NCBI GenBank assembly: GCA_937944105.1
Contig: CALDZP010000003.1
Location: 29,480 to 93,479, forward strand
Direction of reading: 5' to 3'
Origin: an uncultured Ignavibacteria bacterium
Lineage (GTDB): Bacteria > Bacteroidota > Ignavibacteria > Ch128b
DNA length: 64,000 nt
Part shown: positions 1-64,000 of the stretch, piece by piece
Position numbering within the stretch: position 1 is the stretch's first letter
How the letters are laid out: each line of letters opens with the position of its first letter
Translations under genes and position numbers: made by a program
Notes under the pieces: generated by a model
Told to the model about the DNA's origin: nothing
What the model saw: only the letters and a program-made list of their open reading frames with translations
Databases searched by the model: none

Positions 1-358
1 CACTATAACTTAGCTTTGGAAAAGTTTTCTGATTTAATTTATATGATAAAAAAATCAAATAAAGTTTTTTTGATTTTAAATTTAGAGCTTCAATCAACGA
101 GTGTTTATTTAATCGATAAATTTCACGCAAAATCCTTTTTAATCGATTTCTCCAGACAGCTTTTCCACTTTTCCTGCTTACTGCAAAAGCAATTTGTATA
201 TAACTCTTTACTGGATTCTCAGAATTCAGATCTTCAATAATAAAAGAACATTTAAGTTTTTGACTTTTGGGAGATATTTTCTTTCCAGATAATAGTGTTC
301 TTTCAAAAACTTTTTTAGACTTGATTTTTTCACTTTTGGGAAAGCGAAAATGATTCAA
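1..358 (-). CDS. rnpA: Ribonuclease P protein component (partial, truncated by window start)
   Basis: Not in ORF track. Minus-strand translation from TTG at 358: LNHFRFPKSEKIKSKKVFERTLLSGKKISPKSQKLKCSFIIED...IAFAVSRKSGKAVWRNRLKRILREIYRLNK..., with the RnpA hallmark RNxxKRxxRE, directly downstream of rpmH. Confidence 0.88.
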   Translation of the reverse strand, partial: MNHFRFPKSEKIKSKKVFERTLLSGKKISPKSQKLKCSFIIEDLNSENPVKSYIQIAFAVSRKSGKAVWRNRLKRILREIYRLNKHSLIEALNLKSKKLYLIFLSYKLNQKTFPKLSYS

Positions 359-363
359 ATTTT

Positions 364-510
364 TTATTTCTCGTCACTGACAGTTAATTTTTTTCTACCT
401 TTGGCTCTTCTTCTTTTAAGTACCGCTCTTCCATCTTTTGATTTCATTCTTGCTCTGAAACCATGAGTTCTTCTTCGTCTTGTTCTACTCGGTTGATATG
501 TCCTTTTCAT
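364..510 (-). CDS. rpmH: 50S ribosomal protein L34
   Basis: Not in ORF track (48 aa). Minus-strand translation [48 protein letters not shown] is a canonical L34. Confidence 0.95.
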
Positions 511-803
511 CGATTTCCTTTCTATTTAATTACTAATTACCACCTTTAATTAAAATGAGAAATATGCTTTATATTGATGAATTTTGTTAATAAGATACGA
601 CAAAAATAAAAATATTTTGATTGAGTAAAAAATTTGGTAATCGAAGTTATTTTTTCACAATTAAATTTCTATTCACTTTACTAGATACTCTTAGCAATTA
701 AAAAATTCACATCTCCATTTATTTTAATTGAATTTAATTGGAACTTTTGAATCCAGTAACTTGAAAATCCTGATGAAGTTTCCTCATTTATCAATAAATT
801 TTT

Positions 804-2261
804 TTAATGCTCAATTCTTTTAATTTTAATTATCTTCCCATTGACTATAATATACCTCACATTACTTTCTCTATCTTTCAAGATAAAATTTGCAGAGTGT
901 CCAAGTATATTTTTGGATTCCCTTAATGGATATTTTGTTGTGCTTATCATTAAATCAAGTAAAGAATTCTCTTCAATACTCTCAAAATTTCCTTGATAAA
1001 TTATGGTTGTATAGCCTTGTTTCATAAGATCATCTGTTTTTAATTTTTTCAATTGAGAATAATCAGTTAATACCTTCTCATAAATTTTTCCGATCTCAAT
1101 CTTTAATTTTTGTGCGTCAAAAGTATCAAAACCTGAAAAAGTAGAAAGATCACCAATGTCAGTTACTGAATATTCTTTAATATAACGATTTCTAAGTGAA
1201 TCGAATTTCTCAGAATATGAGATCCCCAGATCAACTAAATATTCCACTGAATCTTTTTCAATGATTACATTTTTCACCAGTAAATCGAAAAAGCGTCTTT
1301 CATTTTCAGGAATTTCAAAATAAGTATCGATTAATCTGGTTGAGAATAAATTATAAGCAATTGAATAAACTGAACCAATCAAAGCCAGAAAATTCATTTT
1401 GCGAATTTCTTGTTTTTCGAAATCATTAAAGTATCCACCTGATTCAATTAAAATTGTACTGCTTCCCCATTTCTGGAAATTATCACCAAAAGCTCTTGGT
1501 TCAAACTCATCATCATAACGAGCTACTACACCTGGATAAAATTTTTCAATAATGTCTTTTATTTCTACACAAATTTGAATTGCCCTTTTTCTTACTTCAT
1601 TAATGTTCCTTTCGTAATCATAAGCTGGAGCGAGCAAAGCAATTGCAGCAGGTTTACCAGTTTTTCCAACTGAATAATTTGAGTATTGATCATGAAGATT
1701 AAAGGCAAAATCAGGTTGAATGTCATCCCGAATTTTTTTGAGAAATCTTCCTTCAGGAGTTTGAAGTCGCAATGCATCACGATTTATATCAATTTCCTGA
1801 TAGTTTCTTCTCTCGAACTTTTTCGCTCCATCTGGATTTAAAATTGGAATGATATAAAGTGAGATTTTATTTCTTAAACTTTCAGCAAATTCTTTTTTTT
1901 GATTTAAATAATTTATTACATCAAGCAAAGCCAGTGAAGCAGTTGATTCATCACCATGCATTTGAGACCACATCAGAATTTTTGTTTTTCCATCGCCAAA
2001 ACGAATTAGTTTTATTTCCTGTTTCTTAAATGATTTTCCTATTAATTCAGAACTAAATATTCCTTTACTTTCTACAATTAATGAATCTAAAATTTGATGA
2101 TAAAATTGGATATCGAAACGTTTAGTTTGAATTTGCTTTATTTTGTATCTCGAGTAATTCGAGTAAAGATCAGTGATTAAATCTTTGAAAGATTTTTCAT
2201 TTATTTGTGAAAATAAATTAATTCTCATGATTAATAGTGTGAAAATTATTAGTAATTTCAT
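804..2261 (-). CDS. M14 family zinc carboxypeptidase-like protein, secreted
   Basis: Signal peptide; HxxE-like zinc motif in 'WSQMHGDESTASLALLDVINYL', 'IPILNPDGAKKFERRN', 'NLHDQ'. Confidence 0.8.
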   Translation of the reverse strand: MKLLIIFTLLIMRINLFSQINEKSFKDLITDLYSNYSRYKIKQIQTKRFDIQFYHQILDSLIVESKGIFSSELIGKSFKKQEIKLIRFGDGKTKILMWSQMHGDESTASLALLDVINYLNQKKEFAESLRNKISLYIIPILNPDGAKKFERRNYQEIDINRDALRLQTPEGRFLKKIRDDIQPDFAFNLHDQYSNYSVGKTGKPAAIALLAPAYDYERNINEVRKRAIQICVEIKDIIEKFYPGVVARYDDEFEPRAFGDNFQKWGSSTILIESGGYFNDFEKQEIRKMNFLALIGSVYSIAYNLFSTRLIDTYFEIPENERRFFDLLVKNVIIEKDSVEYLVDLGISYSEKFDSLRNRYIKEYSVTDIGDLSTFSGFDTFDAQKLKIEIGKIYEKVLTDYSQLKKLKTDDLMKQGYTTIIYQGNFESIEENSLLDLMISTTKYPLRESKNILGHSANFILKDRESNVRYIIVNGKIIKIKRIEH

Positions 2262-2304
2262 TCTATACTTCTATTCAATATTTTCGTTACAAAATTAATC
2301 AATA

Positions 2305-2856
2305 ATGGAGTTTAATATGGCAACAGATAAATTAAAAATTGGAGATAAAGCACCTGATTTCAAGTTAATTGGAGTAGATGATAGATACTATACACTCGAT
2401 TCATTTAATGATAAAAAATTACTTTGCATAATCTTCAGCTGTAATCATTGCCCATATGTAAAGGCTTACGAGAATAGAATAATTGCAATTCAAAAAGAAT
2501 TTGAAAATGATTTACAAATTGTTGCAATTAATTCAAATGATGAAATTAACTACCCAGAAGATTCGTTCGAAGAAATGAAAAAACGAGCAAAGGAAAAGAG
2601 TTTTAATTTTCCATACTTAAGAGATGCTGATCAATCAGTTGCTGAGGCTTATGGTGCAACTCATACCCCAGAGATATTTTTATTCGATTCTGAAAGAAGA
2701 TTACAATATCATGGTAAGATTGATGACAACTGGAATTATCCAAATCAGGTGAAAGAACATTATTTAAGGAATGCAATTAAATCTTTGCTGGATGGAAAAG
2801 AAATAGAAACAAAGGAGACATATTCAATTGGTTGCACGATTAAATGGAAAGTATAG
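2305..2856 (+). CDS. Thioredoxin-like / AhpC-TSA family protein (start may be 2317)
   Basis: 'GDKAPDFKLIGVDDRYYTLDSF...FSCNHCPYVKAYENR', 'YGATHTPEIFLFD' typical of the thioredoxin-like 'CNHCPYV' family. Confidence 0.85.
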   Translation: MEFNMATDKLKIGDKAPDFKLIGVDDRYYTLDSFNDKKLLCIIFSCNHCPYVKAYENRIIAIQKEFENDLQIVAINSNDEINYPEDSFEEMKKRAKEKSFNFPYLRDADQSVAEAYGATHTPEIFLFDSERRLQYHGKIDDNWNYPNQVKEHYLRNAIKSLLDGKEIETKETYSIGCTIKWKV

Positions 2857-2969
2857 TGAAATCTAATTCATTAAACATTTCGATAAAGATTTAATTGAGA
2901 TTTAAATATCCTTCAAGCTTTTATAGAAAGGGAAAATAATTTTAATTAATTCTTGAATTGTTTCTGATC

Positions 2970-3575
2970 TTAAATTGTAAACCCGAAGTTTAATGTAATA
3001 AAAATTCCGCCGAGATCTTTTCGCTTAAATCCTTCGAGATTTTCAATACCGTTTTTGAAGAAATGAATGAATTGATATTTAACAGTAATTCCAATGGGAT
3101 TTTTTCTATCATAACCAAAATATGCACCTAAACCGACAGAACCACCCAGAGTAAATTTCGCCTGAGCATATTTGAAACTACTGAAAAATTCATATTTATA
3201 CGGAGTTGTAATAGCCATAGCTGGACCAATGGAAAATTGAACAAAAGGTCTAAAGTTATCTAAAATATCATCTTTGAAAAGTCTATACTTCATTCCTAAG
3301 TTCAGTGGCATAATAAATACTCTATTTTTCTTTCCAACGACATAAACATTCCCCCAGTAATCATAATATTCAAACTCTTGAGCATCTTTTGATTCTGAGA
3401 ACATCAAATCGCTTGAAAAGGAAAGAGTTGGAGTAATTTCTTTATTGTAAGTTAGACCAATTCCCAGCCCGCCTTCAGAGAAATGCAAATCAAAATACAT
3501 ATTTGTGTACAATCTTTCTTGAGCGTGTAAAGAAAAAAAGCTCAAGAGAATTAGAATAAAAATTAAACTTTTCAT
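2970..3575 (-). CDS. Outer-membrane beta-barrel family protein
   Basis: Signal peptide, alternating aromatic/hydrophobic strands, C-terminal 'GGIFITLNFGFTI'. Confidence 0.6.
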   Translation of the reverse strand: MKSLIFILILLSFFSLHAQERLYTNMYFDLHFSEGGLGIGLTYNKEITPTLSFSSDLMFSESKDAQEFEYYDYWGNVYVVGKKNRVFIMPLNLGMKYRLFKDDILDNFRPFVQFSIGPAMAITTPYKYEFFSSFKYAQAKFTLGGSVGLGAYFGYDRKNPIGITVKYQFIHFFKNGIENLEGFKRKDLGGIFITLNFGFTI

Positions 3576-3656
3576 GATTAATTAACCTTTAGAATTTTGA
3601 TTATCTCAAATCGAAAATACACAAAGATATATTTAACAACACATCTCAAACATAAG

Positions 3657-4838
3657 TTAATTAGTCACTCTCAGCAACATAAATTTTAAGTATCGTGTTT
3701 CTGGCATTCTTGGATGAACAGGATGATCAATGGCTGGTCCACCGATTTTCAAAATTTGATACTGCCGCCCTGCTTTCAATGCCGCAGTTAAAACAATTTC
3801 CTGGAAATCACTCTCACTCATATGATGAGAACATGAAGATGTTAAAATGTATCCCCCCGTTTTAATCATGTGAAATGCATGATTGTTTATAACATAATAA
3901 CCTTTCTTTGCCTGAGGAACATTCTTTTTTGTTTTTGTAAAAGATGGTGGATCGAGATTAATAACATCAAATTTTTTATTTTCTTTTTTAAGCATCTTCA
4001 GGTAATCAAATGCATCATCTTTAACAAATTCAATTTTATCCAGATCAAAACCATTTAATTCAACATTTTCCTTAAACCTTTGAAGCGACTCCTGTGAAAT
4101 ATCAATTGAAGTAACTTTTTTTGCCCCACCGAGTAAAGCAGAAAGAGAGAAACCACCTTCGTTACAAAATACATCGAGCACTTCAGCATCTTTTGAAATA
4201 TCAATTAAGAGATGCCGATTTTCAGTTTGATCAAGATAAATTCCAGTTTTCTGTCCTTTGAGTAAATTAACTTTCATTTTTAATTTGCCATCAAAAATTA
4301 TCTCCTCTACTTCTTCTCCAAACAAAACTTTAGTAAATCTTGGAAGTCCCTCGAGTTCTCTGGCAGTTGTATCATTTCTAAGTATAATATTTTTAGCGTT
4401 ATAATCCCTGACAAGTAAACTTGTTATTATATCAAGATAGTTTTCCATTCCTGCTGAATTTAGCTGTATTGAGAAACTGTCATTGTACTTATCAATAACA
4501 AGTCCAGGGAGAAAATCACTTTCGCTATGCACCAACCTGTAGGCTGTTCTATTTTTACAAAGATTTTCTCTAATTTCATAAGCTGCTTTTAATCTCTTAG
4601 AGAAAAATTCCCTATCAATTGGCTCTTTCTTTTTTGTGAGCAATCGAACTACAATTAAAGAATTAGGATTATAAAAACCAGTTCCAAAAAATTCATTTTT
4701 TGAATCTACCAGATTAACCAAACAACCAACTGGCAAAGAAGTATTAACTTTTTCAAGTTCATTACTATAAACCCACAGATGACCTGCTTTGACTCTCTTC
4801 TCATGTCCCTTTTTCAACTTAAGTACTGGATACTCCAT
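3657..4838 (-). CDS. rlmI: Class I SAM-dependent rRNA methyltransferase (RlmI/RlmK-like)
   Basis: N-terminal PUA-like 'KKGHEKRVKAGHLWVYSNEL', 'GQKTGIYLDQTENR', 'DVFCNEGGFSLSALLGGAKKVTSIDIS', 'NLDPPSF'. Confidence 0.88.
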   Translation of the reverse strand: MEYPVLKLKKGHEKRVKAGHLWVYSNELEKVNTSLPVGCLVNLVDSKNEFFGTGFYNPNSLIVVRLLTKKKEPIDREFFSKRLKAAYEIRENLCKNRTAYRLVHSESDFLPGLVIDKYNDSFSIQLNSAGMENYLDIITSLLVRDYNAKNIILRNDTTARELEGLPRFTKVLFGEEVEEIIFDGKLKMKVNLLKGQKTGIYLDQTENRHLLIDISKDAEVLDVFCNEGGFSLSALLGGAKKVTSIDISQESLQRFKENVELNGFDLDKIEFVKDDAFDYLKMLKKENKKFDVINLDPPSFTKTKKNVPQAKKGYYVINNHAFHMIKTGGYILTSSCSHHMSESDFQEIVLTAALKAGRQYQILKIGGPAIDHPVHPRMPETRYLKFMLLRVTN

Positions 4839-5039
4839 AATTCCTGCTCTCCTTTTGTTATTATGGATAGAGTTTAATAGATTTTACAGAACGAAAAATC
4901 TGAATCGTTCTATTAACTGGAATAATCGGTATCTTACAGGTAAGAATACCTGGGATACAGGAAAAATTTATCCAGTTTTTACAAAATTAATTAATCTAAA
5001 ATTCTTTAAGAAAATAAATTAAAAGGAGGTAAATATCTA

Positions 5040-5552
5040 ATGCCTGTAAATCTTGAAATTAAAGTTCCTGTCAAAAACCTTAAAAAATTAAAAATTTTAG
5101 TAGAAAAAGAAGGCGGGGAGTTGATTTATTCATCAAAACAAATTGATGTTTATTACAAACTAAACAACGGAAGATTAAAAGTCAGGGATTCATCTAAAGG
5201 AGAAAAATCTGTAATTTTCTATAGAAGAGTTGAAGATGGTTCTGAAAGATGGTCAAATTTTGAAGTAATTCCAGTTACTAATCCCAAAAACTGGATTAAA
5301 TTTTTTGATAATTTTCTTGAAAGATTGGTGGTCGTTGATAAACATAGAACTCTTTATCACTTAAAAAATACTCGAATTCATTTCGATAAAGTTAAAGGAT
5401 TAGGAAACTTTGTTGAACTTGAAACTAAAGTTGTCAATGGAAAATTAAAAGCTAAGAAAGAGTTTCAACAGATAATGAAATTACTGAATTTAAATCACGA
5501 TGAACAGATATTAAATTCTTATTCTGATTTACTTTTAATGAAAGGTCAATAA
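5040..5552 (+). CDS. CYTH-domain (class IV adenylate cyclase-like) protein
   Basis: 'NLEIKVPVKN' EIK signature, 'VDVYY...GRLKVRDS', 'GNFVELETKV'; AAAAGGAGG ribosome-binding site upstream. Confidence 0.8.
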   Translation: MPVNLEIKVPVKNLKKLKILVEKEGGELIYSSKQIDVYYKLNNGRLKVRDSSKGEKSVIFYRRVEDGSERWSNFEVIPVTNPKNWIKFFDNFLERLVVVDKHRTLYHLKNTRIHFDKVKGLGNFVELETKVVNGKLKAKKEFQQIMKLLNLNHDEQILNSYSDLLLMKGQ

Positions 5553-8500
5553 ATGTATATTTACTCGAAAAGTTATGATCCTGATTTAAATCCATTTTCA
5601 ACGATAAATAATAGAATAAATAATGAAGATTACTTCTCTTTCATTTATGTCGTTCCTACAAGAAGAAAGGTTCGATATTTAATTCGAGAATTAATTGAAC
5701 TTTCGCCAAAAAGATTAATACCCGAATTACACTTATTTACAATTGGTGACCTTGCAGAGGAAATCTTTAAAGGAAAGTTTAAAAGTCTAACAAAAATTTC
5801 TTCTTCACTTCAATTTTTCTTAATTAAAAAACTTTTGAAGGAAATTGAATTAAAATATTTTTCCACAAAAGAGAAATACATTTCCAATGGATTGGTTGAT
5901 TTAATTATCGCAGTTATTACAAGATTAAAAGAAATTGGAGTTTCAAATGTCGCATTTAAAAAAGAAATAGAACAGCTTCAAGGATATAACCGACTCAAAG
6001 CTGAAGATATAAGCAATATATACGACTCTTACCAATTACTTTTACAAGAACTTAAACTTTACGAAACTGGCGATATTTACCTGAACATTAATCAATTTAA
6101 TAACGACGAGATAGGTCAAATTTTCAGGGGCGTTTTTCCCGATGTAAACTATTTATTAATAACTGGATTTAATGAATTTACTCGACCCGAATTAATGTTA
6201 ATAGGCTCTCTCTCTAAAGTCAAAAATCTTGAAATGATCATCACATTAGATTTTAATGAAGATAACAAAGAAATTTTCGGTAACTTATTTGAAACTCACC
6301 AGCATTTAGTTGCAACTGGCTTTAATTTTTACACTACCGATAACTTCGAAAAAAAAGGAGAATTTCATCAACACATTAAAAAGAATTTATTTAAATCATC
6401 AAATGAAAATAAAATTGAGACAAAAAATATTTTTAAGTTTACAGGTTTAGACGCAAGAGACGAAATTGAAACAATTGCTAAAATTATAAAACTCAAAGTG
6501 ATTGAAAATCCAGAATTTGATTTGAGTAGAGTATGCATTGCTATAAAAGGTATTAAGGAATACGCTAATCTTATAAGAGAAATTTTTTATAAATATGGAA
6601 TTCCTGTAAATGTAACAGATCGTTATTATCTTAAAAATTCAGCACCTATAATCTCAATAATCAGATTACTCGATCTAATTCGAAAAGACTTTTTTTATGA
6701 AGATCTATTTTATGTTTTACGCTCTCCATATTTTGATTTTTCTTTCATTGATATAAAAAATCTCAGAAAATGCCTGGAGCTTATAAAAATAACTCAAGGT
6801 AAAGAAAGAATCTTAAAATCAATAGATTCACGAGTAAATTATCTAATGAATATTGATGTTGAAGAAAAAGAAAATAGAGACATTGAAATTCAGCAACTTT
6901 TAAGAGCAAAAGAAGATTTTGAATTACTTTTCAAGTTAATTGAACCACTCTCCGACAACCAAAGTCCAAAGGACTTTATTCAAAAATTAAATTCTATAAT
7001 TCATCAACTAAGAGTGTATGAGAAAATTTTTGAAACACAGTTGCCATTGGACGAAGAAATTAATTTAATTACCTATTCAAAAGATATTCGTTCATTAAAT
7101 TTATTTGAATCCATACTCGAAGAACTCGATTACACATTTGAAAAACTCAATCTCCAGAATCAACTATTATCATTTGATCGATATTATGATTTTATCACAA
7201 CTGCAATATTTGGTACGAGGTATAACATTAAAGAACGATGGGGGTATGGCGTTCTGGTAACTTCTCCCGAAGAAATTAGAGGACTTTCATTTTCAATTTT
7301 ATTTCTTCCTGGACTTGAAAACGGATTATTTCCATCTCGTTACATCCCTTTAATTTTTCTTGAAGATAAATTCATAAGAAATGAACAGCAAAAATTGCTT
7401 GAGGATCGATATTTATTTTACCAGTGCCTTAATGCGTTTGAAAACGAACTCTATTTATCCTATCCCCGACAGGATGAAAAAAAAGAAAAAATAGTTTCCG
7501 ATTTTTTAGTAGAACTCGAAAAACTATGTACAATTAAAGAATTGAACAGATCGGAACTTGATAGGTTTATTTTTTCTGAATCAGAATTATTTGAAAAATA
7601 TTCTGTAAATGATCTTCTAGATTTATCACGTGAACGAAGAGAATTATTTGCAAAAATCTCGAGAGTTCAGGAAACCATTTTGCGCATCAAAAAAAGAATC
7701 GAAAATCAATTAAATGAAGAAGGAAACGAATATTGTGGAATTATCACCGACCCAATTTTATTAGAAAAACTTTATCTAAATTTCTCTAACAAATACTTTT
7801 CAATCACTGAACTTGAGACATACGCACAATGCCCCTTCAAATATTTTCTAAATTATATTATTCAACCGGAATTTGAAGAAAAAATCGAAGAAGATATTCA
7901 AAGAAATGAGTTTGGGATAATAATACATCAAATTCTTTTTAGATTCTTGCAAAAATTAAAAACAGAAAACCGTAATTTTTATGAAGAATTGAAAAATAAT
8001 CGTGAAAGATTATCTCAGGAACTTAAAGAGATTGCCCGAGACATTATCAAAATTTACGAGAGATTAAATCCATTCTTTTTCTTAACTGAAGAAATTATTT
8101 TAGGTGCAAGTAAAATTCCGTCAATTCTCGATCAATTTATTGAGCTTGAATTCAATCAAATAGATTCATCAAATAAACTTCTACCTTCTTATTTTGAATT
8201 ACCCATTGAAAAGGAAATTTCAGATCAAGAATTTGAATTAAGATTGAGAGGGAAAATAGACAGAATTGATATTGATAATACCAACAATCAATTCAAAGTA
8301 ATCGATTACAAAACAGGTGAGCCCCCTTCAAAAAGAGATTATGATGATAATATTTCGTTTCAATTACCCTTATATCTCATACTTGTTAGTTCACATTTAA
8401 AATCAATCAACGACAAACTCGAAATCCGAGATGCAGAGTTCATTAAACTTGCTCCAAAGAAAAAAGACAATGTAAAAAGAATTTCATTTCTAGAAAATTT

Positions 8501-8705
8501 TATTCAAGGAAGAGATATAAACTCAGAATTACAGAAAATTTTGAAAATAATTGCAGAATTAATTATAAAAATTAAAAATGGGAAGTTTAATCTTACTACA
8601 ATTCAAAATTACGAGCAGAGAATTTGCAAACGATGTAACTATCAAAACATTTGTCGAATTGATATAATCAGGAAGGAAGCTATAAATTCAACTGCTATTT
8701 CCTGA
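5553..8705 (+). CDS. PD-(D/E)XK nuclease family protein, AddB-like
   Basis: 'GVLVTSPEEIRGLSFSILFLPGLENGLFPSR', 'FSITELETYAQCPFKYFLNY', 'LRGKIDRIDI...FKVIDYKTGEPP' nuclease core, C-terminal 'CKRCNYQNICR' Fe-S cysteines. Confidence 0.85.
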   Translation: MYIYSKSYDPDLNPFSTINNRINNEDYFSFIYVVPTRRKVRYLIRELIELSPKRLIPELHLFTIGDLAEEIFKGKFKSLTKISSSLQFFLIKKLLKEIELKYFSTKEKYISNGLVDLIIAVITRLKEIGVSNVAFKKEIEQLQGYNRLKAEDISNIYDSYQLLLQELKLYETGDIYLNINQFNNDEIGQIFRGVFPDVNYLLITGFNEFTRPELMLIGSLSKVKNLEMIITLDFNEDNKEIFGNLFETHQHLVATGFNFYTTDNFEKKGEFHQHIKKNLFKSSNENKIETKNIFKFTGLDARDEIETIAKIIKLKVIENPEFDLSRVCIAIKGIKEYANLIREIFYKYGIPVNVTDRYYLKNSAPIISIIRLLDLIRKDFFYEDLFYVLRSPYFDFSFIDIKNLRKCLELIKITQGKERILKSIDSRVNYLMNIDVEEKENRDIEIQQLLRAKEDFELLFKLIEPLSDNQSPKDFIQKLNSIIHQLRVYEKIFETQLPLDEEINLITYSKDIRSLNLFESILEELDYTFEKLNLQNQLLSFDRYYDFITTAIFGTRYNIKERWGYGVLVTSPEEIRGLSFSILFLPGLENGLFPSRYIPLIFLEDKFIRNEQQKLLEDRYLFYQCLNAFENELYLSYPRQDEKKEKIVSDFLVELEKLCTIKELNRSELDRFIFSESELFEKYSVNDLLDLSRERRELFAKISRVQETILRIKKRIENQLNEEGNEYCGIITDPILLEKLYLNFSNKYFSITELETYAQCPFKYFLNYIIQPEFEEKIEEDIQRNEFGIIIHQILFRFLQKLKTENRNFYEELKNNRERLSQELKEIARDIIKIYERLNPFFFLTEEIILGASKIPSILDQFIELEFNQIDSSNKLLPSYFELPIEKEISDQEFELRLRGKIDRIDIDNTNNQFKVIDYKTGEPPSKRDYDDNISFQLPLYLILVSSHLKSINDKLEIRDAEFIKLAPKKKDNVKRISFLENFIQGRDINSELQKILKIIAELIIKIKNGKFNLTTIQNYEQRICKRCNYQNICRIDIIRKEAINSTAIS

Positions 8706-9156
8706 CAATTGTCAACATCGTTTTATTTTCTTGCTTAGAAAGAATTACCGAAAGATCCTTCAATCCTTTCCAGTTAAACATAACCATATTCCCAAGTTCC
8801 GCTTTTGAAAAATTCTTAGAAAATTTTTTCTCAAGAGCATTTAATAAAATTTCAAAAAGTAGATCAGCTTCTTTAGAATTTTCTTTCCCATTCATTATAA
8901 CTTTCCCTTTTTGTGAACCATCAACATCAAATAGATAACCAACTTTAATTGAAACCGGGTTAAGATAATCGAAGTAAACAACGCTTTTGAATTTCAGAAT
9001 TGTGGTCTCTTCTATCTCTTTATTTTTTAATTTCAAATGGATCGTCTTGTAATCATAATTAAAAGGTTCATCAAGAAATTGCTCAAGAGAAAATTGAGCC
9101 ACTAAAGACTGATTAATAAAAAGACAGGTAATTGATATGATTAAAAATCTTAACAT
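8695..9156 (-). CDS. Hypothetical secreted protein
   Basis: ORF with signal peptide; 8-11 bp overlap with the convergent nuclease gene. Confidence 0.55.
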   Translation of the reverse strand: MLRFLIISITCLFINQSLVAQFSLEQFLDEPFNYDYKTIHLKLKNKEIEETTILKFKSVVYFDYLNPVSIKVGYLFDVDGSQKGKVIMNGKENSKEADLLFEILLNALEKKFSKNFSKAELGNMVMFNWKGLKDLSVILSKQENKTMLTIVRK

Positions 9157-9243
9157 TTTTTCCTCAATGATTTATAAATTTTAATTAGTTAAAAAAATAT
9201 TTGTTCCTGGAATTTCATTTCTCCTAGCCTGTTAATTTTTTAA

Positions 9244-10908
9244 TTACTTAATCATTTCATATTCTGACAAACTTTTCAACTCTCTTTTCCCATTAACCAG
9301 CAATTGATAAGCTTTCAAACCAAGCATCACTGCAAGTATAAAAAGTAAACTTGAAATGAAAGATAGAACAAAATTATTCGAAACAAAATTAGAATAAATT
9401 AACATCCCAAGAGCTGTAAGAGTCACACTAAACATAAAAAGCATTGGAATCATTACAAAAAGTCTATTTACTTTAAGATGTGTAACATAAACAGTTAGAG
9501 CCAGTAAAGCCAGTGCTGCAAGAAGTTGATTTGCACTTCCAAATACTGGCCAGATTGACATTGAGTGACCACTAAATGTTAGAGTAGCTCCAGCCGAAAC
9601 AGTAACTGCAGTCGAAAAAAACCGATTGTGAAGAATCGACCTCTGACCATTATCATTTTCCCTCTGAATGCTCATTTCAAAAAATTCCTGAAACATATAT
9701 CGAGCAAGTCTTGTAGCAGTATCGAGAGAAGTTAGTGCAAAAGCTGAAACTGCTAAAGCAGAAAAAGTTTGACCTGCTTGAATTGAAATACCAAGGAAAG
9801 GTATTGAATTTAAAAATTTTGCAACACCGATTGAAAATGCAGCTACCGCCCCCTTTGATTTAAGAATATCTATAAATTCTTCATTAACCATTGATGCAAC
9901 TGCAACCAGAGATAAAACAGCTAACAAACCCTCAATTAACATTCCACCATAGCCTACAATTTTAGCATCGCTTTCTTTATTTAACTGCTTAGCAGTTGTT
10001 CCACTACCAACAAGTGAATGAAAACCACTAATTGCACCACAAGCAACTGTTACAAATAACGCAGGAAACAAAAATCCAACCTTTTCCAAACTAAAAGTAC
10101 TGAAAGCTGGTAGATTGATAGAAGGATTGGTAAAAAATACACCAACCAATCCACCACCAAGTACAGCATAAAGCAAAAATGAATTCAAGTAATCCCTGGG
10201 TTGAAGCAATATCCATACTGGAGTAACCGATGCAACAAATACATAACCCAGAAGAATAAATTGCCACAAAAACTTGTCTAATTTAATTGGATATATTATG
10301 CCAAAATAAATTGACAAAGCTATTAAAGCTAAACCGATAAGAGTTGCGAATGTGAGTTTTAATTTAAGTCTATATACCATTAAACCAAAAATGATAGCAG
10401 AAATCATAAACAACATTGAAGATGTAGCTACCGTTGGAATATTTGCAAAAGTATCGGCGACAATAATAGTGAATACAGCAATTACAAGAACCAATGTAGC
10501 CCAGGCAAAAAGCAAAAACAATCTTTTTCCACCAATGCCTATATAAGTTTCAATTACAAAACCTATTGATTTACTTTTGTGTCTAACAGATGCAATAATG
10601 GATGAAAAATCGTGAACTCCGCCAATAAAAATTGCTCCGAGAATAATCCAGAGATAAACCGGAAACCAGCCAAAACCTGCCGCAATTATGGGTCCTACAA
10701 TTGGACCAGCTCCAGCAATAGATGCAAAATGATGACCAAGTAATACAGGTGCTTTAGCAGGAACATAATCCACACCATCGTAAAGAGTATGAGATGGCGT
10801 AATGTTATTATCGTTCACGTTGAACTTTTTAACTAAGTAATTGCCATAAAACCTGTATGAAATAATGTAAAGAATTATTGAAAGCCCGACAAGTTCAATA
10901 CCACTCAT
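9244..10908 (-). CDS. cstA: Carbon starvation protein CstA family transporter
   Basis: 'YDGVDYVPAKAPVLLGHHFASIAGAGPIVGPIIAAGFGW', 'GFHSLVGSGTTAKQLNKESDAKIVGYGGML'; likely start at internal Met (10908). Confidence 0.93.
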   Translation of the reverse strand: MSGIELVGLSIILYIISYRFYGNYLVKKFNVNDNNITPSHTLYDGVDYVPAKAPVLLGHHFASIAGAGPIVGPIIAAGFGWFPVYLWIILGAIFIGGVHDFSSIIASVRHKSKSIGFVIETYIGIGGKRLFLLFAWATLVLVIAVFTIIVADTFANIPTVATSSMLFMISAIIFGLMVYRLKLKLTFATLIGLALIALSIYFGIIYPIKLDKFLWQFILLGYVFVASVTPVWILLQPRDYLNSFLLYAVLGGGLVGVFFTNPSINLPAFSTFSLEKVGFLFPALFVTVACGAISGFHSLVGSGTTAKQLNKESDAKIVGYGGMLIEGLLAVLSLVAVASMVNEEFIDILKSKGAVAAFSIGVAKFLNSIPFLGISIQAGQTFSALAVSAFALTSLDTATRLARYMFQEFFEMSIQRENDNGQRSILHNRFFSTAVTVSAGATLTFSGHSMSIWPVFGSANQLLAALALLALTVYVTHLKVNRLFVMIPMLFMFSVTLTALGMLIYSNFVSNNFVLSFISSLLFILAVMLGLKAYQLLVNGKRELKSLSEYEMIK

Positions 10909-10918
10909 ATTACCTCCA

Positions 10919-11302
10919 TTAATAAAAAGCATTAATAATATGATTTATTTTCAATTCATTCTCATTTTCTCCGACGATTGTTATTACATCGAATCGACAA
11001 AGTTGTTCTTGAATTCCATTTACATAAAAATAAGCTTCCGCTATTTTTTTCAGCTGTCTTTGCTTGGATTTAGTTATTGAATATTCTGGTTCACCATATA
11101 AATAATTCCTTCTCGATTTAACTTCTACAAAAACTATATATTCACCATCTCTAGCAATAATATCAATTTCACCTTTACCAAAAGTGAAATTCTTTTTTAT
11201 GATTTCATAACCTTTCGAAATCAACAATTTCTCAGCAATTTCTTCACCTTTTTTACCCAGACTTTTAGAATTCGATTTTTTGTTGTTCTGTTCTTCGCTC
11301 AT
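10919..11302 (-). CDS. YraN/UPF0102 family endonuclease-like protein
   Basis: 'LGKKGEEIAEKLLISKGYEIIKKNFTFGKGEIDIIARDGEYIVFVEVKSR'. Confidence 0.92.
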   Translation of the reverse strand: MSEEQNNKKSNSKSLGKKGEEIAEKLLISKGYEIIKKNFTFGKGEIDIIARDGEYIVFVEVKSRRNYLYGEPEYSITKSKQRQLKKIAEAYFYVNGIQEQLCRFDVITIVGENENELKINHIINAFY

Positions 11303-11897
11303 ATATTTTTCTCAAAAATTTTTTTCTATGAATTTCGCATGGTCCAAATTCTAATATTGCTTTGATATGTTCCTTTGTTGGGTATCCTTTGTTTTTATGA
11401 AATTTATAATGTGGATATATTTTTGAATATTCTCTCATTAATCTATCTCGGTAGGTTTTTGCTAAAATTGAAGCACCAGCAATAGAAAAGCATCGAGAGT
11501 CACCTTTAATAACAGCTTTATTTTCAATTGATAAATCAAGTTTGAATTTCCCATCAACAAGAACATAATCGGGAGTTAAGCTTAACTTCATTATCGCATT
11601 TTTCATTGCAAATAAAGAGGCATTGAAAATATTTAATCTATCTATTTCTTTTTCATCTACCACAAATACTGAATAAGAAAGAGCTTTCTGCTTAATTTCA
11701 ATTTCCAAAGCCTCTCTATTTTTTTGTGATAGCTTTTTGGAATCATTAATTCCTTCAATAAAGGTCTCGGCACTGAAAATTACAGCAGCCGCAACAACCG
11801 GACCTGCAAGTGGCCCTCTGCCCGCTTCATCAACTCCAGCAATAAGTTTGTATCCTTTTGATAATATTTCTTTTTCTATCTTTTGAAAACTATTCAA
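11265..11897 (-). CDS. rnhB: Ribonuclease HII
   Basis: 'LIAGVDEAGRGPLAGPVVAAAVIF', 'INDSKKLSQKNRE', 'KGDSRCFSIAGASILAKTYRDR'. Confidence 0.95.
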   Translation of the reverse strand: MNSFQKIEKEILSKGYKLIAGVDEAGRGPLAGPVVAAAVIFSAETFIEGINDSKKLSQKNREALEIEIKQKALSYSVFVVDEKEIDRLNIFNASLFAMKNAIMKLSLTPDYVLVDGKFKLDLSIENKAVIKGDSRCFSIAGASILAKTYRDRLMREYSKIYPHYKFHKNKGYPTKEHIKAILEFGPCEIHRKKFLRKIYERRTEQQKIEF

Positions 11898-12736
11898 TTT
11901 ACACCAATGTAAATTGCAATTAAACCTATGATCATTTCATATTTAATTAAATCACTTAACTTTCTCAACTCTCTTCTCGAGGGATTAGTAAGAATTTTTT
12001 TCACAACAAGGATTAGAACTAAATCTACTACAAACAGAATTATTAAGAAGTAGTAAATATTATAAATACCAGCAAAGTAAGGTATAAATGTTAGAACAAT
12101 TGTTAAAAGTATAAAAATAGCACTCATTCTTAATGACGCTTTTTCACCGTAAACAATCGGGAAAGTTCTCAGATTTTTTGTCTTATCTCCCTCAAGATCT
12201 TCGACATCTTTTAAGATCTCTCGAGAAAAATTAATCATAAATGCAAACAAAAAAGGGAAAATAAGGGGCTTAACATTTCCACCAATTATACCACCAAAAA
12301 TGAATGATATACCTGTCATAAATCCAACAACAAAATTTCCAATGATGCCTTTATTCTTAAGAGAATAACTATAAAAGAAAATAATCACAATTGAAATCAT
12401 TGCAATAATTAATGCACATAGATCTGTAAAAAGTAATAGAACAATTGAGATTATATTCAAGATAAAATAATAACTCAAAGCAGCATTAAGTGAAATTAAA
12501 CCAGAAGGAATAGGTCTCTCAGGTCGATTAACTCTATCAATTTCAAGATCAAAATAATCATTTATAACCATACCAGCACCAGAAATAACAGCACCAGCAA
12601 GAGAACCAATAAAAGATTTAAACGAAAGAAATAGATCTTTATCAGCAATAATTATTGCGAAATAAATTGAGAAAAAAGTTATTAAAAAATTTACAGGCCT
12701 TAGAATTTTAATGTAAGCTAAAAAAATTTTCATCAC
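11894..12736 (-). CDS. UbiA-family prenyltransferase (geranylgeranylglycerol-phosphate geranylgeranyltransferase-like)
   Basis: 'NDYFDLEIDRVNRPERPIPSG' and 'DVEDLEGDKTKNLRTFPIVYG' Asp-rich motifs. Confidence 0.88.
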   Translation of the reverse strand: MMKIFLAYIKILRPVNFLITFFSIYFAIIIADKDLFLSFKSFIGSLAGAVISGAGMVINDYFDLEIDRVNRPERPIPSGLISLNAALSYYFILNIISIVLLLFTDLCALIIAMISIVIIFFYSYSLKNKGIIGNFVVGFMTGISFIFGGIIGGNVKPLIFPFLFAFMINFSREILKDVEDLEGDKTKNLRTFPIVYGEKASLRMSAIFILLTIVLTFIPYFAGIYNIYYFLIILFVVDLVLILVVKKILTNPSRRELRKLSDLIKYEMIIGLIAIYIGVN

Positions 12737-14448
12737 TAAAAACCACTTACTATTCCAAAATGAATTTTACCTCTTGAAAAAGTATCACCTTCACCAAGAG
12801 CAAAATTTACTTTTAATAATCCCAGAGGTGTATTAAAACCACCACCCACTCCATAGCCATATTTAAATTTACTCACTTTTTCATTAAAGATATTTCTAAA
12901 ATAATAACCATAATCAAAAAAAGCTGAGATATAATCAGTGTAATTAATAAGAAATCTATATTCCAGATTAGACCAGAATATTTTGCTACCTGAAAATTGG
13001 TTTTCTTCATAACCTCTCAATGTATTCATACCACCAAACCTAAATAAATCACTTAAAGCAATTCCACTGCCATCTATGACTTTTGCATTCAATGAAAGAA
13101 AAAGCAACTGATTTTTAAGAAAAGATTGAAAAACTGAAATTGACAGATCTCCTTTCTGTTGTTGATATTTTTTTGTTTCCAGTTCGAGATAATCTTTCTT
13201 TATTACTTTACTAATTTCAGTTCGAAACAATACCCCTGATTTAGTGAAAATTGGATTATCCCTTGAGTCGTAAATTATACCAAATCCATATGAGAATGAT
13301 GTGCTTTTATTAACATTGAGAACAAAATAATTTAATAAGGGGATCGTATTAACTGAAGAAAATCTAAATGTTAATCCAAAATTTTCAGATAAAAATGACT
13401 CTACTAAGCCAGAAAAAGTTCTTTGAATATAAACTGTATCTTGCTTTATTTGATTGAACACAGGACTAACATTTATTGGTAATCCGAAAATCCAGGGCTC
13501 AAAATATTTTATTTCAAAATCTTGAGAATAACGATTTAATTTGTTCCATCTGAAAGAGAAAGCACGGAGAGTGCCAAATAAATTTCTTAGAGAAATATTA
13601 ACCTGACCTGTTAAGTATCCTTTTTCAACTGGATTTGTAGCTGGTACATAACCGATAATCCCATCGAAGAAATTTGTATTCCCTTCTTTAACTTCGATTT
13701 CAAAAATTCCTCTCATATCATCATCAAAGTAAAATTGAGGCTCTGAAACCGATGAAAAAATATTTAAACGATTTAAACGCCTTAAAACTTTTTTTGATAG
13801 TTCTGGAGTGAAAAATTCTCCCTGACTAATTCTCATTTCACGAATAATTACATTCTTATCAGTAAATTTATTACCAAAAATTTCAATTCTCGAAATCTGT
13901 GCTGGATGATTTTTATTTACTGAAAAAATAAGCTCAACAAATCTCTTATAATCTTTTTGCTCAATTGTCCTGTAACTTAAAAATTTTACTTCTGCGAAAG
14001 GATAGCCTTTCGATTCGAGCATATTAACAATGTATAAAGAAATCTTTTCCGTGTTTTGCTGATTAAAGATCGCTTCATCAAAAATTGACTTGATTTTAGA
14101 TTGTTCTTCGAAGGAAAAACCTTCTATATTATTTATTGACTTGATTATAAATTGTTCGCCTTCTTTTACATTGATTGTAATTATTTTAATTGAATCAAGA
14201 ACTGTGGAATCTATATTCACCTCTGAATTAAGAAAGCCATTTGTTGTGAGGAAATCTTGAAGTTTAGATAAAATTGAGTCCAACCTTAAGGAACTTTCGT
14301 TTATTTTATTTGAATCTTGATAAGTAAATTTTTTCTGAAGGGACAAATTTTGGAAGTGAACAACAAATTTTGATTGTGCAAGTGAATTTGAATTAATTGA
14401 AAGAATAATAATTGTTAATAATAGAATATTTATTATTGATTTAGTCAA
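12736..14448 (-). CDS. BamA/TamA-like outer membrane protein with POTRA domains
   Basis: POTRA-like repeats, 'FRFGGMNTLRGYEENQFSGSKIFWSNLEYRFL' (Omp85 motif), C-terminal 'GKIHFGIVSGF'. Confidence 0.85.
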   Translation of the reverse strand: MTKSIINILLLTIIILSINSNSLAQSKFVVHFQNLSLQKKFTYQDSNKINESSLRLDSILSKLQDFLTTNGFLNSEVNIDSTVLDSIKIITINVKEGEQFIIKSINNIEGFSFEEQSKIKSIFDEAIFNQQNTEKISLYIVNMLESKGYPFAEVKFLSYRTIEQKDYKRFVELIFSVNKNHPAQISRIEIFGNKFTDKNVIIREMRISQGEFFTPELSKKVLRRLNRLNIFSSVSEPQFYFDDDMRGIFEIEVKEGNTNFFDGIIGYVPATNPVEKGYLTGQVNISLRNLFGTLRAFSFRWNKLNRYSQDFEIKYFEPWIFGLPINVSPVFNQIKQDTVYIQRTFSGLVESFLSENFGLTFRFSSVNTIPLLNYFVLNVNKSTSFSYGFGIIYDSRDNPIFTKSGVLFRTEISKVIKKDYLELETKKYQQQKGDLSISVFQSFLKNQLLFLSLNAKVIDGSGIALSDLFRFGGMNTLRGYEENQFSGSKIFWSNLEYRFLINYTDYISAFFDYGYYFRNIFNEKVSKFKYGYGVGGGFNTPLGLLKVNFALGEGDTFSRGKIHFGIVSGF

Positions 14449-15401
14449 TTCAGTTTATTAATGATTACTTTTTCTTTTAGTTTTTCAATATAGTCAAAAT
14501 CAGCCTGGCAAACTTCAAACATTGAAGCGTTTGCAGCCCCACTTGCCGTTGCCCATCTTAAAATTTCTTCAAATGGTAGATTTTCATGTATTCCATAAAT
14601 AAAACCTGCCATAAATGCATCACCACTACCTGTAGAATTAATTGTATTAATCACCGGTGGAATAACTTCATAAATAAATCCATGATTGATTGCAAAAAAT
14701 TTTTTACTTCCATCAGTGATTGAAAAAATTTTAATCCCCATCTTATACATTTCTTTCAGAATTTTAATCACTTCATCGTCTGAATTCAGAGAAAAATTTA
14801 AAGAACATTTCAGCTCATCAGCATTTACATGAACAATATCCGGATTTAATTTCAAACAATCGGACAAATGTTTACCATAAGTATCCAGCAGAGTAATCTT
14901 ATCATTATCCACCGAGAACCGAATTAACTCTGAAAAAATTTTTATTCCATCAGAAGGATTTTCAAATTCGGGAGAACTACCAGAAAAGATTACCATTTCA
15001 CAATTGAGAATTGCTTTCTTGGTTTTTTCGATAAATGAATCCACTTCATTTGACTTTACAACGGGATCCGGGCAAAAATAACTTTCTCGTAATTTTGAAT
15101 TCTCAATAATTACAAACCCTTCTCTGGTTTCATCTGAAATTTGAACAAAGGAATTTTTAATATTTTCTTTGTAAAGAATTGATTTTAATCTTTTCCCATT
15201 TTCTCCACCCAAAAAACCAGTAGCAAGATTATCAAGATTAAACTTATTTAATTGGCGAGAAACATTAATTCCTTTGCCACCAGCGTTTATTTTATAAGAC
15301 TTAGAACGATTGACTTTATTACTTTCTATCTTATCAAAGAAAAGAACTTTTTCAAGTAATGGATTAAGAGTTATTGTTAAGATCATAAATTTTTTGCTCA
15401 A
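14445..15401 (-). CDS. PfkB-family hexose kinase (1-phosphofructokinase-like)
   Basis: 'MILTITLNPLLEK', 'AGGKGINVSRQLNK', 'NSTGSGDAFMAGFIYG'. Confidence 0.85.
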   Translation of the reverse strand: MSKKFMILTITLNPLLEKVLFFDKIESNKVNRSKSYKINAGGKGINVSRQLNKFNLDNLATGFLGGENGKRLKSILYKENIKNSFVQISDETREGFVIIENSKLRESYFCPDPVVKSNEVDSFIEKTKKAILNCEMVIFSGSSPEFENPSDGIKIFSELIRFSVDNDKITLLDTYGKHLSDCLKLNPDIVHVNADELKCSLNFSLNSDDEVIKILKEMYKMGIKIFSITDGSKKFFAINHGFIYEVIPPVINTINSTGSGDAFMAGFIYGIHENLPFEEILRWATASGAANASMFEVCQADFDYIEKLKEKVIINKLN

Positions 15402-16332
15402 TAATATTCTTTAATTCAGTATCGCTTAATTTATTTAATGCTTTGGTTGATCCATATTCAGTTGTAACAATCGCACCCAGATAATTACCTATTAAAGCTG
15501 ACTCGTAAAGACTTTTACCTTTTAAGATTCCGTATAAAAATCCACCTGCAAAAGAATCACCTGCCCCTGTTGAGTCTCTTGATTTAACTTTAAAAGGTGG
15601 AATTTCTTCTAAATAAAAATCCTTCGAGACAAGAGAACCCTTTCCACCAAGTTTCACAACGATAATTTTAACACCTTGATCGTGCAACTTTTTCAAAGAA
15701 TTCTTCAATTTTTTTTCTTTTGTTAATGCTTTAATCTCATCTTGATTTCCCATAAGAATATCAATATAAGGAAGAGAATTTTTCAAGTTTTTCATCCATC
15801 GATTTTTTGTGTCCCAGGCAAGATCAATCGATGTGATAACATTCTTCAATTTAAATTTTTTCAAGATTTTTAGAAGCGGTTCACCATCAATTGAAGGAAG
15901 GAGATTAACACCACCGATGTGAAAAATTTTTGAATCGAAAATAGTTTTAAGTTCTTTTGAAGGGAACCGAATATCTTTACTTGCACCGATGGAATGAAAA
16001 TAACTTCTTTCATTTTTTTTATCAATAAAAAGAATAGAACTTGATGTTGGTTCTTTATTTGAAACATAAACTAATGAAGTATCGATTTTATTTTCATTTA
16101 AATAATCGAGAATGTATTTCCCGAACAAATCATTTCCTACCGAACCAATCAACAAAACATTTACACCAAGTTTTGCAAGTGTGATAGCAGTGTTTGCTCC
16201 ACATCCACCGGTAAAAATTGGAAAAGATGCTACATCAATAGCTTGACCTGAGCGAGGAAATTTCTTTATGTGAGGAATGAAAATATCAAAAACAATCGTA
16301 CCAAGAACTGTTATATCAGGATTTTTAAACAT
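15364..16332 (-). CDS. PfkB-family carbohydrate kinase (ribokinase-like)
   Basis: 'TGGCGANTAITLAKLGVNVLLIGSVGNDLFG', 'RDSTGAGDSFAGGFLYG'. Confidence 0.88.
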   Translation of the reverse strand: MFKNPDITVLGTIVFDIFIPHIKKFPRSGQAIDVASFPIFTGGCGANTAITLAKLGVNVLLIGSVGNDLFGKYILDYLNENKIDTSLVYVSNKEPTSSSILFIDKKNERSYFHSIGASKDIRFPSKELKTIFDSKIFHIGGVNLLPSIDGEPLLKILKKFKLKNVITSIDLAWDTKNRWMKNLKNSLPYIDILMGNQDEIKALTKEKKLKNSLKKLHDQGVKIIVVKLGGKGSLVSKDFYLEEIPPFKVKSRDSTGAGDSFAGGFLYGILKGKSLYESALIGNYLGAIVTTEYGSTKALNKLSDTELKNIIEQKIYDLNNNS

Positions 16333-16335
16333 AGT

Positions 16336-17622
16336 TTAACGATACTTGAACCATTCGGAAAAATCTCGATTGATAAGTCTGTAATCTCCAAATCCAGTAT
16401 AATCAACAAAGATAAATCTTCTATTCAACGAATAATATTCCCAGATTTCATATGCTGGAGTATCATAATTAAATGGTCTTCTTTCTACATTATTTGGAGG
16501 ACCAAGTATAATGAATACCATTCCCATATCAGTTTTCCATCCTTCCTGATATGTAGAAAAATGTTGATTAGCATATTCAACTCTTCCGTAGTATTCATCC
16601 ATCAATTCGTTTTCTTCTGTTCCAGGAGTCGGATCTTTGGCTCTCCAGAATTCCATAAATTTTTCATACTTAGCTTGTTCATCTTCAATTTTCAAAAGCT
16701 CATTAATTCGGTCGCGATTTGTGATGTAAATCATCTGCTCAATGGCTTTATTTAAATTAGAAATACTTCGTGGGATACCTACCCACCTTGAAAAAACTCT
16801 TTTCGATACTGAGTAAGAACCTTTAACAGTTGAATCGAGTGATTTTGCTGTAATTGTAAGAATATATTCACCTATACTGAAATCAGATTTCTCGACCTTT
16901 AGAAATATAGGTGTCCGTGATGATGTTAGCTGGTATGGAGTATTAAATTCTAAGATAGACTTTCCTTTAGAATTGGTGATTTTACAATTAAGACTGAAGT
17001 TTGTATCAGGTGAGTGATTATAAAATTCCAGGAACACATAAAAACCACTTTCATTGAATATTATGTTGTTCGTAATATTTGGAATTACTTCTTTCCTTGA
17101 ATCGATTTCCGAATATCTTGTAACCAGAAGCAAATCACTTAAAGCGAATGGTTCATGAAATGCACGGACATTCAATTCAGTTGTAGCACTCGCATTTTTT
17201 TTCGATTCTTGATCCTGTACAAATATTTTCAATCGATAATTTCCCGGGACTAATCTGAATGATCTTGAACTTATATTGCTACCATTTCTTGAAATTGCTT
17301 CTGAATAAGAACCAAGAATAATTTTTTCTGTCCAGATTTTTTCAGTTACAAGTCTATCTGTAGAATCATACACACCAGCAGTGACTTCGTATGTTGCCAC
17401 AAAAAGATTTCCTTCTTTGACAAAACTTAATTGAGTGTAAGGTATCTGAATATAAAGATCGACTCTGGTAAATTTCGGATCATCCCCTTTGAAATTTAAA
17501 GCATTAAAATAAAAAAATGGTATTAAAGTTCTGACACCAACTGAGTTTAAGTTTTCTACTTGAGAATAGCTCAATCGAGCTAAAATCAAACCAAAAACAA
17601 TAAAAATAACTTTGGTTTTCAT
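16336..17622 (-). CDS. GWxTD domain-containing secreted protein
   Basis: 'STYQEGWKTDMGMVFIILGPPNNVERRPFNYDTPAYEIWEYY'. Confidence 0.85.
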   Translation of the reverse strand: MKTKVIFIVFGLILARLSYSQVENLNSVGVRTLIPFFYFNALNFKGDDPKFTRVDLYIQIPYTQLSFVKEGNLFVATYEVTAGVYDSTDRLVTEKIWTEKIILGSYSEAISRNGSNISSRSFRLVPGNYRLKIFVQDQESKKNASATTELNVRAFHEPFALSDLLLVTRYSEIDSRKEVIPNITNNIIFNESGFYVFLEFYNHSPDTNFSLNCKITNSKGKSILEFNTPYQLTSSRTPIFLKVEKSDFSIGEYILTITAKSLDSTVKGSYSVSKRVFSRWVGIPRSISNLNKAIEQMIYITNRDRINELLKIEDEQAKYEKFMEFWRAKDPTPGTEENELMDEYYGRVEYANQHFSTYQEGWKTDMGMVFIILGPPNNVERRPFNYDTPAYEIWEYYSLNRRFIFVDYTGFGDYRLINRDFSEWFKYR

Positions 17623-18920
17623 TCTACTATTCCTATTAAATCAAATTCAAGTGCATCAATTATATTTACTCTTGAAAATTCACCAGGTTCTAATTTTGAA
17701 TGAGAATTTATAATCACAGAATTATCAACTTCCGGAGCATCCCATTCGGTTCTACCAATGTAAGTTCTCTCATCAATTTTTTCATCAATTATAACTTTTA
17801 AGTTCAAATCCACCTTTTCCAAATTTTTTTCTCGGGATATTTCCTGCTGAATCTGATAAATCTTTAATTTTCTATTTTCTTTTTCATCTGCTGGAATTGG
17901 ATCCCCAAGTTCAAAAGCTTTTGTATTTTCTTCCTGTGAGTATGTAAAAATACCAAGACGCTCAAATTTAACTTCCTTAACAAAATCAATTAGTTCCTGA
18001 AACTCATTCTCTGTTTCTTCAGGATATCCAACTATCAAGGTAGTTCTCAATGCAATATTTGGGACTTTTTTTCTAATCAATTCAATTAATTCATAAGTTC
18101 TTCTTTTTGAAATTCCTCTTTGCATTGATTTCAAAATTTTATCCGAAATGTGCTGAAAAGGGATATCAATATACTTACAGATTTTTTCTTCTTCAGAAAT
18201 TACATCAAGAATTTCCTCAGGAAATTTTGCAGGGAATGCGTACAACAACCTGATCCATTCAATGCCATCAACTTTCACGAGCTTTTTTAATAATGTTGCC
18301 AGTTCTCTTTTGCCATATAAATCAAGACCATAATAAGTTGAATCCTGGGCAATTAAGATCAGTTCTTTTGTTCCATTTTCAGCAAGGTATTTTGCTTCAT
18401 TAATTATCTGTTCAATTGGTTTTGAAATATGCCTACCTCTAATAAGTGGAATTGCGCAGAAAGAACAGGGATTATCGCATCCTTCAGAAATTTTTAAGTA
18501 AGCATAATGTTTAGGAGTTGTAATTAATCGTTCACCAAGAAGTTCTTTCTTCAAATCCAAACCCAATTCATTCAATACACCTTTATAATCTGTTACACCA
18601 AAATAAGCATCTACTTCCGGGATTTCTTCTACAAGTTCATTTTTATATCTTTCAGATAGACAACCCATTACAACAACTTTTTTTACCTTGCCCGACATTT
18701 TCAAATTAATTGCTTCTAAAATTGCATTAATTGATTCATCCTTTGCATCGTTAATGAAACCACATGTGTTGATAACGATATAGTCAGCTTCTTTAAAATT
18801 ATTTATTATTTCAAGACCATTAGCCTGAAATTGTCTTAATAAAACTTCTGAATCAACAAGATTTTTACTACATCCCAAAGAGACAAGATTTACTTTTTTA
18901 TTTCCATTTTTAGTATGCAT
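17619..18920 (-). CDS. rimO: Ribosomal protein S12 methylthiotransferase
   Basis: 'VNLVSLGCSKNLVDSEVLL', radical SAM 'EGCDNPCSFCAIPLIRG', 'GRTEWDAPEVDNSVII'. Confidence 0.95.
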   Translation of the reverse strand: MHTKNGNKKVNLVSLGCSKNLVDSEVLLRQFQANGLEIINNFKEADYIVINTCGFINDAKDESINAILEAINLKMSGKVKKVVVMGCLSERYKNELVEEIPEVDAYFGVTDYKGVLNELGLDLKKELLGERLITTPKHYAYLKISEGCDNPCSFCAIPLIRGRHISKPIEQIINEAKYLAENGTKELILIAQDSTYYGLDLYGKRELATLLKKLVKVDGIEWIRLLYAFPAKFPEEILDVISEEEKICKYIDIPFQHISDKILKSMQRGISKRRTYELIELIRKKVPNIALRTTLIVGYPEETENEFQELIDFVKEVKFERLGIFTYSQEENTKAFELGDPIPADEKENRKLKIYQIQQEISREKNLEKVDLNLKVIIDEKIDERTYIGRTEWDAPEVDNSVIINSHSKLEPGEFSRVNIIDALEFDLIGIVE

Positions 18921-19728
18921 AACTCAAATAAAAATAAATAAATGGTGAGACAAATAATAAACTATCAAATCTATCCAATATTCCTCCATGACCGGGTAAA
19001 ATGTTTGACGAATCTTTACAATTAACATCTCTCTTAAACATCGATTCAACAAGGTCACCAATCTGACCTATAATACCAACTACTAAACCCATATAAATTA
19101 CATCATACCAATTTAAGAAATTTAGAAGCAAGAATTTACCAGCCACAAAGGTTAAGATTGCAAAAACAAATCCAAAAATTGCACCTTCAATACTTTTTTT
19201 AGGACTGATTCTTTCAAGTAATCGATGTTTTCCAAAGGCTGTGCCTCCAAAATAAGCAGCTGAATCACATATCCAGATTGCAGCAAGCATTACCATTATA
19301 ATGTAAGCACCATGAGTGTAATCCTGTTCAAATTTTTCTCTTATTCCAATTAATGTAGAATAGAAAAGACTCAAAAAAATTGCACCAAAAACAGTCATAC
19401 CCACATTTAAAAAAGAATTATTCTGAACTCTGGTTAAATTAAAAATTGCAACAAATGCAATAAATAAAAAAGTAATCGGTAAGAATAAACTAATTTGTTT
19501 TGAGTAAAAAATCCATATAATCAAAATAGAATAGATAAACCCTGAAAGGTAATCTGGATTAGCACTTTTTTGCTCAGCCAATTTGTAAAATTCGTAAAGA
19601 GTTAAAAGTACAATAGCAGTTACAAAAAGAGTAAAATAAATTTTTCCGAGATAGACAAGTAATAATATGAGTGGTATTGCAATAACACTCACAAGAACTC
19701 TTTGAAATAAATCCGGGAATCTGTTCAT
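18910..19728 (-). CDS. cdsA: Phosphatidate cytidylyltransferase
   Basis: 'CDSAAYFGGTAFGKHRLLERISPKKSIEGAIFG...SMFKRDVNCKDSSNILPGHGGILDRFDSLLF'. Confidence 0.95.
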   Translation of the reverse strand: MNRFPDLFQRVLVSVIAIPLILLLVYLGKIYFTLFVTAIVLLTLYEFYKLAEQKSANPDYLSGFIYSILIIWIFYSKQISLFLPITFLFIAFVAIFNLTRVQNNSFLNVGMTVFGAIFLSLFYSTLIGIREKFEQDYTHGAYIIMVMLAAIWICDSAAYFGGTAFGKHRLLERISPKKSIEGAIFGFVFAILTFVAGKFLLLNFLNWYDVIYMGLVVGIIGQIGDLVESMFKRDVNCKDSSNILPGHGGILDRFDSLLFVSPFIYFYLSYAY

Positions 19729-20078
19729 TCATTGTCCTCAGAATAATCTTCTTTTTGATTTCCTATTTTTTCAATAATCATACGAGCTTCTTCCTCACGA
19801 TATTCCGGGACAAGAACTTTGATTTCTCCAAGTTCTCCTCCTAGTGGAAAAGAAGTATCTTTTTGCTCAAGAATTACACTCTCAATCCCAGCAGTTTCAA
19901 GATTAGTTTTTACCATTTCTGCCTCATATAACTGAGGTGTAGAAAAAACCTCAATCCAATTTTTATATTTCTCTTCTAATTTTTCAGATTCTTCTTTTAA
20001 TATCAATTCGGCTCCACAATCAGAACAATATTCTATTGAATCCTCATATTCAAATCCACAGTTAGGACAAATCTTCAT
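19725..20078 (-). CDS. Zinc-ribbon plus DUF2007-type signal-transducing protein
   Basis: 'CPNCGFEYEDSIEYCSDCGAEL' zinc ribbon followed by 'VFSTPQLYEAEMVKTNLETAGIESVIL'. Confidence 0.75.
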   Translation of the reverse strand: MKICPNCGFEYEDSIEYCSDCGAELILKEESEKLEEKYKNWIEVFSTPQLYEAEMVKTNLETAGIESVILEQKDTSFPLGGELGEIKVLVPEYREEEARMIIEKIGNQKEDYSEDNE

Positions 20079-20997
20079 CTTTAAACTCCTCTAAATTTTT
20101 TCGTTTGTTTACCTGATGTTTCAATATTAGTAAAGTAAACCATAATAAAAAAGCAGAAAAGATAAATACAAAATATAATGAGCTTACAGGATAATTTAGA
20201 TCAGGTTTTGCAGAAATTACATCTTCGGTTTTATACAAGGCATAAATCGTAATAGTGAAGAAGTTATTAATAAAGTGTAAAATTACTGAATTAAAAATTG
20301 AATCGGTCAAATATACTACATAAGAAAAATAAGCACCCAGCGCAAAGAGTGGCAAGATTGCGAATGGATTAAAATGAAAAAGCGCAAAAATTAATGCGGT
20401 TATAAAAATTGTCCAGAAAATATTTAATCTTTTTTCAAAACTACTTTGAACAAATCCTCTAAAAAGAAATTCTTCACAAAATGCTGGAACAATAGCAATA
20501 CTTATAACTATCGATAAATAATCAAAAAAATTATCCATCGCTAAAAGTTCGAGGTAAGATTTCTGTACCAATTTATCAATGGAATCAAATATTTCGAATA
20601 TCTTTCTGAAAGCGGGGTAGTTTGTTTTTAAAATTTCGATATAGTGTGATTGAATATAAAGATAAACCTGAGACGCAAAAAGAATTATTATAAGCCCAAC
20701 AATTGAAATCATTAATTCAACATAGTTCGGTTTTCGAATTCTAAATGTATTAATAAAATCATTGTAAATAATTTTTGCAAAGAGAATGCTTAAAACAAGC
20801 ATAAAAATTATTTGACTTATAGAAGTAAAAAGCCGAACATAACCTGCATTTTCTTTAGTTATCTGCAATCCTACAAATTGAAAAGTTAATAATCCCCCAA
20901 CTAATTGATAAAGAAAAAACGAAACAAATAAAACCAGAAAGGCTGCACCAATTGGTGAGATACTGTATTGCTGATAATTTCTATTAAATTTGATCAA
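20062..20997 (-). CDS. CPBP-family intramembrane protease (type II CAAX prenyl endopeptidase Rce1-like)
   Basis: 'PAFCEEFLFRGFVQSSFEKR', 'FALFHFNP', 'ILHFINNFF'; multiple TM segments. Confidence 0.88.
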   Translation of the reverse strand: MIKFNRNYQQYSISPIGAAFLVLFVSFFLYQLVGGLLTFQFVGLQITKENAGYVRLFTSISQIIFMLVLSILFAKIIYNDFINTFRIRKPNYVELMISIVGLIIILFASQVYLYIQSHYIEILKTNYPAFRKIFEIFDSIDKLVQKSYLELLAMDNFFDYLSIVISIAIVPAFCEEFLFRGFVQSSFEKRLNIFWTIFITALIFALFHFNPFAILPLFALGAYFSYVVYLTDSIFNSVILHFINNFFTITIYALYKTEDVISAKPDLNYPVSSLYFVFIFSAFLLWFTLLILKHQVNKRKNLEEFKDEDLS

Positions 20998-21011
20998 AGA
21001 AACCTCCGTAT

Positions 21012-21959
21012 TTAAGCATAATATTTTACCATTGCTGCAAGAAGCGGAATCATTAATTCATGATGTCCTGTAAACATAAATCCCTTACCACCATCCTGTG
21101 TGGGTCGCTGAACAACATTAACACGCGGTCGATAGTGTTGAATGAAATCGAAATTTGCTGTGGTGAAATTAAAGACCTTATGACCGAGATTTCTTGCTAC
21201 TGTAAGTGCTTTTAAAAATACTTCCGGTAAAATTACATTTGAACCGATATTAGCAACAACGCCACCGTTCCTTAATTTTGAAACTTCATTACAAAATATT
21301 TTGAAATCGTTCATGCTCAATTCTCCAATTGCTGCACCATTTACATCAGGATGCTGATGAGTAATATCAGTTCCAATTGCTGCATGAACCGTAATAACTT
21401 TATCGAGTTCAAAGGCATTATAGATCAAACTTAAGTTTTTATTCTTTGCTTTGCGTAATTTAATTTCGATTGCCAGAGCTTCCCCGTAACCAAGATTTGA
21501 ATGTTCATACTTCGAAAGAGTGGAATTAATAAATTCTCCTGTTTCCCTTGCCATCCCAAAAGAGCCATCTGTAATTCCAGCAGCTACATCTTCAGATGTT
21601 TTACCAAAAAAAGCCAGTTCAGAATCATGGATTGCCCCGGCACTATTCATCGCAATTGCAGTTATAAAATTATTTTTCATTAAATCTATTAAAATAGGAC
21701 TCAAACCAACTTTTATAACATGAGCACCAATCATGAATATGATTGGTTTATTTTTCTTTCTTGCTTTTACGATCAATTGAGCAAATTCCTTAAGATCATT
21801 AACAGCGAGAAATTTTGGTAATGAATTAATATAATCACCAAAGGAATCTTTTTCAGGATCAAAGGTTTTTGCAAGTAAATTTAATTCAACTTTACTTTTT
21901 CTTTGTTTGATCGAGTATGTTTTAACTTTTGACAGATCAATTTTTTTATACTTCGACAT
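21012..21959 (-). CDS. Conserved protein, possibly deoxyhypusine synthase-like fold
   Basis: 'PIIFMIGAHVIKVGLSPILIDLMKNNFITAIAMNSAGAIHDSELAFFGKTSEDVA', 'HAAIGTDITHQHP', 'TTANFDFIQHYRPRVNVVQRPT'; family name uncertain. Confidence 0.45.
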   Translation of the reverse strand: MSKYKKIDLSKVKTYSIKQRKSKVELNLLAKTFDPEKDSFGDYINSLPKFLAVNDLKEFAQLIVKARKKNKPIIFMIGAHVIKVGLSPILIDLMKNNFITAIAMNSAGAIHDSELAFFGKTSEDVAAGITDGSFGMARETGEFINSTLSKYEHSNLGYGEALAIEIKLRKAKNKNLSLIYNAFELDKVITVHAAIGTDITHQHPDVNGAAIGELSMNDFKIFCNEVSKLRNGGVVANIGSNVILPEVFLKALTVARNLGHKVFNFTTANFDFIQHYRPRVNVVQRPTQDGGKGFMFTGHHELMIPLLAAMVKYYA

Positions 21960-22747
21960 TATAATTTTGCCTTAAGTGGTGACTTTAAATTTTCGTAACT
22001 CGTAAGTTCACTATCAATTGCTCCAATAATCACTTTAGTTTTTACCTTAACGGGCATCTTATTATCATCGTCAGTTAACCAGATTAAAATGCTCCCTTCA
22101 GATTTAAATAAACCTCCTTCCTGAACAAGAGGTTCAACAACAATACATCGAAATTTTCCAGCTTTTACTGATACAACTTCTTTCCCATGGTATAAAACTT
22201 CGAGATCATAGGTTTTATCTTTATAGAAATTCTGCAATTTAATTTTATCACCTTTTTTCATTTTAGAAAAATCGAGAGTTCGCACATAAAAGAAAGCAGA
22301 AACAATATCGTGAACGTAAGGCGGGACTTTGAATACTCCTTCTGAAGTTTTTGCAAGATTTCTTCTCTGATCAAAAAATGCACTGAAATCCCTTGAATAT
22401 TTTCCTTCACGGATGTGTTGTTCAAATCTCCAGGGAAAAATTCCTTCTACATCCAGATAAGTTTCATATCTGTCTCGCACTTTAAAGAATGGATCGAAGG
22501 CTGGAACAGTGTTAACTTCAAATTTAATTCTGTAAACTTTTCTGCCTGCAATGGTTTTGATCTCAGGAATAGAAAAGGTTGCAATGCCGGCTGTTACAAA
22601 ACCGTAATTGACATCAAAAGTTAACTTTTCATTTAGTCCAAATGCTTTGTTTTCAACATTTCTGAATTCAGCTACACCAAATGCTAAAAATGACAATGAA
22701 ATAATTATTAGAAAAAGATTGAAATTTAAATAAACCAACTTTTTCAT
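21959..22747 (-). CDS. DUF3108 domain-containing protein
   Basis: 'FGLNEKLTFDVNYGFVTAGIATFSI', 'GKFRCIVVEPLVQEGGLFKSEGSILIWLTDDDNKMPVKVKTKVIIGAI'. Confidence 0.85.
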   Translation of the reverse strand: MKKLVYLNFNLFLIIISLSFLAFGVAEFRNVENKAFGLNEKLTFDVNYGFVTAGIATFSIPEIKTIAGRKVYRIKFEVNTVPAFDPFFKVRDRYETYLDVEGIFPWRFEQHIREGKYSRDFSAFFDQRRNLAKTSEGVFKVPPYVHDIVSAFFYVRTLDFSKMKKGDKIKLQNFYKDKTYDLEVLYHGKEVVSVKAGKFRCIVVEPLVQEGGLFKSEGSILIWLTDDDNKMPVKVKTKVIIGAIDSELTSYENLKSPLKAKL

Positions 22748-22936
22748 AGAAGATTTCCTGTAAACTTTATTTTAATGTATTAAATGAATTGAGACAAACA
22801 TAAATTCAAAAGAACTATTACTCTCTAATTTATATTAAAATGATTTTTCTTTTGTTATTAAAAAATCTCTCAGAAATAACAAAGAGTTTTTGATTTTTTA
22901 TGCTGTTCACTTCGAGTCTTTTATTGAAATTTTGTC

Positions 22937-23965
22937 TTAAATTTTTTTCAAAAATTCCAGATTTATAATTTTTTCAATTTCTTTATAAACCTTGAAAACA
23001 TCAATTGAATCCATACAATTTAATCTTTTGCATTGTTCAGGGGTACAATCGAGACAATCAATTTCTGGTTCAAATATAATTCTTTTTTTTGTAATTGGAC
23101 CCCATCTAATTAGAGAAGCAACTTTAATTTTTGGATAAAATGAAATTACCCAACAATTAGCAATTGCGGCTAAATGAGTTGGTCCCGTGGAATTTCCTAC
23201 ATAAACACTTGCAATTGAAAATAGATTAAATAATTCAGGAAGATTTAATTCCCCCGCAAAATTGTGCACCTTAAAATCAAAATCATTAAATAATTCATAA
23301 AGAAAAAGGAAATCCTTTTGAGTACCGGTTAAAATAATTTCTACATCCAGATTCTGCTTAATAAGTCTTGCGAGTTCTTTAAAATTTAAGTAGCTCCAAT
23401 CAACAGCAGATCCCCCACTGGAAATATGCAAAACAATTAAAGGTTTGCTTAAATCAACATTATACTTTAATAATTTATTGTAAACTTTTCTTCGAAATTC
23501 TTCGTCGGGTTTTAAACCAAACTTAATTCCTAATAAATTATTCTCATTTTTTATTCCAAGCGGTTCAAGTAAATCTAAATTATACAATGCTTCATGTTTA
23601 ATACTCTCTTTTCTGTGATGCGCCACTCTTTTATTAAATAAAAATGAATAGGCTCTATATTTCGTGCCGATTCGAATTTTTATCCCCGCAAAAAATACAA
23701 CAAGGGCATTTCGAAATGTCGGTCGAGCTACAATTGCATAATCAATTTTTTTTCTTCTTAATATTTCAACAAGTTCAAAAAATCCTACTTTGTCTATAGA
23801 TATAACATCGTCAACTGCTTCAGATTTAGAAATTATTGGAGCGGTATATGAATTTGCCAGAAAATAAATCTTAGAATCAGCATAATTATCCTTTATCTTT
23901 ACGGCTATCGGTAAAGTTAAAAGTGCATCACCAAGTCTATCTGTTCTAACTATTAAAAATTTCAT
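22937..23965 (-). CDS. Glycosyltransferase family 9 (heptosyltransferase-like)
   Basis: 'FLIVRTDRLGDALLTLPI', 'YVGNSTGPTHLAAIANCWVISFYPK', 'ILTGTQKD'. Confidence 0.9.
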   Translation of the reverse strand: MKFLIVRTDRLGDALLTLPIAVKIKDNYADSKIYFLANSYTAPIISKSEAVDDVISIDKVGFFELVEILRRKKIDYAIVARPTFRNALVVFFAGIKIRIGTKYRAYSFLFNKRVAHHRKESIKHEALYNLDLLEPLGIKNENNLLGIKFGLKPDEEFRRKVYNKLLKYNVDLSKPLIVLHISSGGSAVDWSYLNFKELARLIKQNLDVEIILTGTQKDFLFLYELFNDFDFKVHNFAGELNLPELFNLFSIASVYVGNSTGPTHLAAIANCWVISFYPKIKVASLIRWGPITKKRIIFEPEIDCLDCTPEQCKRLNCMDSIDVFKVYKEIEKIINLEFLKKI

Positions 23966-23974
23966 TGTGTAATT

Positions 23975-24562
23975 TTACTTTTTAGAGACAAATTTGTTTT
24001 CTTTTATGTAAAATCTTAAAGGTAGATCTTTAGATTTTTCGATACCAATTCTTGTTGTTCTTACAATTTCAAAAGTTGAGTTTGAAATTGATTCTGCTAT
24101 AAATAAATCAGGTGAGGTTTTAAGATCAACACCATTAAATTTTTTATCAATCTTCAAAGCCTGACATAGTTTAGCAGGTCCATTAGTTAAATTAACAATA
24201 TCACTTTTATTTCTGAATTTTTTCATCAATTCAATTCCTTCAATTGGCTCAAGAGCACGAATCAAAACAGCAGAACCTTTTCCTTTTTCACCTGTCACAA
24301 CATTGAAGCAATAATGCATACCATAAGTGAAATAAACATAAGCAAGTCCAGGCTCTCCAAACATAACTTTATTTCTTTCCGTCATACCAATAGCAGAGTG
24401 CGAAGCAAGATCATTATCATCAAGATATGCTTCTGTTTCAACAATTTTTCCTGCCAGTATTTGACCTTTAAAAACTCTAACGAGAATTTTTCCAAGTAAA
24501 TTTTTTGCAACCTCTGGAGTAGAATCTTGAAAAAAATTATTCTTAACCTTTGTGTATTTCAT
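23975..24562 (-). CDS. DNA-3-methyladenine glycosylase (AAG/MPG type)
   Basis: 'VAKNLLGKILVR...GKIVETEAYLDDNDLASHSAIGMTERNKVMFGEPGLAYVYFTYGMHYCFNVV', 'LTNGPAKLCQAL'. Confidence 0.95.
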   Translation of the reverse strand: MKYTKVKNNFFQDSTPEVAKNLLGKILVRVFKGQILAGKIVETEAYLDDNDLASHSAIGMTERNKVMFGEPGLAYVYFTYGMHYCFNVVTGEKGKGSAVLIRALEPIEGIELMKKFRNKSDIVNLTNGPAKLCQALKIDKKFNGVDLKTSPDLFIAESISNSTFEIVRTTRIGIEKSKDLPLRFYIKENKFVSKK

Positions 24563-24612
24563 TTAGCGCATTATAAAATTTGGATTATAAAAATTGTAAG
24601 CTCGAAATTGCC

Positions 24613-25263
24613 TTAATCAGATTTGATTTTCGATTTCAAGAACTCCATTTGTTTTTCATAGTAATCTTTTCGTGAAGGATTTTTATGGATTAATTTTTGA
24701 AGAATTTTATATGCTTTTTCAAATAAACCCTGATTAACTAAAATATGATACATCGTTTCAGTAATTACTTCTGGAGTTTCATTTGGTGGCTCGTAAAGTT
24801 TATCAAAATTTGGATCTGCTTTTATTATTAACGAATTAGCATTCTCTAATTTTTCCATAATCTGTTCAATTTCAGATTTTTCTACCATTTTTCTTTTCCT
24901 GAGAATAGACTCCGAATGTGAAAAAGATTGTTCCCCTTTTATTCTAAATAAAAACTGTTTATTTAATATCCTATCAATCAAGAATTTAGCTGTTTGGCAA
25001 TTCGGGCTAAGAGTTAGTACTTTTTGAAGATTTTCTAGAGCTTCTTTATCTCTACCTTTTTGAAATAAAATTTTTGCGTAAACAAGATAAGCGGTTGTAT
25101 ACAATTTATGTTTCTTTAAACCACTCTGAACTACTTTTAATGCTTCATTAATCATTCCTTTTTTCAAAAGTAAATCGGCGTATCTTGCAAAAAGAGGAGA
25201 ATCTGGATTTCGTTCTATAATTTCTCTGATCCGATTTAAATCAAGATCATAAGATATTTTCAC
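24613..25263 (-). CDS. Tetratricopeptide repeat protein
   Basis: 'SPLFARYADLLLKKGMINEALKVVQSGLKKH', 'AKILFQKGRDKEALENLQKVLTLSPN'. Confidence 0.8.
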   Translation of the reverse strand: MKISYDLDLNRIREIIERNPDSPLFARYADLLLKKGMINEALKVVQSGLKKHKLYTTAYLVYAKILFQKGRDKEALENLQKVLTLSPNCQTAKFLIDRILNKQFLFRIKGEQSFSHSESILRKRKMVEKSEIEQIMEKLENANSLIIKADPNFDKLYEPPNETPEVITETMYHILVNQGLFEKAYKILQKLIHKNPSRKDYYEKQMEFLKSKIKSD

Positions 25264-26726
25264 TTTTTACTCTCCAGTGCATGTTTGATTGACATAATTG
25301 CAATCACTCCATATCCAAGAAAATACATTGAAAGGAAAGGGATTGCCGCTATTTCTGCATAAAAAGAAGCCATTCCTATTCCAAACAAAGCCCATAGTGC
25401 AAATATCAGTTCAAGTAAAATCATCGGGCTAATTTTCGTTACAGCATACTTTTTTCTCTTCGGATGTGGATTGTTTAAATTTGATTCAATTCTGAATTTA
25501 GGTGTTCTTACGAACTCACTTTTTTTATTAAGCAAACCTTCTATAACTGCACGAGTATTATTTAAGGCAAATCCCATACTACCAGCCATAAAAACAGGGA
25601 AGAGATAAATTCGTCTTTTCCAATCGGGATAAACGTCTTTTTGAGAATACATATACATCAAAAATGAAGAAATGAAAGCAAGCGTAAAAATGGACATAAA
25701 CGCAAAGTATTCATCATAATTTCCTGTATTTTTAACATAAACAAGAGGAACATTGAGCAAACCAGCCATAACAATCAATGGAAAAACAATATTCATAGTT
25801 AAATGAAATGTTGAATAAAGTTTAATTTTGAGCGGGACTTTAGATTTCCAAACAAGTGGGAGTATTTTCTTTGCTGTTTCAATTGCGCCTTTTGTCCAAC
25901 GAAATTGTTGATTCTTTAAGGCATTGATTTCAATCGGTAATTCAGAAGGAGAAGTGAAATCATTCAAGAAAATGAATTTCCATCCTTTAAGTTGTGCACG
26001 ATAACTTAAATCAAGATCTTCTGTTAAAGTATCCGGTTGCCAATTACCAGCATCGAGAATACACGACTTACGCCAGATACCAGCTGTTCCATTAAAGTTG
26101 ATAAAAAATCCAGCTTTATTTCTAATTTGTTGTTCCATCACAAAATGCCCATCCAGCGCAAGAGCTTGTGCTCGAGTTAATATTGAATATTCAGCATTCA
26201 TATGTTCCCAGCGAGTTTGAACCATTCCAATTTTTGGATCTGTGAAATAATGGATAGTTCGATTTAGAAATTCAGGATTTGGAATAAAATCAGCATCAAA
26301 GATTGCAATAAATTCTGCATCTGTTTTTTCAAGACCTTCTTTCAAAGCGCCAGCTTTAAAACCATACCGATTATCTCTATGATAATAAGTAATATTAAAA
26401 CCAAGTTTCTTTTTCTCTTCTACTATCTTCTTCAATACATCTTGAGTTTCATCAGTTGAATCATCCAGAACCTGAATTTCCATTTTATCTTTTGGATAAT
26501 TGATTTTGCATACAGCTTCTATTAATCTATCGACAACAAGTGCTTCATTAAATGTTGGTAGTTGAATGCAAACCTTTGGTAGTTCTTTAAAATATTCTTT
26601 TGGTTCAAACTTAACATCTTTGAATTTATTGTATAAATAAACTAAAAAGAATCCGTGCATTCCATAAAAAAATAAAATAGAAAGTGTAATTAAGTATGCT
26701 GTCAAAATTGCATCTTCTGTCGCCAA
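25260..26726 (-). CDS. Family 2 glycosyltransferase, processive membrane type
   Basis: 'VCIQLPTFNEALVVDRLIEAV', 'IFDADFIPNPEFL', 'TLTEDLDLSYRAQLKGWK', 'QFRWTKGAIE', TM segments at C-terminus. Confidence 0.92.
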   Translation of the reverse strand: MATEDAILTAYLITLSILFFYGMHGFFLVYLYNKFKDVKFEPKEYFKELPKVCIQLPTFNEALVVDRLIEAVCKINYPKDKMEIQVLDDSTDETQDVLKKIVEEKKKLGFNITYYHRDNRYGFKAGALKEGLEKTDAEFIAIFDADFIPNPEFLNRTIHYFTDPKIGMVQTRWEHMNAEYSILTRAQALALDGHFVMEQQIRNKAGFFINFNGTAGIWRKSCILDAGNWQPDTLTEDLDLSYRAQLKGWKFIFLNDFTSPSELPIEINALKNQQFRWTKGAIETAKKILPLVWKSKVPLKIKLYSTFHLTMNIVFPLIVMAGLLNVPLVYVKNTGNYDEYFAFMSIFTLAFISSFLMYMYSQKDVYPDWKRRIYLFPVFMAGSMGFALNNTRAVIEGLLNKKSEFVRTPKFRIESNLNNPHPKRKKYAVTKISPMILLELIFALWALFGIGMASFYAEIAAIPFLSMYFLGYGVIAIMSIKHALESKK

Positions 26727-26744
26727 TTTGACCTCTATATTTTT

Positions 26745-27239
26745 TTACCAATCAGAAACTGTTGCTATTAAAATATCTTCAGTTAAATTATCAATTGCTT
26801 TTTGAATTGCCTGCTGCTTTGCTGCCAATCCAACATCAACAGCATAATCGCTGTATTGTGAGAAATTTTTTTCCCAGATTTGTCTTTTTGTTCTCTGATC
26901 AATGAATTTAACTTTAACTTGAATCACAATTCGTCTGGAATTGACCTGTTCATTTCCTGTAATTACAAATGGTTCATCTCTTAAAGCTGTTATAATTCCT
27001 TCGAGTATTGTATCAGAATATTTTTTATCGACCACCTGAAGAGAATTATCCTGAATAAATTTTTGAATTAAAGAGTTAGTTAAAATTTCTCTTAATCCAG
27101 CTTCGGTATAACCACTGATATCATCAAAAACCGGTATTGCAACTGTTCTCATATCAGCTGGAATTGAGGCTCCAGTGAAGGAGTAGCTACATCCAGAAAT
27201 TATTAAAATAAATAAAAAATAAAATATATGTTTAATCAT
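26745..27239 (-). CDS. lptE: LptE-family LPS assembly lipoprotein
   Basis: Lipobox '[27 protein letters not shown]', '[22 protein letters not shown]'. Confidence 0.75.
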
Positions 27240-28344
27240 CCATTTGTAATTCTTTTAGTCGTCTATATAGTGTTCTTAAACTAATACCTAAAAGCTCAGC
27301 TGCTTTTTTTTTATCAAACTTAGCTTGAATCAACGCATTTTTTATAGCTTCTTTTTGTTGTTCTTTATACGATGTTATAGAATAATTTTCTGTTTCAGGA
27401 ATAATATCTTCAATCTTGTTAGAACGATTTAAAATTGCTTCCTTAATTTCCATCAAATCTTTTTTTATTTCAAATAAAGCCTTGTAAATAAATTCGCGGT
27501 CAGCTACCTCAGCTGACTTATTAACGAAAATAGGAAGATTTCTTTCTCTTTCATCAAACTGTAAAGGCGTTAGATATTTTTCAAAATCCTCAATTCGCAA
27601 AATGCCTGTTTTGTTTAGTGCCGCTGCCGATTCGATAATATTCTTCAACTCTCGCACATTACCAGGCCAGGAGTAATCCATCAAAAATTCGTAAGCCTCT
27701 GAAGCAATTTCAATTTTGGAAATTTTATTTCTTTCACAGAAGTCTTCAAGAAACTTATCAGCCAGAATCGGTATATCTTCTTTTCTTTTTCTCAAAGGTG
27801 GAATTTCAATCATTACAGTTCGAAGTCTATAGTATAAGTCCTCACGGAATCTTTTTTTGTAAACTTCTAATGCAAGATCCTTATTTGTAGCGGTAATAAA
27901 ACGTACGTCAACTTTAATAACAGTTTCGGCACCAAGTCTTAAAATCTCTTTAGTTTCAAGTACTCTTAAAAATTTCACCTGAAGTGGTAAAGGTAAATCA
28001 CCAATTTCATCTAAAAAGAGCGTACCACCATCTGCAAGTTCAAAATATCCTTTTCTTGATTCCACTGCACCAGTAAAAGCCCCTCTTTGATGACCAAACA
28101 ATTCACTTTCAATTAAACCTTCAGGAATTGCACCACAATTAACACTGAACAATTTTTTGTTTGCTCTTGGACTTAGACCATGAATTGCCTTTGCTACGAG
28201 TTCCTTTCCTGAGCCACTTTCTCCTTGAATTAATACAGTTATATCAGTTGGTGCAACCTGGTGAATAACCTCAACCATTTCCTTCATTATTTGTGAACGA
28301 TAAAAAATCCCGAATCTATTCTGAAACTCTTTATGATCAATCAT
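27232..28344 (-). CDS. Sigma-54-dependent transcriptional activator without receiver domain
   Basis: Walker A '[15 protein letters not shown]', '[15 protein letters not shown]', '[13 protein letters not shown]', C-terminal Fis-type HTH '[21 protein letters not shown]'. Confidence 0.95.
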
Positions 28345-28472
28345 ATATTATAGTTTTAATATTTTCCTTCATCTCAATCTTAATCTATTAAAATGCTAAC
28401 AAAATTAAATAAATTGGAAGTAAAATTCTCTTTTAATGTCTAATTCGGTAGGAACATTATAAGTAATAAAAA

Positions 28473-29210
28473 CTATTCTGATTTTACAACAATTCCATCA
28501 ATATTGAATTTGTTTTTTATCACTAATGCTTCATTCCTTGCAGATGCTTCAGAATCAAAATTACCAATCAGAACAATAAAGAGTTTTTTACCATTTACGA
28601 ATTTTTCTTTTATTCGGGATTCATATCCCGAAAATTGTGAAGCAAATTTTAAGGCATTTGTTTCAGTGGAAAACGCTCCAACCTGGATGGTAAAATTTTT
28701 TGAGGAGTGTGATTCTAAATTATCACTTTGAGTGTTAGTTTGATTTGTATTACTTAGATGTTTCTGCTCAAATTTTAGTGAAGTCTCAAATCTGGAGGAT
28801 GTATTATTCTCTCTCTTAATTAAATTTAAAAACTCCGAATCAGGGAAAGATTCTCTTAGCATTCTAGCATATTTATCAGATTCATTGAAATCACCACGAG
28901 AATAATAATATTGATAAAGTCTAAACAAAGCATCGTCTTTAAATTCAGATTCATCACTAGAAAAGGCAACCTCCCGATAAAGTTTTGATGCTTCATTACC
29001 ATCTTCACTTAGAACAGCTTTTAGAAATTTTACAGAAGGTGAGTTAGGATTATCTTTCTCAAGACTCATTAAAATGATACGAGCTTTATCCACCTCCCCT
29101 TTTTCAATATCTAAAATTATTTTTTTTAAATCGATATTTTGTGCAAAAACCAAATTATAAGCGCAAAATGTGATGGTCAGAAAAAAAATTAAAAAATTAA
29201 TTTTGTTCAT
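28473..29210 (-). CDS. SPOR domain-containing secreted protein
   Basis: Start placed at internal Met 'MNKINFLIFFLTITFCAYNLVFAQ' (signal peptide); C-terminal 'NFTIQVGAFSTETNALKFASQF...VLIGNFDSEASARNEA' SPOR domain. Confidence 0.85.
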   Translation of the reverse strand: MNKINFLIFFLTITFCAYNLVFAQNIDLKKIILDIEKGEVDKARIILMSLEKDNPNSPSVKFLKAVLSEDGNEASKLYREVAFSSDESEFKDDALFRLYQYYYSRGDFNESDKYARMLRESFPDSEFLNLIKRENNTSSRFETSLKFEQKHLSNTNQTNTQSDNLESHSSKNFTIQVGAFSTETNALKFASQFSGYESRIKEKFVNGKKLFIVLIGNFDSEASARNEALVIKNKFNIDGIVVKSE

Positions 29211-30555
29211 ACAGATTTTGTAAGGAAGGATTTTTTTCAATTTTTTCAACTTCATCAGCAAATAAAGTTGCTGAATTTGCGCGTACAATTTTGGCAGAAC
29301 AATAATCACCAATTTTCAGATTTTCCTTTGGTAAAATAACTATTTTATTAGTATCAGTTCTTCCCATATAAAAATCTCTTGATTTTTTACTATAATCCTC
29401 AACCAATACCTCAACTTTTTGACCAATCATTTTTTGATTTATTTCGTAAGAGATTTTTTGCTGCAATTCAATTATTTCGTTTAATCTCCTGGTTTTGATA
29501 TCATCTGGAACATCATCTCCCATTTCCCAGGCTTTGGTTCTTTCACGAGGAGAATACTTAAACATAAAAGCTCCATCATATTTAACTTCACGTAAAACTT
29601 CCAAAGTCATTTTGTGATCTTCTTCTGTTTCAGTAGGAAATCCAGCAATAATATCAGTTGAAAAACTAACGCCAGGAATAACTTTTCTAGCTTTTTCGAT
29701 TCTTTCCAGATAATGTTCGACAGTATAAGTTCTATTCATAAGTTTTAATATACGATTTGAACCAGATTGAATTGGAAGATGAATATAATTACAAATATTA
29801 TCGTGCTCTGCAATAGTATAGATCAATTTATCTGAAAAATCTTGTGGATGTGATGTGGTAAATCTAACCCTCATATCTGGAGCAGCTTTAGCAACTGCTG
29901 ATAGTAAATCAGCAAAATCATAATCACCATCGCGATATGAATTAACATTCTGTCCTAGTAAATTAACTTCTCTAAAGCCTCTTTGATGAAGAGCTTTTAC
30001 TTCATTAACAATGCTCTGAAGTGGTCTGCTTCGTTCTCTTCCTCTGGTAAAAGGAACAACACAAAAAGTACAAAATTTATCACAACCTCTCATAACAGCA
30101 ATCCAGGCAGAAATCCCATCCTCTCGATAAGGTTCAATATCATCGTAAGTCTCTGTCTTACTTAATCTAACAGCAATTCCTTTCTCGCCAATCAATGCAT
30201 TATCAATTAATTCTGGGATTCTTCTATATTCATCAGGACCAACAATCAAATCAACGATTTTTTCTTCTTCAATAAGTTTTGATCTTAATCGTTCAGCCAT
30301 ACAACCAAGAATTCCGACAACGAGATTGGGGCGATATTTTTTTATTGCTCTAAATGACCCAAGACGACCATAAATTCTTTCCTCTGCATGTTCACGTATT
30401 GCACAGGTGTTAATCAAAACGATATCAGCTTGATCAGCATCATTAATTAATTCATAACCATTTTTTAATAAAACTCCTTGTACAATTTCTGTATCAGCGA
30501 GGTTCATCTGACATCCGTAAGTCTCTATATAAATCTTTTGCTTATTCATCGTCAT
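29197..30555 (-). CDS. miaB: tRNA-2-methylthio-N6-dimethylallyladenosine synthase
   Basis: 'KIYIETYGCQMNLADTEIV', 'RGCDKFCTFCVVPFTRGRERSR', 'GFPTETEED'; start placed at MTMNKQK. Confidence 0.95.
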   Translation of the reverse strand: MTMNKQKIYIETYGCQMNLADTEIVQGVLLKNGYELINDADQADIVLINTCAIREHAEERIYGRLGSFRAIKKYRPNLVVGILGCMAERLRSKLIEEEKIVDLIVGPDEYRRIPELIDNALIGEKGIAVRLSKTETYDDIEPYREDGISAWIAVMRGCDKFCTFCVVPFTRGRERSRPLQSIVNEVKALHQRGFREVNLLGQNVNSYRDGDYDFADLLSAVAKAAPDMRVRFTTSHPQDFSDKLIYTIAEHDNICNYIHLPIQSGSNRILKLMNRTYTVEHYLERIEKARKVIPGVSFSTDIIAGFPTETEEDHKMTLEVLREVKYDGAFMFKYSPRERTKAWEMGDDVPDDIKTRRLNEIIELQQKISYEINQKMIGQKVEVLVEDYSKKSRDFYMGRTDTNKIVILPKENLKIGDYCSAKIVRANSATLFADEVEKIEKNPSLQNLYEQN

Positions 30556-30860
30556 TTTTTTATAATATTCCTTATTATTTAGTGGGATAAATGATTCTTG
30601 ATTAGCAAATTTAATTCTTTGAAGATACTTTAACAAAGCAAAAAAGTTTCTATTAATATAAGCTTTAATTCTTAAAAATTCCTTTGAAAACCTAAAACTG
30701 TCAAAAACTCTGCTAATAAAACAATTAAAGAAAAACTTTATAATTTTAATTTCTTCAAGTGACTCATTAATTCATACTCTTACAGTTAAAATTTGATTTA
30801 TGATGGGGTTTAAAAATGAAAAACTAAAACTAAAAAATAACTATGAAAATCATTAATTAA

Positions 30861-30889
30861 AAAAAGTCCCGCCAACGGCGGGACTTTTA
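30861..30889. terminator. Rho-independent terminator (AAAAAGTCCCGCC-aac-GGCGGGACTTTT), potentially bidirectional
   Basis: Perfect GTCCCGCC/GGCGGGAC stem, 3-nt loop, flanking A/T runs, just beyond the end of the 30911 cytochrome gene. Confidence 0.9.
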
Positions 30890-30910
30890 GATCTAACCTC
30901 CCCACAAGGC

Positions 30911-33001
30911 TTACTTCAATAGCACCATTTTCTTAGTTGCCTGGAATGATGGTGTTTCCATTCTGTAAAGATAAACACCACTTGAAACCTTCTGCCCACG
31001 ATTATCCTCCCCATTCCAGGTAACTTTATACACACCGGGAGTCAAATTATCATCAACAAGTACTCTAACTAATTTACCGATAGAATTATAAATCGCAATT
31101 CGAACCTTTTCAGTTTTTGGAATAGCGAATTTAATTTCCGTGCTTGGGTTGAAGGGATTAGGATAGTTCTGATTTAATTCAAAAACTGATGGAATATTAT
31201 TATCAACCACTTCAACGCCAGTAAGTATTGCAATTGATTTTCTTAAAACATCAATTGTAAATTTTGTGTTATGTAATCCATAGCTATGATCGCCATAAAT
31301 CATTCGATAGTTGAAATAGGCTTTTCGCATATTTAAATTGTTGGCATCTCTGATCATTTGCCAGTTAATCGAATCTAATCCAACGGGTGGTAATGCCATT
31401 GCCAAATTTTTCATTAAACCTTTTACTTCATTTCTTACGCTTTCAATAGTACCATCACCATCAAAATCTGCCGCAGCGATAAAATCATCAAAGCTTTGAA
31501 TTTGTGGTCCATGGCAACCCTGGCAGGCTTTAACGTGCTCATAACCAGTTTCAGGATCGGTCAGACGCATTGAGTGTCCACCAATTTTATCACGAGTTAC
31601 AGTACCTGTATCTGTTGTTGCATACATATGGCAACCAACGCAACCATCCTGAACTACATATTTATGGTTTGAGCTAATAAAACCAGTTCCGAAATCTGCA
31701 GCATTCTTACCAAGGAAAACATCCCCTTGAGTTGAATAATGTGGACCCCAGTGTGCTGAAGTTACTTGAGTTTGTGAGAATGATTGTGCTTCTCTTCTTC
31801 CGATATGGCAACCCATACAGAGTTTACCTTTCCCACCCAGAGTAATTTGTTCACCAGTTGCAAGTGTATCAGAGCCAACTGGAATGATTCTTAAATCATA
31901 TGGTTGATTATTCCCATGAGGATCATGGCAAGTTGGGCATCCAATATGAGTTAGTTGAGCTTGTATCATGCCTTTTGTATCAGTCTTTAATCCTTTTGTG
32001 AAATTGATAAAACCTCGACCATCATGGCAACGAATGCAATTATTAAGTGAATTGCTCATATAATCAGGTCCAGAACTTTGAGCAAATGAGACTGTCCACA
32101 CTGGGTTAGAATGACCAGAATTTTCCCATTGAGCATAACGATTATATCTCCAGGGTTCATCATGGCATTGACCGCAAACACCAGATTTATATGAAATAGA
32201 GGTTTTTTCCTTGCTTCCTCCCATCGTATGTTCACTACCAGCGCCATGACAATTCTCACAACCAATTGTTGCAAATTGAACAAGTGATGGGTATCTTGTT
32301 TTTAATGAATCCCAATTACCTGGTTTTGCTGGCGCATAATTAGTCCAGCTCCAACCAAGTTGAGCAGCAACATCATCAAAACCGTTGTTGTTTGCAGCTA
32401 AATCGTGGTTATATCCAACTGTATGACACTTAAAACAATTACTTGAATAATAGACAGGATTACCATCGATACCTTTCTTAAATCTAGTTGCGTGTCCTGA
32501 TTCTTTCCATTTATTGAAAATATCAACAAATTTTGGCATCGCTGAATGGCATGACATACAATTTGGATATGTAGCCGCAACTCCATCAAAATTACCAACA
32601 CCAACATATTTTGCTGCATATATGGTTATTGTAGTGTCATCTGTTCCAGAAGCTGTGGTAATTGTCAATTTAACATTATAAGCACCAGTTTTGTCAGCTA
32701 GAAAATATGCCCAGCTATTATCTGAATATGGATATGTGAAAGCAGCTACTGAACCAACTGGTTTGGAGGTAAATTCCCAAACCGCATTTGTTATTGGTTC
32801 AGCGTTCCCAATATTTTGAGCAGAAAGATAAACATAAGTCTCAGCTCCAACTACCGGTAATCCACTTGATACCGATTGTGTTGGGAAACCCAATTTATGT
32901 AATCTTTCCGGTGTAATTGGTTCTATTATGATGTTTGCCCTTTGGGCAAAGCCCATAACAACCAAACAAAACAATGTTAATAATGTATATATCCTTTTCA
33001 T
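30911..33001 (-). CDS. Nine-CxxCH multiheme cytochrome c with C-terminal T9SS sorting domain
   Basis: CMSCH, CFKCH, CENCH, CGQCH, CIRCH, CPTCH, CMGCH, CVGCH, CQGCH; C-terminal 'NQNYPNPFNPSTEIKFAIP...GVYLYRMETPSFQATKKMVLLK'; start placed at MKRIYTLLTLFCL. Confidence 0.93.
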   Translation of the reverse strand: MKRIYTLLTLFCLVVMGFAQRANIIIEPITPERLHKLGFPTQSVSSGLPVVGAETYVYLSAQNIGNAEPITNAVWEFTSKPVGSVAAFTYPYSDNSWAYFLADKTGAYNVKLTITTASGTDDTTITIYAAKYVGVGNFDGVAATYPNCMSCHSAMPKFVDIFNKWKESGHATRFKKGIDGNPVYYSSNCFKCHTVGYNHDLAANNNGFDDVAAQLGWSWTNYAPAKPGNWDSLKTRYPSLVQFATIGCENCHGAGSEHTMGGSKEKTSISYKSGVCGQCHDEPWRYNRYAQWENSGHSNPVWTVSFAQSSGPDYMSNSLNNCIRCHDGRGFINFTKGLKTDTKGMIQAQLTHIGCPTCHDPHGNNQPYDLRIIPVGSDTLATGEQITLGGKGKLCMGCHIGRREAQSFSQTQVTSAHWGPHYSTQGDVFLGKNAADFGTGFISSNHKYVVQDGCVGCHMYATTDTGTVTRDKIGGHSMRLTDPETGYEHVKACQGCHGPQIQSFDDFIAAADFDGDGTIESVRNEVKGLMKNLAMALPPVGLDSINWQMIRDANNLNMRKAYFNYRMIYGDHSYGLHNTKFTIDVLRKSIAILTGVEVVDNNIPSVFELNQNYPNPFNPSTEIKFAIPKTEKVRIAIYNSIGKLVRVLVDDNLTPGVYKVTWNGEDNRGQKVSSGVYLYRMETPSFQATKKMVLLK

Positions 33002-33617
33002 AGTTCTCTCCCGTTTTTTTATTTTTATATCCAAAATTCATTCCAAGTATCAATTTTTGAAAGGCAATTAATATTATTCTTTTTTCACTGCTTGCATTAA
33101 TATCTTCTATCATATTTGAAAAAAAGTAGAGTTCCATTTATCAAAATTGAATTTATTGATTTTAATTTTTTATCTACACTTACTAAAGAATTGAAATAAA
33201 TTTTATATTTATAAATGCTAACTTTTTACAAGTCAAACTCTAAAATTATTTTATAGTTTTCTTGTATGGGGAAAATTTTTTATAAAAAGTTCAGCGGTTT
33301 TTTGAATTAGTTCCGCAAGTAAATTCTTAAAAAAGTAAATTCTAAAAATTATTTGAGAATTCTCACTTTAATAAATCTATCTTAAATAAATTTATCCTGA
33401 TAATTTTTTTTGTTAAATCTTTCTTAAACAAAAGAACAAATCCTAAAATTTATCGCATCTCCTGATTAAAACTTTTTTCAAAAACAATTAATACTAACCA
33501 ATGAAATAATACGATATTCAAAATTTCAAATTTTATCATACATTTGTGGATGAAATTCTTATTTTATGATATTCAAATAAAAAATTTTCAATTATAATGT
33601 AAATCATAGATATAGAT

Positions 33618-34385
33618 ATGGCTAAGAAATATAAAATATTAGTTTCAAACGACGATGGAATTTATTCCGAAGGAATTATTGCTCTTCGAGAAGCAATGTC
33701 TGAACTGGGAGAAGTTTATGTATATGCGCCTCATAAACAGCAAAGTGCTGTTGGGCATGCAATTACTACTCATTTACCTTTAAGAGTAAATCCTTATTAT
33801 ATGAATGGAGATTTCTTTGGTTACGCAGTTACTGGTACACCGGCAGATTGTGTTAAGCTGGCTGTCACAACCCACATGAAAGAGAAACCAGATCTAATTG
33901 TCTCCGGAATTAATCACGGTTCAAATGCCGCAATTAATGTAATTTATAGTGGTACTGTATCTGCAGCTACCGAAGGAACAATCCTTGGGATTCCATCCAT
34001 AGCTTTTAGTTTAACCACATATGTTGATTTTGATTTTACCTATTCTAAAAAAGTTGCAAAGATAATCGCTTCTGCTGTGTTGAAGAATGGTATTCCACCG
34101 GGAGTACTGTTAAATGTAAATATACCACCAGTACCTGAAGAACAAATTAAAGGGATTAAGGTTACAAAGCAGGGTAAATCAAGATGGAATGATTATTTTG
34201 AGAAAAGGGTTGACCCTCAAAATAGAGAATATTATTGGTTAACAGGTCAAATGAATAATATTGAAGATGATGAAGATTCAGATATTAAAGCAATTCAGCA
34301 AAATTATGTTTCTGTGACGCCGATTCAATTCGATCTCACAGCTTATGAGTTTCTTGAAACTCTTAAAAAGTGGGAATTCAAATAA
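33618..34385 (+). CDS. surE: 5'/3'-nucleotidase SurE
   Basis: 'ILVSNDDGIYSEGIIALREAM', 'APHKQQSAVGHAIT', 'VSGINHGSNAAINVIYSGTVSAATEG'. Confidence 0.96.
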   Translation: MAKKYKILVSNDDGIYSEGIIALREAMSELGEVYVYAPHKQQSAVGHAITTHLPLRVNPYYMNGDFFGYAVTGTPADCVKLAVTTHMKEKPDLIVSGINHGSNAAINVIYSGTVSAATEGTILGIPSIAFSLTTYVDFDFTYSKKVAKIIASAVLKNGIPPGVLLNVNIPPVPEEQIKGIKVTKQGKSRWNDYFEKRVDPQNREYYWLTGQMNNIEDDEDSDIKAIQQNYVSVTPIQFDLTAYEFLETLKKWEFK

Positions 34386-34405
34386 AATCTTTATATATAA
34401 TCACT

Positions 34406-36544
34406 ATGAATTTTAAATTAATTTTTTCATACCCCGAATTACTTTTACTTTCAATAATTCTGTTAATTCTCATTGGTACGTATATTTACTATAGAAAAAC
34501 TACTCCTGATTTAAATAGAGCTGATAAAATCTTATTAGCTCTCTTTCGTTTGATTGTTTTAATTGTATTAATTTTCTCTACTGGTGAGCTTGCTATTGAA
34601 TCTATTTCTACAAATTTAGAATATCCTGTAACAGCGATTTTAGTTGATGATTCAAAAAGTATGTCTATCGAAAAAGATGAAATACAGGATAAAATGAGAA
34701 AAATTATTAATAAACTGGCTAAATCCAAATATAAATTTGAATTAATAAAATTTAACAGTAAATCATCATTTGTTAATCCAGATTCTCTTGAACAAATAAA
34801 TTTTAATGGTCACTTAACTAATATCTCTTCACCAATAAACGAAATCATAAAAAATAAAAATGAAAAAAATTATCAAAATGTAATTTTAATTACTGATGGA
34901 ATTTATAATTCAGGAGAAAACCCGATCTATTTATCTGAAAAATCAGAGAATCCTTTTTTTATTATTGGAGTTGGTGACCCGAAGCCTAAAATAGATATCT
35001 CAATAAATGATATTCTTACAAATGATTTTGTTTATGCACAAAATCAAACTCCAATTAGAGTTAGCATAAAATCGAATGGTTTTGAAAATCAACAAACAAC
35101 CATTTCTCTTTTCGAAGATAATAAGCTTTTAGATAAACGAAATTTTCAATTGCAAGGCAATTATCAAGAGATAGAATTCTTCTATACACCACAACATGAA
35201 GGTGATAAAAAATTAAGTTTTTCAATTGCCCCACTTAAAGGTGAATATACAGAGAAAAATAATTTTGCCAGTAAATACATAAAGGTACTGAGCAACAAAA
35301 TTAGAGTTCTTACAGTAGCTGGTAAACCTTCATATGATTTAAGCTTTATTAATCAATCAATCAAATCAAATAAAGATTTCCAATTAGAAACATTAATTGA
35401 AAAACCCAATGGTGAGTTTTATCCTCTTTTTAATAACGAAAGATTTATTGATTCGGCTGATATAATTTTATTTATTGGATTCCCTGCATCAATAAATTCT
35501 GAAAGACTGATAAAAAAAATCTACAATAAAATAGAAAAAGATAATACACCACTTTTCATTTTAATTAATCCAGATACAGATTTTAATCGATTGAGTCTTT
35601 TTAAGTCCTATTTACCTTTTGATTGGCGATCGGCATTTGGTACAGCCTCACAAGTTCTAATTGATGTACCGGAAGACAAAAGTAAAAACGAGATTATCAA
35701 TCTCGGACAAGATAACTCTGCCAATTTATGGAATAATTTCCCACCAATTTATCGAGTTGATAGAGATTTTTTAAGTAAACCCGAATCTGAAATTTTAGCA
35801 TTTTATAAAATTGGTAATACAAGAATTAATCAACCTTTAATTCTTTCCAGAAATTTGAATAAACACAGAAGCATAGCTTTCATTGGATTTAATATATGGC
35901 GACTAAAACTTCTCAACGCTATGAGGGAAGAAGAATCAATTTATTTTGATCGATTTATTAATAATTCAATTAAATGGTTAACGACAAAGAAAATAGAGAA
36001 AAATTTGATTGTAAAACCCCTCAAAAAAATTTTTGATATAAACGAAAAAATAACTTTTACAGCGCAGTTTTATGATGACTCTAATCAACCTGTTGAAAAT
36101 GAACAAATAACTTTAGACATTTATGAAAAAGGAAAAAAGATTATCTCAACACTATTCAAGCCACTTGGTAACGGAATTTATACAGCAGAATTAGAAAATC
36201 TTCAGAACAATGATTATCAATATCTTGCAACAGCTTTACTTTCAGGTAAAAAGTTTCAAGACGAAGGAAAATTTACAGTAACAGAAAGTGAAATTGAATT
36301 TAGAGATTTAACTTTAAGAGAAGATTTATTAAAAAGAATGGCTATGGTTACAAAGGGCTCTTATGTTCATATATCACAATCCGATGAATTTATAAATAAT
36401 CTCCAGAATTATCTCAACAAAAAACCTAAGGAAAAAGAAATCAGCAATGTTTTTTACGCCTGGAATTCGATTTACACATTAATTTTAATCATTTTATTTC
36501 TCTCATTTGAATGGTTTTTGAGAAAGAGATGGGGATTAATGTAA
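34406..36544 (+). CDS. Membrane protein with vWA-like domain
   Basis: N- and C-terminal TM segments, MIDAS-like 'AILVDDSKSMSIE', 'VILITDGIYNSGENP'; start placed at MNFKLIF. Confidence 0.7.
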   Translation: MNFKLIFSYPELLLLSIILLILIGTYIYYRKTTPDLNRADKILLALFRLIVLIVLIFSTGELAIESISTNLEYPVTAILVDDSKSMSIEKDEIQDKMRKIINKLAKSKYKFELIKFNSKSSFVNPDSLEQINFNGHLTNISSPINEIIKNKNEKNYQNVILITDGIYNSGENPIYLSEKSENPFFIIGVGDPKPKIDISINDILTNDFVYAQNQTPIRVSIKSNGFENQQTTISLFEDNKLLDKRNFQLQGNYQEIEFFYTPQHEGDKKLSFSIAPLKGEYTEKNNFASKYIKVLSNKIRVLTVAGKPSYDLSFINQSIKSNKDFQLETLIEKPNGEFYPLFNNERFIDSADIILFIGFPASINSERLIKKIYNKIEKDNTPLFILINPDTDFNRLSLFKSYLPFDWRSAFGTASQVLIDVPEDKSKNEIINLGQDNSANLWNNFPPIYRVDRDFLSKPESEILAFYKIGNTRINQPLILSRNLNKHRSIAFIGFNIWRLKLLNAMREEESIYFDRFINNSIKWLTTKKIEKNLIVKPLKKIFDINEKITFTAQFYDDSNQPVENEQITLDIYEKGKKIISTLFKPLGNGIYTAELENLQNNDYQYLATALLSGKKFQDEGKFTVTESEIEFRDLTLREDLLKRMAMVTKGSYVHISQSDEFINNLQNYLNKKPKEKEISNVFYAWNSIYTLILIILFLSFEWFLRKRWGLM

Positions 36545-37257
36545 ATTTTAAAAATTTCATTCTGGATTTTTTTGATTTCTTCTTTCCGAATTTTTGTCTC
36601 CTCTGCAACAAAAAAATTACAAGAAGTACTTTTTCTCTGTGTTTAGATTGTTTGGGCAAACTTGAACTTTCAAATAAAAAAGATATTAGTGAATTTTATA
36701 ATCATAACTTTGTTCAATCTAAATTGATTACAAATTTTTACTCTAAATTTGAATTTGTAAAAGATGGCTTTTTCCAGAAAATAATTCATCAGTTAAAGTA
36801 TAATGGGAAATCACATATTGGGATATTGTTAGGCAGAGAACTTGGAAAAGACCTTTCTAAACAAAGCTGGTTTGAAGAAATTGATATAATGATACCTGTA
36901 CCAATTCATAGAATTAAAAAATTTATCAGGGGTTATAATCAATCATTATTAATTGTAAAAGGAATTAATCAAATAACTAAAAAATCCTATGATGATAATA
37001 TAATTAAAAGAATAAAAAACACAGAGACACAAACTCATCTTCATCTACATGAGAGAATAGAAAATGTTAAGGATGCTTTTAAAGTTATAAATAAAGGTAA
37101 GGTTCTAAACAAAAAAATTTTAATTGTTGATGATGTCTGTACAACTGGTTCTACAGTCTCTGAAATAGCAAGAACACTGCTTGATGCTGGCGCCAAAGAA
37201 CTTAATCTTGCCACTCTCGCTTTTGTCAAAGAAAAAGATTTTGATATTAAAGTATAA
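36529..37257 (+). CDS. comF: ComF family phosphoribosyltransferase-like protein
   Basis: 'LCLLCNKKITRSTFSLCLDCL' zinc motif, 'PVPIHRIKKFIRGYNQS', PRPP loop 'ILIVDDVCTTGSTVSE'; start placed at MGINVNF. Confidence 0.92.
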   Translation: MGINVNFKNFILDFFDFFFPNFCLLCNKKITRSTFSLCLDCLGKLELSNKKDISEFYNHNFVQSKLITNFYSKFEFVKDGFFQKIIHQLKYNGKSHIGILLGRELGKDLSKQSWFEEIDIMIPVPIHRIKKFIRGYNQSLLIVKGINQITKKSYDDNIIKRIKNTETQTHLHLHERIENVKDAFKVINKGKVLNKKILIVDDVCTTGSTVSEIARTLLDAGAKELNLATLAFVKEKDFDIKV

Positions 37258-37318
37258 ATTTAATCTTTCACCTGTGTAGATATTAAACTCAAGTAGATTA
37301 TTTAATTCAGTCTCCCGA

Positions 37319-38752
37319 TCATTTTAATTCGTAACGTAAAACAAAATTATGATTCACGGGATTATATTCTGTATATCTGCTCCTTGGTAAGTATGTTAAA
37401 TTCGGATAAAAATCTTTAACCTTTGTTGAATAATTAAAAACATAATTTAAAACAAAACTATATTTTCTGAATTCAAATCCTGCAGTCATAAACGAATTAC
37501 TAATTGATTTATATGGATCGATATTAATATTTCTATGCCAATCCATCTCCTGAATTAATCTACTTTTTGACTTATAAAACTTCACCCCTGTTTGAAGTTT
37601 AAGTTCATCAATAACCCGGAATTCCATTCCAAAACCAAAATTCCAGTTCTTAAAATATAGTTCATTTCCCGTAATATATGGATCCCAACTACCTGGTGTT
37701 CCTTCAACAAATTGAACATTTTCTTTACCAGGTTCATAATTAAACTCTGTAATAAATATGACATCCCCGAAGCGATAATTTGTACCAATACCTAATCTGT
37801 AATTTGTTGCATAACCATTCTGTGGTCTAGTATATTCATTAACATCTTTATGTATTTCATTTGTTTCAATATTTCTTCTATCAAAAGCTATTCTTGAATA
37901 TAAATCTAAATCTCGAAACAATTTATATTTAATGTCAAGATTCAGAACTTTCCCTTTATAATCGCTAAAATATTCCTTGCCCCTTTTTGAACTTCCAAAT
38001 TCATAAAAACTTCCGCTATTATATTTCAAAACATAGCCACTATATGACAAATAAATTTTTAAGTTATCTTTTATAAAATAACTTGCCCCAAATGTAAATT
38101 CTGATGGATTAAAAATATCTAAATATTGATCGTAATTTTTATTATCCTTCCAATTTCTCTTATAATTATGATTTGAATAAGACATACCAATATTAAATCT
38201 CTTACTCAAATTGAGACCAATAGCAATTTTAAAGTAATCTATTTTTCCTTTTGAATCTGCAAACTTAAAACCATTAAAAGTGCTTGAATAATAAAATGTA
38301 TCTTGAAATTTATTTGGATTATTTCCTGAACAGTAAATCAATCCAAGGTTTATAATATCCAGATTAATAGCAATGCCAACGGGATAAAAATTTTTATAAT
38401 CTTTATCTTCAAAATTTTCGAACATTACATTGCCCATATTATAATTAACCAGTTCTTTTAATGAATAATTATAAACCTCCTCAATTCTTGAATATGAAAA
38501 CCAGGCTGAAGCTTTAAATTCAAGAGGTCCTTTTCCTGGATGAACAAACAAATCTCTGAATGAATTTTCATAAGCAAATTCTGATAAACCAAGCGCCTGA
38601 TTTGAAAAAGCAAAAAAATCTCTTGGAACCATAGAGGGTAATGGATAATTAATTACCAATGAATTTTGAGAGTACGAATTATTTGAAAGCCCAAGTGACA
38701 GAAGTAAAATAAAAGTAAATAATTTAAAGAAGGGTAATTTATCAGGGCTCAT
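37319..38752 (-). CDS. Outer-membrane beta-barrel protein
   Basis: Signal peptide plus repeated amphipathic beta strands, terminal 'NHNFVLRYELK'. Confidence 0.6.
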   Translation of the reverse strand: MSPDKLPFFKLFTFILLLSLGLSNNSYSQNSLVINYPLPSMVPRDFFAFSNQALGLSEFAYENSFRDLFVHPGKGPLEFKASAWFSYSRIEEVYNYSLKELVNYNMGNVMFENFEDKDYKNFYPVGIAINLDIINLGLIYCSGNNPNKFQDTFYYSSTFNGFKFADSKGKIDYFKIAIGLNLSKRFNIGMSYSNHNYKRNWKDNKNYDQYLDIFNPSEFTFGASYFIKDNLKIYLSYSGYVLKYNSGSFYEFGSSKRGKEYFSDYKGKVLNLDIKYKLFRDLDLYSRIAFDRRNIETNEIHKDVNEYTRPQNGYATNYRLGIGTNYRFGDVIFITEFNYEPGKENVQFVEGTPGSWDPYITGNELYFKNWNFGFGMEFRVIDELKLQTGVKFYKSKSRLIQEMDWHRNINIDPYKSISNSFMTAGFEFRKYSFVLNYVFNYSTKVKDFYPNLTYLPRSRYTEYNPVNHNFVLRYELK

Positions 38753-38860
38753 TTAAAACTCCATGATTGGCTAAACAATTATAGTAAAATTTTCATAAAT
38801 ATTTCTATAATAATCTAAAAAATGCTGACAACTAATTTTCTTACTCACATATTAAATTGA

Positions 38861-40384
38861 TTATTCAAGTGAACCGATTTCTTTTTCTACTTCTTCCAGA
38901 ATTTCACAAGATTTAACAAGTTCTTTCATTTTATTATGGTCAGGATAAAGCGGTCGATCCTCTTCAAGATGAGGAATGTATTTTCTAATAACTTCTCTTG
39001 CTTTTTCAACCCCATGCCCATGCTTGAAATTTCTAAAATCCAAAGCTTGTGCAGCAGCCATAAATTCAATACCAAGAACACCGTAAGCATTTTCAAGTAT
39101 CTGAGCATTTTTCCAGGCCGTATTCATTCCCATAGAAACAAAATCTTCCTGATCAGCAGCAGCAGGAATAGATTGAATTGATGCTGGAGTGGAAAGTATC
39201 CTTTGTTCAACAATTAAAGTATCAGCTGTATATTGACTTAACATATAGCCCGAAAACATTCCCGCTCCTTTTGTCAAGAATGGTGGAAGTCCAATACTTA
39301 ATGCTGGATTTAAAAGACGATTTAATCTTCGTTCCGATAACACACTAACCATAGTAACAGCAGCACCTACATTATCCATTGGAAGGGAGATAGGAGTCCC
39401 CTGAAAATTAGCACCAGTGAGAGTTACTTTAGCATCAGTCAGAAATATAGGATTATCACCAACTCCATTGAGTTCGATTTCAACTTGTTCCCATGCCCAT
39501 CTAACTGCATCATGAGCAGCTCCAATAACCTGTGGAGTTGAACGCATTGAATATGCATCCTGAACTTTAACTTTTAATTTTCCAGTTTGTAAATCACTCC
39601 CTTCAATACATTTCATTATTGCTTTTGCGCTTCTTACAGCACCGGGGAATCCTCTCAATTGATGAAGACGCACATCGTAAGGTTTAAGATTTGCATATAA
39701 AGCTTCAAGCGTCATTGCTGCAGCTATTTCTGCCTGTTTTAACCATCTATTGATATCATATAATTGTAATGCACTAATCGCAGTAATAAAGTTTGAACCA
39801 TTTATTGTTGCCAGTCCATCTCGTGCTTGTAGCCCTGGAATTTTAATCCCTGCTTTTTCAAATGCAACTTTACCAGGCAGTCTTTCACCATTATAAAATG
39901 CTTCTCCTTCTCCCATCAGTAATAAAGCAATTTGTGACATCGGAGCAAGATCTCCACATGCACCAACTGAGCCCTTTCTACAAACAACTGGAGTAACTCC
40001 TTTGTTCAACATTTCTACTAAAGTTAAAGTAATCTCCGGTCTACATCCAGAATATCCTTTCGCATGAACATTAATGCGACTTGCCATTGCACCTCTAACA
40101 AACTCAATTGGCATTGGATCACCAATACCAGCAGCATGATTATATATTAGATATTTTTGAAATTGTTGAACTTGTTCATCTGACAAAACAACTTCAGAAA
40201 ATTCTCCTATTCCTGTATTAATTCCATACATAATTTCTCGTGCTTTAATTTTTTCTTCAAGCATCGCACGGCATGCTTTAATTTTTTCTAATGACTCTGA
40301 AGATAATTCAACTTTTTCACCGTAACGTGCAATTTGCACAAGCTTTTCTATCGTCAAATTATTTCCATCCAGAGTAATTGCCAT
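38861..40384 (-). CDS. hutH: Aromatic amino acid / histidine ammonia-lyase family protein
   Basis: 'YGINTGIGEFSEVVL', 'NHAAGIGDP', 'KGSVGACGDLAPMSQIALLLMGEGEAFYNG', 'QDAYSMRSTPQVIGA'; substrate not determined. Confidence 0.88.
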   Translation of the reverse strand: MAITLDGNNLTIEKLVQIARYGEKVELSSESLEKIKACRAMLEEKIKAREIMYGINTGIGEFSEVVLSDEQVQQFQKYLIYNHAAGIGDPMPIEFVRGAMASRINVHAKGYSGCRPEITLTLVEMLNKGVTPVVCRKGSVGACGDLAPMSQIALLLMGEGEAFYNGERLPGKVAFEKAGIKIPGLQARDGLATINGSNFITAISALQLYDINRWLKQAEIAAAMTLEALYANLKPYDVRLHQLRGFPGAVRSAKAIMKCIEGSDLQTGKLKVKVQDAYSMRSTPQVIGAAHDAVRWAWEQVEIELNGVGDNPIFLTDAKVTLTGANFQGTPISLPMDNVGAAVTMVSVLSERRLNRLLNPALSIGLPPFLTKGAGMFSGYMLSQYTADTLIVEQRILSTPASIQSIPAAADQEDFVSMGMNTAWKNAQILENAYGVLGIEFMAAAQALDFRNFKHGHGVEKAREVIRKYIPHLEEDRPLYPDHNKMKELVKSCEILEEVEKEIGSLE

Positions 40385-40621
40385 AAAGTCTCCTTTGGGT
40401 TATTGTTTTTATACAAAAATAAGAAGAATTAAAATGAGTGAAGTTGATTTTTTTATGATTACTTTGTTAGATATAATAAGTTCTAGCAAGTAGAAGATTA
40501 GAAGAAAGTTAAAAAAATTGATTTTAATTTTATCCGACTTAATTAAAAATTTTTGAGTCTAATCCACCAATAAATTAAATTTCATCATCCAGCACAAAAC
40601 TCCCTGTTAGTTTTTACAGTT

Positions 40622-42478
40622 TCACATTGTATAAAACTCTTCATCACTTAACATTTTAAATACAGCCTCTATTCTACCAAGAGGAGCTGAAATTTGTACT
40701 CCATTTACTTCAGAACGAATGTAATCGTAAGTTTCTTTTGCTATTTTAACTCCTTCATCGAAAGCTGCTTCTTTGGATATCTCTTGAGCTTTTTTCATTC
40801 GGTTCATAATTTCAATTGGCACCGAAGCGCCCGGAACTTCATTATTCATAAACTCAGCATTTCGATAAGATACCAAAGGCCATATTCCAACAATAAGTGG
40901 CAATTTGTAATGTTCAACTTTTTTCATAAAGTTTTCGAGTATTCTAATATCAAAGACAGGTTGTGTAATCATATATTCAGCTCCAGCCTGTACTTTCCAG
41001 TCTAATCGTCTCAATTCTTCATCAAGATTTATCGCTCCAGGATTCACTCCAACACCAATTGAAAAACCAGTTGCTTCCCCAATTGGATTTCCTGCAAGAT
41101 CAAGTCCATGATTCAAGCGATTCAATAAATTCACCAAGCCAATAGAATCAACATCAAATACGGCAGTTGCATCTGGATAATTTCCAAGTTTAGGCGGATC
41201 ACCCGTGATTGCCAAAATATTTCTTATACCAAGTGCCCAGGCACCGAGTAAATCTGATTGCATACCGATTACATTTCTATCACGACAAGCGAAATGTAAA
41301 ACCGTTTCAATACCCACTTCTCTTTGGATTAAAACTGCCATTGCAAGAGCTGACATACGAGCCATTGCTCTTGGCCCATCAGGAATATTAATAGCATCAA
41401 TACCAAAGTGATAAAGTTTTCTTGCTTTTTCAATTTCTTTTTTCGCAGAAACTCCTTTTGGAGAAACAATTTCAACCAATGTCACAAATTCGTCTCTCAA
41501 TAACTTATTTGAAAGCCTAGATTTTTCGTGGAGTTTGTAAACATAAATATCCTCTGTCTGTTCAACTTTTAACTCTTCGATTTTAATATCAAATTTTTTC
41601 CCTGGTTGTAGTGCCTGAACTGCTCTTCTAATTGCTTTTATATGGGATGGATTAGTTCCACAACATCCACCTACAATTACAGCACCAGTTTGAATGAATC
41701 TTTTTGAATATTCAGCTATATATTCGGGCGATGTCATATAAATATTTCTACCACCAACATTCACAGGATAACCAGCGTTTGGCTGCACTGATAATGGTAA
41801 TTCTGTTAATTCTCTCAGTTTTTCTAATGCATCGAGCATGGGTTTCGGACCAACACTGCAATTGAATCCAATTACATCAGGATTATAATGAGAGATTTTT
41901 TCGACAAATTTCTCAAGATTTTCGCCGCTTAATAATTTACTTTCTTCGTTTACTGTTACTTGAGCAATCACTGGAAACTCTGGATCAATTTCCTTTACTG
42001 CTCTCAACGCTTGAATAATTTCATCGGTTAATGTAAATGTTTCCAATATGATTAAATCAACACCACCATCAATTAATGGTTTAATTTGTTCTTTAAAGAA
42101 ATCTTTTGCTTCATCGTAACCAATTTTACCAAGAGGTTCAATTTGAACACCCAATGGACCAACTGAGCCAGCGACAAAAATATTATCACCTGCAACTTCC
42201 CTTGCAAGTTTAGCTCCTGCAAAATTAATCTCATAAACTTTTTCATTCAGTCCATGTGGGGCTAGTTTGAAACGATTTGCTCCAAAAGTATTGGTTTCAA
42301 TTACATCAGCACCAGCAAGTACATAATCACGATGCACCTGTTTAACAAGATCAGGATTTGTTAAATTTAACTCCTCAAAACATCGATTAATATAAATTCC
42401 TTTTTCGTAGAGATATGTACCTGTTCCTCCATCGAAAACAATTATTTCTTTGCCAAGTCTATTTTTAAAATTTCGCAT
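40622..42478 (-). CDS. Bifunctional homocysteine S-methyltransferase / methylenetetrahydrofolate reductase
   Basis: N-terminal 'VFDGGTGTYLYEKG', 'ETNTFGANRFKL', 'GGCCGTNPSHI'; C-terminal MTHFR 'HFACRDRNVIGMQSDLLGAWALGIRNILAITGDPP'. Confidence 0.93.
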   Translation of the reverse strand: MRNFKNRLGKEIIVFDGGTGTYLYEKGIYINRCFEELNLTNPDLVKQVHRDYVLAGADVIETNTFGANRFKLAPHGLNEKVYEINFAGAKLAREVAGDNIFVAGSVGPLGVQIEPLGKIGYDEAKDFFKEQIKPLIDGGVDLIILETFTLTDEIIQALRAVKEIDPEFPVIAQVTVNEESKLLSGENLEKFVEKISHYNPDVIGFNCSVGPKPMLDALEKLRELTELPLSVQPNAGYPVNVGGRNIYMTSPEYIAEYSKRFIQTGAVIVGGCCGTNPSHIKAIRRAVQALQPGKKFDIKIEELKVEQTEDIYVYKLHEKSRLSNKLLRDEFVTLVEIVSPKGVSAKKEIEKARKLYHFGIDAINIPDGPRAMARMSALAMAVLIQREVGIETVLHFACRDRNVIGMQSDLLGAWALGIRNILAITGDPPKLGNYPDATAVFDVDSIGLVNLLNRLNHGLDLAGNPIGEATGFSIGVGVNPGAINLDEELRRLDWKVQAGAEYMITQPVFDIRILENFMKKVEHYKLPLIVGIWPLVSYRNAEFMNNEVPGASVPIEIMNRMKKAQEISKEAAFDEGVKIAKETYDYIRSEVNGVQISAPLGRIEAVFKMLSDEEFYTM

Positions 42479-42614
42479 TTACATTCACCATTTTATTGTA
42501 ATAAATTTATAATAAAAGTTTATACTTGTCAAAATTTTTTCTTTTAATAAACAAATGAATCATCATTAAATTTTAAGCATCAAATTAAAATAAAAACAAA
42601 AAAAGGAAAAGATC

Positions 42615-43043
42615 ATGGCAGTAAAAAAAGCTTATATGAAGCAAATAAAAGGTATTACTTTTGCAGGAAAGACAGATTCAAATATCTGGATTACAATGGA
42701 TGGACCGGAGGAATTTGGTGGTAGTAATGCCGGAGTCCGCCCGAAAGAACTTGTTTTACTTGCTCTGGCAGGTTGTACTGGTAGTGATGTTGTATCAATT
42801 TTGCAAAAGAAAAAAGCAAAGCTTGAAGATTTCGAAATAAACATTAATGCGGAAACTCGAGAGGAACATCCTCAAGTATTTACAAAAATTCATATTGAAT
42901 ATGTTTTCTATGGAAATGAATTGAAAAAAGAAGATCTTGAAAGGGCAATTGAGCTATCATCAACCAAATATTGTTCAGTTCAAGCAATGTTGAAACCTTC
43001 TGTAGAAATCACTCACTCTTACAGAATTGAACAAAAAAATTAG
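42615..43043 (+). CDS. OsmC family protein
   Basis: 'GVRPKELVLLALAGCTGSDVVSILQKKK', 'KYCSVQAMLKPSVEITH'. Confidence 0.93.
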   Translation: MAVKKAYMKQIKGITFAGKTDSNIWITMDGPEEFGGSNAGVRPKELVLLALAGCTGSDVVSILQKKKAKLEDFEININAETREEHPQVFTKIHIEYVFYGNELKKEDLERAIELSSTKYCSVQAMLKPSVEITHSYRIEQKN

Positions 43044-43170
43044 TATAATAAATTTTTCAATGATGGATTTATATTCCTTTGAAATATAATTAGCTATTTT
43101 TTATAGATCACTATTTTATTAAATAAACTAAACGAGTTGTTGGATTGGAAATATGTGAGTATTAAATATT

Positions 43171-43246
43171 TGGCTGCCCCGCCAGGGCTCGAACCTGGAG
43201 TCTTCTGATCCAGAGTCAGACGTGTTGCCAATTACACCACGGGGCA
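43171..43246 (-). tRNA. tRNA-Gln (anticodon CTG)
   Basis: Reverse complement TGCCCCGTGGTGTAATTGGCAACACGTCTGACTCTGGATCAGAAGACTCCAGGTTCGAGCCCTGGCGGGGCAGCCA: 7-bp acceptor stem, anticodon loop CTCTGGA, T-loop GTTCGAGC, encoded CCA. Confidence 0.96.
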
Positions 43247-43424
43247 AAGTGTAAAATTACTAACAAGCCAAAGCAAATTTATCATATTAAGTAAAATTCT
43301 CAAAAATTATCTATTCAACGATATTTGAAAACAATATGATTAATAAATCATGAGAAAAAATTTTTCTCAAATGGTAAAAAATTTGATTAAAAATTTTTAG
43401 ATTAAATTAAAAAACAAACTAAAA

Positions 43425-44282
43425 ATGAATTTTATAATCCAATCGATACTTTACACATTAATATCATCTATTTTGTTAGTGAGTGTAGATTCCCATGAAT
43501 TTTTTGTTGAGAAGTTTATTCCCTTAAAAATCTCGGTTGATGGTTTTTCAATAAACGAGAATAAAAAATTTATTTTCCTTATTTCACAGGAAAGAAATGA
43601 ACTAATTAAGATTGATCTGGATGGTGTTGTCATAAGGAATGTTGGTGGATTCGGATGGAATAATGGCCAATTTGATTTTCCGTCGAGTATCGTTTCAACC
43701 GCATTAGATATCTATGTATCAGATTATAATAATCATAGAATTCAGAGATTTGATAGTAATTTAAATTTCATTTCATCGCTTGAGCGCTCAGATCAGATAA
43801 ATTTTGAATTTCCAATTTCAATTTCACTCTCCACTAAAGGTGATTTATACATTCTTGATTCAAGGAATAAAAGAATTTTAAAGATTAATGAATTTAATAG
43901 ACTCGAAAGAATTTTTGGAAATTATGAAACAGGTAAAACTCTTTTCTCAAATCCAACATTGATTAAAGTAGACAATGAACAGAAAGTTTATGTCCTTGAT
44001 AGAAAAAATATTTTCATATTTGATCAATTTGGAATCTATTTGAAGACTATCACACTACCAGAAAACTTTAAAGAAAATTTAGTTGATTTTTATCCAGATC
44101 AAAACAAATTCATCTTATTAACTTCAAAAAATTTATACAAATTGAATAATAATGAGATTGTAAAGATAAACTTAACAGAATATCAAAACCTGGAATTATC
44201 ATTTAAGAGAATTGAATTTAAATTGGGGAGATATTTTATATTGACTTCAGAAGGTATTTTAATTTGTAAAGAAAAAAATTAA
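43425..44282 (+). CDS. NHL-repeat / six-bladed beta-propeller protein
   Basis: 'GWNNGQFDFPSSIVSTALDIYVSDYNNHRIQRFDSN', 'GDLYILDSRNKRILKIN'. Confidence 0.8.
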   Translation: MNFIIQSILYTLISSILLVSVDSHEFFVEKFIPLKISVDGFSINENKKFIFLISQERNELIKIDLDGVVIRNVGGFGWNNGQFDFPSSIVSTALDIYVSDYNNHRIQRFDSNLNFISSLERSDQINFEFPISISLSTKGDLYILDSRNKRILKINEFNRLERIFGNYETGKTLFSNPTLIKVDNEQKVYVLDRKNIFIFDQFGIYLKTITLPENFKENLVDFYPDQNKFILLTSKNLYKLNNNEIVKINLTEYQNLELSFKRIEFKLGRYFILTSEGILICKEKN

Positions 44283-44306
44283 AAGCCGCAAGATCAAGCG
44301 GCTTTT
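44281..44306. terminator. Bidirectional hairpin terminator between convergent genes
   Basis: AAAAGCCGC-aagatcaa-GCGGCTTTT overlapping the ends of both 43425-44282 (+) and rpmB (-). Confidence 0.85.
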
Positions 44307-44485
44307 AATACTTTCCCGGATTTTATACAATTTGTACACACTTTAATTGTTTTTACAGATTTACCAACTTTAGCCCTTACTTTTTGCAAATTTGGTAACC
44401 ATCTTCTTCTTGTTCTATTATGCGCATGAGATACATTGTTACCATACATGGGCTTTTTACCACATATTTCACATATTCTAGCCAT
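44294..44485 (-). CDS. rpmB: 50S ribosomal protein L28
   Basis: '[38 protein letters not shown]' canonical L28. Confidence 0.96.
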
Positions 44486-44585
44486 AAATTTTTTCCTTTC
44501 ATTTTGAAAAGCAAATTTATGAACTGATTTTTTTTATTCCAAATAAAAAATCTCTATTAACTTTCTTAATTTCAATTAAGAAATC

Positions 44586-45047
44586 ATGAAAAAGTCAACA
44601 AAAATAAATTTAATTTATCTACTAATTACAATTTCAAGTTTTATTTTTCTATCATTAACTTTTTCTTTCGTTTTTATAAAAGATTTTTACATGATTTCCT
44701 TTCTAAAAAATTTTTACGGTCAGATTTGCCATCAAATAGAAAAAAGGTCATTTTTTGTTTTTTCCAAGCCGATGTTAATCTGCTCAAGATGTTCAGGAAT
44801 TTTTGGAGGTTTCTTAACTCTATTTCTATTCGTTACTTTCTTTTCATCATTAAGAAAATGGTTAGATAAATTGAACTATAAAATAATATTATTATTTTCA
44901 TTACCTTTATTAATCGATTGGATTTTGAATTTTATTTTCAAAGTTGAATCTACTAATTTCGTGAGGTTTTTAACTGGTTTTTTATTTTCAATTATACCAG
45001 TTTATTTCATTAATAATTTAATATTGCAACAAGAAAGAGATGATTAA
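44586..45047 (+). CDS. DUF2085 domain membrane protein
   Basis: 'GQICHQIEKRSFFVFSKPMLICSRCSGIFGGFL'. Confidence 0.85.
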   Translation: MKKSTKINLIYLLITISSFIFLSLTFSFVFIKDFYMISFLKNFYGQICHQIEKRSFFVFSKPMLICSRCSGIFGGFLTLFLFVTFFSSLRKWLDKLNYKIILLFSLPLLIDWILNFIFKVESTNFVRFLTGFLFSIIPVYFINNLILQQERDD

Positions 45048-45528
45048 AAAAGAAAAATTTTTACCAGCATTAGTTTCTGGATTTAGCCTCGCTGTTATAA
45101 GTATTGTCCCAATAATCCAAGTTGCTACTTGCTGTTTATTTGCTCCACTCGCTGGGATGATTGGATTCAATATGTACTATTTACAAGTGAAAAATCGAGA
45201 AGGATTCAAGCTGAAAAATTCTGATGGTTTTCATATCGGTATTCTTATTGGAATAATTTCAGGTTTTTTCGAGTCTATTTTTCAAACTTTACTCATCATG
45301 GTCTCAAAAGAAAATCCTGTTTATGATTCAATTATTTTAATCCAGAAATATCTTCCTGACATGTATATCCCTGAAACTATCTGGAATATTTCAAAAGAAA
45401 TTGATGAAAAAAGATTTTCACTAATACTAACAACTACTATATTTTTTAATGTATTTATTGTTAACTCAATTTTTGCAACTATAGGTAGTATGTTAAGTAT
45501 CTCAAGTTTAAGAAAGAAACTTTCATGA
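45040..45528 (+). CDS. Hypothetical membrane protein (DUF4199-like)
   Basis: Four predicted TM segments; 8-bp overlap with upstream DUF2085 gene. Confidence 0.55.
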   Translation: MIKKEKFLPALVSGFSLAVISIVPIIQVATCCLFAPLAGMIGFNMYYLQVKNREGFKLKNSDGFHIGILIGIISGFFESIFQTLLIMVSKENPVYDSIILIQKYLPDMYIPETIWNISKEIDEKRFSLILTTTIFFNVFIVNSIFATIGSMLSISSLRKKLS

Positions 45529-45570
45529 AATTTATCATTTTAAGAGAAAAAATTTTTAAAAAGTAGAGTA

Positions 45571-45843
45571 ATGATCGCAATTTTTCTTTTTTACATCCAT
45601 TTCATTTTCGGTTTGTATGTTTTCACTAAAAGATGGCAAGAAGAAGGTTTGGGGGCAGCAATTTTAATTCTAATTTTTATCGGAATTATTTTTTCTGTTG
45701 GATGGACAATTTCTTATTTACTTGCATCATTAATTTTTCCCCCTGAGGGATTCGGTAAATTTTATAATAGAGATACAATTTCTTTGACAATAGTCACCAT
45801 ATTTGAATATTTCTTTTACAGAACTTATTTCAAAGTTTTATAA
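45571..45843 (+). CDS. Hypothetical small membrane protein
   Basis: 90 aa with two or three hydrophobic segments, co-directional with upstream genes. Confidence 0.55.
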   Translation: MIAIFLFYIHFIFGLYVFTKRWQEEGLGAAILILIFIGIIFSVGWTISYLLASLIFPPEGFGKFYNRDTISLTIVTIFEYFFYRTYFKVL

Positions 45844-46078
45844 AATATTTTTAATACAAAAAGGTCGAAAAAAATTTCCCCCTGAAGTTAGAAGCAATAA
45901 TCGAAAGATTAAATAAGTTTCATTACTATATAATCACAATGAAATGACAGTAAGAGTTCAAACTGTAAATCCTTTTTAAAAAAAATCTCACCTTAGAATC
46001 TGAAAATCCTGTAGATGTTAACCCAAATTTATCCACAAAAAAGAGGGTATACCTGAATATTCTCTATAAATTATTTGA

Positions 46079-46860
46079 ATGAAAATTATATTTAATAAGG
46101 TTAAAAAAGTCAAATGTAGATCTAAAACCAAAGTAGGTGACAACAAATATCAAAATGTTACTTCATTGAATAAACAAAATGTGGAATATTGACCAATGTC
46201 ACAGTTTGGATATTTATCAGATCATTTTAATAAAATACAACTTTAAATGAATGAATCTTTGAGAAGATAGATTTGCTTTATAAAAAATATCAATCATAAA
46301 TAAGAATTAAATGGCAATTACAGAAAACTTTAATGATATCGAAACATTGGTTAAGAAAGTTCGGATACTAAATTAAATCTGGCGATAAATTCTTGAAATA
46401 TCTGAAGGAATGATCTAAGAATTACTCCCCGTCTCCAAATCAATAATCAATCAAGGTGATCCGAGTAACAGATCAAATACACATAATTTGAAAATCAATT
46501 AAGCGAAAAAGTTAAAGTTATAATCATTGGATCAAATGAATAAGAAATTCAAACAAAAATATACGCATAACCAATTTATTGGCAATTTGGAAGCACATGC
46601 AAAATAAAACAAAGATAAAAATAATTTGAACTTCACAATCACTTTGAAATTTTAGTAAATACTGCAAATTGGTTAATAAAAAAGAAAGATTTATTATTCT
46701 CATTATCGCAATAACAGATTTTTGAGATTATCCTAATTAAAGAAGAATTCTTCAATTCATTTGCAATGACTTGCTCATTTAATAATTATTTCTAAAAACT
46801 CTTTCTATTAGCACCATTTTATTAAAATAACTTGTATTAGTTCTTTAACCAAGATCTTGA
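46079..46860 (+). pseudogene. Tentative heavily decayed GldG-like (gliding/ABC auxiliary) gene remnant
   Basis: One frame (starts mod 3 = 2) contains, between many stops, 'SEKVKVIIIGSNE' then 'FELHNHFEILVNTANWLIKKKDLLFSLSQ', resembling the GldG C-terminal 'VxVIGxSxF ... NxxFLxNxxxWLxxxxxLIxIR' pattern; stop density is near the random expectation. Confidence 0.25.
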
Positions 46861-46983
46861 TATTTAATGAGATTTTCATGAAAAATATTAAACGAGAAAA
46901 TAGGATTTTAACAATCTAAATAAGAAAGGAACTAAAAAGATTTCAAGTAAATCGAACAATAAGAAAACATAGGAAGGAATGAT

Positions 46984-47220
46984 TCAATCTTGATTATCAT
47001 CAGGCGGTGTAATCATAAAAAGTTTAGAACACATTTCTCCTTTGAACTTACCTGTTTTTTTACAATTATGGAAATTTTTAATAACAGCATCGAGATCTTT
47101 AGCATCTTCAGATACAGAAAAATTCTCGAGAGCTTCTCCGCATTCGGTACAAAATATTATATCAGATTTTTCTTCTTGAAGTTCAAGTTCAAACTTCTTT
47201 TTGTTTATTTTCTTTTTCAT
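46984..47220 (-). CDS. Hypothetical small zinc-ribbon-like protein
   Basis: 'IIFCTECGEALENF...NFHNCKKTGKFKGEMCSKLF' Cys pairs. Confidence 0.55.
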   Translation of the reverse strand: MKKKINKKKFELELQEEKSDIIFCTECGEALENFSVSEDAKDLDAVIKNFHNCKKTGKFKGEMCSKLFMITPPDDNQD

Positions 47221-47230
47221 CTTGTTTCTC

Positions 47231-47542
47231 TTAGTTTTTAGGTTCCCATTCTAATCCACCACAAGGAACATAGTTTTCAGTCGGATGTTCATCAAGTTTT
47301 GTACAAAGAACTGCTGTTTCATCAAAATAAAAACAACTGCTACAAAGTGTAGAATTAATAATCGGCGATGATTTTTCTTTAAATATATCATATTGAATCA
47401 AAGCTGGATGAATCACCACGACATAAATAGAAACAATTCCCAGTACCCACCAAGTTCCATAATCTATGTAGTAAAACAAAATCCACAATCCAGTAATTGT
47501 CAAAGCAAGGCGAACAAGCGCCCAAAAAACAATGTGTCCCAT
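47231..47542 (-). CDS. Hypothetical membrane protein with C-terminal Cys motif
   Basis: Two TM segments then 'CSSCFYFDETAVLCTKLDEHPTENYVPC'. Confidence 0.6.
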   Translation of the reverse strand: MGHIVFWALVRLALTITGLWILFYYIDYGTWWVLGIVSIYVVVIHPALIQYDIFKEKSSPIINSTLCSSCFYFDETAVLCTKLDEHPTENYVPCGGLEWEPKN

Positions 47543-47628
47543 CTCAGCTCCAATCTCTTATTCAAAAATTTGAAAGCTCTTTGCTAGCAAAAATAAGCTT
47601 AATGCAGTTTAAATATCCACATTAAAAT

Positions 47629-49269
47629 TCATCTTAAATAGATCATTTTCTTGATTTTGCTCATTGCACCCAATTGTAATTTATAGTAATAAATTCCACC
47701 ACTTAAATTATAATCTTCTGCATCAAACACTATTTCATATTTTCCTGCTCTTGCAATTTGATCGAGAACTTTTACTATTTCTTTACCGAGTAAGTTATAA
47801 ATACTCAAAGAAATATTCTTTGAATCTTGCTGATCTACGATAGATTGTGGGATTGTAAAAACAATTTTTGTTCTTGAATTAAATGGATTAGGAAAATTCT
47901 GAAATAATTCAAATTGTATAGGTAATATTTCATTCTCAACTGATGTTAATAAGATGTTAAGTTTACGATGTGAACTTGGTAAGCCCCAACCCAAACCATT
48001 ATGTGCGGTTACTCTCCAAAAATAATCACCGCTCAAGTTATACCTTATAACATTTAGATTTAAGACAGTATCAACTAAAGTAGTATCAATTATTTTGTAA
48101 ATAAAACCAGAATCAGATGCAATTTCCAGCCTATAAAGATCAACATCAGGAATTGATTTTGACCATACAAAACTTATATCAACTGGATTAACCAGAATTG
48201 CTTGATCTTGAGGATAAATTAATTGTACCTGCGAAGGTAAATTCAGCGGCAAAGTTTTAAATTTATTTATGTTTGACCATTCACTAGCAGCATAACTTGA
48301 AATTGCTTTTACTCTCCAATAGTACCATGTTTCTCTAGCTAATTTCACCAGCGATTTAAATGTATCTACTAATGTAGTGTCAGAAAATATTTTATTTGCA
48401 AAAAGACTATCAGTTGCTACTTCCAAGCCATAATTGGTAGCGTTGGAAATTCTATTCCAGCTTAAATTTAAATTAACTGGTTGGTTTGTAGAGTTATCTG
48501 GAGGATACAATGGTGAGGGTGTTGCTAAAAATATATTTGCCTTTCTAATGGCAGCCTGGTAAACCTCTTTTGTGCTTTGATTCTGAATAAAGACGACAAC
48601 ATGAGAATTATAAAGTTTCCATGACGAATTCCAGTTGAAAATTCTTGTGAATGTCTTTGTTTCATTTGGATTGATTGTAAATACTTCACCAGTATGATTA
48701 GGATACATCTTTCTCATAACAAAATTATGAATCGGATCTCCATTTGTACCAGTATAATTAATATTAGATTCCACAATTGCAGTATGTAACACAAGATTTC
48801 CTGCGGGAATAGAATTATTATCTGCTGTAACCCTTATCGTTAAATTACCACCTTGCACAGAATCAACATTACCAAGGATTTTAATTTCGAACTGACTGGT
48901 AGTTATGATTGAATTTTGAATCAGAACAATCCAGTTACCGGCTGAAGAGGAACCATCAGCAATACCATTTACAATTCCTCTTGGTACATAGTTAGTGGAG
49001 TAATAATTTGTTCGTCCCTGATTTTCGGTGACATTTGCATGATAAAATGGATCATTACCTGGAGAAGGCCACCAAACATGATATTTAATAACCGCCACTC
49101 TGTCTTTATTATTGTAATTTTTTAACCAGTTATCAAAATATGGATTTTGAGATGCACAGGGTGGACACGTTGTGCTTGTAAAAATTTCGGCAAGAACTGT
49201 TCTTTCGAACGCATTTAAATTCAAGTGAACTAAAAACAAAAAAAATAGTGCAGTAAAAATTATTTTCAT
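47629..49269 (-). CDS. Omp28-related secreted protein with FnIII-like domains and T9SS sorting domain
   Basis: 'RTVLAEIFTSTTCPPCASQNPYFDNWL', FnIII-like 'YYWRVKAISSYAASEWSNINKFKT', C-terminal 'FQNFPNPFNSRTKIVFTIP...GGIYYYKLQLGAMSKIKKMIYLR'. Confidence 0.88.
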   Translation of the reverse strand: MKIIFTALFFLFLVHLNLNAFERTVLAEIFTSTTCPPCASQNPYFDNWLKNYNNKDRVAVIKYHVWWPSPGNDPFYHANVTENQGRTNYYSTNYVPRGIVNGIADGSSSAGNWIVLIQNSIITTSQFEIKILGNVDSVQGGNLTIRVTADNNSIPAGNLVLHTAIVESNINYTGTNGDPIHNFVMRKMYPNHTGEVFTINPNETKTFTRIFNWNSSWKLYNSHVVVFIQNQSTKEVYQAAIRKANIFLATPSPLYPPDNSTNQPVNLNLSWNRISNATNYGLEVATDSLFANKIFSDTTLVDTFKSLVKLARETWYYWRVKAISSYAASEWSNINKFKTLPLNLPSQVQLIYPQDQAILVNPVDISFVWSKSIPDVDLYRLEIASDSGFIYKIIDTTLVDTVLNLNVIRYNLSGDYFWRVTAHNGLGWGLPSSHRKLNILLTSVENEILPIQFELFQNFPNPFNSRTKIVFTIPQSIVDQQDSKNISLSIYNLLGKEIVKVLDQIARAGKYEIVFDAEDYNLSGGIYYYKLQLGAMSKIKKMIYLR

Positions 49270-49279
49270 AAAACCTCCA

Positions 49280-50911
49280 TTAAATATTTGAACTTAATGA
49301 AAGACGAAAGCCATCGAATGGTAAAACCTGTCGGCAGATTCCGTTTGAACAAACTGTTCCACCCCTCTCTTTGCCATAAGTGATAATAAGAGTATGATTT
49401 GTACTAATTCTCATACCTCCTTCTACAACTAACCAATTTTTTCGGTTTTCTTCTTCAAATTTATTAGTTGTAAACTCAAAACGAAATCCAAAAGTAATCA
49501 TAGAATTAAGTGTTGTCGATGCTGCTAAAAGATGATTATAATATTTTTCAGATTGTGGAAAATGAAACACCCATTGTGATTCAGAGATTAATTTCGAGCT
49601 TATCTTATCACTCCAAACATATTGAATTTCCAGTGGAAAAGTTGTCAATCGCAATGGTTGAATAGGATTGTAAAAATTCATTTGATCATTTGTTGTTTCG
49701 CTTCTTCTATTTATTCCAAATCTCAAATACGAATCTGAATTATTCGGGAAGAAATATTCCAGTTCAAGATATATTTCCCAGAAAGGTGAACGCAATTTGT
49801 TTAATGATGGAACTAAATCGCTACCTATTTTTTTCTTTTCATATTGAAAAGTTGTTTGGTTTAATTCAAAATCAAAATGTCTTGATGCCATTGCAAAATT
49901 TGCATTGAGATTTACTCCATCGGAGAGATTAAAAAAAGCATCAAATTGAAAACCAACTTCATCATTAAAATCAACAACATGAGGATTTCGTTGCGTCAGG
50001 GAAAAAAGATGTTCTTTATGAACAATCGGTGGATTTTGAAATGGTAATGTTCGGGTAGGTCTAAATGGATCTGATTTTCTTAAAGGATCAACAATATCAA
50101 ATCTATAATCTTTGAATTCAAAAGTTACTCCAAATCCTTCATTTGAATAAGATAATGATGTATATAAACCTGAACCTTTCGCAGTATCTTTGCCTCCCAG
50201 ACTTGTTCTTTTAATTGCATAAGAGACAAATAAATCTAATGACCCCAGTCTTGACTTGATAAAAAATTCTGGGATGTTTACCTCAATCGTATCAAATTGT
50301 GAAATCAAACCTGGCAATTTTCCTTCTGACCATACATAGTTTGTTCCCAGAGTTAAATTCTTAACAGGAGAAATTTCAATTGAACCAGCACGAATTTTAT
50401 ATTTCTCAATCCTGTTAGTTAACAAATAAAGACTTAATGGTTCAAAGAAATTTAAGTCGCCTCCAACTAATTGAGCCCTTAAAAAATCGTTTTCATACTT
50501 AACTCTGATACCCTCCATTCCATTATCAAATGCAAGATTACGATTCTCAAAAAGATTAAGAGAGAGACCCCTTGCAAAAAGAGTATAAAAATCACCTGCA
50601 CGAAAATTTAATCCATAAGATTCAAACTCAACATATTTCTTTTTTAGTCCAACAAAATCAAGTCCATATTCAGGAGGTTTACTGTATTCAATTCGAAAGC
50701 CTACTGTTGTTTTTGGAATAAAAATTCTGACATCTGAAAAATTTTCGAAATATTCTTTCTTCTGTTTTTTTCTGCTTTCACCAATAAACTCAAAACCCTT
50801 ACCAAATTTCAAAGAGTTAAAGATAGAAGTAGCTATCTCTTGAGATAATAAAAACTTTGATGAAATTAATAAGAAAAATAAGATGAATTTTAATTTTAGA
50901 TTGAACAACAT
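49280..50911 (-). CDS. Outer-membrane beta-barrel protein, DUF6029-like
   Basis: Signal peptide, long beta-strand-rich protein, 'FRAGDFYTLFARGLSLNLFENRNLAFDNGMEGIRVKYENDFLRAQLVGG'. Confidence 0.7.
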   Translation of the reverse strand: MLFNLKLKFILFFLLISSKFLLSQEIATSIFNSLKFGKGFEFIGESRKKQKKEYFENFSDVRIFIPKTTVGFRIEYSKPPEYGLDFVGLKKKYVEFESYGLNFRAGDFYTLFARGLSLNLFENRNLAFDNGMEGIRVKYENDFLRAQLVGGDLNFFEPLSLYLLTNRIEKYKIRAGSIEISPVKNLTLGTNYVWSEGKLPGLISQFDTIEVNIPEFFIKSRLGSLDLFVSYAIKRTSLGGKDTAKGSGLYTSLSYSNEGFGVTFEFKDYRFDIVDPLRKSDPFRPTRTLPFQNPPIVHKEHLFSLTQRNPHVVDFNDEVGFQFDAFFNLSDGVNLNANFAMASRHFDFELNQTTFQYEKKKIGSDLVPSLNKLRSPFWEIYLELEYFFPNNSDSYLRFGINRRSETTNDQMNFYNPIQPLRLTTFPLEIQYVWSDKISSKLISESQWVFHFPQSEKYYNHLLAASTTLNSMITFGFRFEFTTNKFEEENRKNWLVVEGGMRISTNHTLIITYGKERGGTVCSNGICRQVLPFDGFRLSLSSNI

Positions 50912-50929
50912 ACTCCTCCTGTTAAAAAA

Positions 50930-51424
50930 TTAATTCTTTTTGCTGAGAATGTTTTCCCAATCCTTTATTATTTCCTTTTCATCACCAGGTACATAACTAT
51001 TTCTAATTTTTACTATTTCACCTTTTTGATTAATCAATAAAGAATAAGGCAAGTTTTTACCATTAAACTTTTGAAAAACCTCCGAATTAGGATCTAACAA
51101 AACATCAAACGAAAATTTCTGTGAAGCTACGAACGATTTTACTTTAGCCATACTTTTAGGAGAATCGATATTAATTGCAAGTAACTTAAGCCCCTTAAGT
51201 TTATACTGCTCATAAATCTGATTCAATACTTTCAATTCAGCACGACATGGTGCACACCAGATAGCCCAGAAATTTAAATAAACAGGACCTTCTTTTAATA
51301 ACTCGTAGAGCGAAACTTTTTCACCATTTATAGATTCGAGCTTAAAATCTGGAACAACTTTTTGTTGACCCCTTAAAGATAACGAGAAGAATATAAAAGA
51401 AAGAAAAAATATCATAAGTTTCAT
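50930..51424 (-). CDS. TlpA-like thiol-disulfide oxidoreductase
   Basis: 'VYLNFWAIWCAPCRAELKVLNQIYEQYK', 'NLPYSLLINQKGEIV', signal peptide. Confidence 0.93.
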   Translation of the reverse strand: MKLMIFFLSFIFFSLSLRGQQKVVPDFKLESINGEKVSLYELLKEGPVYLNFWAIWCAPCRAELKVLNQIYEQYKLKGLKLLAINIDSPKSMAKVKSFVASQKFSFDVLLDPNSEVFQKFNGKNLPYSLLINQKGEIVKIRNSYVPGDEKEIIKDWENILSKKN

Positions 51425-51452
51425 GTATCACCTCATTTTAATACAAGTATTT

Positions 51453-52859
51453 TCATTTCAAATAAACCATTTTTTTTATTGCCGAAAAATTTTTTGTCTT
51501 CAAATGATAAAAATAAATTCCGCTCGGTAAATCACTTTTTGAGGTTAATTCTGAAAAATTTAAATGATGTTTGTAAACTCCTGAATCTAAACTTTCGAAG
51601 TTAATCTTATAAATTATCTCACCAAGAAAGTTATATACACTTAATTCAACAATTGAATTTTCTGCTACACCATAAACTATAGTTGTGATTGAATTAAATG
51701 GATTGGGAAAATTTTGAGATAAAAAAAATCCATCTGTTTGAATGTGTGAATCTGAAACATCTGTTATTAATGTGGTAAAGTACCATATTTCAGATGAAGA
51801 ACTCAATCCAGAAAAACTATTAGCCATCACTTTCCAGAAATAAGTTTTATTTGGAAATAAATTATCGGAGACATAAAATGTGTCAAAAATTGTTTGATTT
51901 ACTACAGGATTAGAAAAGCTTGAATCTTCAGCAACTAACAATGAATAATTTTCAGCACCTTGAGAAACAAACCACTTAAACTCAACAGGCAACGAAACAC
52001 CCGAAGCCCCCTTTGGCGGGGAATTCAAAACTGGTGGCAATGGAGGATTTGACTTTGTGGTAAAACTCCAAATTTGAGAAAATAAACTCCAGCCAGCATT
52101 GTTTTTTGCTCGTACTCTCCAGTAATATTTTGTTTGAGATTGTAGTTGAACAGTTTTTTGATTTGTTTGAATTGTTGAATCATTTAATACTAAACTGGAA
52201 AAATTTGAATCAGTTGAAATTTGAAGATGATAATTTGTAGAACCATTAACCTGTGTCCATTTAAGTAGCGGATTTATCACTACATTAACTGAACCATTTG
52301 CTGGTAAAATTAAATCTGGTGGTGAGGGTGGAAGTTGACCTGTAAGATTATAGGTAATTATCATTTTCAGTTTATTTATGATGTTAGGATTTGTTACAAC
52401 TAAACTATCTTTACCAATCATATTTTTATTGACGACAATTCCCCCAAAAAAATCCTGGAGAAGTCCAGAGACGCCCGAAGGTAAATTCCATGAGATTGTA
52501 ATTGTTGTACCACTTCCAATTTGATATCTTAATTCATGAATTCGTTGTCCTTTTGTTGTATCTGTTCCATTTCTATAATCTTTTAATACACCTTCACCGA
52601 GTTCTGGAATATCTATATCATAACCTACAAATCGTGCATCAAAAATACCTGAGGGTGGAATAGGAGGTTGTTCCATTTCATCAAGATGGGTATCTATTCC
52701 GTTTGTTGCTGTTGGATCAAGTCCGAAATACAAAACCCTGCTACGAAATCCATCAGAAACATTTAATGGAATATTTATTTGTGGTATTATTTGAGCAATC
52801 AAGTTAGCAGATAAAAAGAAAATAACCAGAAAAATATATTTCAGTTTCATGACTTCCAT
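51453..52859 (-). CDS. Secreted FnIII-like protein with T9SS sorting domain
   Basis: Two 'YYWRVRAKNNAGWSLFSQIWSFTT'-type repeats, C-terminal 'SQNFPNPFNSITTIVYGV...GIYFYHLKTKNFSAIKKMVYLK'. Confidence 0.85.
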   Translation of the reverse strand: MEVMKLKYIFLVIFFLSANLIAQIIPQINIPLNVSDGFRSRVLYFGLDPTATNGIDTHLDEMEQPPIPPSGIFDARFVGYDIDIPELGEGVLKDYRNGTDTTKGQRIHELRYQIGSGTTITISWNLPSGVSGLLQDFFGGIVVNKNMIGKDSLVVTNPNIINKLKMIITYNLTGQLPPSPPDLILPANGSVNVVINPLLKWTQVNGSTNYHLQISTDSNFSSLVLNDSTIQTNQKTVQLQSQTKYYWRVRAKNNAGWSLFSQIWSFTTKSNPPLPPVLNSPPKGASGVSLPVEFKWFVSQGAENYSLLVAEDSSFSNPVVNQTIFDTFYVSDNLFPNKTYFWKVMANSFSGLSSSSEIWYFTTLITDVSDSHIQTDGFFLSQNFPNPFNSITTIVYGVAENSIVELSVYNFLGEIIYKINFESLDSGVYKHHLNFSELTSKSDLPSGIYFYHLKTKNFSAIKKMVYLK

Positions 52860-52895
52860 TGTTATTTATTTATGCTAAGATAAAAGATTTATTGA

Positions 52896-53564
52896 TTACT
52901 TTCCCGATTTATTTAATAAGCTTCTAAATAATATTTTTAACTCACTTAAATTATTCAAAACAGGAACTCTACATTTATCAAGTTCTTTTTTTGATTGATG
53001 CCCTGAAGAAACTAAAATACAATCACAACCAAGTGCAAGGGATACTTCATAATCATGAACTGTATCGCCAATTAATATCACTTCATCTGAATTCAAATTA
53101 AGAATTTTCATCAATTTTTTGCCAAGGTTTATTTTACTTTCAGCATAAATATTATCAAGTCCAACGATATTCTTAAAATACTTATCAAGGTTATATTCTT
53201 TCACAATTTCAATTAAAGTGTTTTGAGAATAAGCTGAAAGGATTGATTGTTCGATTCCTGTTTCATAAAAATAATTAAGAATCTCAATTGCATTTTCAGC
53301 TAAACCAGCCTCATATTTTTTACCCTCATATCTCTCCATCCATTCCTTACCAATTTTGAAAAAATCCAGCTTATTTAGATCAAATCCTACCCTTCGATAA
53401 TATTCGACGACAGGGAAAGTAAAAATTTCACGATACCTATCTTTTGTAATTCTCTGAAGTCCATATTTCTCAAGTAACCAATTTATATTATCAACACACA
53501 GATCAACATCATCCAAAAGAGTTCCATTCCAGTCCCAGATTATGTGATTCACATTTTTAATCAT
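52896..53564 (-). CDS. HAD-superfamily hydrolase (phosphoglycolate phosphatase-like)
   Basis: 'IIWDWNGTLLDDVDLCVDNINWLL', 'VILIGDTVHDYEVSLALGCDCILVSSGHQ'. Confidence 0.9.
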   Translation of the reverse strand: MIKNVNHIIWDWNGTLLDDVDLCVDNINWLLEKYGLQRITKDRYREIFTFPVVEYYRRVGFDLNKLDFFKIGKEWMERYEGKKYEAGLAENAIEILNYFYETGIEQSILSAYSQNTLIEIVKEYNLDKYFKNIVGLDNIYAESKINLGKKLMKILNLNSDEVILIGDTVHDYEVSLALGCDCILVSSGHQSKKELDKCRVPVLNNLSELKILFRSLLNKSGK

Positions 53565-53588
53565 CAGTTCAATTATTTATTTAATGTT

Positions 53589-53939
53589 TTATCCCTTTTT
53601 GATGATCATTGCAACTTCTCTTGCCACATTTGAATTGTATTCAAAAGCAAGTTTTTTATGATTTATTAAATCTATTATCGTTCCAATGAAGCAAATTCCA
53701 GCTGTAAGTAAATAAAGTATTCCCATTCCAATTTGATTGAGAATAAACCGATGAATTCCACTAATACCAAGAAACCCCACCAGTGCAGTTAACAAAATTA
53801 GCATTGGTTCTTTTCTTCTTGTTCTATAAATATTTGAAAATTGTAACAGCTGTTGTTCATCGAATCCACTAACCAGATTCTGAACAAACATTAATTCTTC
53901 ACCCTCAAGTTCGGGAAGGTAGTTAAGTATATTTGACAT
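53589..53939 (-). CDS. TM2 domain-containing protein
   Basis: 'GFLGISGIHRFILNQIGMGILYLLTAGICFIGTIIDLI'. Confidence 0.9.
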   Translation of the reverse strand: MSNILNYLPELEGEELMFVQNLVSGFDEQQLLQFSNIYRTRRKEPMLILLTALVGFLGISGIHRFILNQIGMGILYLLTAGICFIGTIIDLINHKKLAFEYNSNVAREVAMIIKKG

Positions 53940-54243
53940 TTCGTTCTCTCCTGATATTTTTTATTAAAGTTAAGATACGATAAGAAATTACTATTAGTGC
54001 GAAAATCCCAAGTGGATGAGTTTTTAAAGAATTAATTATTTGAAAATTAAAGAGGTAAGATATAGATTTTCCAAGTCCACAACCAGGACACCAATTAAAT
54101 CCGAGATGTTTTACTGGACAGAATGACAAATCAGTTTGGGCTAAACTATTGATAAAAAGATAAATTAGACCCATTGTCCAGAAAATCAATTCGATATTAT
54201 TATTAATGAGTTTGAAAATCTTTTTAAATAATCCTTGCATCAT
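53923..54243 (-). CDS. DUF2752 domain-containing membrane protein
   Basis: 'CPVKHLGFNWCPGCGLGKSISYLFNFQIINSLKTHPLGIFALI'. Confidence 0.9.
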   Translation of the reverse strand: MMQGLFKKIFKLINNNIELIFWTMGLIYLFINSLAQTDLSFCPVKHLGFNWCPGCGLGKSISYLFNFQIINSLKTHPLGIFALIVISYRILTLIKNIRRERNVKYT

Positions 54244-54322
54244 TAATTATTTATTGACGATTAAATGTAACAAAAGTTATATTCACAATGCAAAATAAAA
54301 ATAAAATAAAAGAGTAAACAGT

Positions 54323-56431
54323 ATGAAACACGATTCCCTTCATAATTTTTTCTATCCAGAAAATATTTTATTAATTGGAGCTTCATCAAAACCCAGGTCT
54401 ATTGGTTACGAGATCTTAAAATCTATTTTACAATTCGGTTTCAAAGGGAAAATTTTTGTAGTAAATCCAAAAAGCGAAGAAATACTTGGAGTAAAATGTT
54501 TTAAATCTATTGAAGAAATAAGTGAAGAAATCTCACTCGCTATTATTCTTGTTCCCAAGAATTTAGTTTTTGAAAGTTTAAGATCCTGTGCAAGCAAAAG
54601 GATAAAAAATGTCATTATAATCACAGCTGGATTTCGAGAGATTGGTGAAGAAGGTGCAAGACTGGAGAAGCAAATGATTGATTATGCACGAGAAAATGGT
54701 ATCAGAATAGTTGGCCCAAATTGCATGGGGATTATTAACACTGATGATGAAATAAAACTTAATGCAACCTTTGCTGCTGAAGTACCACACTATTCCCCTG
54801 TCTCTTTTCTCTCGCAAAGTGGTGCTCTTGCTGCAGCAGTATTAAACACAATAAAAGAAACTAATTACTCATTTGGTCAATTTATAAGCATTGGCAATAA
54901 GGCGGATGTAAATGAAAATGATCTACTCGAATACTGGTGGAAGGATGCCAGAACTAAAGTCATCACAATGTACCTTGAATCTTTTGAAGATGGAAGAAAA
55001 TTTTTTGAGCTATCTAAAAAAGTTACAAAAGACAAACCACTTATTGTTCTGAAAGCAGCAAGAACAAAATCTGGCACAAAGGCTGCTTCGTCTCACACTG
55101 GTGCTTTAGCAACACAAGATGATATAGTTGAAGCTGCATTAAGACAATGTGGAGTTATTAGAGTTAACACAATCGAAGAAATGTTTGAAACATCAAAAGC
55201 TTTATTGTATTTGAAGCAAATGAATGGTAAGAGAGTAGCAGTTTTAACAAATGCGGGTGGTCCTGCAATATTATGCATCGATCAAATTGAGAAGAATAAT
55301 TTATTATTAGTCGAATTAGAGACTGATACCATAAATAAATTAAGAGAAATTTTACATCCCGAAGCAAGTCTGAAAAATCCAGTTGATATGTTACCAGCTG
55401 CTGATGCACAAACATATAGAAAAGCATTAAAAATATTAAGTGAAGATGAAAATGTAGATGCAATTATTACAATATTTGTTGAACCAGTAATGATTGAAGC
55501 ATTTGATGTCATAAAAGAACTTGTCAATGAACAAAGTATTAATCCAAAACCAATATTGATTGTTACCTTTCCCCTCCCAGAGTTCTGGCAGAAATGGAAA
55601 TCAGAAGGAAAAAATAATGCTGTGATTTTAAAATCTGTAGAACTCGCTCCAGCAATTCTTAAAAATCTCTATTCATATCAATCGAGAAAAGGAATTAGAA
55701 CTTCAAAATCCATTCATTTAAATCAAGTTCAAAAGGAAAGATTGTTTGGCATTCTTAATAGAATAAAACAAAATTTAAAAGAAAGTTCTTTTCTAACCTC
55801 AAAAGAATGTTATAAAATTTTAAAAACACTCGATCTCCCTTTGCCAGTAAATAAATTCTTTACAAATAAAAATGAACTTATTAAAATTTTAGACTCAATT
55901 AAATTTCCCTGTGTACTGAAAATTTCAAGCAGTCGATTAACTCATAAATCTGATGTTGGTGGTGTTGCCCTTAACATTCAAAACAAATCATCCCTATTAC
56001 AATCGTTTGATCAAATGCAGAAAGAACTCAAAAGGAAGGAGTTAATTAATTTAATTAATGAATATGAAGTTCAGGAATATTTTAATGGTGAAGTTGAAAT
56101 TATTGTAGGTACTTATAGAGATAAATCTTTTGGGCCGATTGTAAATTTTGGTGCAGGTGGCAAGTTAGTTGAAATTATAAAAGACAAAAATCTTGCATTA
56201 GCTCCAATTTCAATTGAAGAAGCAATGGAACTAATTGAGAATTCAAAAATTTATCCTCTTCTTAAAGGTTACAGAGATATAAAGAAAACAAACATCTTCA
56301 AAATTGCTGAAATCATTCACAAGATATCCCTGTTAATTTTTGAATTTAGTGAGATTAAAGAAATAGATCTAAATCCAGTAATAATTAATGGCCCAAAAAT
56401 AAAAATAGTTGATTATCGAATTTCATTATAA
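54323..56431 (+). CDS. ADP-forming acyl-CoA synthetase (acetate-CoA ligase, ADP-forming type)
   Basis: CoA-binding 'ILLIGASSKPRSIGYEIL...NPKSEEILGVKCFKSIEEI', 'NCMGIINTD', 'SQSGALAAAVL', ATP-grasp 'FPCVLKISSSRLTHKSDVGGVALNI'. Confidence 0.93.
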   Translation: MKHDSLHNFFYPENILLIGASSKPRSIGYEILKSILQFGFKGKIFVVNPKSEEILGVKCFKSIEEISEEISLAIILVPKNLVFESLRSCASKRIKNVIIITAGFREIGEEGARLEKQMIDYARENGIRIVGPNCMGIINTDDEIKLNATFAAEVPHYSPVSFLSQSGALAAAVLNTIKETNYSFGQFISIGNKADVNENDLLEYWWKDARTKVITMYLESFEDGRKFFELSKKVTKDKPLIVLKAARTKSGTKAASSHTGALATQDDIVEAALRQCGVIRVNTIEEMFETSKALLYLKQMNGKRVAVLTNAGGPAILCIDQIEKNNLLLVELETDTINKLREILHPEASLKNPVDMLPAADAQTYRKALKILSEDENVDAIITIFVEPVMIEAFDVIKELVNEQSINPKPILIVTFPLPEFWQKWKSEGKNNAVILKSVELAPAILKNLYSYQSRKGIRTSKSIHLNQVQKERLFGILNRIKQNLKESSFLTSKECYKILKTLDLPLPVNKFFTNKNELIKILDSIKFPCVLKISSSRLTHKSDVGGVALNIQNKSSLLQSFDQMQKELKRKELINLINEYEVQEYFNGEVEIIVGTYRDKSFGPIVNFGAGGKLVEIIKDKNLALAPISIEEAMELIENSKIYPLLKGYRDIKKTNIFKIAEIIHKISLLIFEFSEIKEIDLNPVIINGPKIKIVDYRISL

Positions 56432-56599
56432 GCTCTTTTTCACTTAAAAATTTAAAAATCTCTTTATTCACTGAAAAATTAACTACTCTTGATGTATAAT
56501 AAGTGTATTTTTTAAATATTCTCAAATAGTTGATTTGAACTAATTTCTATCTCTCACTTGTTTATTTATTTAGAGCTCTATATTTTATAATTGAGGTCT

Positions 56600-56645
56600 G
56601 AAGGATGTATGTGAGTACGCCACATTTTCCCACCATACATTCTTC
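56600..56645. repeat. Imperfect inverted repeat (GAAGGATGTATG ... CATACATTCTTC) upstream of histidine kinase
   Basis: 12-nt arms with one mismatch, extendable by GGT/ACC outside, 22-nt spacer. Confidence 0.6.
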
Positions 56646-56673
56646 CTACCTTTTATTGGTATAAATAAATGAA

Positions 56674-58434
56674 TTGATTATGAAAATAATTTTCATCTTA
56701 ATAATACTTTGTTCTACAATTATTCGAAGCCAAAATTTAGTTGCAATTGTAGATTCAGTAAATAATCTTCCAGCCAGTGAATATCTATCCAATCTCTATA
56801 AATCTGAAAAAATTTTCACTGAGAATCTTAAACTTGCCAGATCAATTAATTATAAAAACGGGGAAGCGAAATCACTAAATCTACTTGCAATAATTTATTA
56901 TTTGATGGGAAACTATGAAAAATCGACGGAATACAATATCAAAGCGCTTCAAATTTTTGAAGAAGAAAAAAATTATAACTCCCTTGCCGATGCTTATGGT
57001 GAATATGGCTATCAAATGAAAAGGAGAGAACTAACTAAAGCCAGTAATTATATGTTCAAAGGTATTAAAATAGCCGAAGAATACAATGCAGAATTAGCAA
57101 CTTTAGCAAAACTCTACGACAATTATGGCGTAATTAAAGAAATGGAAGGAAAACTTGATAGCGCATTATTACTATACAAAAAAGCACTTAAAATTAAGTA
57201 TGAACTTAATGATTCTATTGGCATCCCATTCAGTCTTAATAAAATTGCAAATGCAAAAGCATTAGAAGGGAAATTCCCAGAAGCTTTTAGTTATCTTAAA
57301 GAATCTGATAAATTCAGGGCAAAAGAAAAAGGCGATTTTGGTCGTGCAGATAATCTGGCTTATTATGGAGATTTTTTTGCAATGGAAAACAAAATTGATT
57401 CTGCAATTATTTACTATAAAAAGTCTCTTGAACTCTCACTTAAAAATGGATACACATTTCTTACTCAATATATCTTCCAACAACTTTCTGACTTATATGC
57501 TAAAATTAATGATTATGAAAATTCACTACTTTACTTCAAAAAATATATAACCATGAAAGACAGTATTACTAACATTCAATCAAGTCAAAGAATAGCAGAG
57601 CTTGAAATTGCTTATGAATCCTCAGTGAAAGACAAACTAATTGCTCAGCAGAATCTTCAACTCAAACAGAGAGCTATTCTTTTTATTATAATTGGTACAA
57701 TCCTACTTTTTATTACTTTAGCAATGTCGGGACTTTATGCGTATCAAATCCAAAAAAGAAAAGCAATTGCCAATGAATTAATGTATAATAATCTACTTGC
57801 AAAAGAAGAAAACAAAAGAAAAATTTTCGAAGAAAAACTAAGAATATCAAGGGAACTGCACGATAACATTGGTTCTCAATTAACTTTCATTATTAGCTCT
57901 CTTGATAACTTAACTATTAATGAAAATAGAAAAGATTTTAACAACAAAATCAAAGAGATTGACGACTTTGCACGAGCAACTCTAAACGAACTCAGAACAA
58001 CTATCTGGGCAATGAAAAATGAATCTGGTGAACTTTCAACATTAATCTTGAAAATTCGTGATTACCTGAATCGAATTAAATCAGGGACTGAACATTTGTT
58101 GATAAATATTGAAAACAACACCACAAAAAACTACATATTGAATTCAAATCAACTTCTAAATCTTTTCAGGATTTTTCAGGAATGCTTTCAAAACATCTTG
58201 AAGCATTCTGGAGCAACAGAATGCAAAATAATTTTTGAAGATTCAATTAATGGATTTACAATGAAAATTTGTGACAATGGCAAAGGCTTAAAATTGAACG
58301 AAGACCTTGAAAGTTCAGGGCTGAGTTCTCTTGCTTTCCGTGCAAAAGATGCAAATGGTCAATTTACAATTGAAATCGAAGAGAATTCTTGCTATAAAAC
58401 AATTATGAATTTTAAAGTTGTTGCAGAGACTTGA
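56674..58434 (+). CDS. TPR-containing sensor histidine kinase (HisKA_3/NarX type)
   Basis: TPR repeats 'LAIIYYLMGNYEKSTEYNIKALQIFEEEKNY', TM, 'RISRELHDNIGSQLTFIISSLDNL', ATPase 'MKICDNGKGLK'. Confidence 0.93.
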   Translation: MIMKIIFILIILCSTIIRSQNLVAIVDSVNNLPASEYLSNLYKSEKIFTENLKLARSINYKNGEAKSLNLLAIIYYLMGNYEKSTEYNIKALQIFEEEKNYNSLADAYGEYGYQMKRRELTKASNYMFKGIKIAEEYNAELATLAKLYDNYGVIKEMEGKLDSALLLYKKALKIKYELNDSIGIPFSLNKIANAKALEGKFPEAFSYLKESDKFRAKEKGDFGRADNLAYYGDFFAMENKIDSAIIYYKKSLELSLKNGYTFLTQYIFQQLSDLYAKINDYENSLLYFKKYITMKDSITNIQSSQRIAELEIAYESSVKDKLIAQQNLQLKQRAILFIIIGTILLFITLAMSGLYAYQIQKRKAIANELMYNNLLAKEENKRKIFEEKLRISRELHDNIGSQLTFIISSLDNLTINENRKDFNNKIKEIDDFARATLNELRTTIWAMKNESGELSTLILKIRDYLNRIKSGTEHLLINIENNTTKNYILNSNQLLNLFRIFQECFQNILKHSGATECKIIFEDSINGFTMKICDNGKGLKLNEDLESSGLSSLAFRAKDANGQFTIEIEENSCYKTIMNFKVVAET

Positions 58435-58505
58435 AATAATTAGTCATTTGCCGTATTTACATTAATTATTTAATGATTAATTTAATCACCAAAGACAATA
58501 TTCAA

Positions 58506-59174
58506 ATGAAAGCGCAGATTGCCATTGTAGACGATAACAGAGTAATTATCCAATCTTTAATTGAAAAACTTGGTCGTTTTTCTGACGAACTTGAAATTAA
58601 ATTTACGGCAAAAAACGGCTACGATTTACTTAACAAATTAAGATCTTACAGAGATATTGATGTAATTCTGATGGATATTGAAATGCCTGAAATGAATGGA
58701 ATTCAGGCAACTTTTGAAGTAAAAAATCTTTATCCTAAAATTAAAATCTTAATTCTTACAGTGTTTGATGATGATGAGACTATTTTTAATGCCATTCAGA
58801 ATGGGGCTTCGGGATATTTATTAAAAGACGAAACGCCTGAATCAATTTTAAACTCAATTAAAATTGTTATGGAAGGTGGCGCAACAATGTCTCCTTCAAT
58901 TGCCGCCAAAATTTTGAATCTTCTAAGCCAGTCTGAATTGAAAAAAGAAAACAAAAACCAGAAATTAAATAATGAAATATTTGATCTTTCAAAAAGAGAA
59001 ATTGAAGTACTTGAAAACTTAAAACTTGGAGAAGATTATAAAAAGATAGCTAATAAACTTTTTATTTCTCCCGCCACTGTTCGAAAACATATTGAAAATA
59101 TTTATTTGAAACTTCAAGTGCATAACAAAATGCAAGCCGTTCAAAAAGCAATTGAACATAAAATTATTAAATGA
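58506..59174 (+). CDS. LuxR/NarL-family response regulator
   Basis: 'QIAIVDDNRVIIQSLIEKL', 'VILMDIEMPEMNGIQA', HTH 'LSKREIEVLENLKLGEDYKKIANKLFISPATVRKHIENIYLKL'; start placed at MKAQIAI. Confidence 0.94.
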   Translation: MKAQIAIVDDNRVIIQSLIEKLGRFSDELEIKFTAKNGYDLLNKLRSYRDIDVILMDIEMPEMNGIQATFEVKNLYPKIKILILTVFDDDETIFNAIQNGASGYLLKDETPESILNSIKIVMEGGATMSPSIAAKILNLLSQSELKKENKNQKLNNEIFDLSKREIEVLENLKLGEDYKKIANKLFISPATVRKHIENIYLKLQVHNKMQAVQKAIEHKIIK

Positions 59175-59312
59175 TTTTTTGCTTTATCAAAATCTAAATA
59201 TTTCAATAGATTTAATTTCAGTTCACTTAAAAAATACATCCATTCTCCACTTCACACTTTTTGCTGACTATTTCAGCTAATATTATTTTACATTTAAAAA
59301 AACGAGTTTGAT

Positions 59313-59744
59313 ATGATAAAGAAAATTGAACACATCGGAATTGCTGTAAAATGTTTAGAAGATTCAATTTCAAGATTTGAAAAATTACTTGGAACAAAAT
59401 GTTACAAAATTGAAGAGGTAGAGGAGCAAAAAGTTAAAACTGCTTTCTTTAAAGTCGGCGAATCCAAAATCGAATTACTCGAAGCAACATCCTCTGAAAG
59501 TCCAATCGCAAAATTTATCGAAAAAAGAGGGGAAGGAATCCATCATATCGCATTTGAAGTTGAAAACCTTGAAACTAAATTAAAAGAACTTAAAGAATTG
59601 AGCTTTCAATTAATTGATGACGAACCCAAAATTGGTGCTGAAAATTTTTTAATTGCATTTATCCACCCGAAATCATCTAATGGAGTTTTAACTGAACTTT
59701 GTCAGGAACAATCAAAAATTAATCAAGGAATTGTCAAAAAATGA
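59313..59744 (+). CDS. mce: Methylmalonyl-CoA epimerase
   Basis: '[25 protein letters not shown]', '[15 protein letters not shown]', '[16 protein letters not shown]'. Confidence 0.93.
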
Positions 59745-61048
59745 AAAATATCCTTACTGTAATTGTTTTACTCGCATCAAATCTTTTTTCTCAATCCACC
59801 GATATAGAAAGTTACTATCTCAAAAATGGTATGAAAGTTATTTTATCACCAAACAAAGAAGTACCAAGTATTTGCTTTAGAATTTTTTTCAAAGTTGGCG
59901 GAAAATATGAATTGCCCGGCACAACCGGTATCTCACATCTTTTTGAACATATGTATTTTAATGGTTCTGCAAAATTTAAGCCTGGAATGTTTGATAAGTT
60001 ATTAGAAGAAAATGGTGGTTATTCAAATGGAAGTACATGGAATGATTTTACGAATTACTGGGAGGAATTTAATTCCAACAAACTTGAACTTGTTTTAGAA
60101 ATGGAATCGGATCGTATGAAAGCGATGAAACTTGATTTAGAAAATCTTGAACAAGAAAGATACATCGTTATGGAAGAGAGAAGGCTCAGTGTTGATAATA
60201 ATCCTAAAAACAAAATGGAAGAAGAACTTTACGCAACAGCCTTTGTTTCTCATCTCTACAGGCAACCTGTAATAGGCTGGATGAATGATTTAAAGAATAT
60301 TACTCTCGAGGATTGTAAATTCTTTTATAAAACTTATTACTCACCAAACAATTCCATTGTAATTCTGACTGGTGATTTTGACAAATCCGAAGCAAAAAAA
60401 TTCATAAGCAAATACTTCGAAAAAATACCAAAAGCAAAAATTCCCAATCACAAAAAAATTGAAGAACCTGAACAAAGAGTAGAAAAAATTGTAAATCTCA
60501 TTCAAGAAGTTGAGTTACCATCCATTTTAATTGGTTATAAATCTTGTTCTATTAATGATCCAGATTTTTATGCAATGGATTTGCTCGCAAATATTCTAAG
60601 CACAGGATTAAGTTCGAGATTCAATAAAATATTAAACGAAGAAAAAAATCTGATCACCGAAACTTACGCATACCAGGATCAAATGGAATCTCCGGGACTT
60701 TTCAAAATTTATGCTCAAGCAAGAGGTGAAAAAGAATTTGAAAAATTATTAAAAGAAATAGAGTTAATTCTTGAAGATATCAAAATAAAAGGAGTCACAT
60801 CAAACGAACTAGAAAAAGCAAAAAATTCTAAAGTGATTGAATACTTTGATTCATTCAAAACAAATCAATCTTTTTCATTTGCTCTTGGTTATTATGAAAT
60901 CTTAACAGGAGATTATAATAATCTATTTAAAATTGTCGATCGATATGCACAAGTTACCTCAGATGATATCAAAAGAGTTGCTCAAAAATATTTCAATAAT
61001 CAAGCAAGAACTATAATAATTTCAAAACCAACGAGTAAGGAACAATGA
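59741..61048 (+). CDS. M16-family zinc metallopeptidase, catalytic-type
   Basis: HxxEH '[14 protein letters not shown]' with downstream '[11 protein letters not shown]'. Confidence 0.93.
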
Positions 61049-62412
61049 AAAAATTAATTTACCTGATTTTTATCTTTTCTATCTCAATAATTTTTGCTCA
61101 AAGCAAAACCAGCATTCAAGTAAATACCCTCGAAAATGGACTCAAATATGTTATTATACCGGATAAAAAACTTCCTCTTGTACAAGTTAGAGTTATTTTC
61201 AATGGTGGTGCAAGACTTGACCCCATTAAAAATCAAGGACTTACTTATTTAACCGCTCAATTACTTTTAAAAGGCACAACAAAAAGAACAGCTAAACAAA
61301 TTGCAGAAGAATTTGAATTTTTAGGATCAACGATTGATATATCCACAAATTATGACTACTCAATGATATCAACTGAATTTTTAAAATATAATTTTGAGAT
61401 TGGAATGAATACTTTAGCTGAGATAATCACAGCACCAGCTTTTGACGGTAAAGAAATTGATAAAGAAAAAGATAAATTAATCTCAGAACTAAAATCATCT
61501 CTCGAAAACTCCTCTTATTTAGCCAATCAATTCTTCAGCAAAATTCTTTTCGAAGGACATCCTTATTCCAATTCAATTAAAGGCACAATAAAACAAGTCA
61601 ATGACATTTCCGCCAAACAGATTAGAAAACATTATAAAAATTATTTTATACCTAATGAAACTATGTTAATTATTTATGGAGACATTGATAATGAACGAAC
61701 GGAGTTGCTAATTAAAGACCTCTTTCAAAATTGGTCAAAAGGTGACAAGATCAAATTTGAAGATAAACCAATTAACAAATTAAACAATTTAAAGATTGTT
61801 CTCATTGATAAACCTGGACTCACACAGACTCAAATCAGAATTGGAAATATTGGGATAAATCAGACAAACGCAGACGAAATTCCAATTTCTATTGTCAACA
61901 CAATTTTAGGAAATGGATTTACTTCACGACTTGTAGAAGAAATTCGAGTTAAAAGAAGTCTGACTTATGGTGCAAATAGTTCATTCCAAAAATTTCAACA
62001 AAGCGGGATGTTTTTAATTTCAACATTCACAAAAAATGAAACCGTCGGCGAGGTAGTTCAAATAATTCTTGATGAATTGCAGAAGCTCCACAAACTTGGA
62101 GTTAACGATTGGGAGATCAACAAAGCAAAAAATTATATGATTGGAGAACTATCTCGTCAGCTTCAATCACCCGAAGGATTTGTTAATTTTTTAACTCAGA
62201 TTCTTTTTTATAACAAAGATTTCGAACTACTAAATAAATTTTCCGAAAAGATTAAAAATACATCCACCATAAAAATTAAAGAAGTAATAAATAATTATTT
62301 CCCAAATAATAATGTTTTGATTCTTGTTGTAGGCGATCAAAAACAAATTAAACAACAGCTGGAAAAATTTGGAGAAATTCAGCAATTTAGTTATGAAATT
62401 TTAGTGGAGTGA
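61045..62412 (+). CDS. M16-family peptidase, non-catalytic-type partner
   Basis: M16-like fold, HxxEH replaced by 'GLTYLTAQLLLKGT'; 'FTSRLVEEIRVKRSLTYGANSSF'. Confidence 0.9.
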   Translation: MKKLIYLIFIFSISIIFAQSKTSIQVNTLENGLKYVIIPDKKLPLVQVRVIFNGGARLDPIKNQGLTYLTAQLLLKGTTKRTAKQIAEEFEFLGSTIDISTNYDYSMISTEFLKYNFEIGMNTLAEIITAPAFDGKEIDKEKDKLISELKSSLENSSYLANQFFSKILFEGHPYSNSIKGTIKQVNDISAKQIRKHYKNYFIPNETMLIIYGDIDNERTELLIKDLFQNWSKGDKIKFEDKPINKLNNLKIVLIDKPGLTQTQIRIGNIGINQTNADEIPISIVNTILGNGFTSRLVEEIRVKRSLTYGANSSFQKFQQSGMFLISTFTKNETVGEVVQIILDELQKLHKLGVNDWEINKAKNYMIGELSRQLQSPEGFVNFLTQILFYNKDFELLNKFSEKIKNTSTIKIKEVINNYFPNNNVLILVVGDQKQIKQQLEKFGEIQQFSYEILVE

Positions 62413-62415
62413 AAA

Positions 62416-63438
62416 ATGAAATCTAACATTTTTACATTAATCTTTTTTATAATCATAGAAACTATTTTTTCCCAAACTGCAAATCAGTATGTTCCATTAG
62501 AAGTTGGAAATATCTGGATAAATAATTTTTATTTGCTTGATTCAACAGGGAATCCTATCGGACAACCACAAATAATTGTCGACTCTTCCATTGCTTATCA
62601 AGAGTTTCTCGGTAAACAAACTCTTTTTGTCATTAGAAAACCTGCTGGAGCTCCAATTGGTGATACTTTGTGGATTGCACCTTCAGGTCAAAGCATTTTT
62701 ATTCATCAGAGGAGTATCGAATTTGATACAATTGTAACTTTCCATTTACCAGATTGGTTTGAATATTATCGGTTTGGTTCATCATTGGGAAGCTTTTATA
62801 CTATTTATAGATTTGATACAACATTAACAATTCCTCAGCTTGGCACTATACCCTTAAGAATTTTAGTAAGAGGTGCCAGACTTGGTATTGATACTGTAAC
62901 AGTTCCAGCAGGGTTTTTCAATGCTGTTAAATTTAAAATTGAAATCAAAGTTCAATATTTAGTTTCTTTACCCCCACCTCTTCCACCATTTGCAATTGAT
63001 ATTTTAACAATCCCAGTAAATGATTGGCTTGCTCAGGGAAGGTACATTGTTAAATCTCTTCAAGAACCTTTCAGTGTTGATACGCTGGGAATAACTATAC
63101 CAGGTTCATTGTACGAACTTGTTGAATTTCGTTCAGTAACTTCTATAAAAGAAAACAACTTCTTACCAGAAAAATTAACGCTAAATCAAAATTATCCCAA
63201 TCCATTTAACGGTAAAACCATAATTTCTTTTTCTTTGCCTGAGGCAATGAAAATTAATCTGGAAGTATATGATTGTCTTGGCAGAAGAATTTCTGAATTA
63301 ATCAATGATGAATTTAAATCGGGTGAGCATTTAGTTGAATTTGATGCAGAAAAATTTGGTTTACGATCGGGAGTTTATTTTTATTCATTGAAGACAGAAC
63401 GAACAATAGTTACCCGTTCTATGATCTACTTAAAGTAA
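62416..63438 (+). CDS. Secreted protein with T9SS sorting domain
   Basis: Signal peptide, C-terminal 'LNQNYPNPFNGKTIISFSLPEAMKINLEVYDCLGRRISELINDEFKSGEHLVEFDAEKFGLRSGVYFYSLKTERTIVTRSMIYLK'. Confidence 0.85.
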   Translation: MKSNIFTLIFFIIIETIFSQTANQYVPLEVGNIWINNFYLLDSTGNPIGQPQIIVDSSIAYQEFLGKQTLFVIRKPAGAPIGDTLWIAPSGQSIFIHQRSIEFDTIVTFHLPDWFEYYRFGSSLGSFYTIYRFDTTLTIPQLGTIPLRILVRGARLGIDTVTVPAGFFNAVKFKIEIKVQYLVSLPPPLPPFAIDILTIPVNDWLAQGRYIVKSLQEPFSVDTLGITIPGSLYELVEFRSVTSIKENNFLPEKLTLNQNYPNPFNGKTIISFSLPEAMKINLEVYDCLGRRISELINDEFKSGEHLVEFDAEKFGLRSGVYFYSLKTERTIVTRSMIYLK

Positions 63439-63587
63439 GTTTATTGAGAATTTAATTGTTAACTGATGTTATAAATGAAATTAAAATGTTTTTCCAAAAT
63501 TAATTTTTAATTTCAAGTAAACATTTTTAAAAATTTTTCTCAAAATCATTTTCTTGCTTATCTGTATTGTTATTTCAGATTATAACA

Positions 63588-64000
63588 GGAAAAGCAATCT
63601 TTTCTCTTATTCCAGTCATTGCGAGCGGAGCGAAGCAATCTTTTCTGGTTTAATGACTAATTCCCATTTTTTTGCTTCTGTGAAAGATTGCTTCGTCGTT
63701 TCACTCCTCGCAATGACTGCTAAAAAGGACTGTCATTGCGAATCCCAATGAAAATCGGGAAAGCAATATTTTCTCTTATTCCAGTCATTGCGAGCGGAGC
63801 GAAGCAATCTTTTTTGGTTGAATGAGCAATTCCCATTTTGTTGCTTTTGTGAAGGATTGCTTCGTCGTTTCACTCCTCGCAATGACTGCTAAATGAAAAT
63901 GTCATTGCGAGTCCCGATGAATATCGGGAAAGCAATCTTTTCTCTTATTCCAGTCATTGCGAGCGGAGCGAAGCAATCTCTTCTGGTTTAATGACTAATT
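63588..64000. repeat. Tandem 169-bp-period repeat array containing inverted repeats, continues beyond window
   Basis: GTCATTGCGAGCGGAGCGAAGCAATC recurs at 63615, 63784 and 63953; each complete unit has its inverted partner GATTGCTTCGTCGTTTCACTCCTCGCAATGAC. Confidence 0.95.

What the first reader, a model, noticed from the sequence alone, without database searches (positions are those of the whole stretch)
47629..52859. Co-directional cluster: Omp28-like thioredoxin/FnIII/T9SS protein, OM barrel, TlpA-like oxidoreductase, FnIII/T9SS protein
Seen: four adjacent minus-strand genes with short gaps. Two encode T9SS-sorted secreted proteins, one of them with an N-terminal 'TCPPC' thiol motif. One encodes a large DUF6029-like barrel and one a TlpA-like 'WCAPC' protein. 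Inference: a dedicated extracytoplasmic thiol-redox or surface-assembly module in which TlpA supplies or resolves thiols for a secreted Omp28-like protein and the barrel anchors or transports it. I do not know of an assigned function for such a set.
Basis: partly seen in the sequence, partly recalled or inferred. Interest (0 to 1): 0.6.

Follow-up and report, generated by a model that had tools for sequence, protein, structure and literature searches.

The report
Conserved outer-membrane thiol-redox gene trio
A periplasmic thioredoxin (TlpA), an uncharacterised outer-membrane barrel (DUF6029) with one invariant cysteine pair, and a thioredoxin-fold protein built for export to the cell surface are kept together as neighbouring genes across Bacteroidota and into Neomarinimicrobiota, which suggests an undescribed system for thiol chemistry at, and perhaps across, the outer membrane.

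Summary
In detail: four minus-strand genes (gaps 10, 18 and 28 nt) encode an Omp28/T9SS protein (CPPC), a DUF6029 barrel, a TlpA (WCAPC) and a FnIII/T9SS protein. The core is three genes; the FnIII gene recurs only in the two closest relatives. Linkage is very strong: 58 of 59 sampled genomes with strong DUF6029 also have Omp28. In 146 non-redundant loci TlpA is immediately next to DUF6029 in 122 of 136 testable cases, once as a natural fusion. The key new fact: DUF6029 has a single conserved cysteine pair, CxxG[VI]C, in 138 of 139 full-length proteins (the exception is a frameshift). AlphaFold2 (pLDDT 92.6) gives a 24-strand barrel with this pair in the last extracellular loop. The usual downstream partner is a thioredoxin: Omp28 with CxxC (anchored by lipobox or T9SS tail), a CPHC thioredoxin with T9SS tail, or, in three Neomarinimicrobiota, a T9SS thioredoxin whose active-site cysteine is an in-frame TGA (SelB present). 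A dedicated surface thiol-redox module is well supported. That the barrel carries electrons across the outer membrane (DsbD to TlpA to barrel to surface thioredoxin) is my preferred but unproven mechanism; a structural disulfide or translocation role remains open.

The parts
47629..49269 (-). Omp28-family secreted thioredoxin-fold protein: signal peptide, Trx domain with CPPC, beta domain, two Ig/FnIII-like domains, T9SS sorting tail
   Evidence: Pfam Omp28 65.6 bits and Por_Secre_tail 31.1; AF2 pLDDT 90.4 with the CxxC at the start of helix 36-51 as in thioredoxins; fold match to P. gingivalis HBP35 5y1a, E 9.7e-12, TMt 0.61
49156..49167 (-). Omp28 CPPC motif (residues 35-38)
   Evidence: Aligned columns are Cys in 116/117 and 117/117 Omp28 proteins
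49280..50911 (-). DUF6029 outer-membrane beta-barrel, predicted 24 strands
   Evidence: Pfam DUF6029 132.3 bits; AF2 pLDDT 92.6, pTM 0.86; best PDB matches are outer-membrane barrels, TM below 0.5
49334..49351 (-). Invariant CxxG[VI]C cysteine pair (C521, C526) in the last extracellular loop of the barrel
   Evidence: 138 of 139 full-length DUF6029 proteins, exception a frameshift; strands 506-515, 518-522, 525-529, 532-542
50930..51424 (-). TlpA/ResA-like periplasmic thiol-disulfide oxidoreductase
   Evidence: AhpC-TSA 86.9 bits; best NCBIfam match ResA 100 bits, below its 170 cut-off
51245..51256 (-). TlpA CAPC active site (residues 57-60, in WCAPC)
   Evidence: Sequence; WCxPC is found in most linked TlpA proteins
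51453..52859 (-). FnIII/T9SS-sorted secreted protein without cysteines; lineage-specific neighbour, not a core member
   Evidence: Por_Secre_tail and fn3; its N-terminal domain recurs at this position only in L112 and L113

Best explanation
The three core genes form a dedicated thiol-disulfide exchange module of the outer membrane. TlpA, in the periplasm and probably recharged by DsbD, exchanges dithiol/disulfide with the cysteine pair of the 24-strand DUF6029 barrel; the pair sits on a short hairpin in the last extracellular loop, which would have to be reachable through the wide lumen. The barrel in turn keeps the CxxC (or UxxC) of the surface thioredoxin (Omp28, or its CPHC/Sec replacements) in its working redox state, so that surface proteins can be reduced or isomerised. 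SHOWN: gene linkage, motif invariance, Trx fold and barrel topology (predicted), alternative surface-anchoring signals, TGA/Sec variants, the TlpA-barrel fusion, and a DsbD in the genome. INFERRED: surface location in this organism, redox activity of the barrel pair, direct contacts, and electrons flowing outward. I give about 0.8 to 'dedicated surface thiol-redox module' and 0.4-0.5 to the full relay across the membrane.
For: Co-occurrence of DUF6029 and Omp28 in 297 genomes: 58 both, 1 and 4 single, Fisher p 1e-55 (genomes are related, so p is nominal). Adjacency: 50 of 60 DUF6029 loci have Omp28 within 5 kb; TlpA adjacent in 122 of 136, although this genome has only 10 redoxin matches in 2.7 Mb. 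TlpA to DUF6029 gap median 3 nt, 39 of 130 overlapping by 1 or 4 nt. Natural TlpA-DUF6029 fusion L039. Invariant CxxG[VI]C. Topology from the AF2 model: odd-even loops 3-47 residues, even-odd turns 2-7, so the pair is on the outer side. Omp28 anchoring is either lipobox (51) or T9SS tail (48), never both in that count. Non-Omp28 thioredoxins replace Omp28 (CPHC, with T9SS tail, L092-L109). In-frame TGA at the first active-site Cys in L184, L185 and L186, a hairpin 3' of it, and SelB over cut-off in all three genomes. DsbD (189.6 bits, 590-aa frame) and SprA in this genome.
Against: No contact, redox state or localisation is measured. CxxC is a family-wide feature of Omp28 (39 of 40 unlinked copies also have it), so it does not by itself point to DUF6029. 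Some loci lack adjacent TlpA (14 of 136) or any found surface thioredoxin (26 of 145, several of them ORF-calling, Sec or contig-end cases). An invariant Cys pair could be a structural disulfide.
Confidence: 0.5

Rival explanations
1. The barrel cysteines form a structural disulfide that locks the last loop. TlpA is its dedicated reductase/isomerase during periplasmic folding of the barrel and of Omp28, and no electrons cross the outer membrane.
For: The pair is a cross-hairpin arrangement with an invariant Gly in the turn (strands 518-522 and 525-529), which suits a disulfide; TlpA and barrel are translationally coupled and once fused; the barrel is exposed to the periplasm before insertion.
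Against: A dedicated reductase for a single simple disulfide is unusual; it does not explain why a surface thioredoxin is kept next to the barrel or why Omp28 is replaced by other thioredoxins or selenoproteins.
Confidence: 0.25
2. DUF6029 is an export channel (usher-sized, 24 strands) that carries the small thioredoxin or PorA-like protein to the surface, with TlpA keeping the cargo's cysteines reduced for passage.
For: PorA of P. gingivalis reaches the surface without the T9SS translocon (PMC7712824); PorA-like genes with an invariant Cys pair lie next to TlpA-DUF6029 in many loci; nearest folds include ushers.
Against: Fold matches are weak (TM below 0.5) and shared with TonB-dependent receptors; many Omp28 partners carry T9SS tails, which already give a route; no PorA-like gene lies in the window's cluster.
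Confidence: 0.15
3. DUF6029 is a polysaccharide or small-molecule channel, as suggested by HHpred similarity between Wzi-like barrels and DUF6029, and the thioredoxins are only loosely related neighbours.
For: PMC9603273 reports Wzi-barrel homologues with strong similarity to DUF6029.
Against: Neighbourhoods of 146 loci repeatedly hold TlpA and surface thioredoxins, and the Cys pair is invariant; polysaccharide-export genes were not systematically scanned for.
Confidence: 0.08

Closest known systems
CcdA-Etrx1/2-MsrAB2 surface electron pathways of Streptococcus pneumoniae (PMC3914529)
   Same: Surface thioredoxin-fold lipoproteins fed with electrons by a CcdA-type membrane protein to act on extracellular targets
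   Different: Gram-positive, no outer membrane to cross, no barrel; the target MsrAB2 is known there and unknown here
ScsB-TlpA-PprX periplasmic reductive pathway (Cho et al. 2012, as summarised in PMC5403849)
   Same: DsbD-family protein reduces a periplasmic TlpA that serves a dedicated partner
   Different: Stays in the periplasm; no outer-membrane or surface component
HBP35 of Porphyromonas gingivalis (PDB 5y1a; PMC3120885)
   Same: Thioredoxin-motif protein with T9SS tail displayed on the surface; structural match to the window Omp28
   Different: A different family; no linked TlpA or barrel was looked for, and its electron source was not sought here
PorA of P. gingivalis (PDB 6kjk; PG2172), next in locus number to Omp28 PG2173
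   Same: Its N-terminal domain matches the 236-273 aa T9SS-tailed proteins beside TlpA in many loci, with the Cys pair aligned (E 2e-4)
   Different: Studied as a regulator of PorXY-SigP, no redox role reported in the paper read; no PorA-like gene in the window's cluster; DUF6029 beside porA in P. gingivalis not verified here
NCBIfam NF045500 Omp28-related selenoprotein
   Same: Omp28-type protein with selenocysteine; the window protein matches weakly (58.5 bits, cut-off 200)
   Different: Below the cut-off; the Sec proteins found here are AhpC/TSA-type thioredoxins with T9SS tail, not Omp28

Membership tests
Omp28 (PF11551) | Score over the curated cut-off | tested here: met
   65.6 vs 34.9 bits
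Omp28 lipoprotein (NF033782) | Score over 150 bits (and lipobox) | tested here: not met
   53.8 bits; the window copy has no lipobox and carries a T9SS tail, so it has an Omp28 domain but is not this lipoprotein subfamily
DUF6029 (PF19494) | Score over cut-off across most of the model | tested here: met
   132.3 vs 27 bits, model positions 49-537 of 538
Outer-membrane beta-barrel | Signal peptide, even number of long strands, short inner turns, barrel fold | tested here: met
   AF2 model, 24 strands, pLDDT 92.6; barrel fold matches; prediction only
ResA (NF002854) | Score over 170 bits | tested here: not met
   100.1 bits; TlpA/ResA-like fold and WCxPC only
TlpA-like thioredoxin | AhpC-TSA/Redoxin domain, CxxC, export signal | tested here: met
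   86.9 bits, WCAPC; signal peptide by inspection
T9SS cargo | Por_Secre_tail over cut-off and a T9SS translocon in the genome | tested here: met
   31.1 vs 27 bits; SprA_N 151 bits
Selenoprotein (Neomarinimicrobiota variants) | In-frame TGA at a Cys position, hairpin 3' of it, SelB in the genome | tested here: met
   the hairpin stands out from shuffles in one of the two folded
Trans-outer-membrane thiol relay | Redox-active barrel pair contacting periplasmic and surface thioredoxins | not testable with these tools
   Needs mixed-disulfide trapping

The most novel reading that the evidence does not exclude
DUF6029 is the first outer-membrane barrel that passes thiol reducing (or oxidising) power across the outer membrane, the missing outer-membrane counterpart of DsbD/CcdA, powering surface thioredoxins in Bacteroidota and Neomarinimicrobiota.
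Probability: 0.4. Interest if true: 0.9.

Novelty: new variant of a known kind. Interest (0 to 1): 0.66.

Why it matters
Surface and T9SS-exported thioredoxins such as HBP35 are known, but I know of no described source of their electrons on the far side of the outer membrane. This module names a candidate: a barrel whose one conserved chemical feature is a cysteine pair, genetically tied to a periplasmic thioredoxin on one side and a surface one on the other. It makes a general question (can thiol redox equivalents cross an outer membrane without haems or diffusible carriers?) testable with two point mutations, and gives a concrete functional hypothesis for DUF6029.

Tried and rejected
(1) Identity with the P. 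gingivalis tapA-tapB-tapC cluster: rejected, TapC (PG2100) is a CTD cargo protein, not DUF6029. (2) Selenocysteine in the Omp28 copies of G031 and G041: for G031, by coordinates the TGA in the match falls at the end of the L073 ORF, i.e. its own stop; G041 has TAA; neither is evidence. (3) CxxC as a special mark of DUF6029-linked Omp28: rejected by control, 39 of 40 unlinked copies have it. (4) Verifying DUF6029 beside porA in P. gingivalis: a 55-aa PorA fragment found nothing in 395 sampled genomes, which shows nothing about P. gingivalis; the link rests on locus numbers PG2172/PG2173 only. (5) Recurrent upstream genes in Ignavibacteria (phosphoglucose-isomerase C, NADH dehydrogenase H): housekeeping, judged neighbours only. 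(6) Direct PDB sequence match for DUF6029: none. (7) A first alignment for the genome scan was too diverse. (8) An Omp28 profile that drifted into TlpA in its last round was replaced by one stopped earlier. (9) T9SS dependence: by comparing the two lists, 79 of 80 DUF6029 genomes have SprA against 229 of 297 overall, but this is confounded by T9SS-less families, and G230 (no SprA hit) has the module with a lipoprotein Omp28.

Full report
OBSERVATION. The four ORFs are present at the stated coordinates with gaps of 28, 18 and 10 nt, and all four domain assignments exceed curated cut-offs. The promoter and terminator scan found nothing above shuffled expectation, so the transcription unit is inferred from spacing alone; it may begin further upstream, since DUF2752, TM2 and HAD genes (54243-52896) run on the same strand with short gaps. 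The genome (G000, 2.74 Mb, 99% complete) is closest to Ignavibacteria/Ignavibacteriales MAGs by the DUF6029 protein (65% and 51% identity).

LINKAGE. In 297 genomes of the phylum, 59 carry a strong DUF6029 match (80 with weak ones) and 62 an Omp28 match; 58 genomes have both. 50 of 60 strong DUF6029 loci have Omp28 within 5 kb, usually about 280-440 bp downstream on the same strand when measured between domain matches. I fetched 60 loci around strong and 19 around weak DUF6029 hits, plus 80 named loci from a genome-contig scan (Ignavibacteria, Melioribacteraceae, Balneolia, Neomarinimicrobiota). Of 146 non-redundant loci, 136 had room upstream; TlpA is next to DUF6029 on the same strand in 116, on the opposite strand in 5, and fused in 1. 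The TlpA-DUF6029 gap has a median of 3 nt and is a 1- or 4-nt overlap in 39 of 130, the usual sign of translational coupling. This genome has 10 redoxin matches in all, so adjacency by chance would be under 1% per locus (my estimate). The FnIII/T9SS gene of the window recurs at this position only in L112 and L113, so it is not core.

THE BARREL. DUF6029 proteins carry one conserved cysteine pair, C-x-x-G-[VI]-C, 18 and 23 residues from the C-terminus in most members, in 138 of 139 full-length proteins, including divergent ones from other classes and another phylum; the exception, L057, has a frameshift at an ambiguous base, and the missing C-terminal part matches in another frame. Often these are the only cysteines of the mature protein. 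AlphaFold2 with 67 sequences gives pLDDT 92.6 and 24 long strands. Loops between odd and even strands are 3 to 47 residues and those between even and odd strands 2 to 7, the usual outer-membrane pattern, which puts the pair on a hairpin (518-522/525-529) in the last extracellular loop. Nearest solved folds are ushers and TonB-dependent receptors, with TM below 0.5. I could not obtain coordinates, so whether the hairpin folds into the lumen is open.

THE SURFACE PARTNER. The Omp28 model (pLDDT 90.4) has a thioredoxin fold with the CxxC at the start of its first long helix after the signal peptide, and among its fold matches is HBP35, a T9SS-exported thioredoxin of P. gingivalis (the higher ranks are FnIII-domain proteins). 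The CxxC columns are Cys in 116/117 and 117/117. This is a family trait: 39 of 40 Omp28 copies not linked to DUF6029 also have it. Among Omp28 proteins with a score over 100 bits, 51 have a lipobox only, 48 a T9SS tail only and none both (21 neither by my simple patterns); different export signals on the same domain argue for a surface or extracellular site of action (inference). Where Omp28 is missing, other thioredoxins often stand in: CPHC proteins, most with a T9SS-tailed copy, in L092-L109, and T9SS-tailed AhpC/TSA thioredoxins in Neomarinimicrobiota (L184-L187). In L184, L185 and L186 the first active-site cysteine is an in-frame TGA (W-TGA-P-S-C), with the frame continuing in homology to the WCVPC of L187; a hairpin follows the TGA (z -2.95 in one, -0.74 in the other of two folded), and SelB is present over cut-off in all three genomes. 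Selenocysteine at that site is good evidence that the partner does redox catalysis.

A FOURTH, OPTIONAL MEMBER. In many loci a 236-273 aa T9SS-tailed protein lies beside TlpA, in the same operon or divergent. Its N-terminal domain has an invariant Cys pair in the 18 aligned and matches the crystal structure of P. gingivalis PorA with that pair aligned (6kjk, E 2e-4). PorA (PG2172) is numbered next to Omp28 lipoprotein PG2173 (PMC9722745), affects T9SS expression through PorXY-SigP, and reaches the surface without the T9SS translocon (PMC7712824). Whether DUF6029 and TlpA complete that locus in P. gingivalis was not verified.

MECHANISM. This genome has a DsbD (590-aa frame) and a T9SS (SprA). 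I propose DsbD to TlpA to barrel pair to surface thioredoxin. Linkage, motif invariance, predicted folds, export signals and Sec variants are shown; contacts, direction and crossing of the membrane are inferred. The natural TlpA-DUF6029 fusion (L039, 667 aa) puts TlpA at the periplasmic N-terminus of the barrel and supports their working together. The main weakness is geometry: TlpA must reach an extracellular hairpin through the lumen, or act only before insertion, which is the structural-disulfide rival.

KNOWN WORK. In the held library DUF6029 appears in one paper, as a domain similar to Wzi-type barrels with a suggested polysaccharide role (PMC9603273); no paper joined Omp28 with selenoproteins, and none of those found for Omp28 with thioredoxin or TlpA with T9SS appeared to describe this module (judged from titles and abstracts). 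Most subscription papers are not held, so absence is weak evidence. The nearest functional analogues are the pneumococcal CcdA-Etrx-MsrAB2 surface pathway (PMC3914529) and ScsB-TlpA-PprX (PMC5403849).

Noticed in passing
L039:6030-8033 (+): Natural fusion of a TlpA domain (WCVPC) to the N-terminus of a DUF6029 barrel, with Omp28 divergent beside it.
   Followed up: partly
L184:2019, L185:2338, L186:10284: In-frame TGA at the first active-site cysteine of a T9SS-tailed thioredoxin in Neomarinimicrobiota; likely unannotated selenoproteins.
   Followed up: partly
L045:5120-5860, L048:5102-5812, L065:8542-9252 and others: PorA-like small T9SS-tailed proteins with an invariant cysteine pair recur beside TlpA-DUF6029, suggesting that P. 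gingivalis PorA belongs to a thiol-linked locus.
   Followed up: partly
window 47231-47542 (-): 103-aa membrane protein with a four-cysteine C-terminal segment (CSSC...C...C) directly downstream of Omp28; relatives lie near the same locus in L081, L145 and L154.
   Followed up: no
window 52896-54243 (-): HAD hydrolase, TM2 and DUF2752 genes run co-directionally into the cluster; relatives of all three lie in the closest relative L112, and of TM2 and DUF2752 in L133.
   Followed up: no
L057 (G023:C49): DUF6029 gene broken by a frameshift at an ambiguous base; the C-terminal part lies in another frame downstream. Probably an assembly error.
   Followed up: no
L053:3390-5459 (-): A 689-aa lipoprotein with two Omp28 domain matches downstream of DUF6029 in a genome without a SprA hit (G230).
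   Followed up: no
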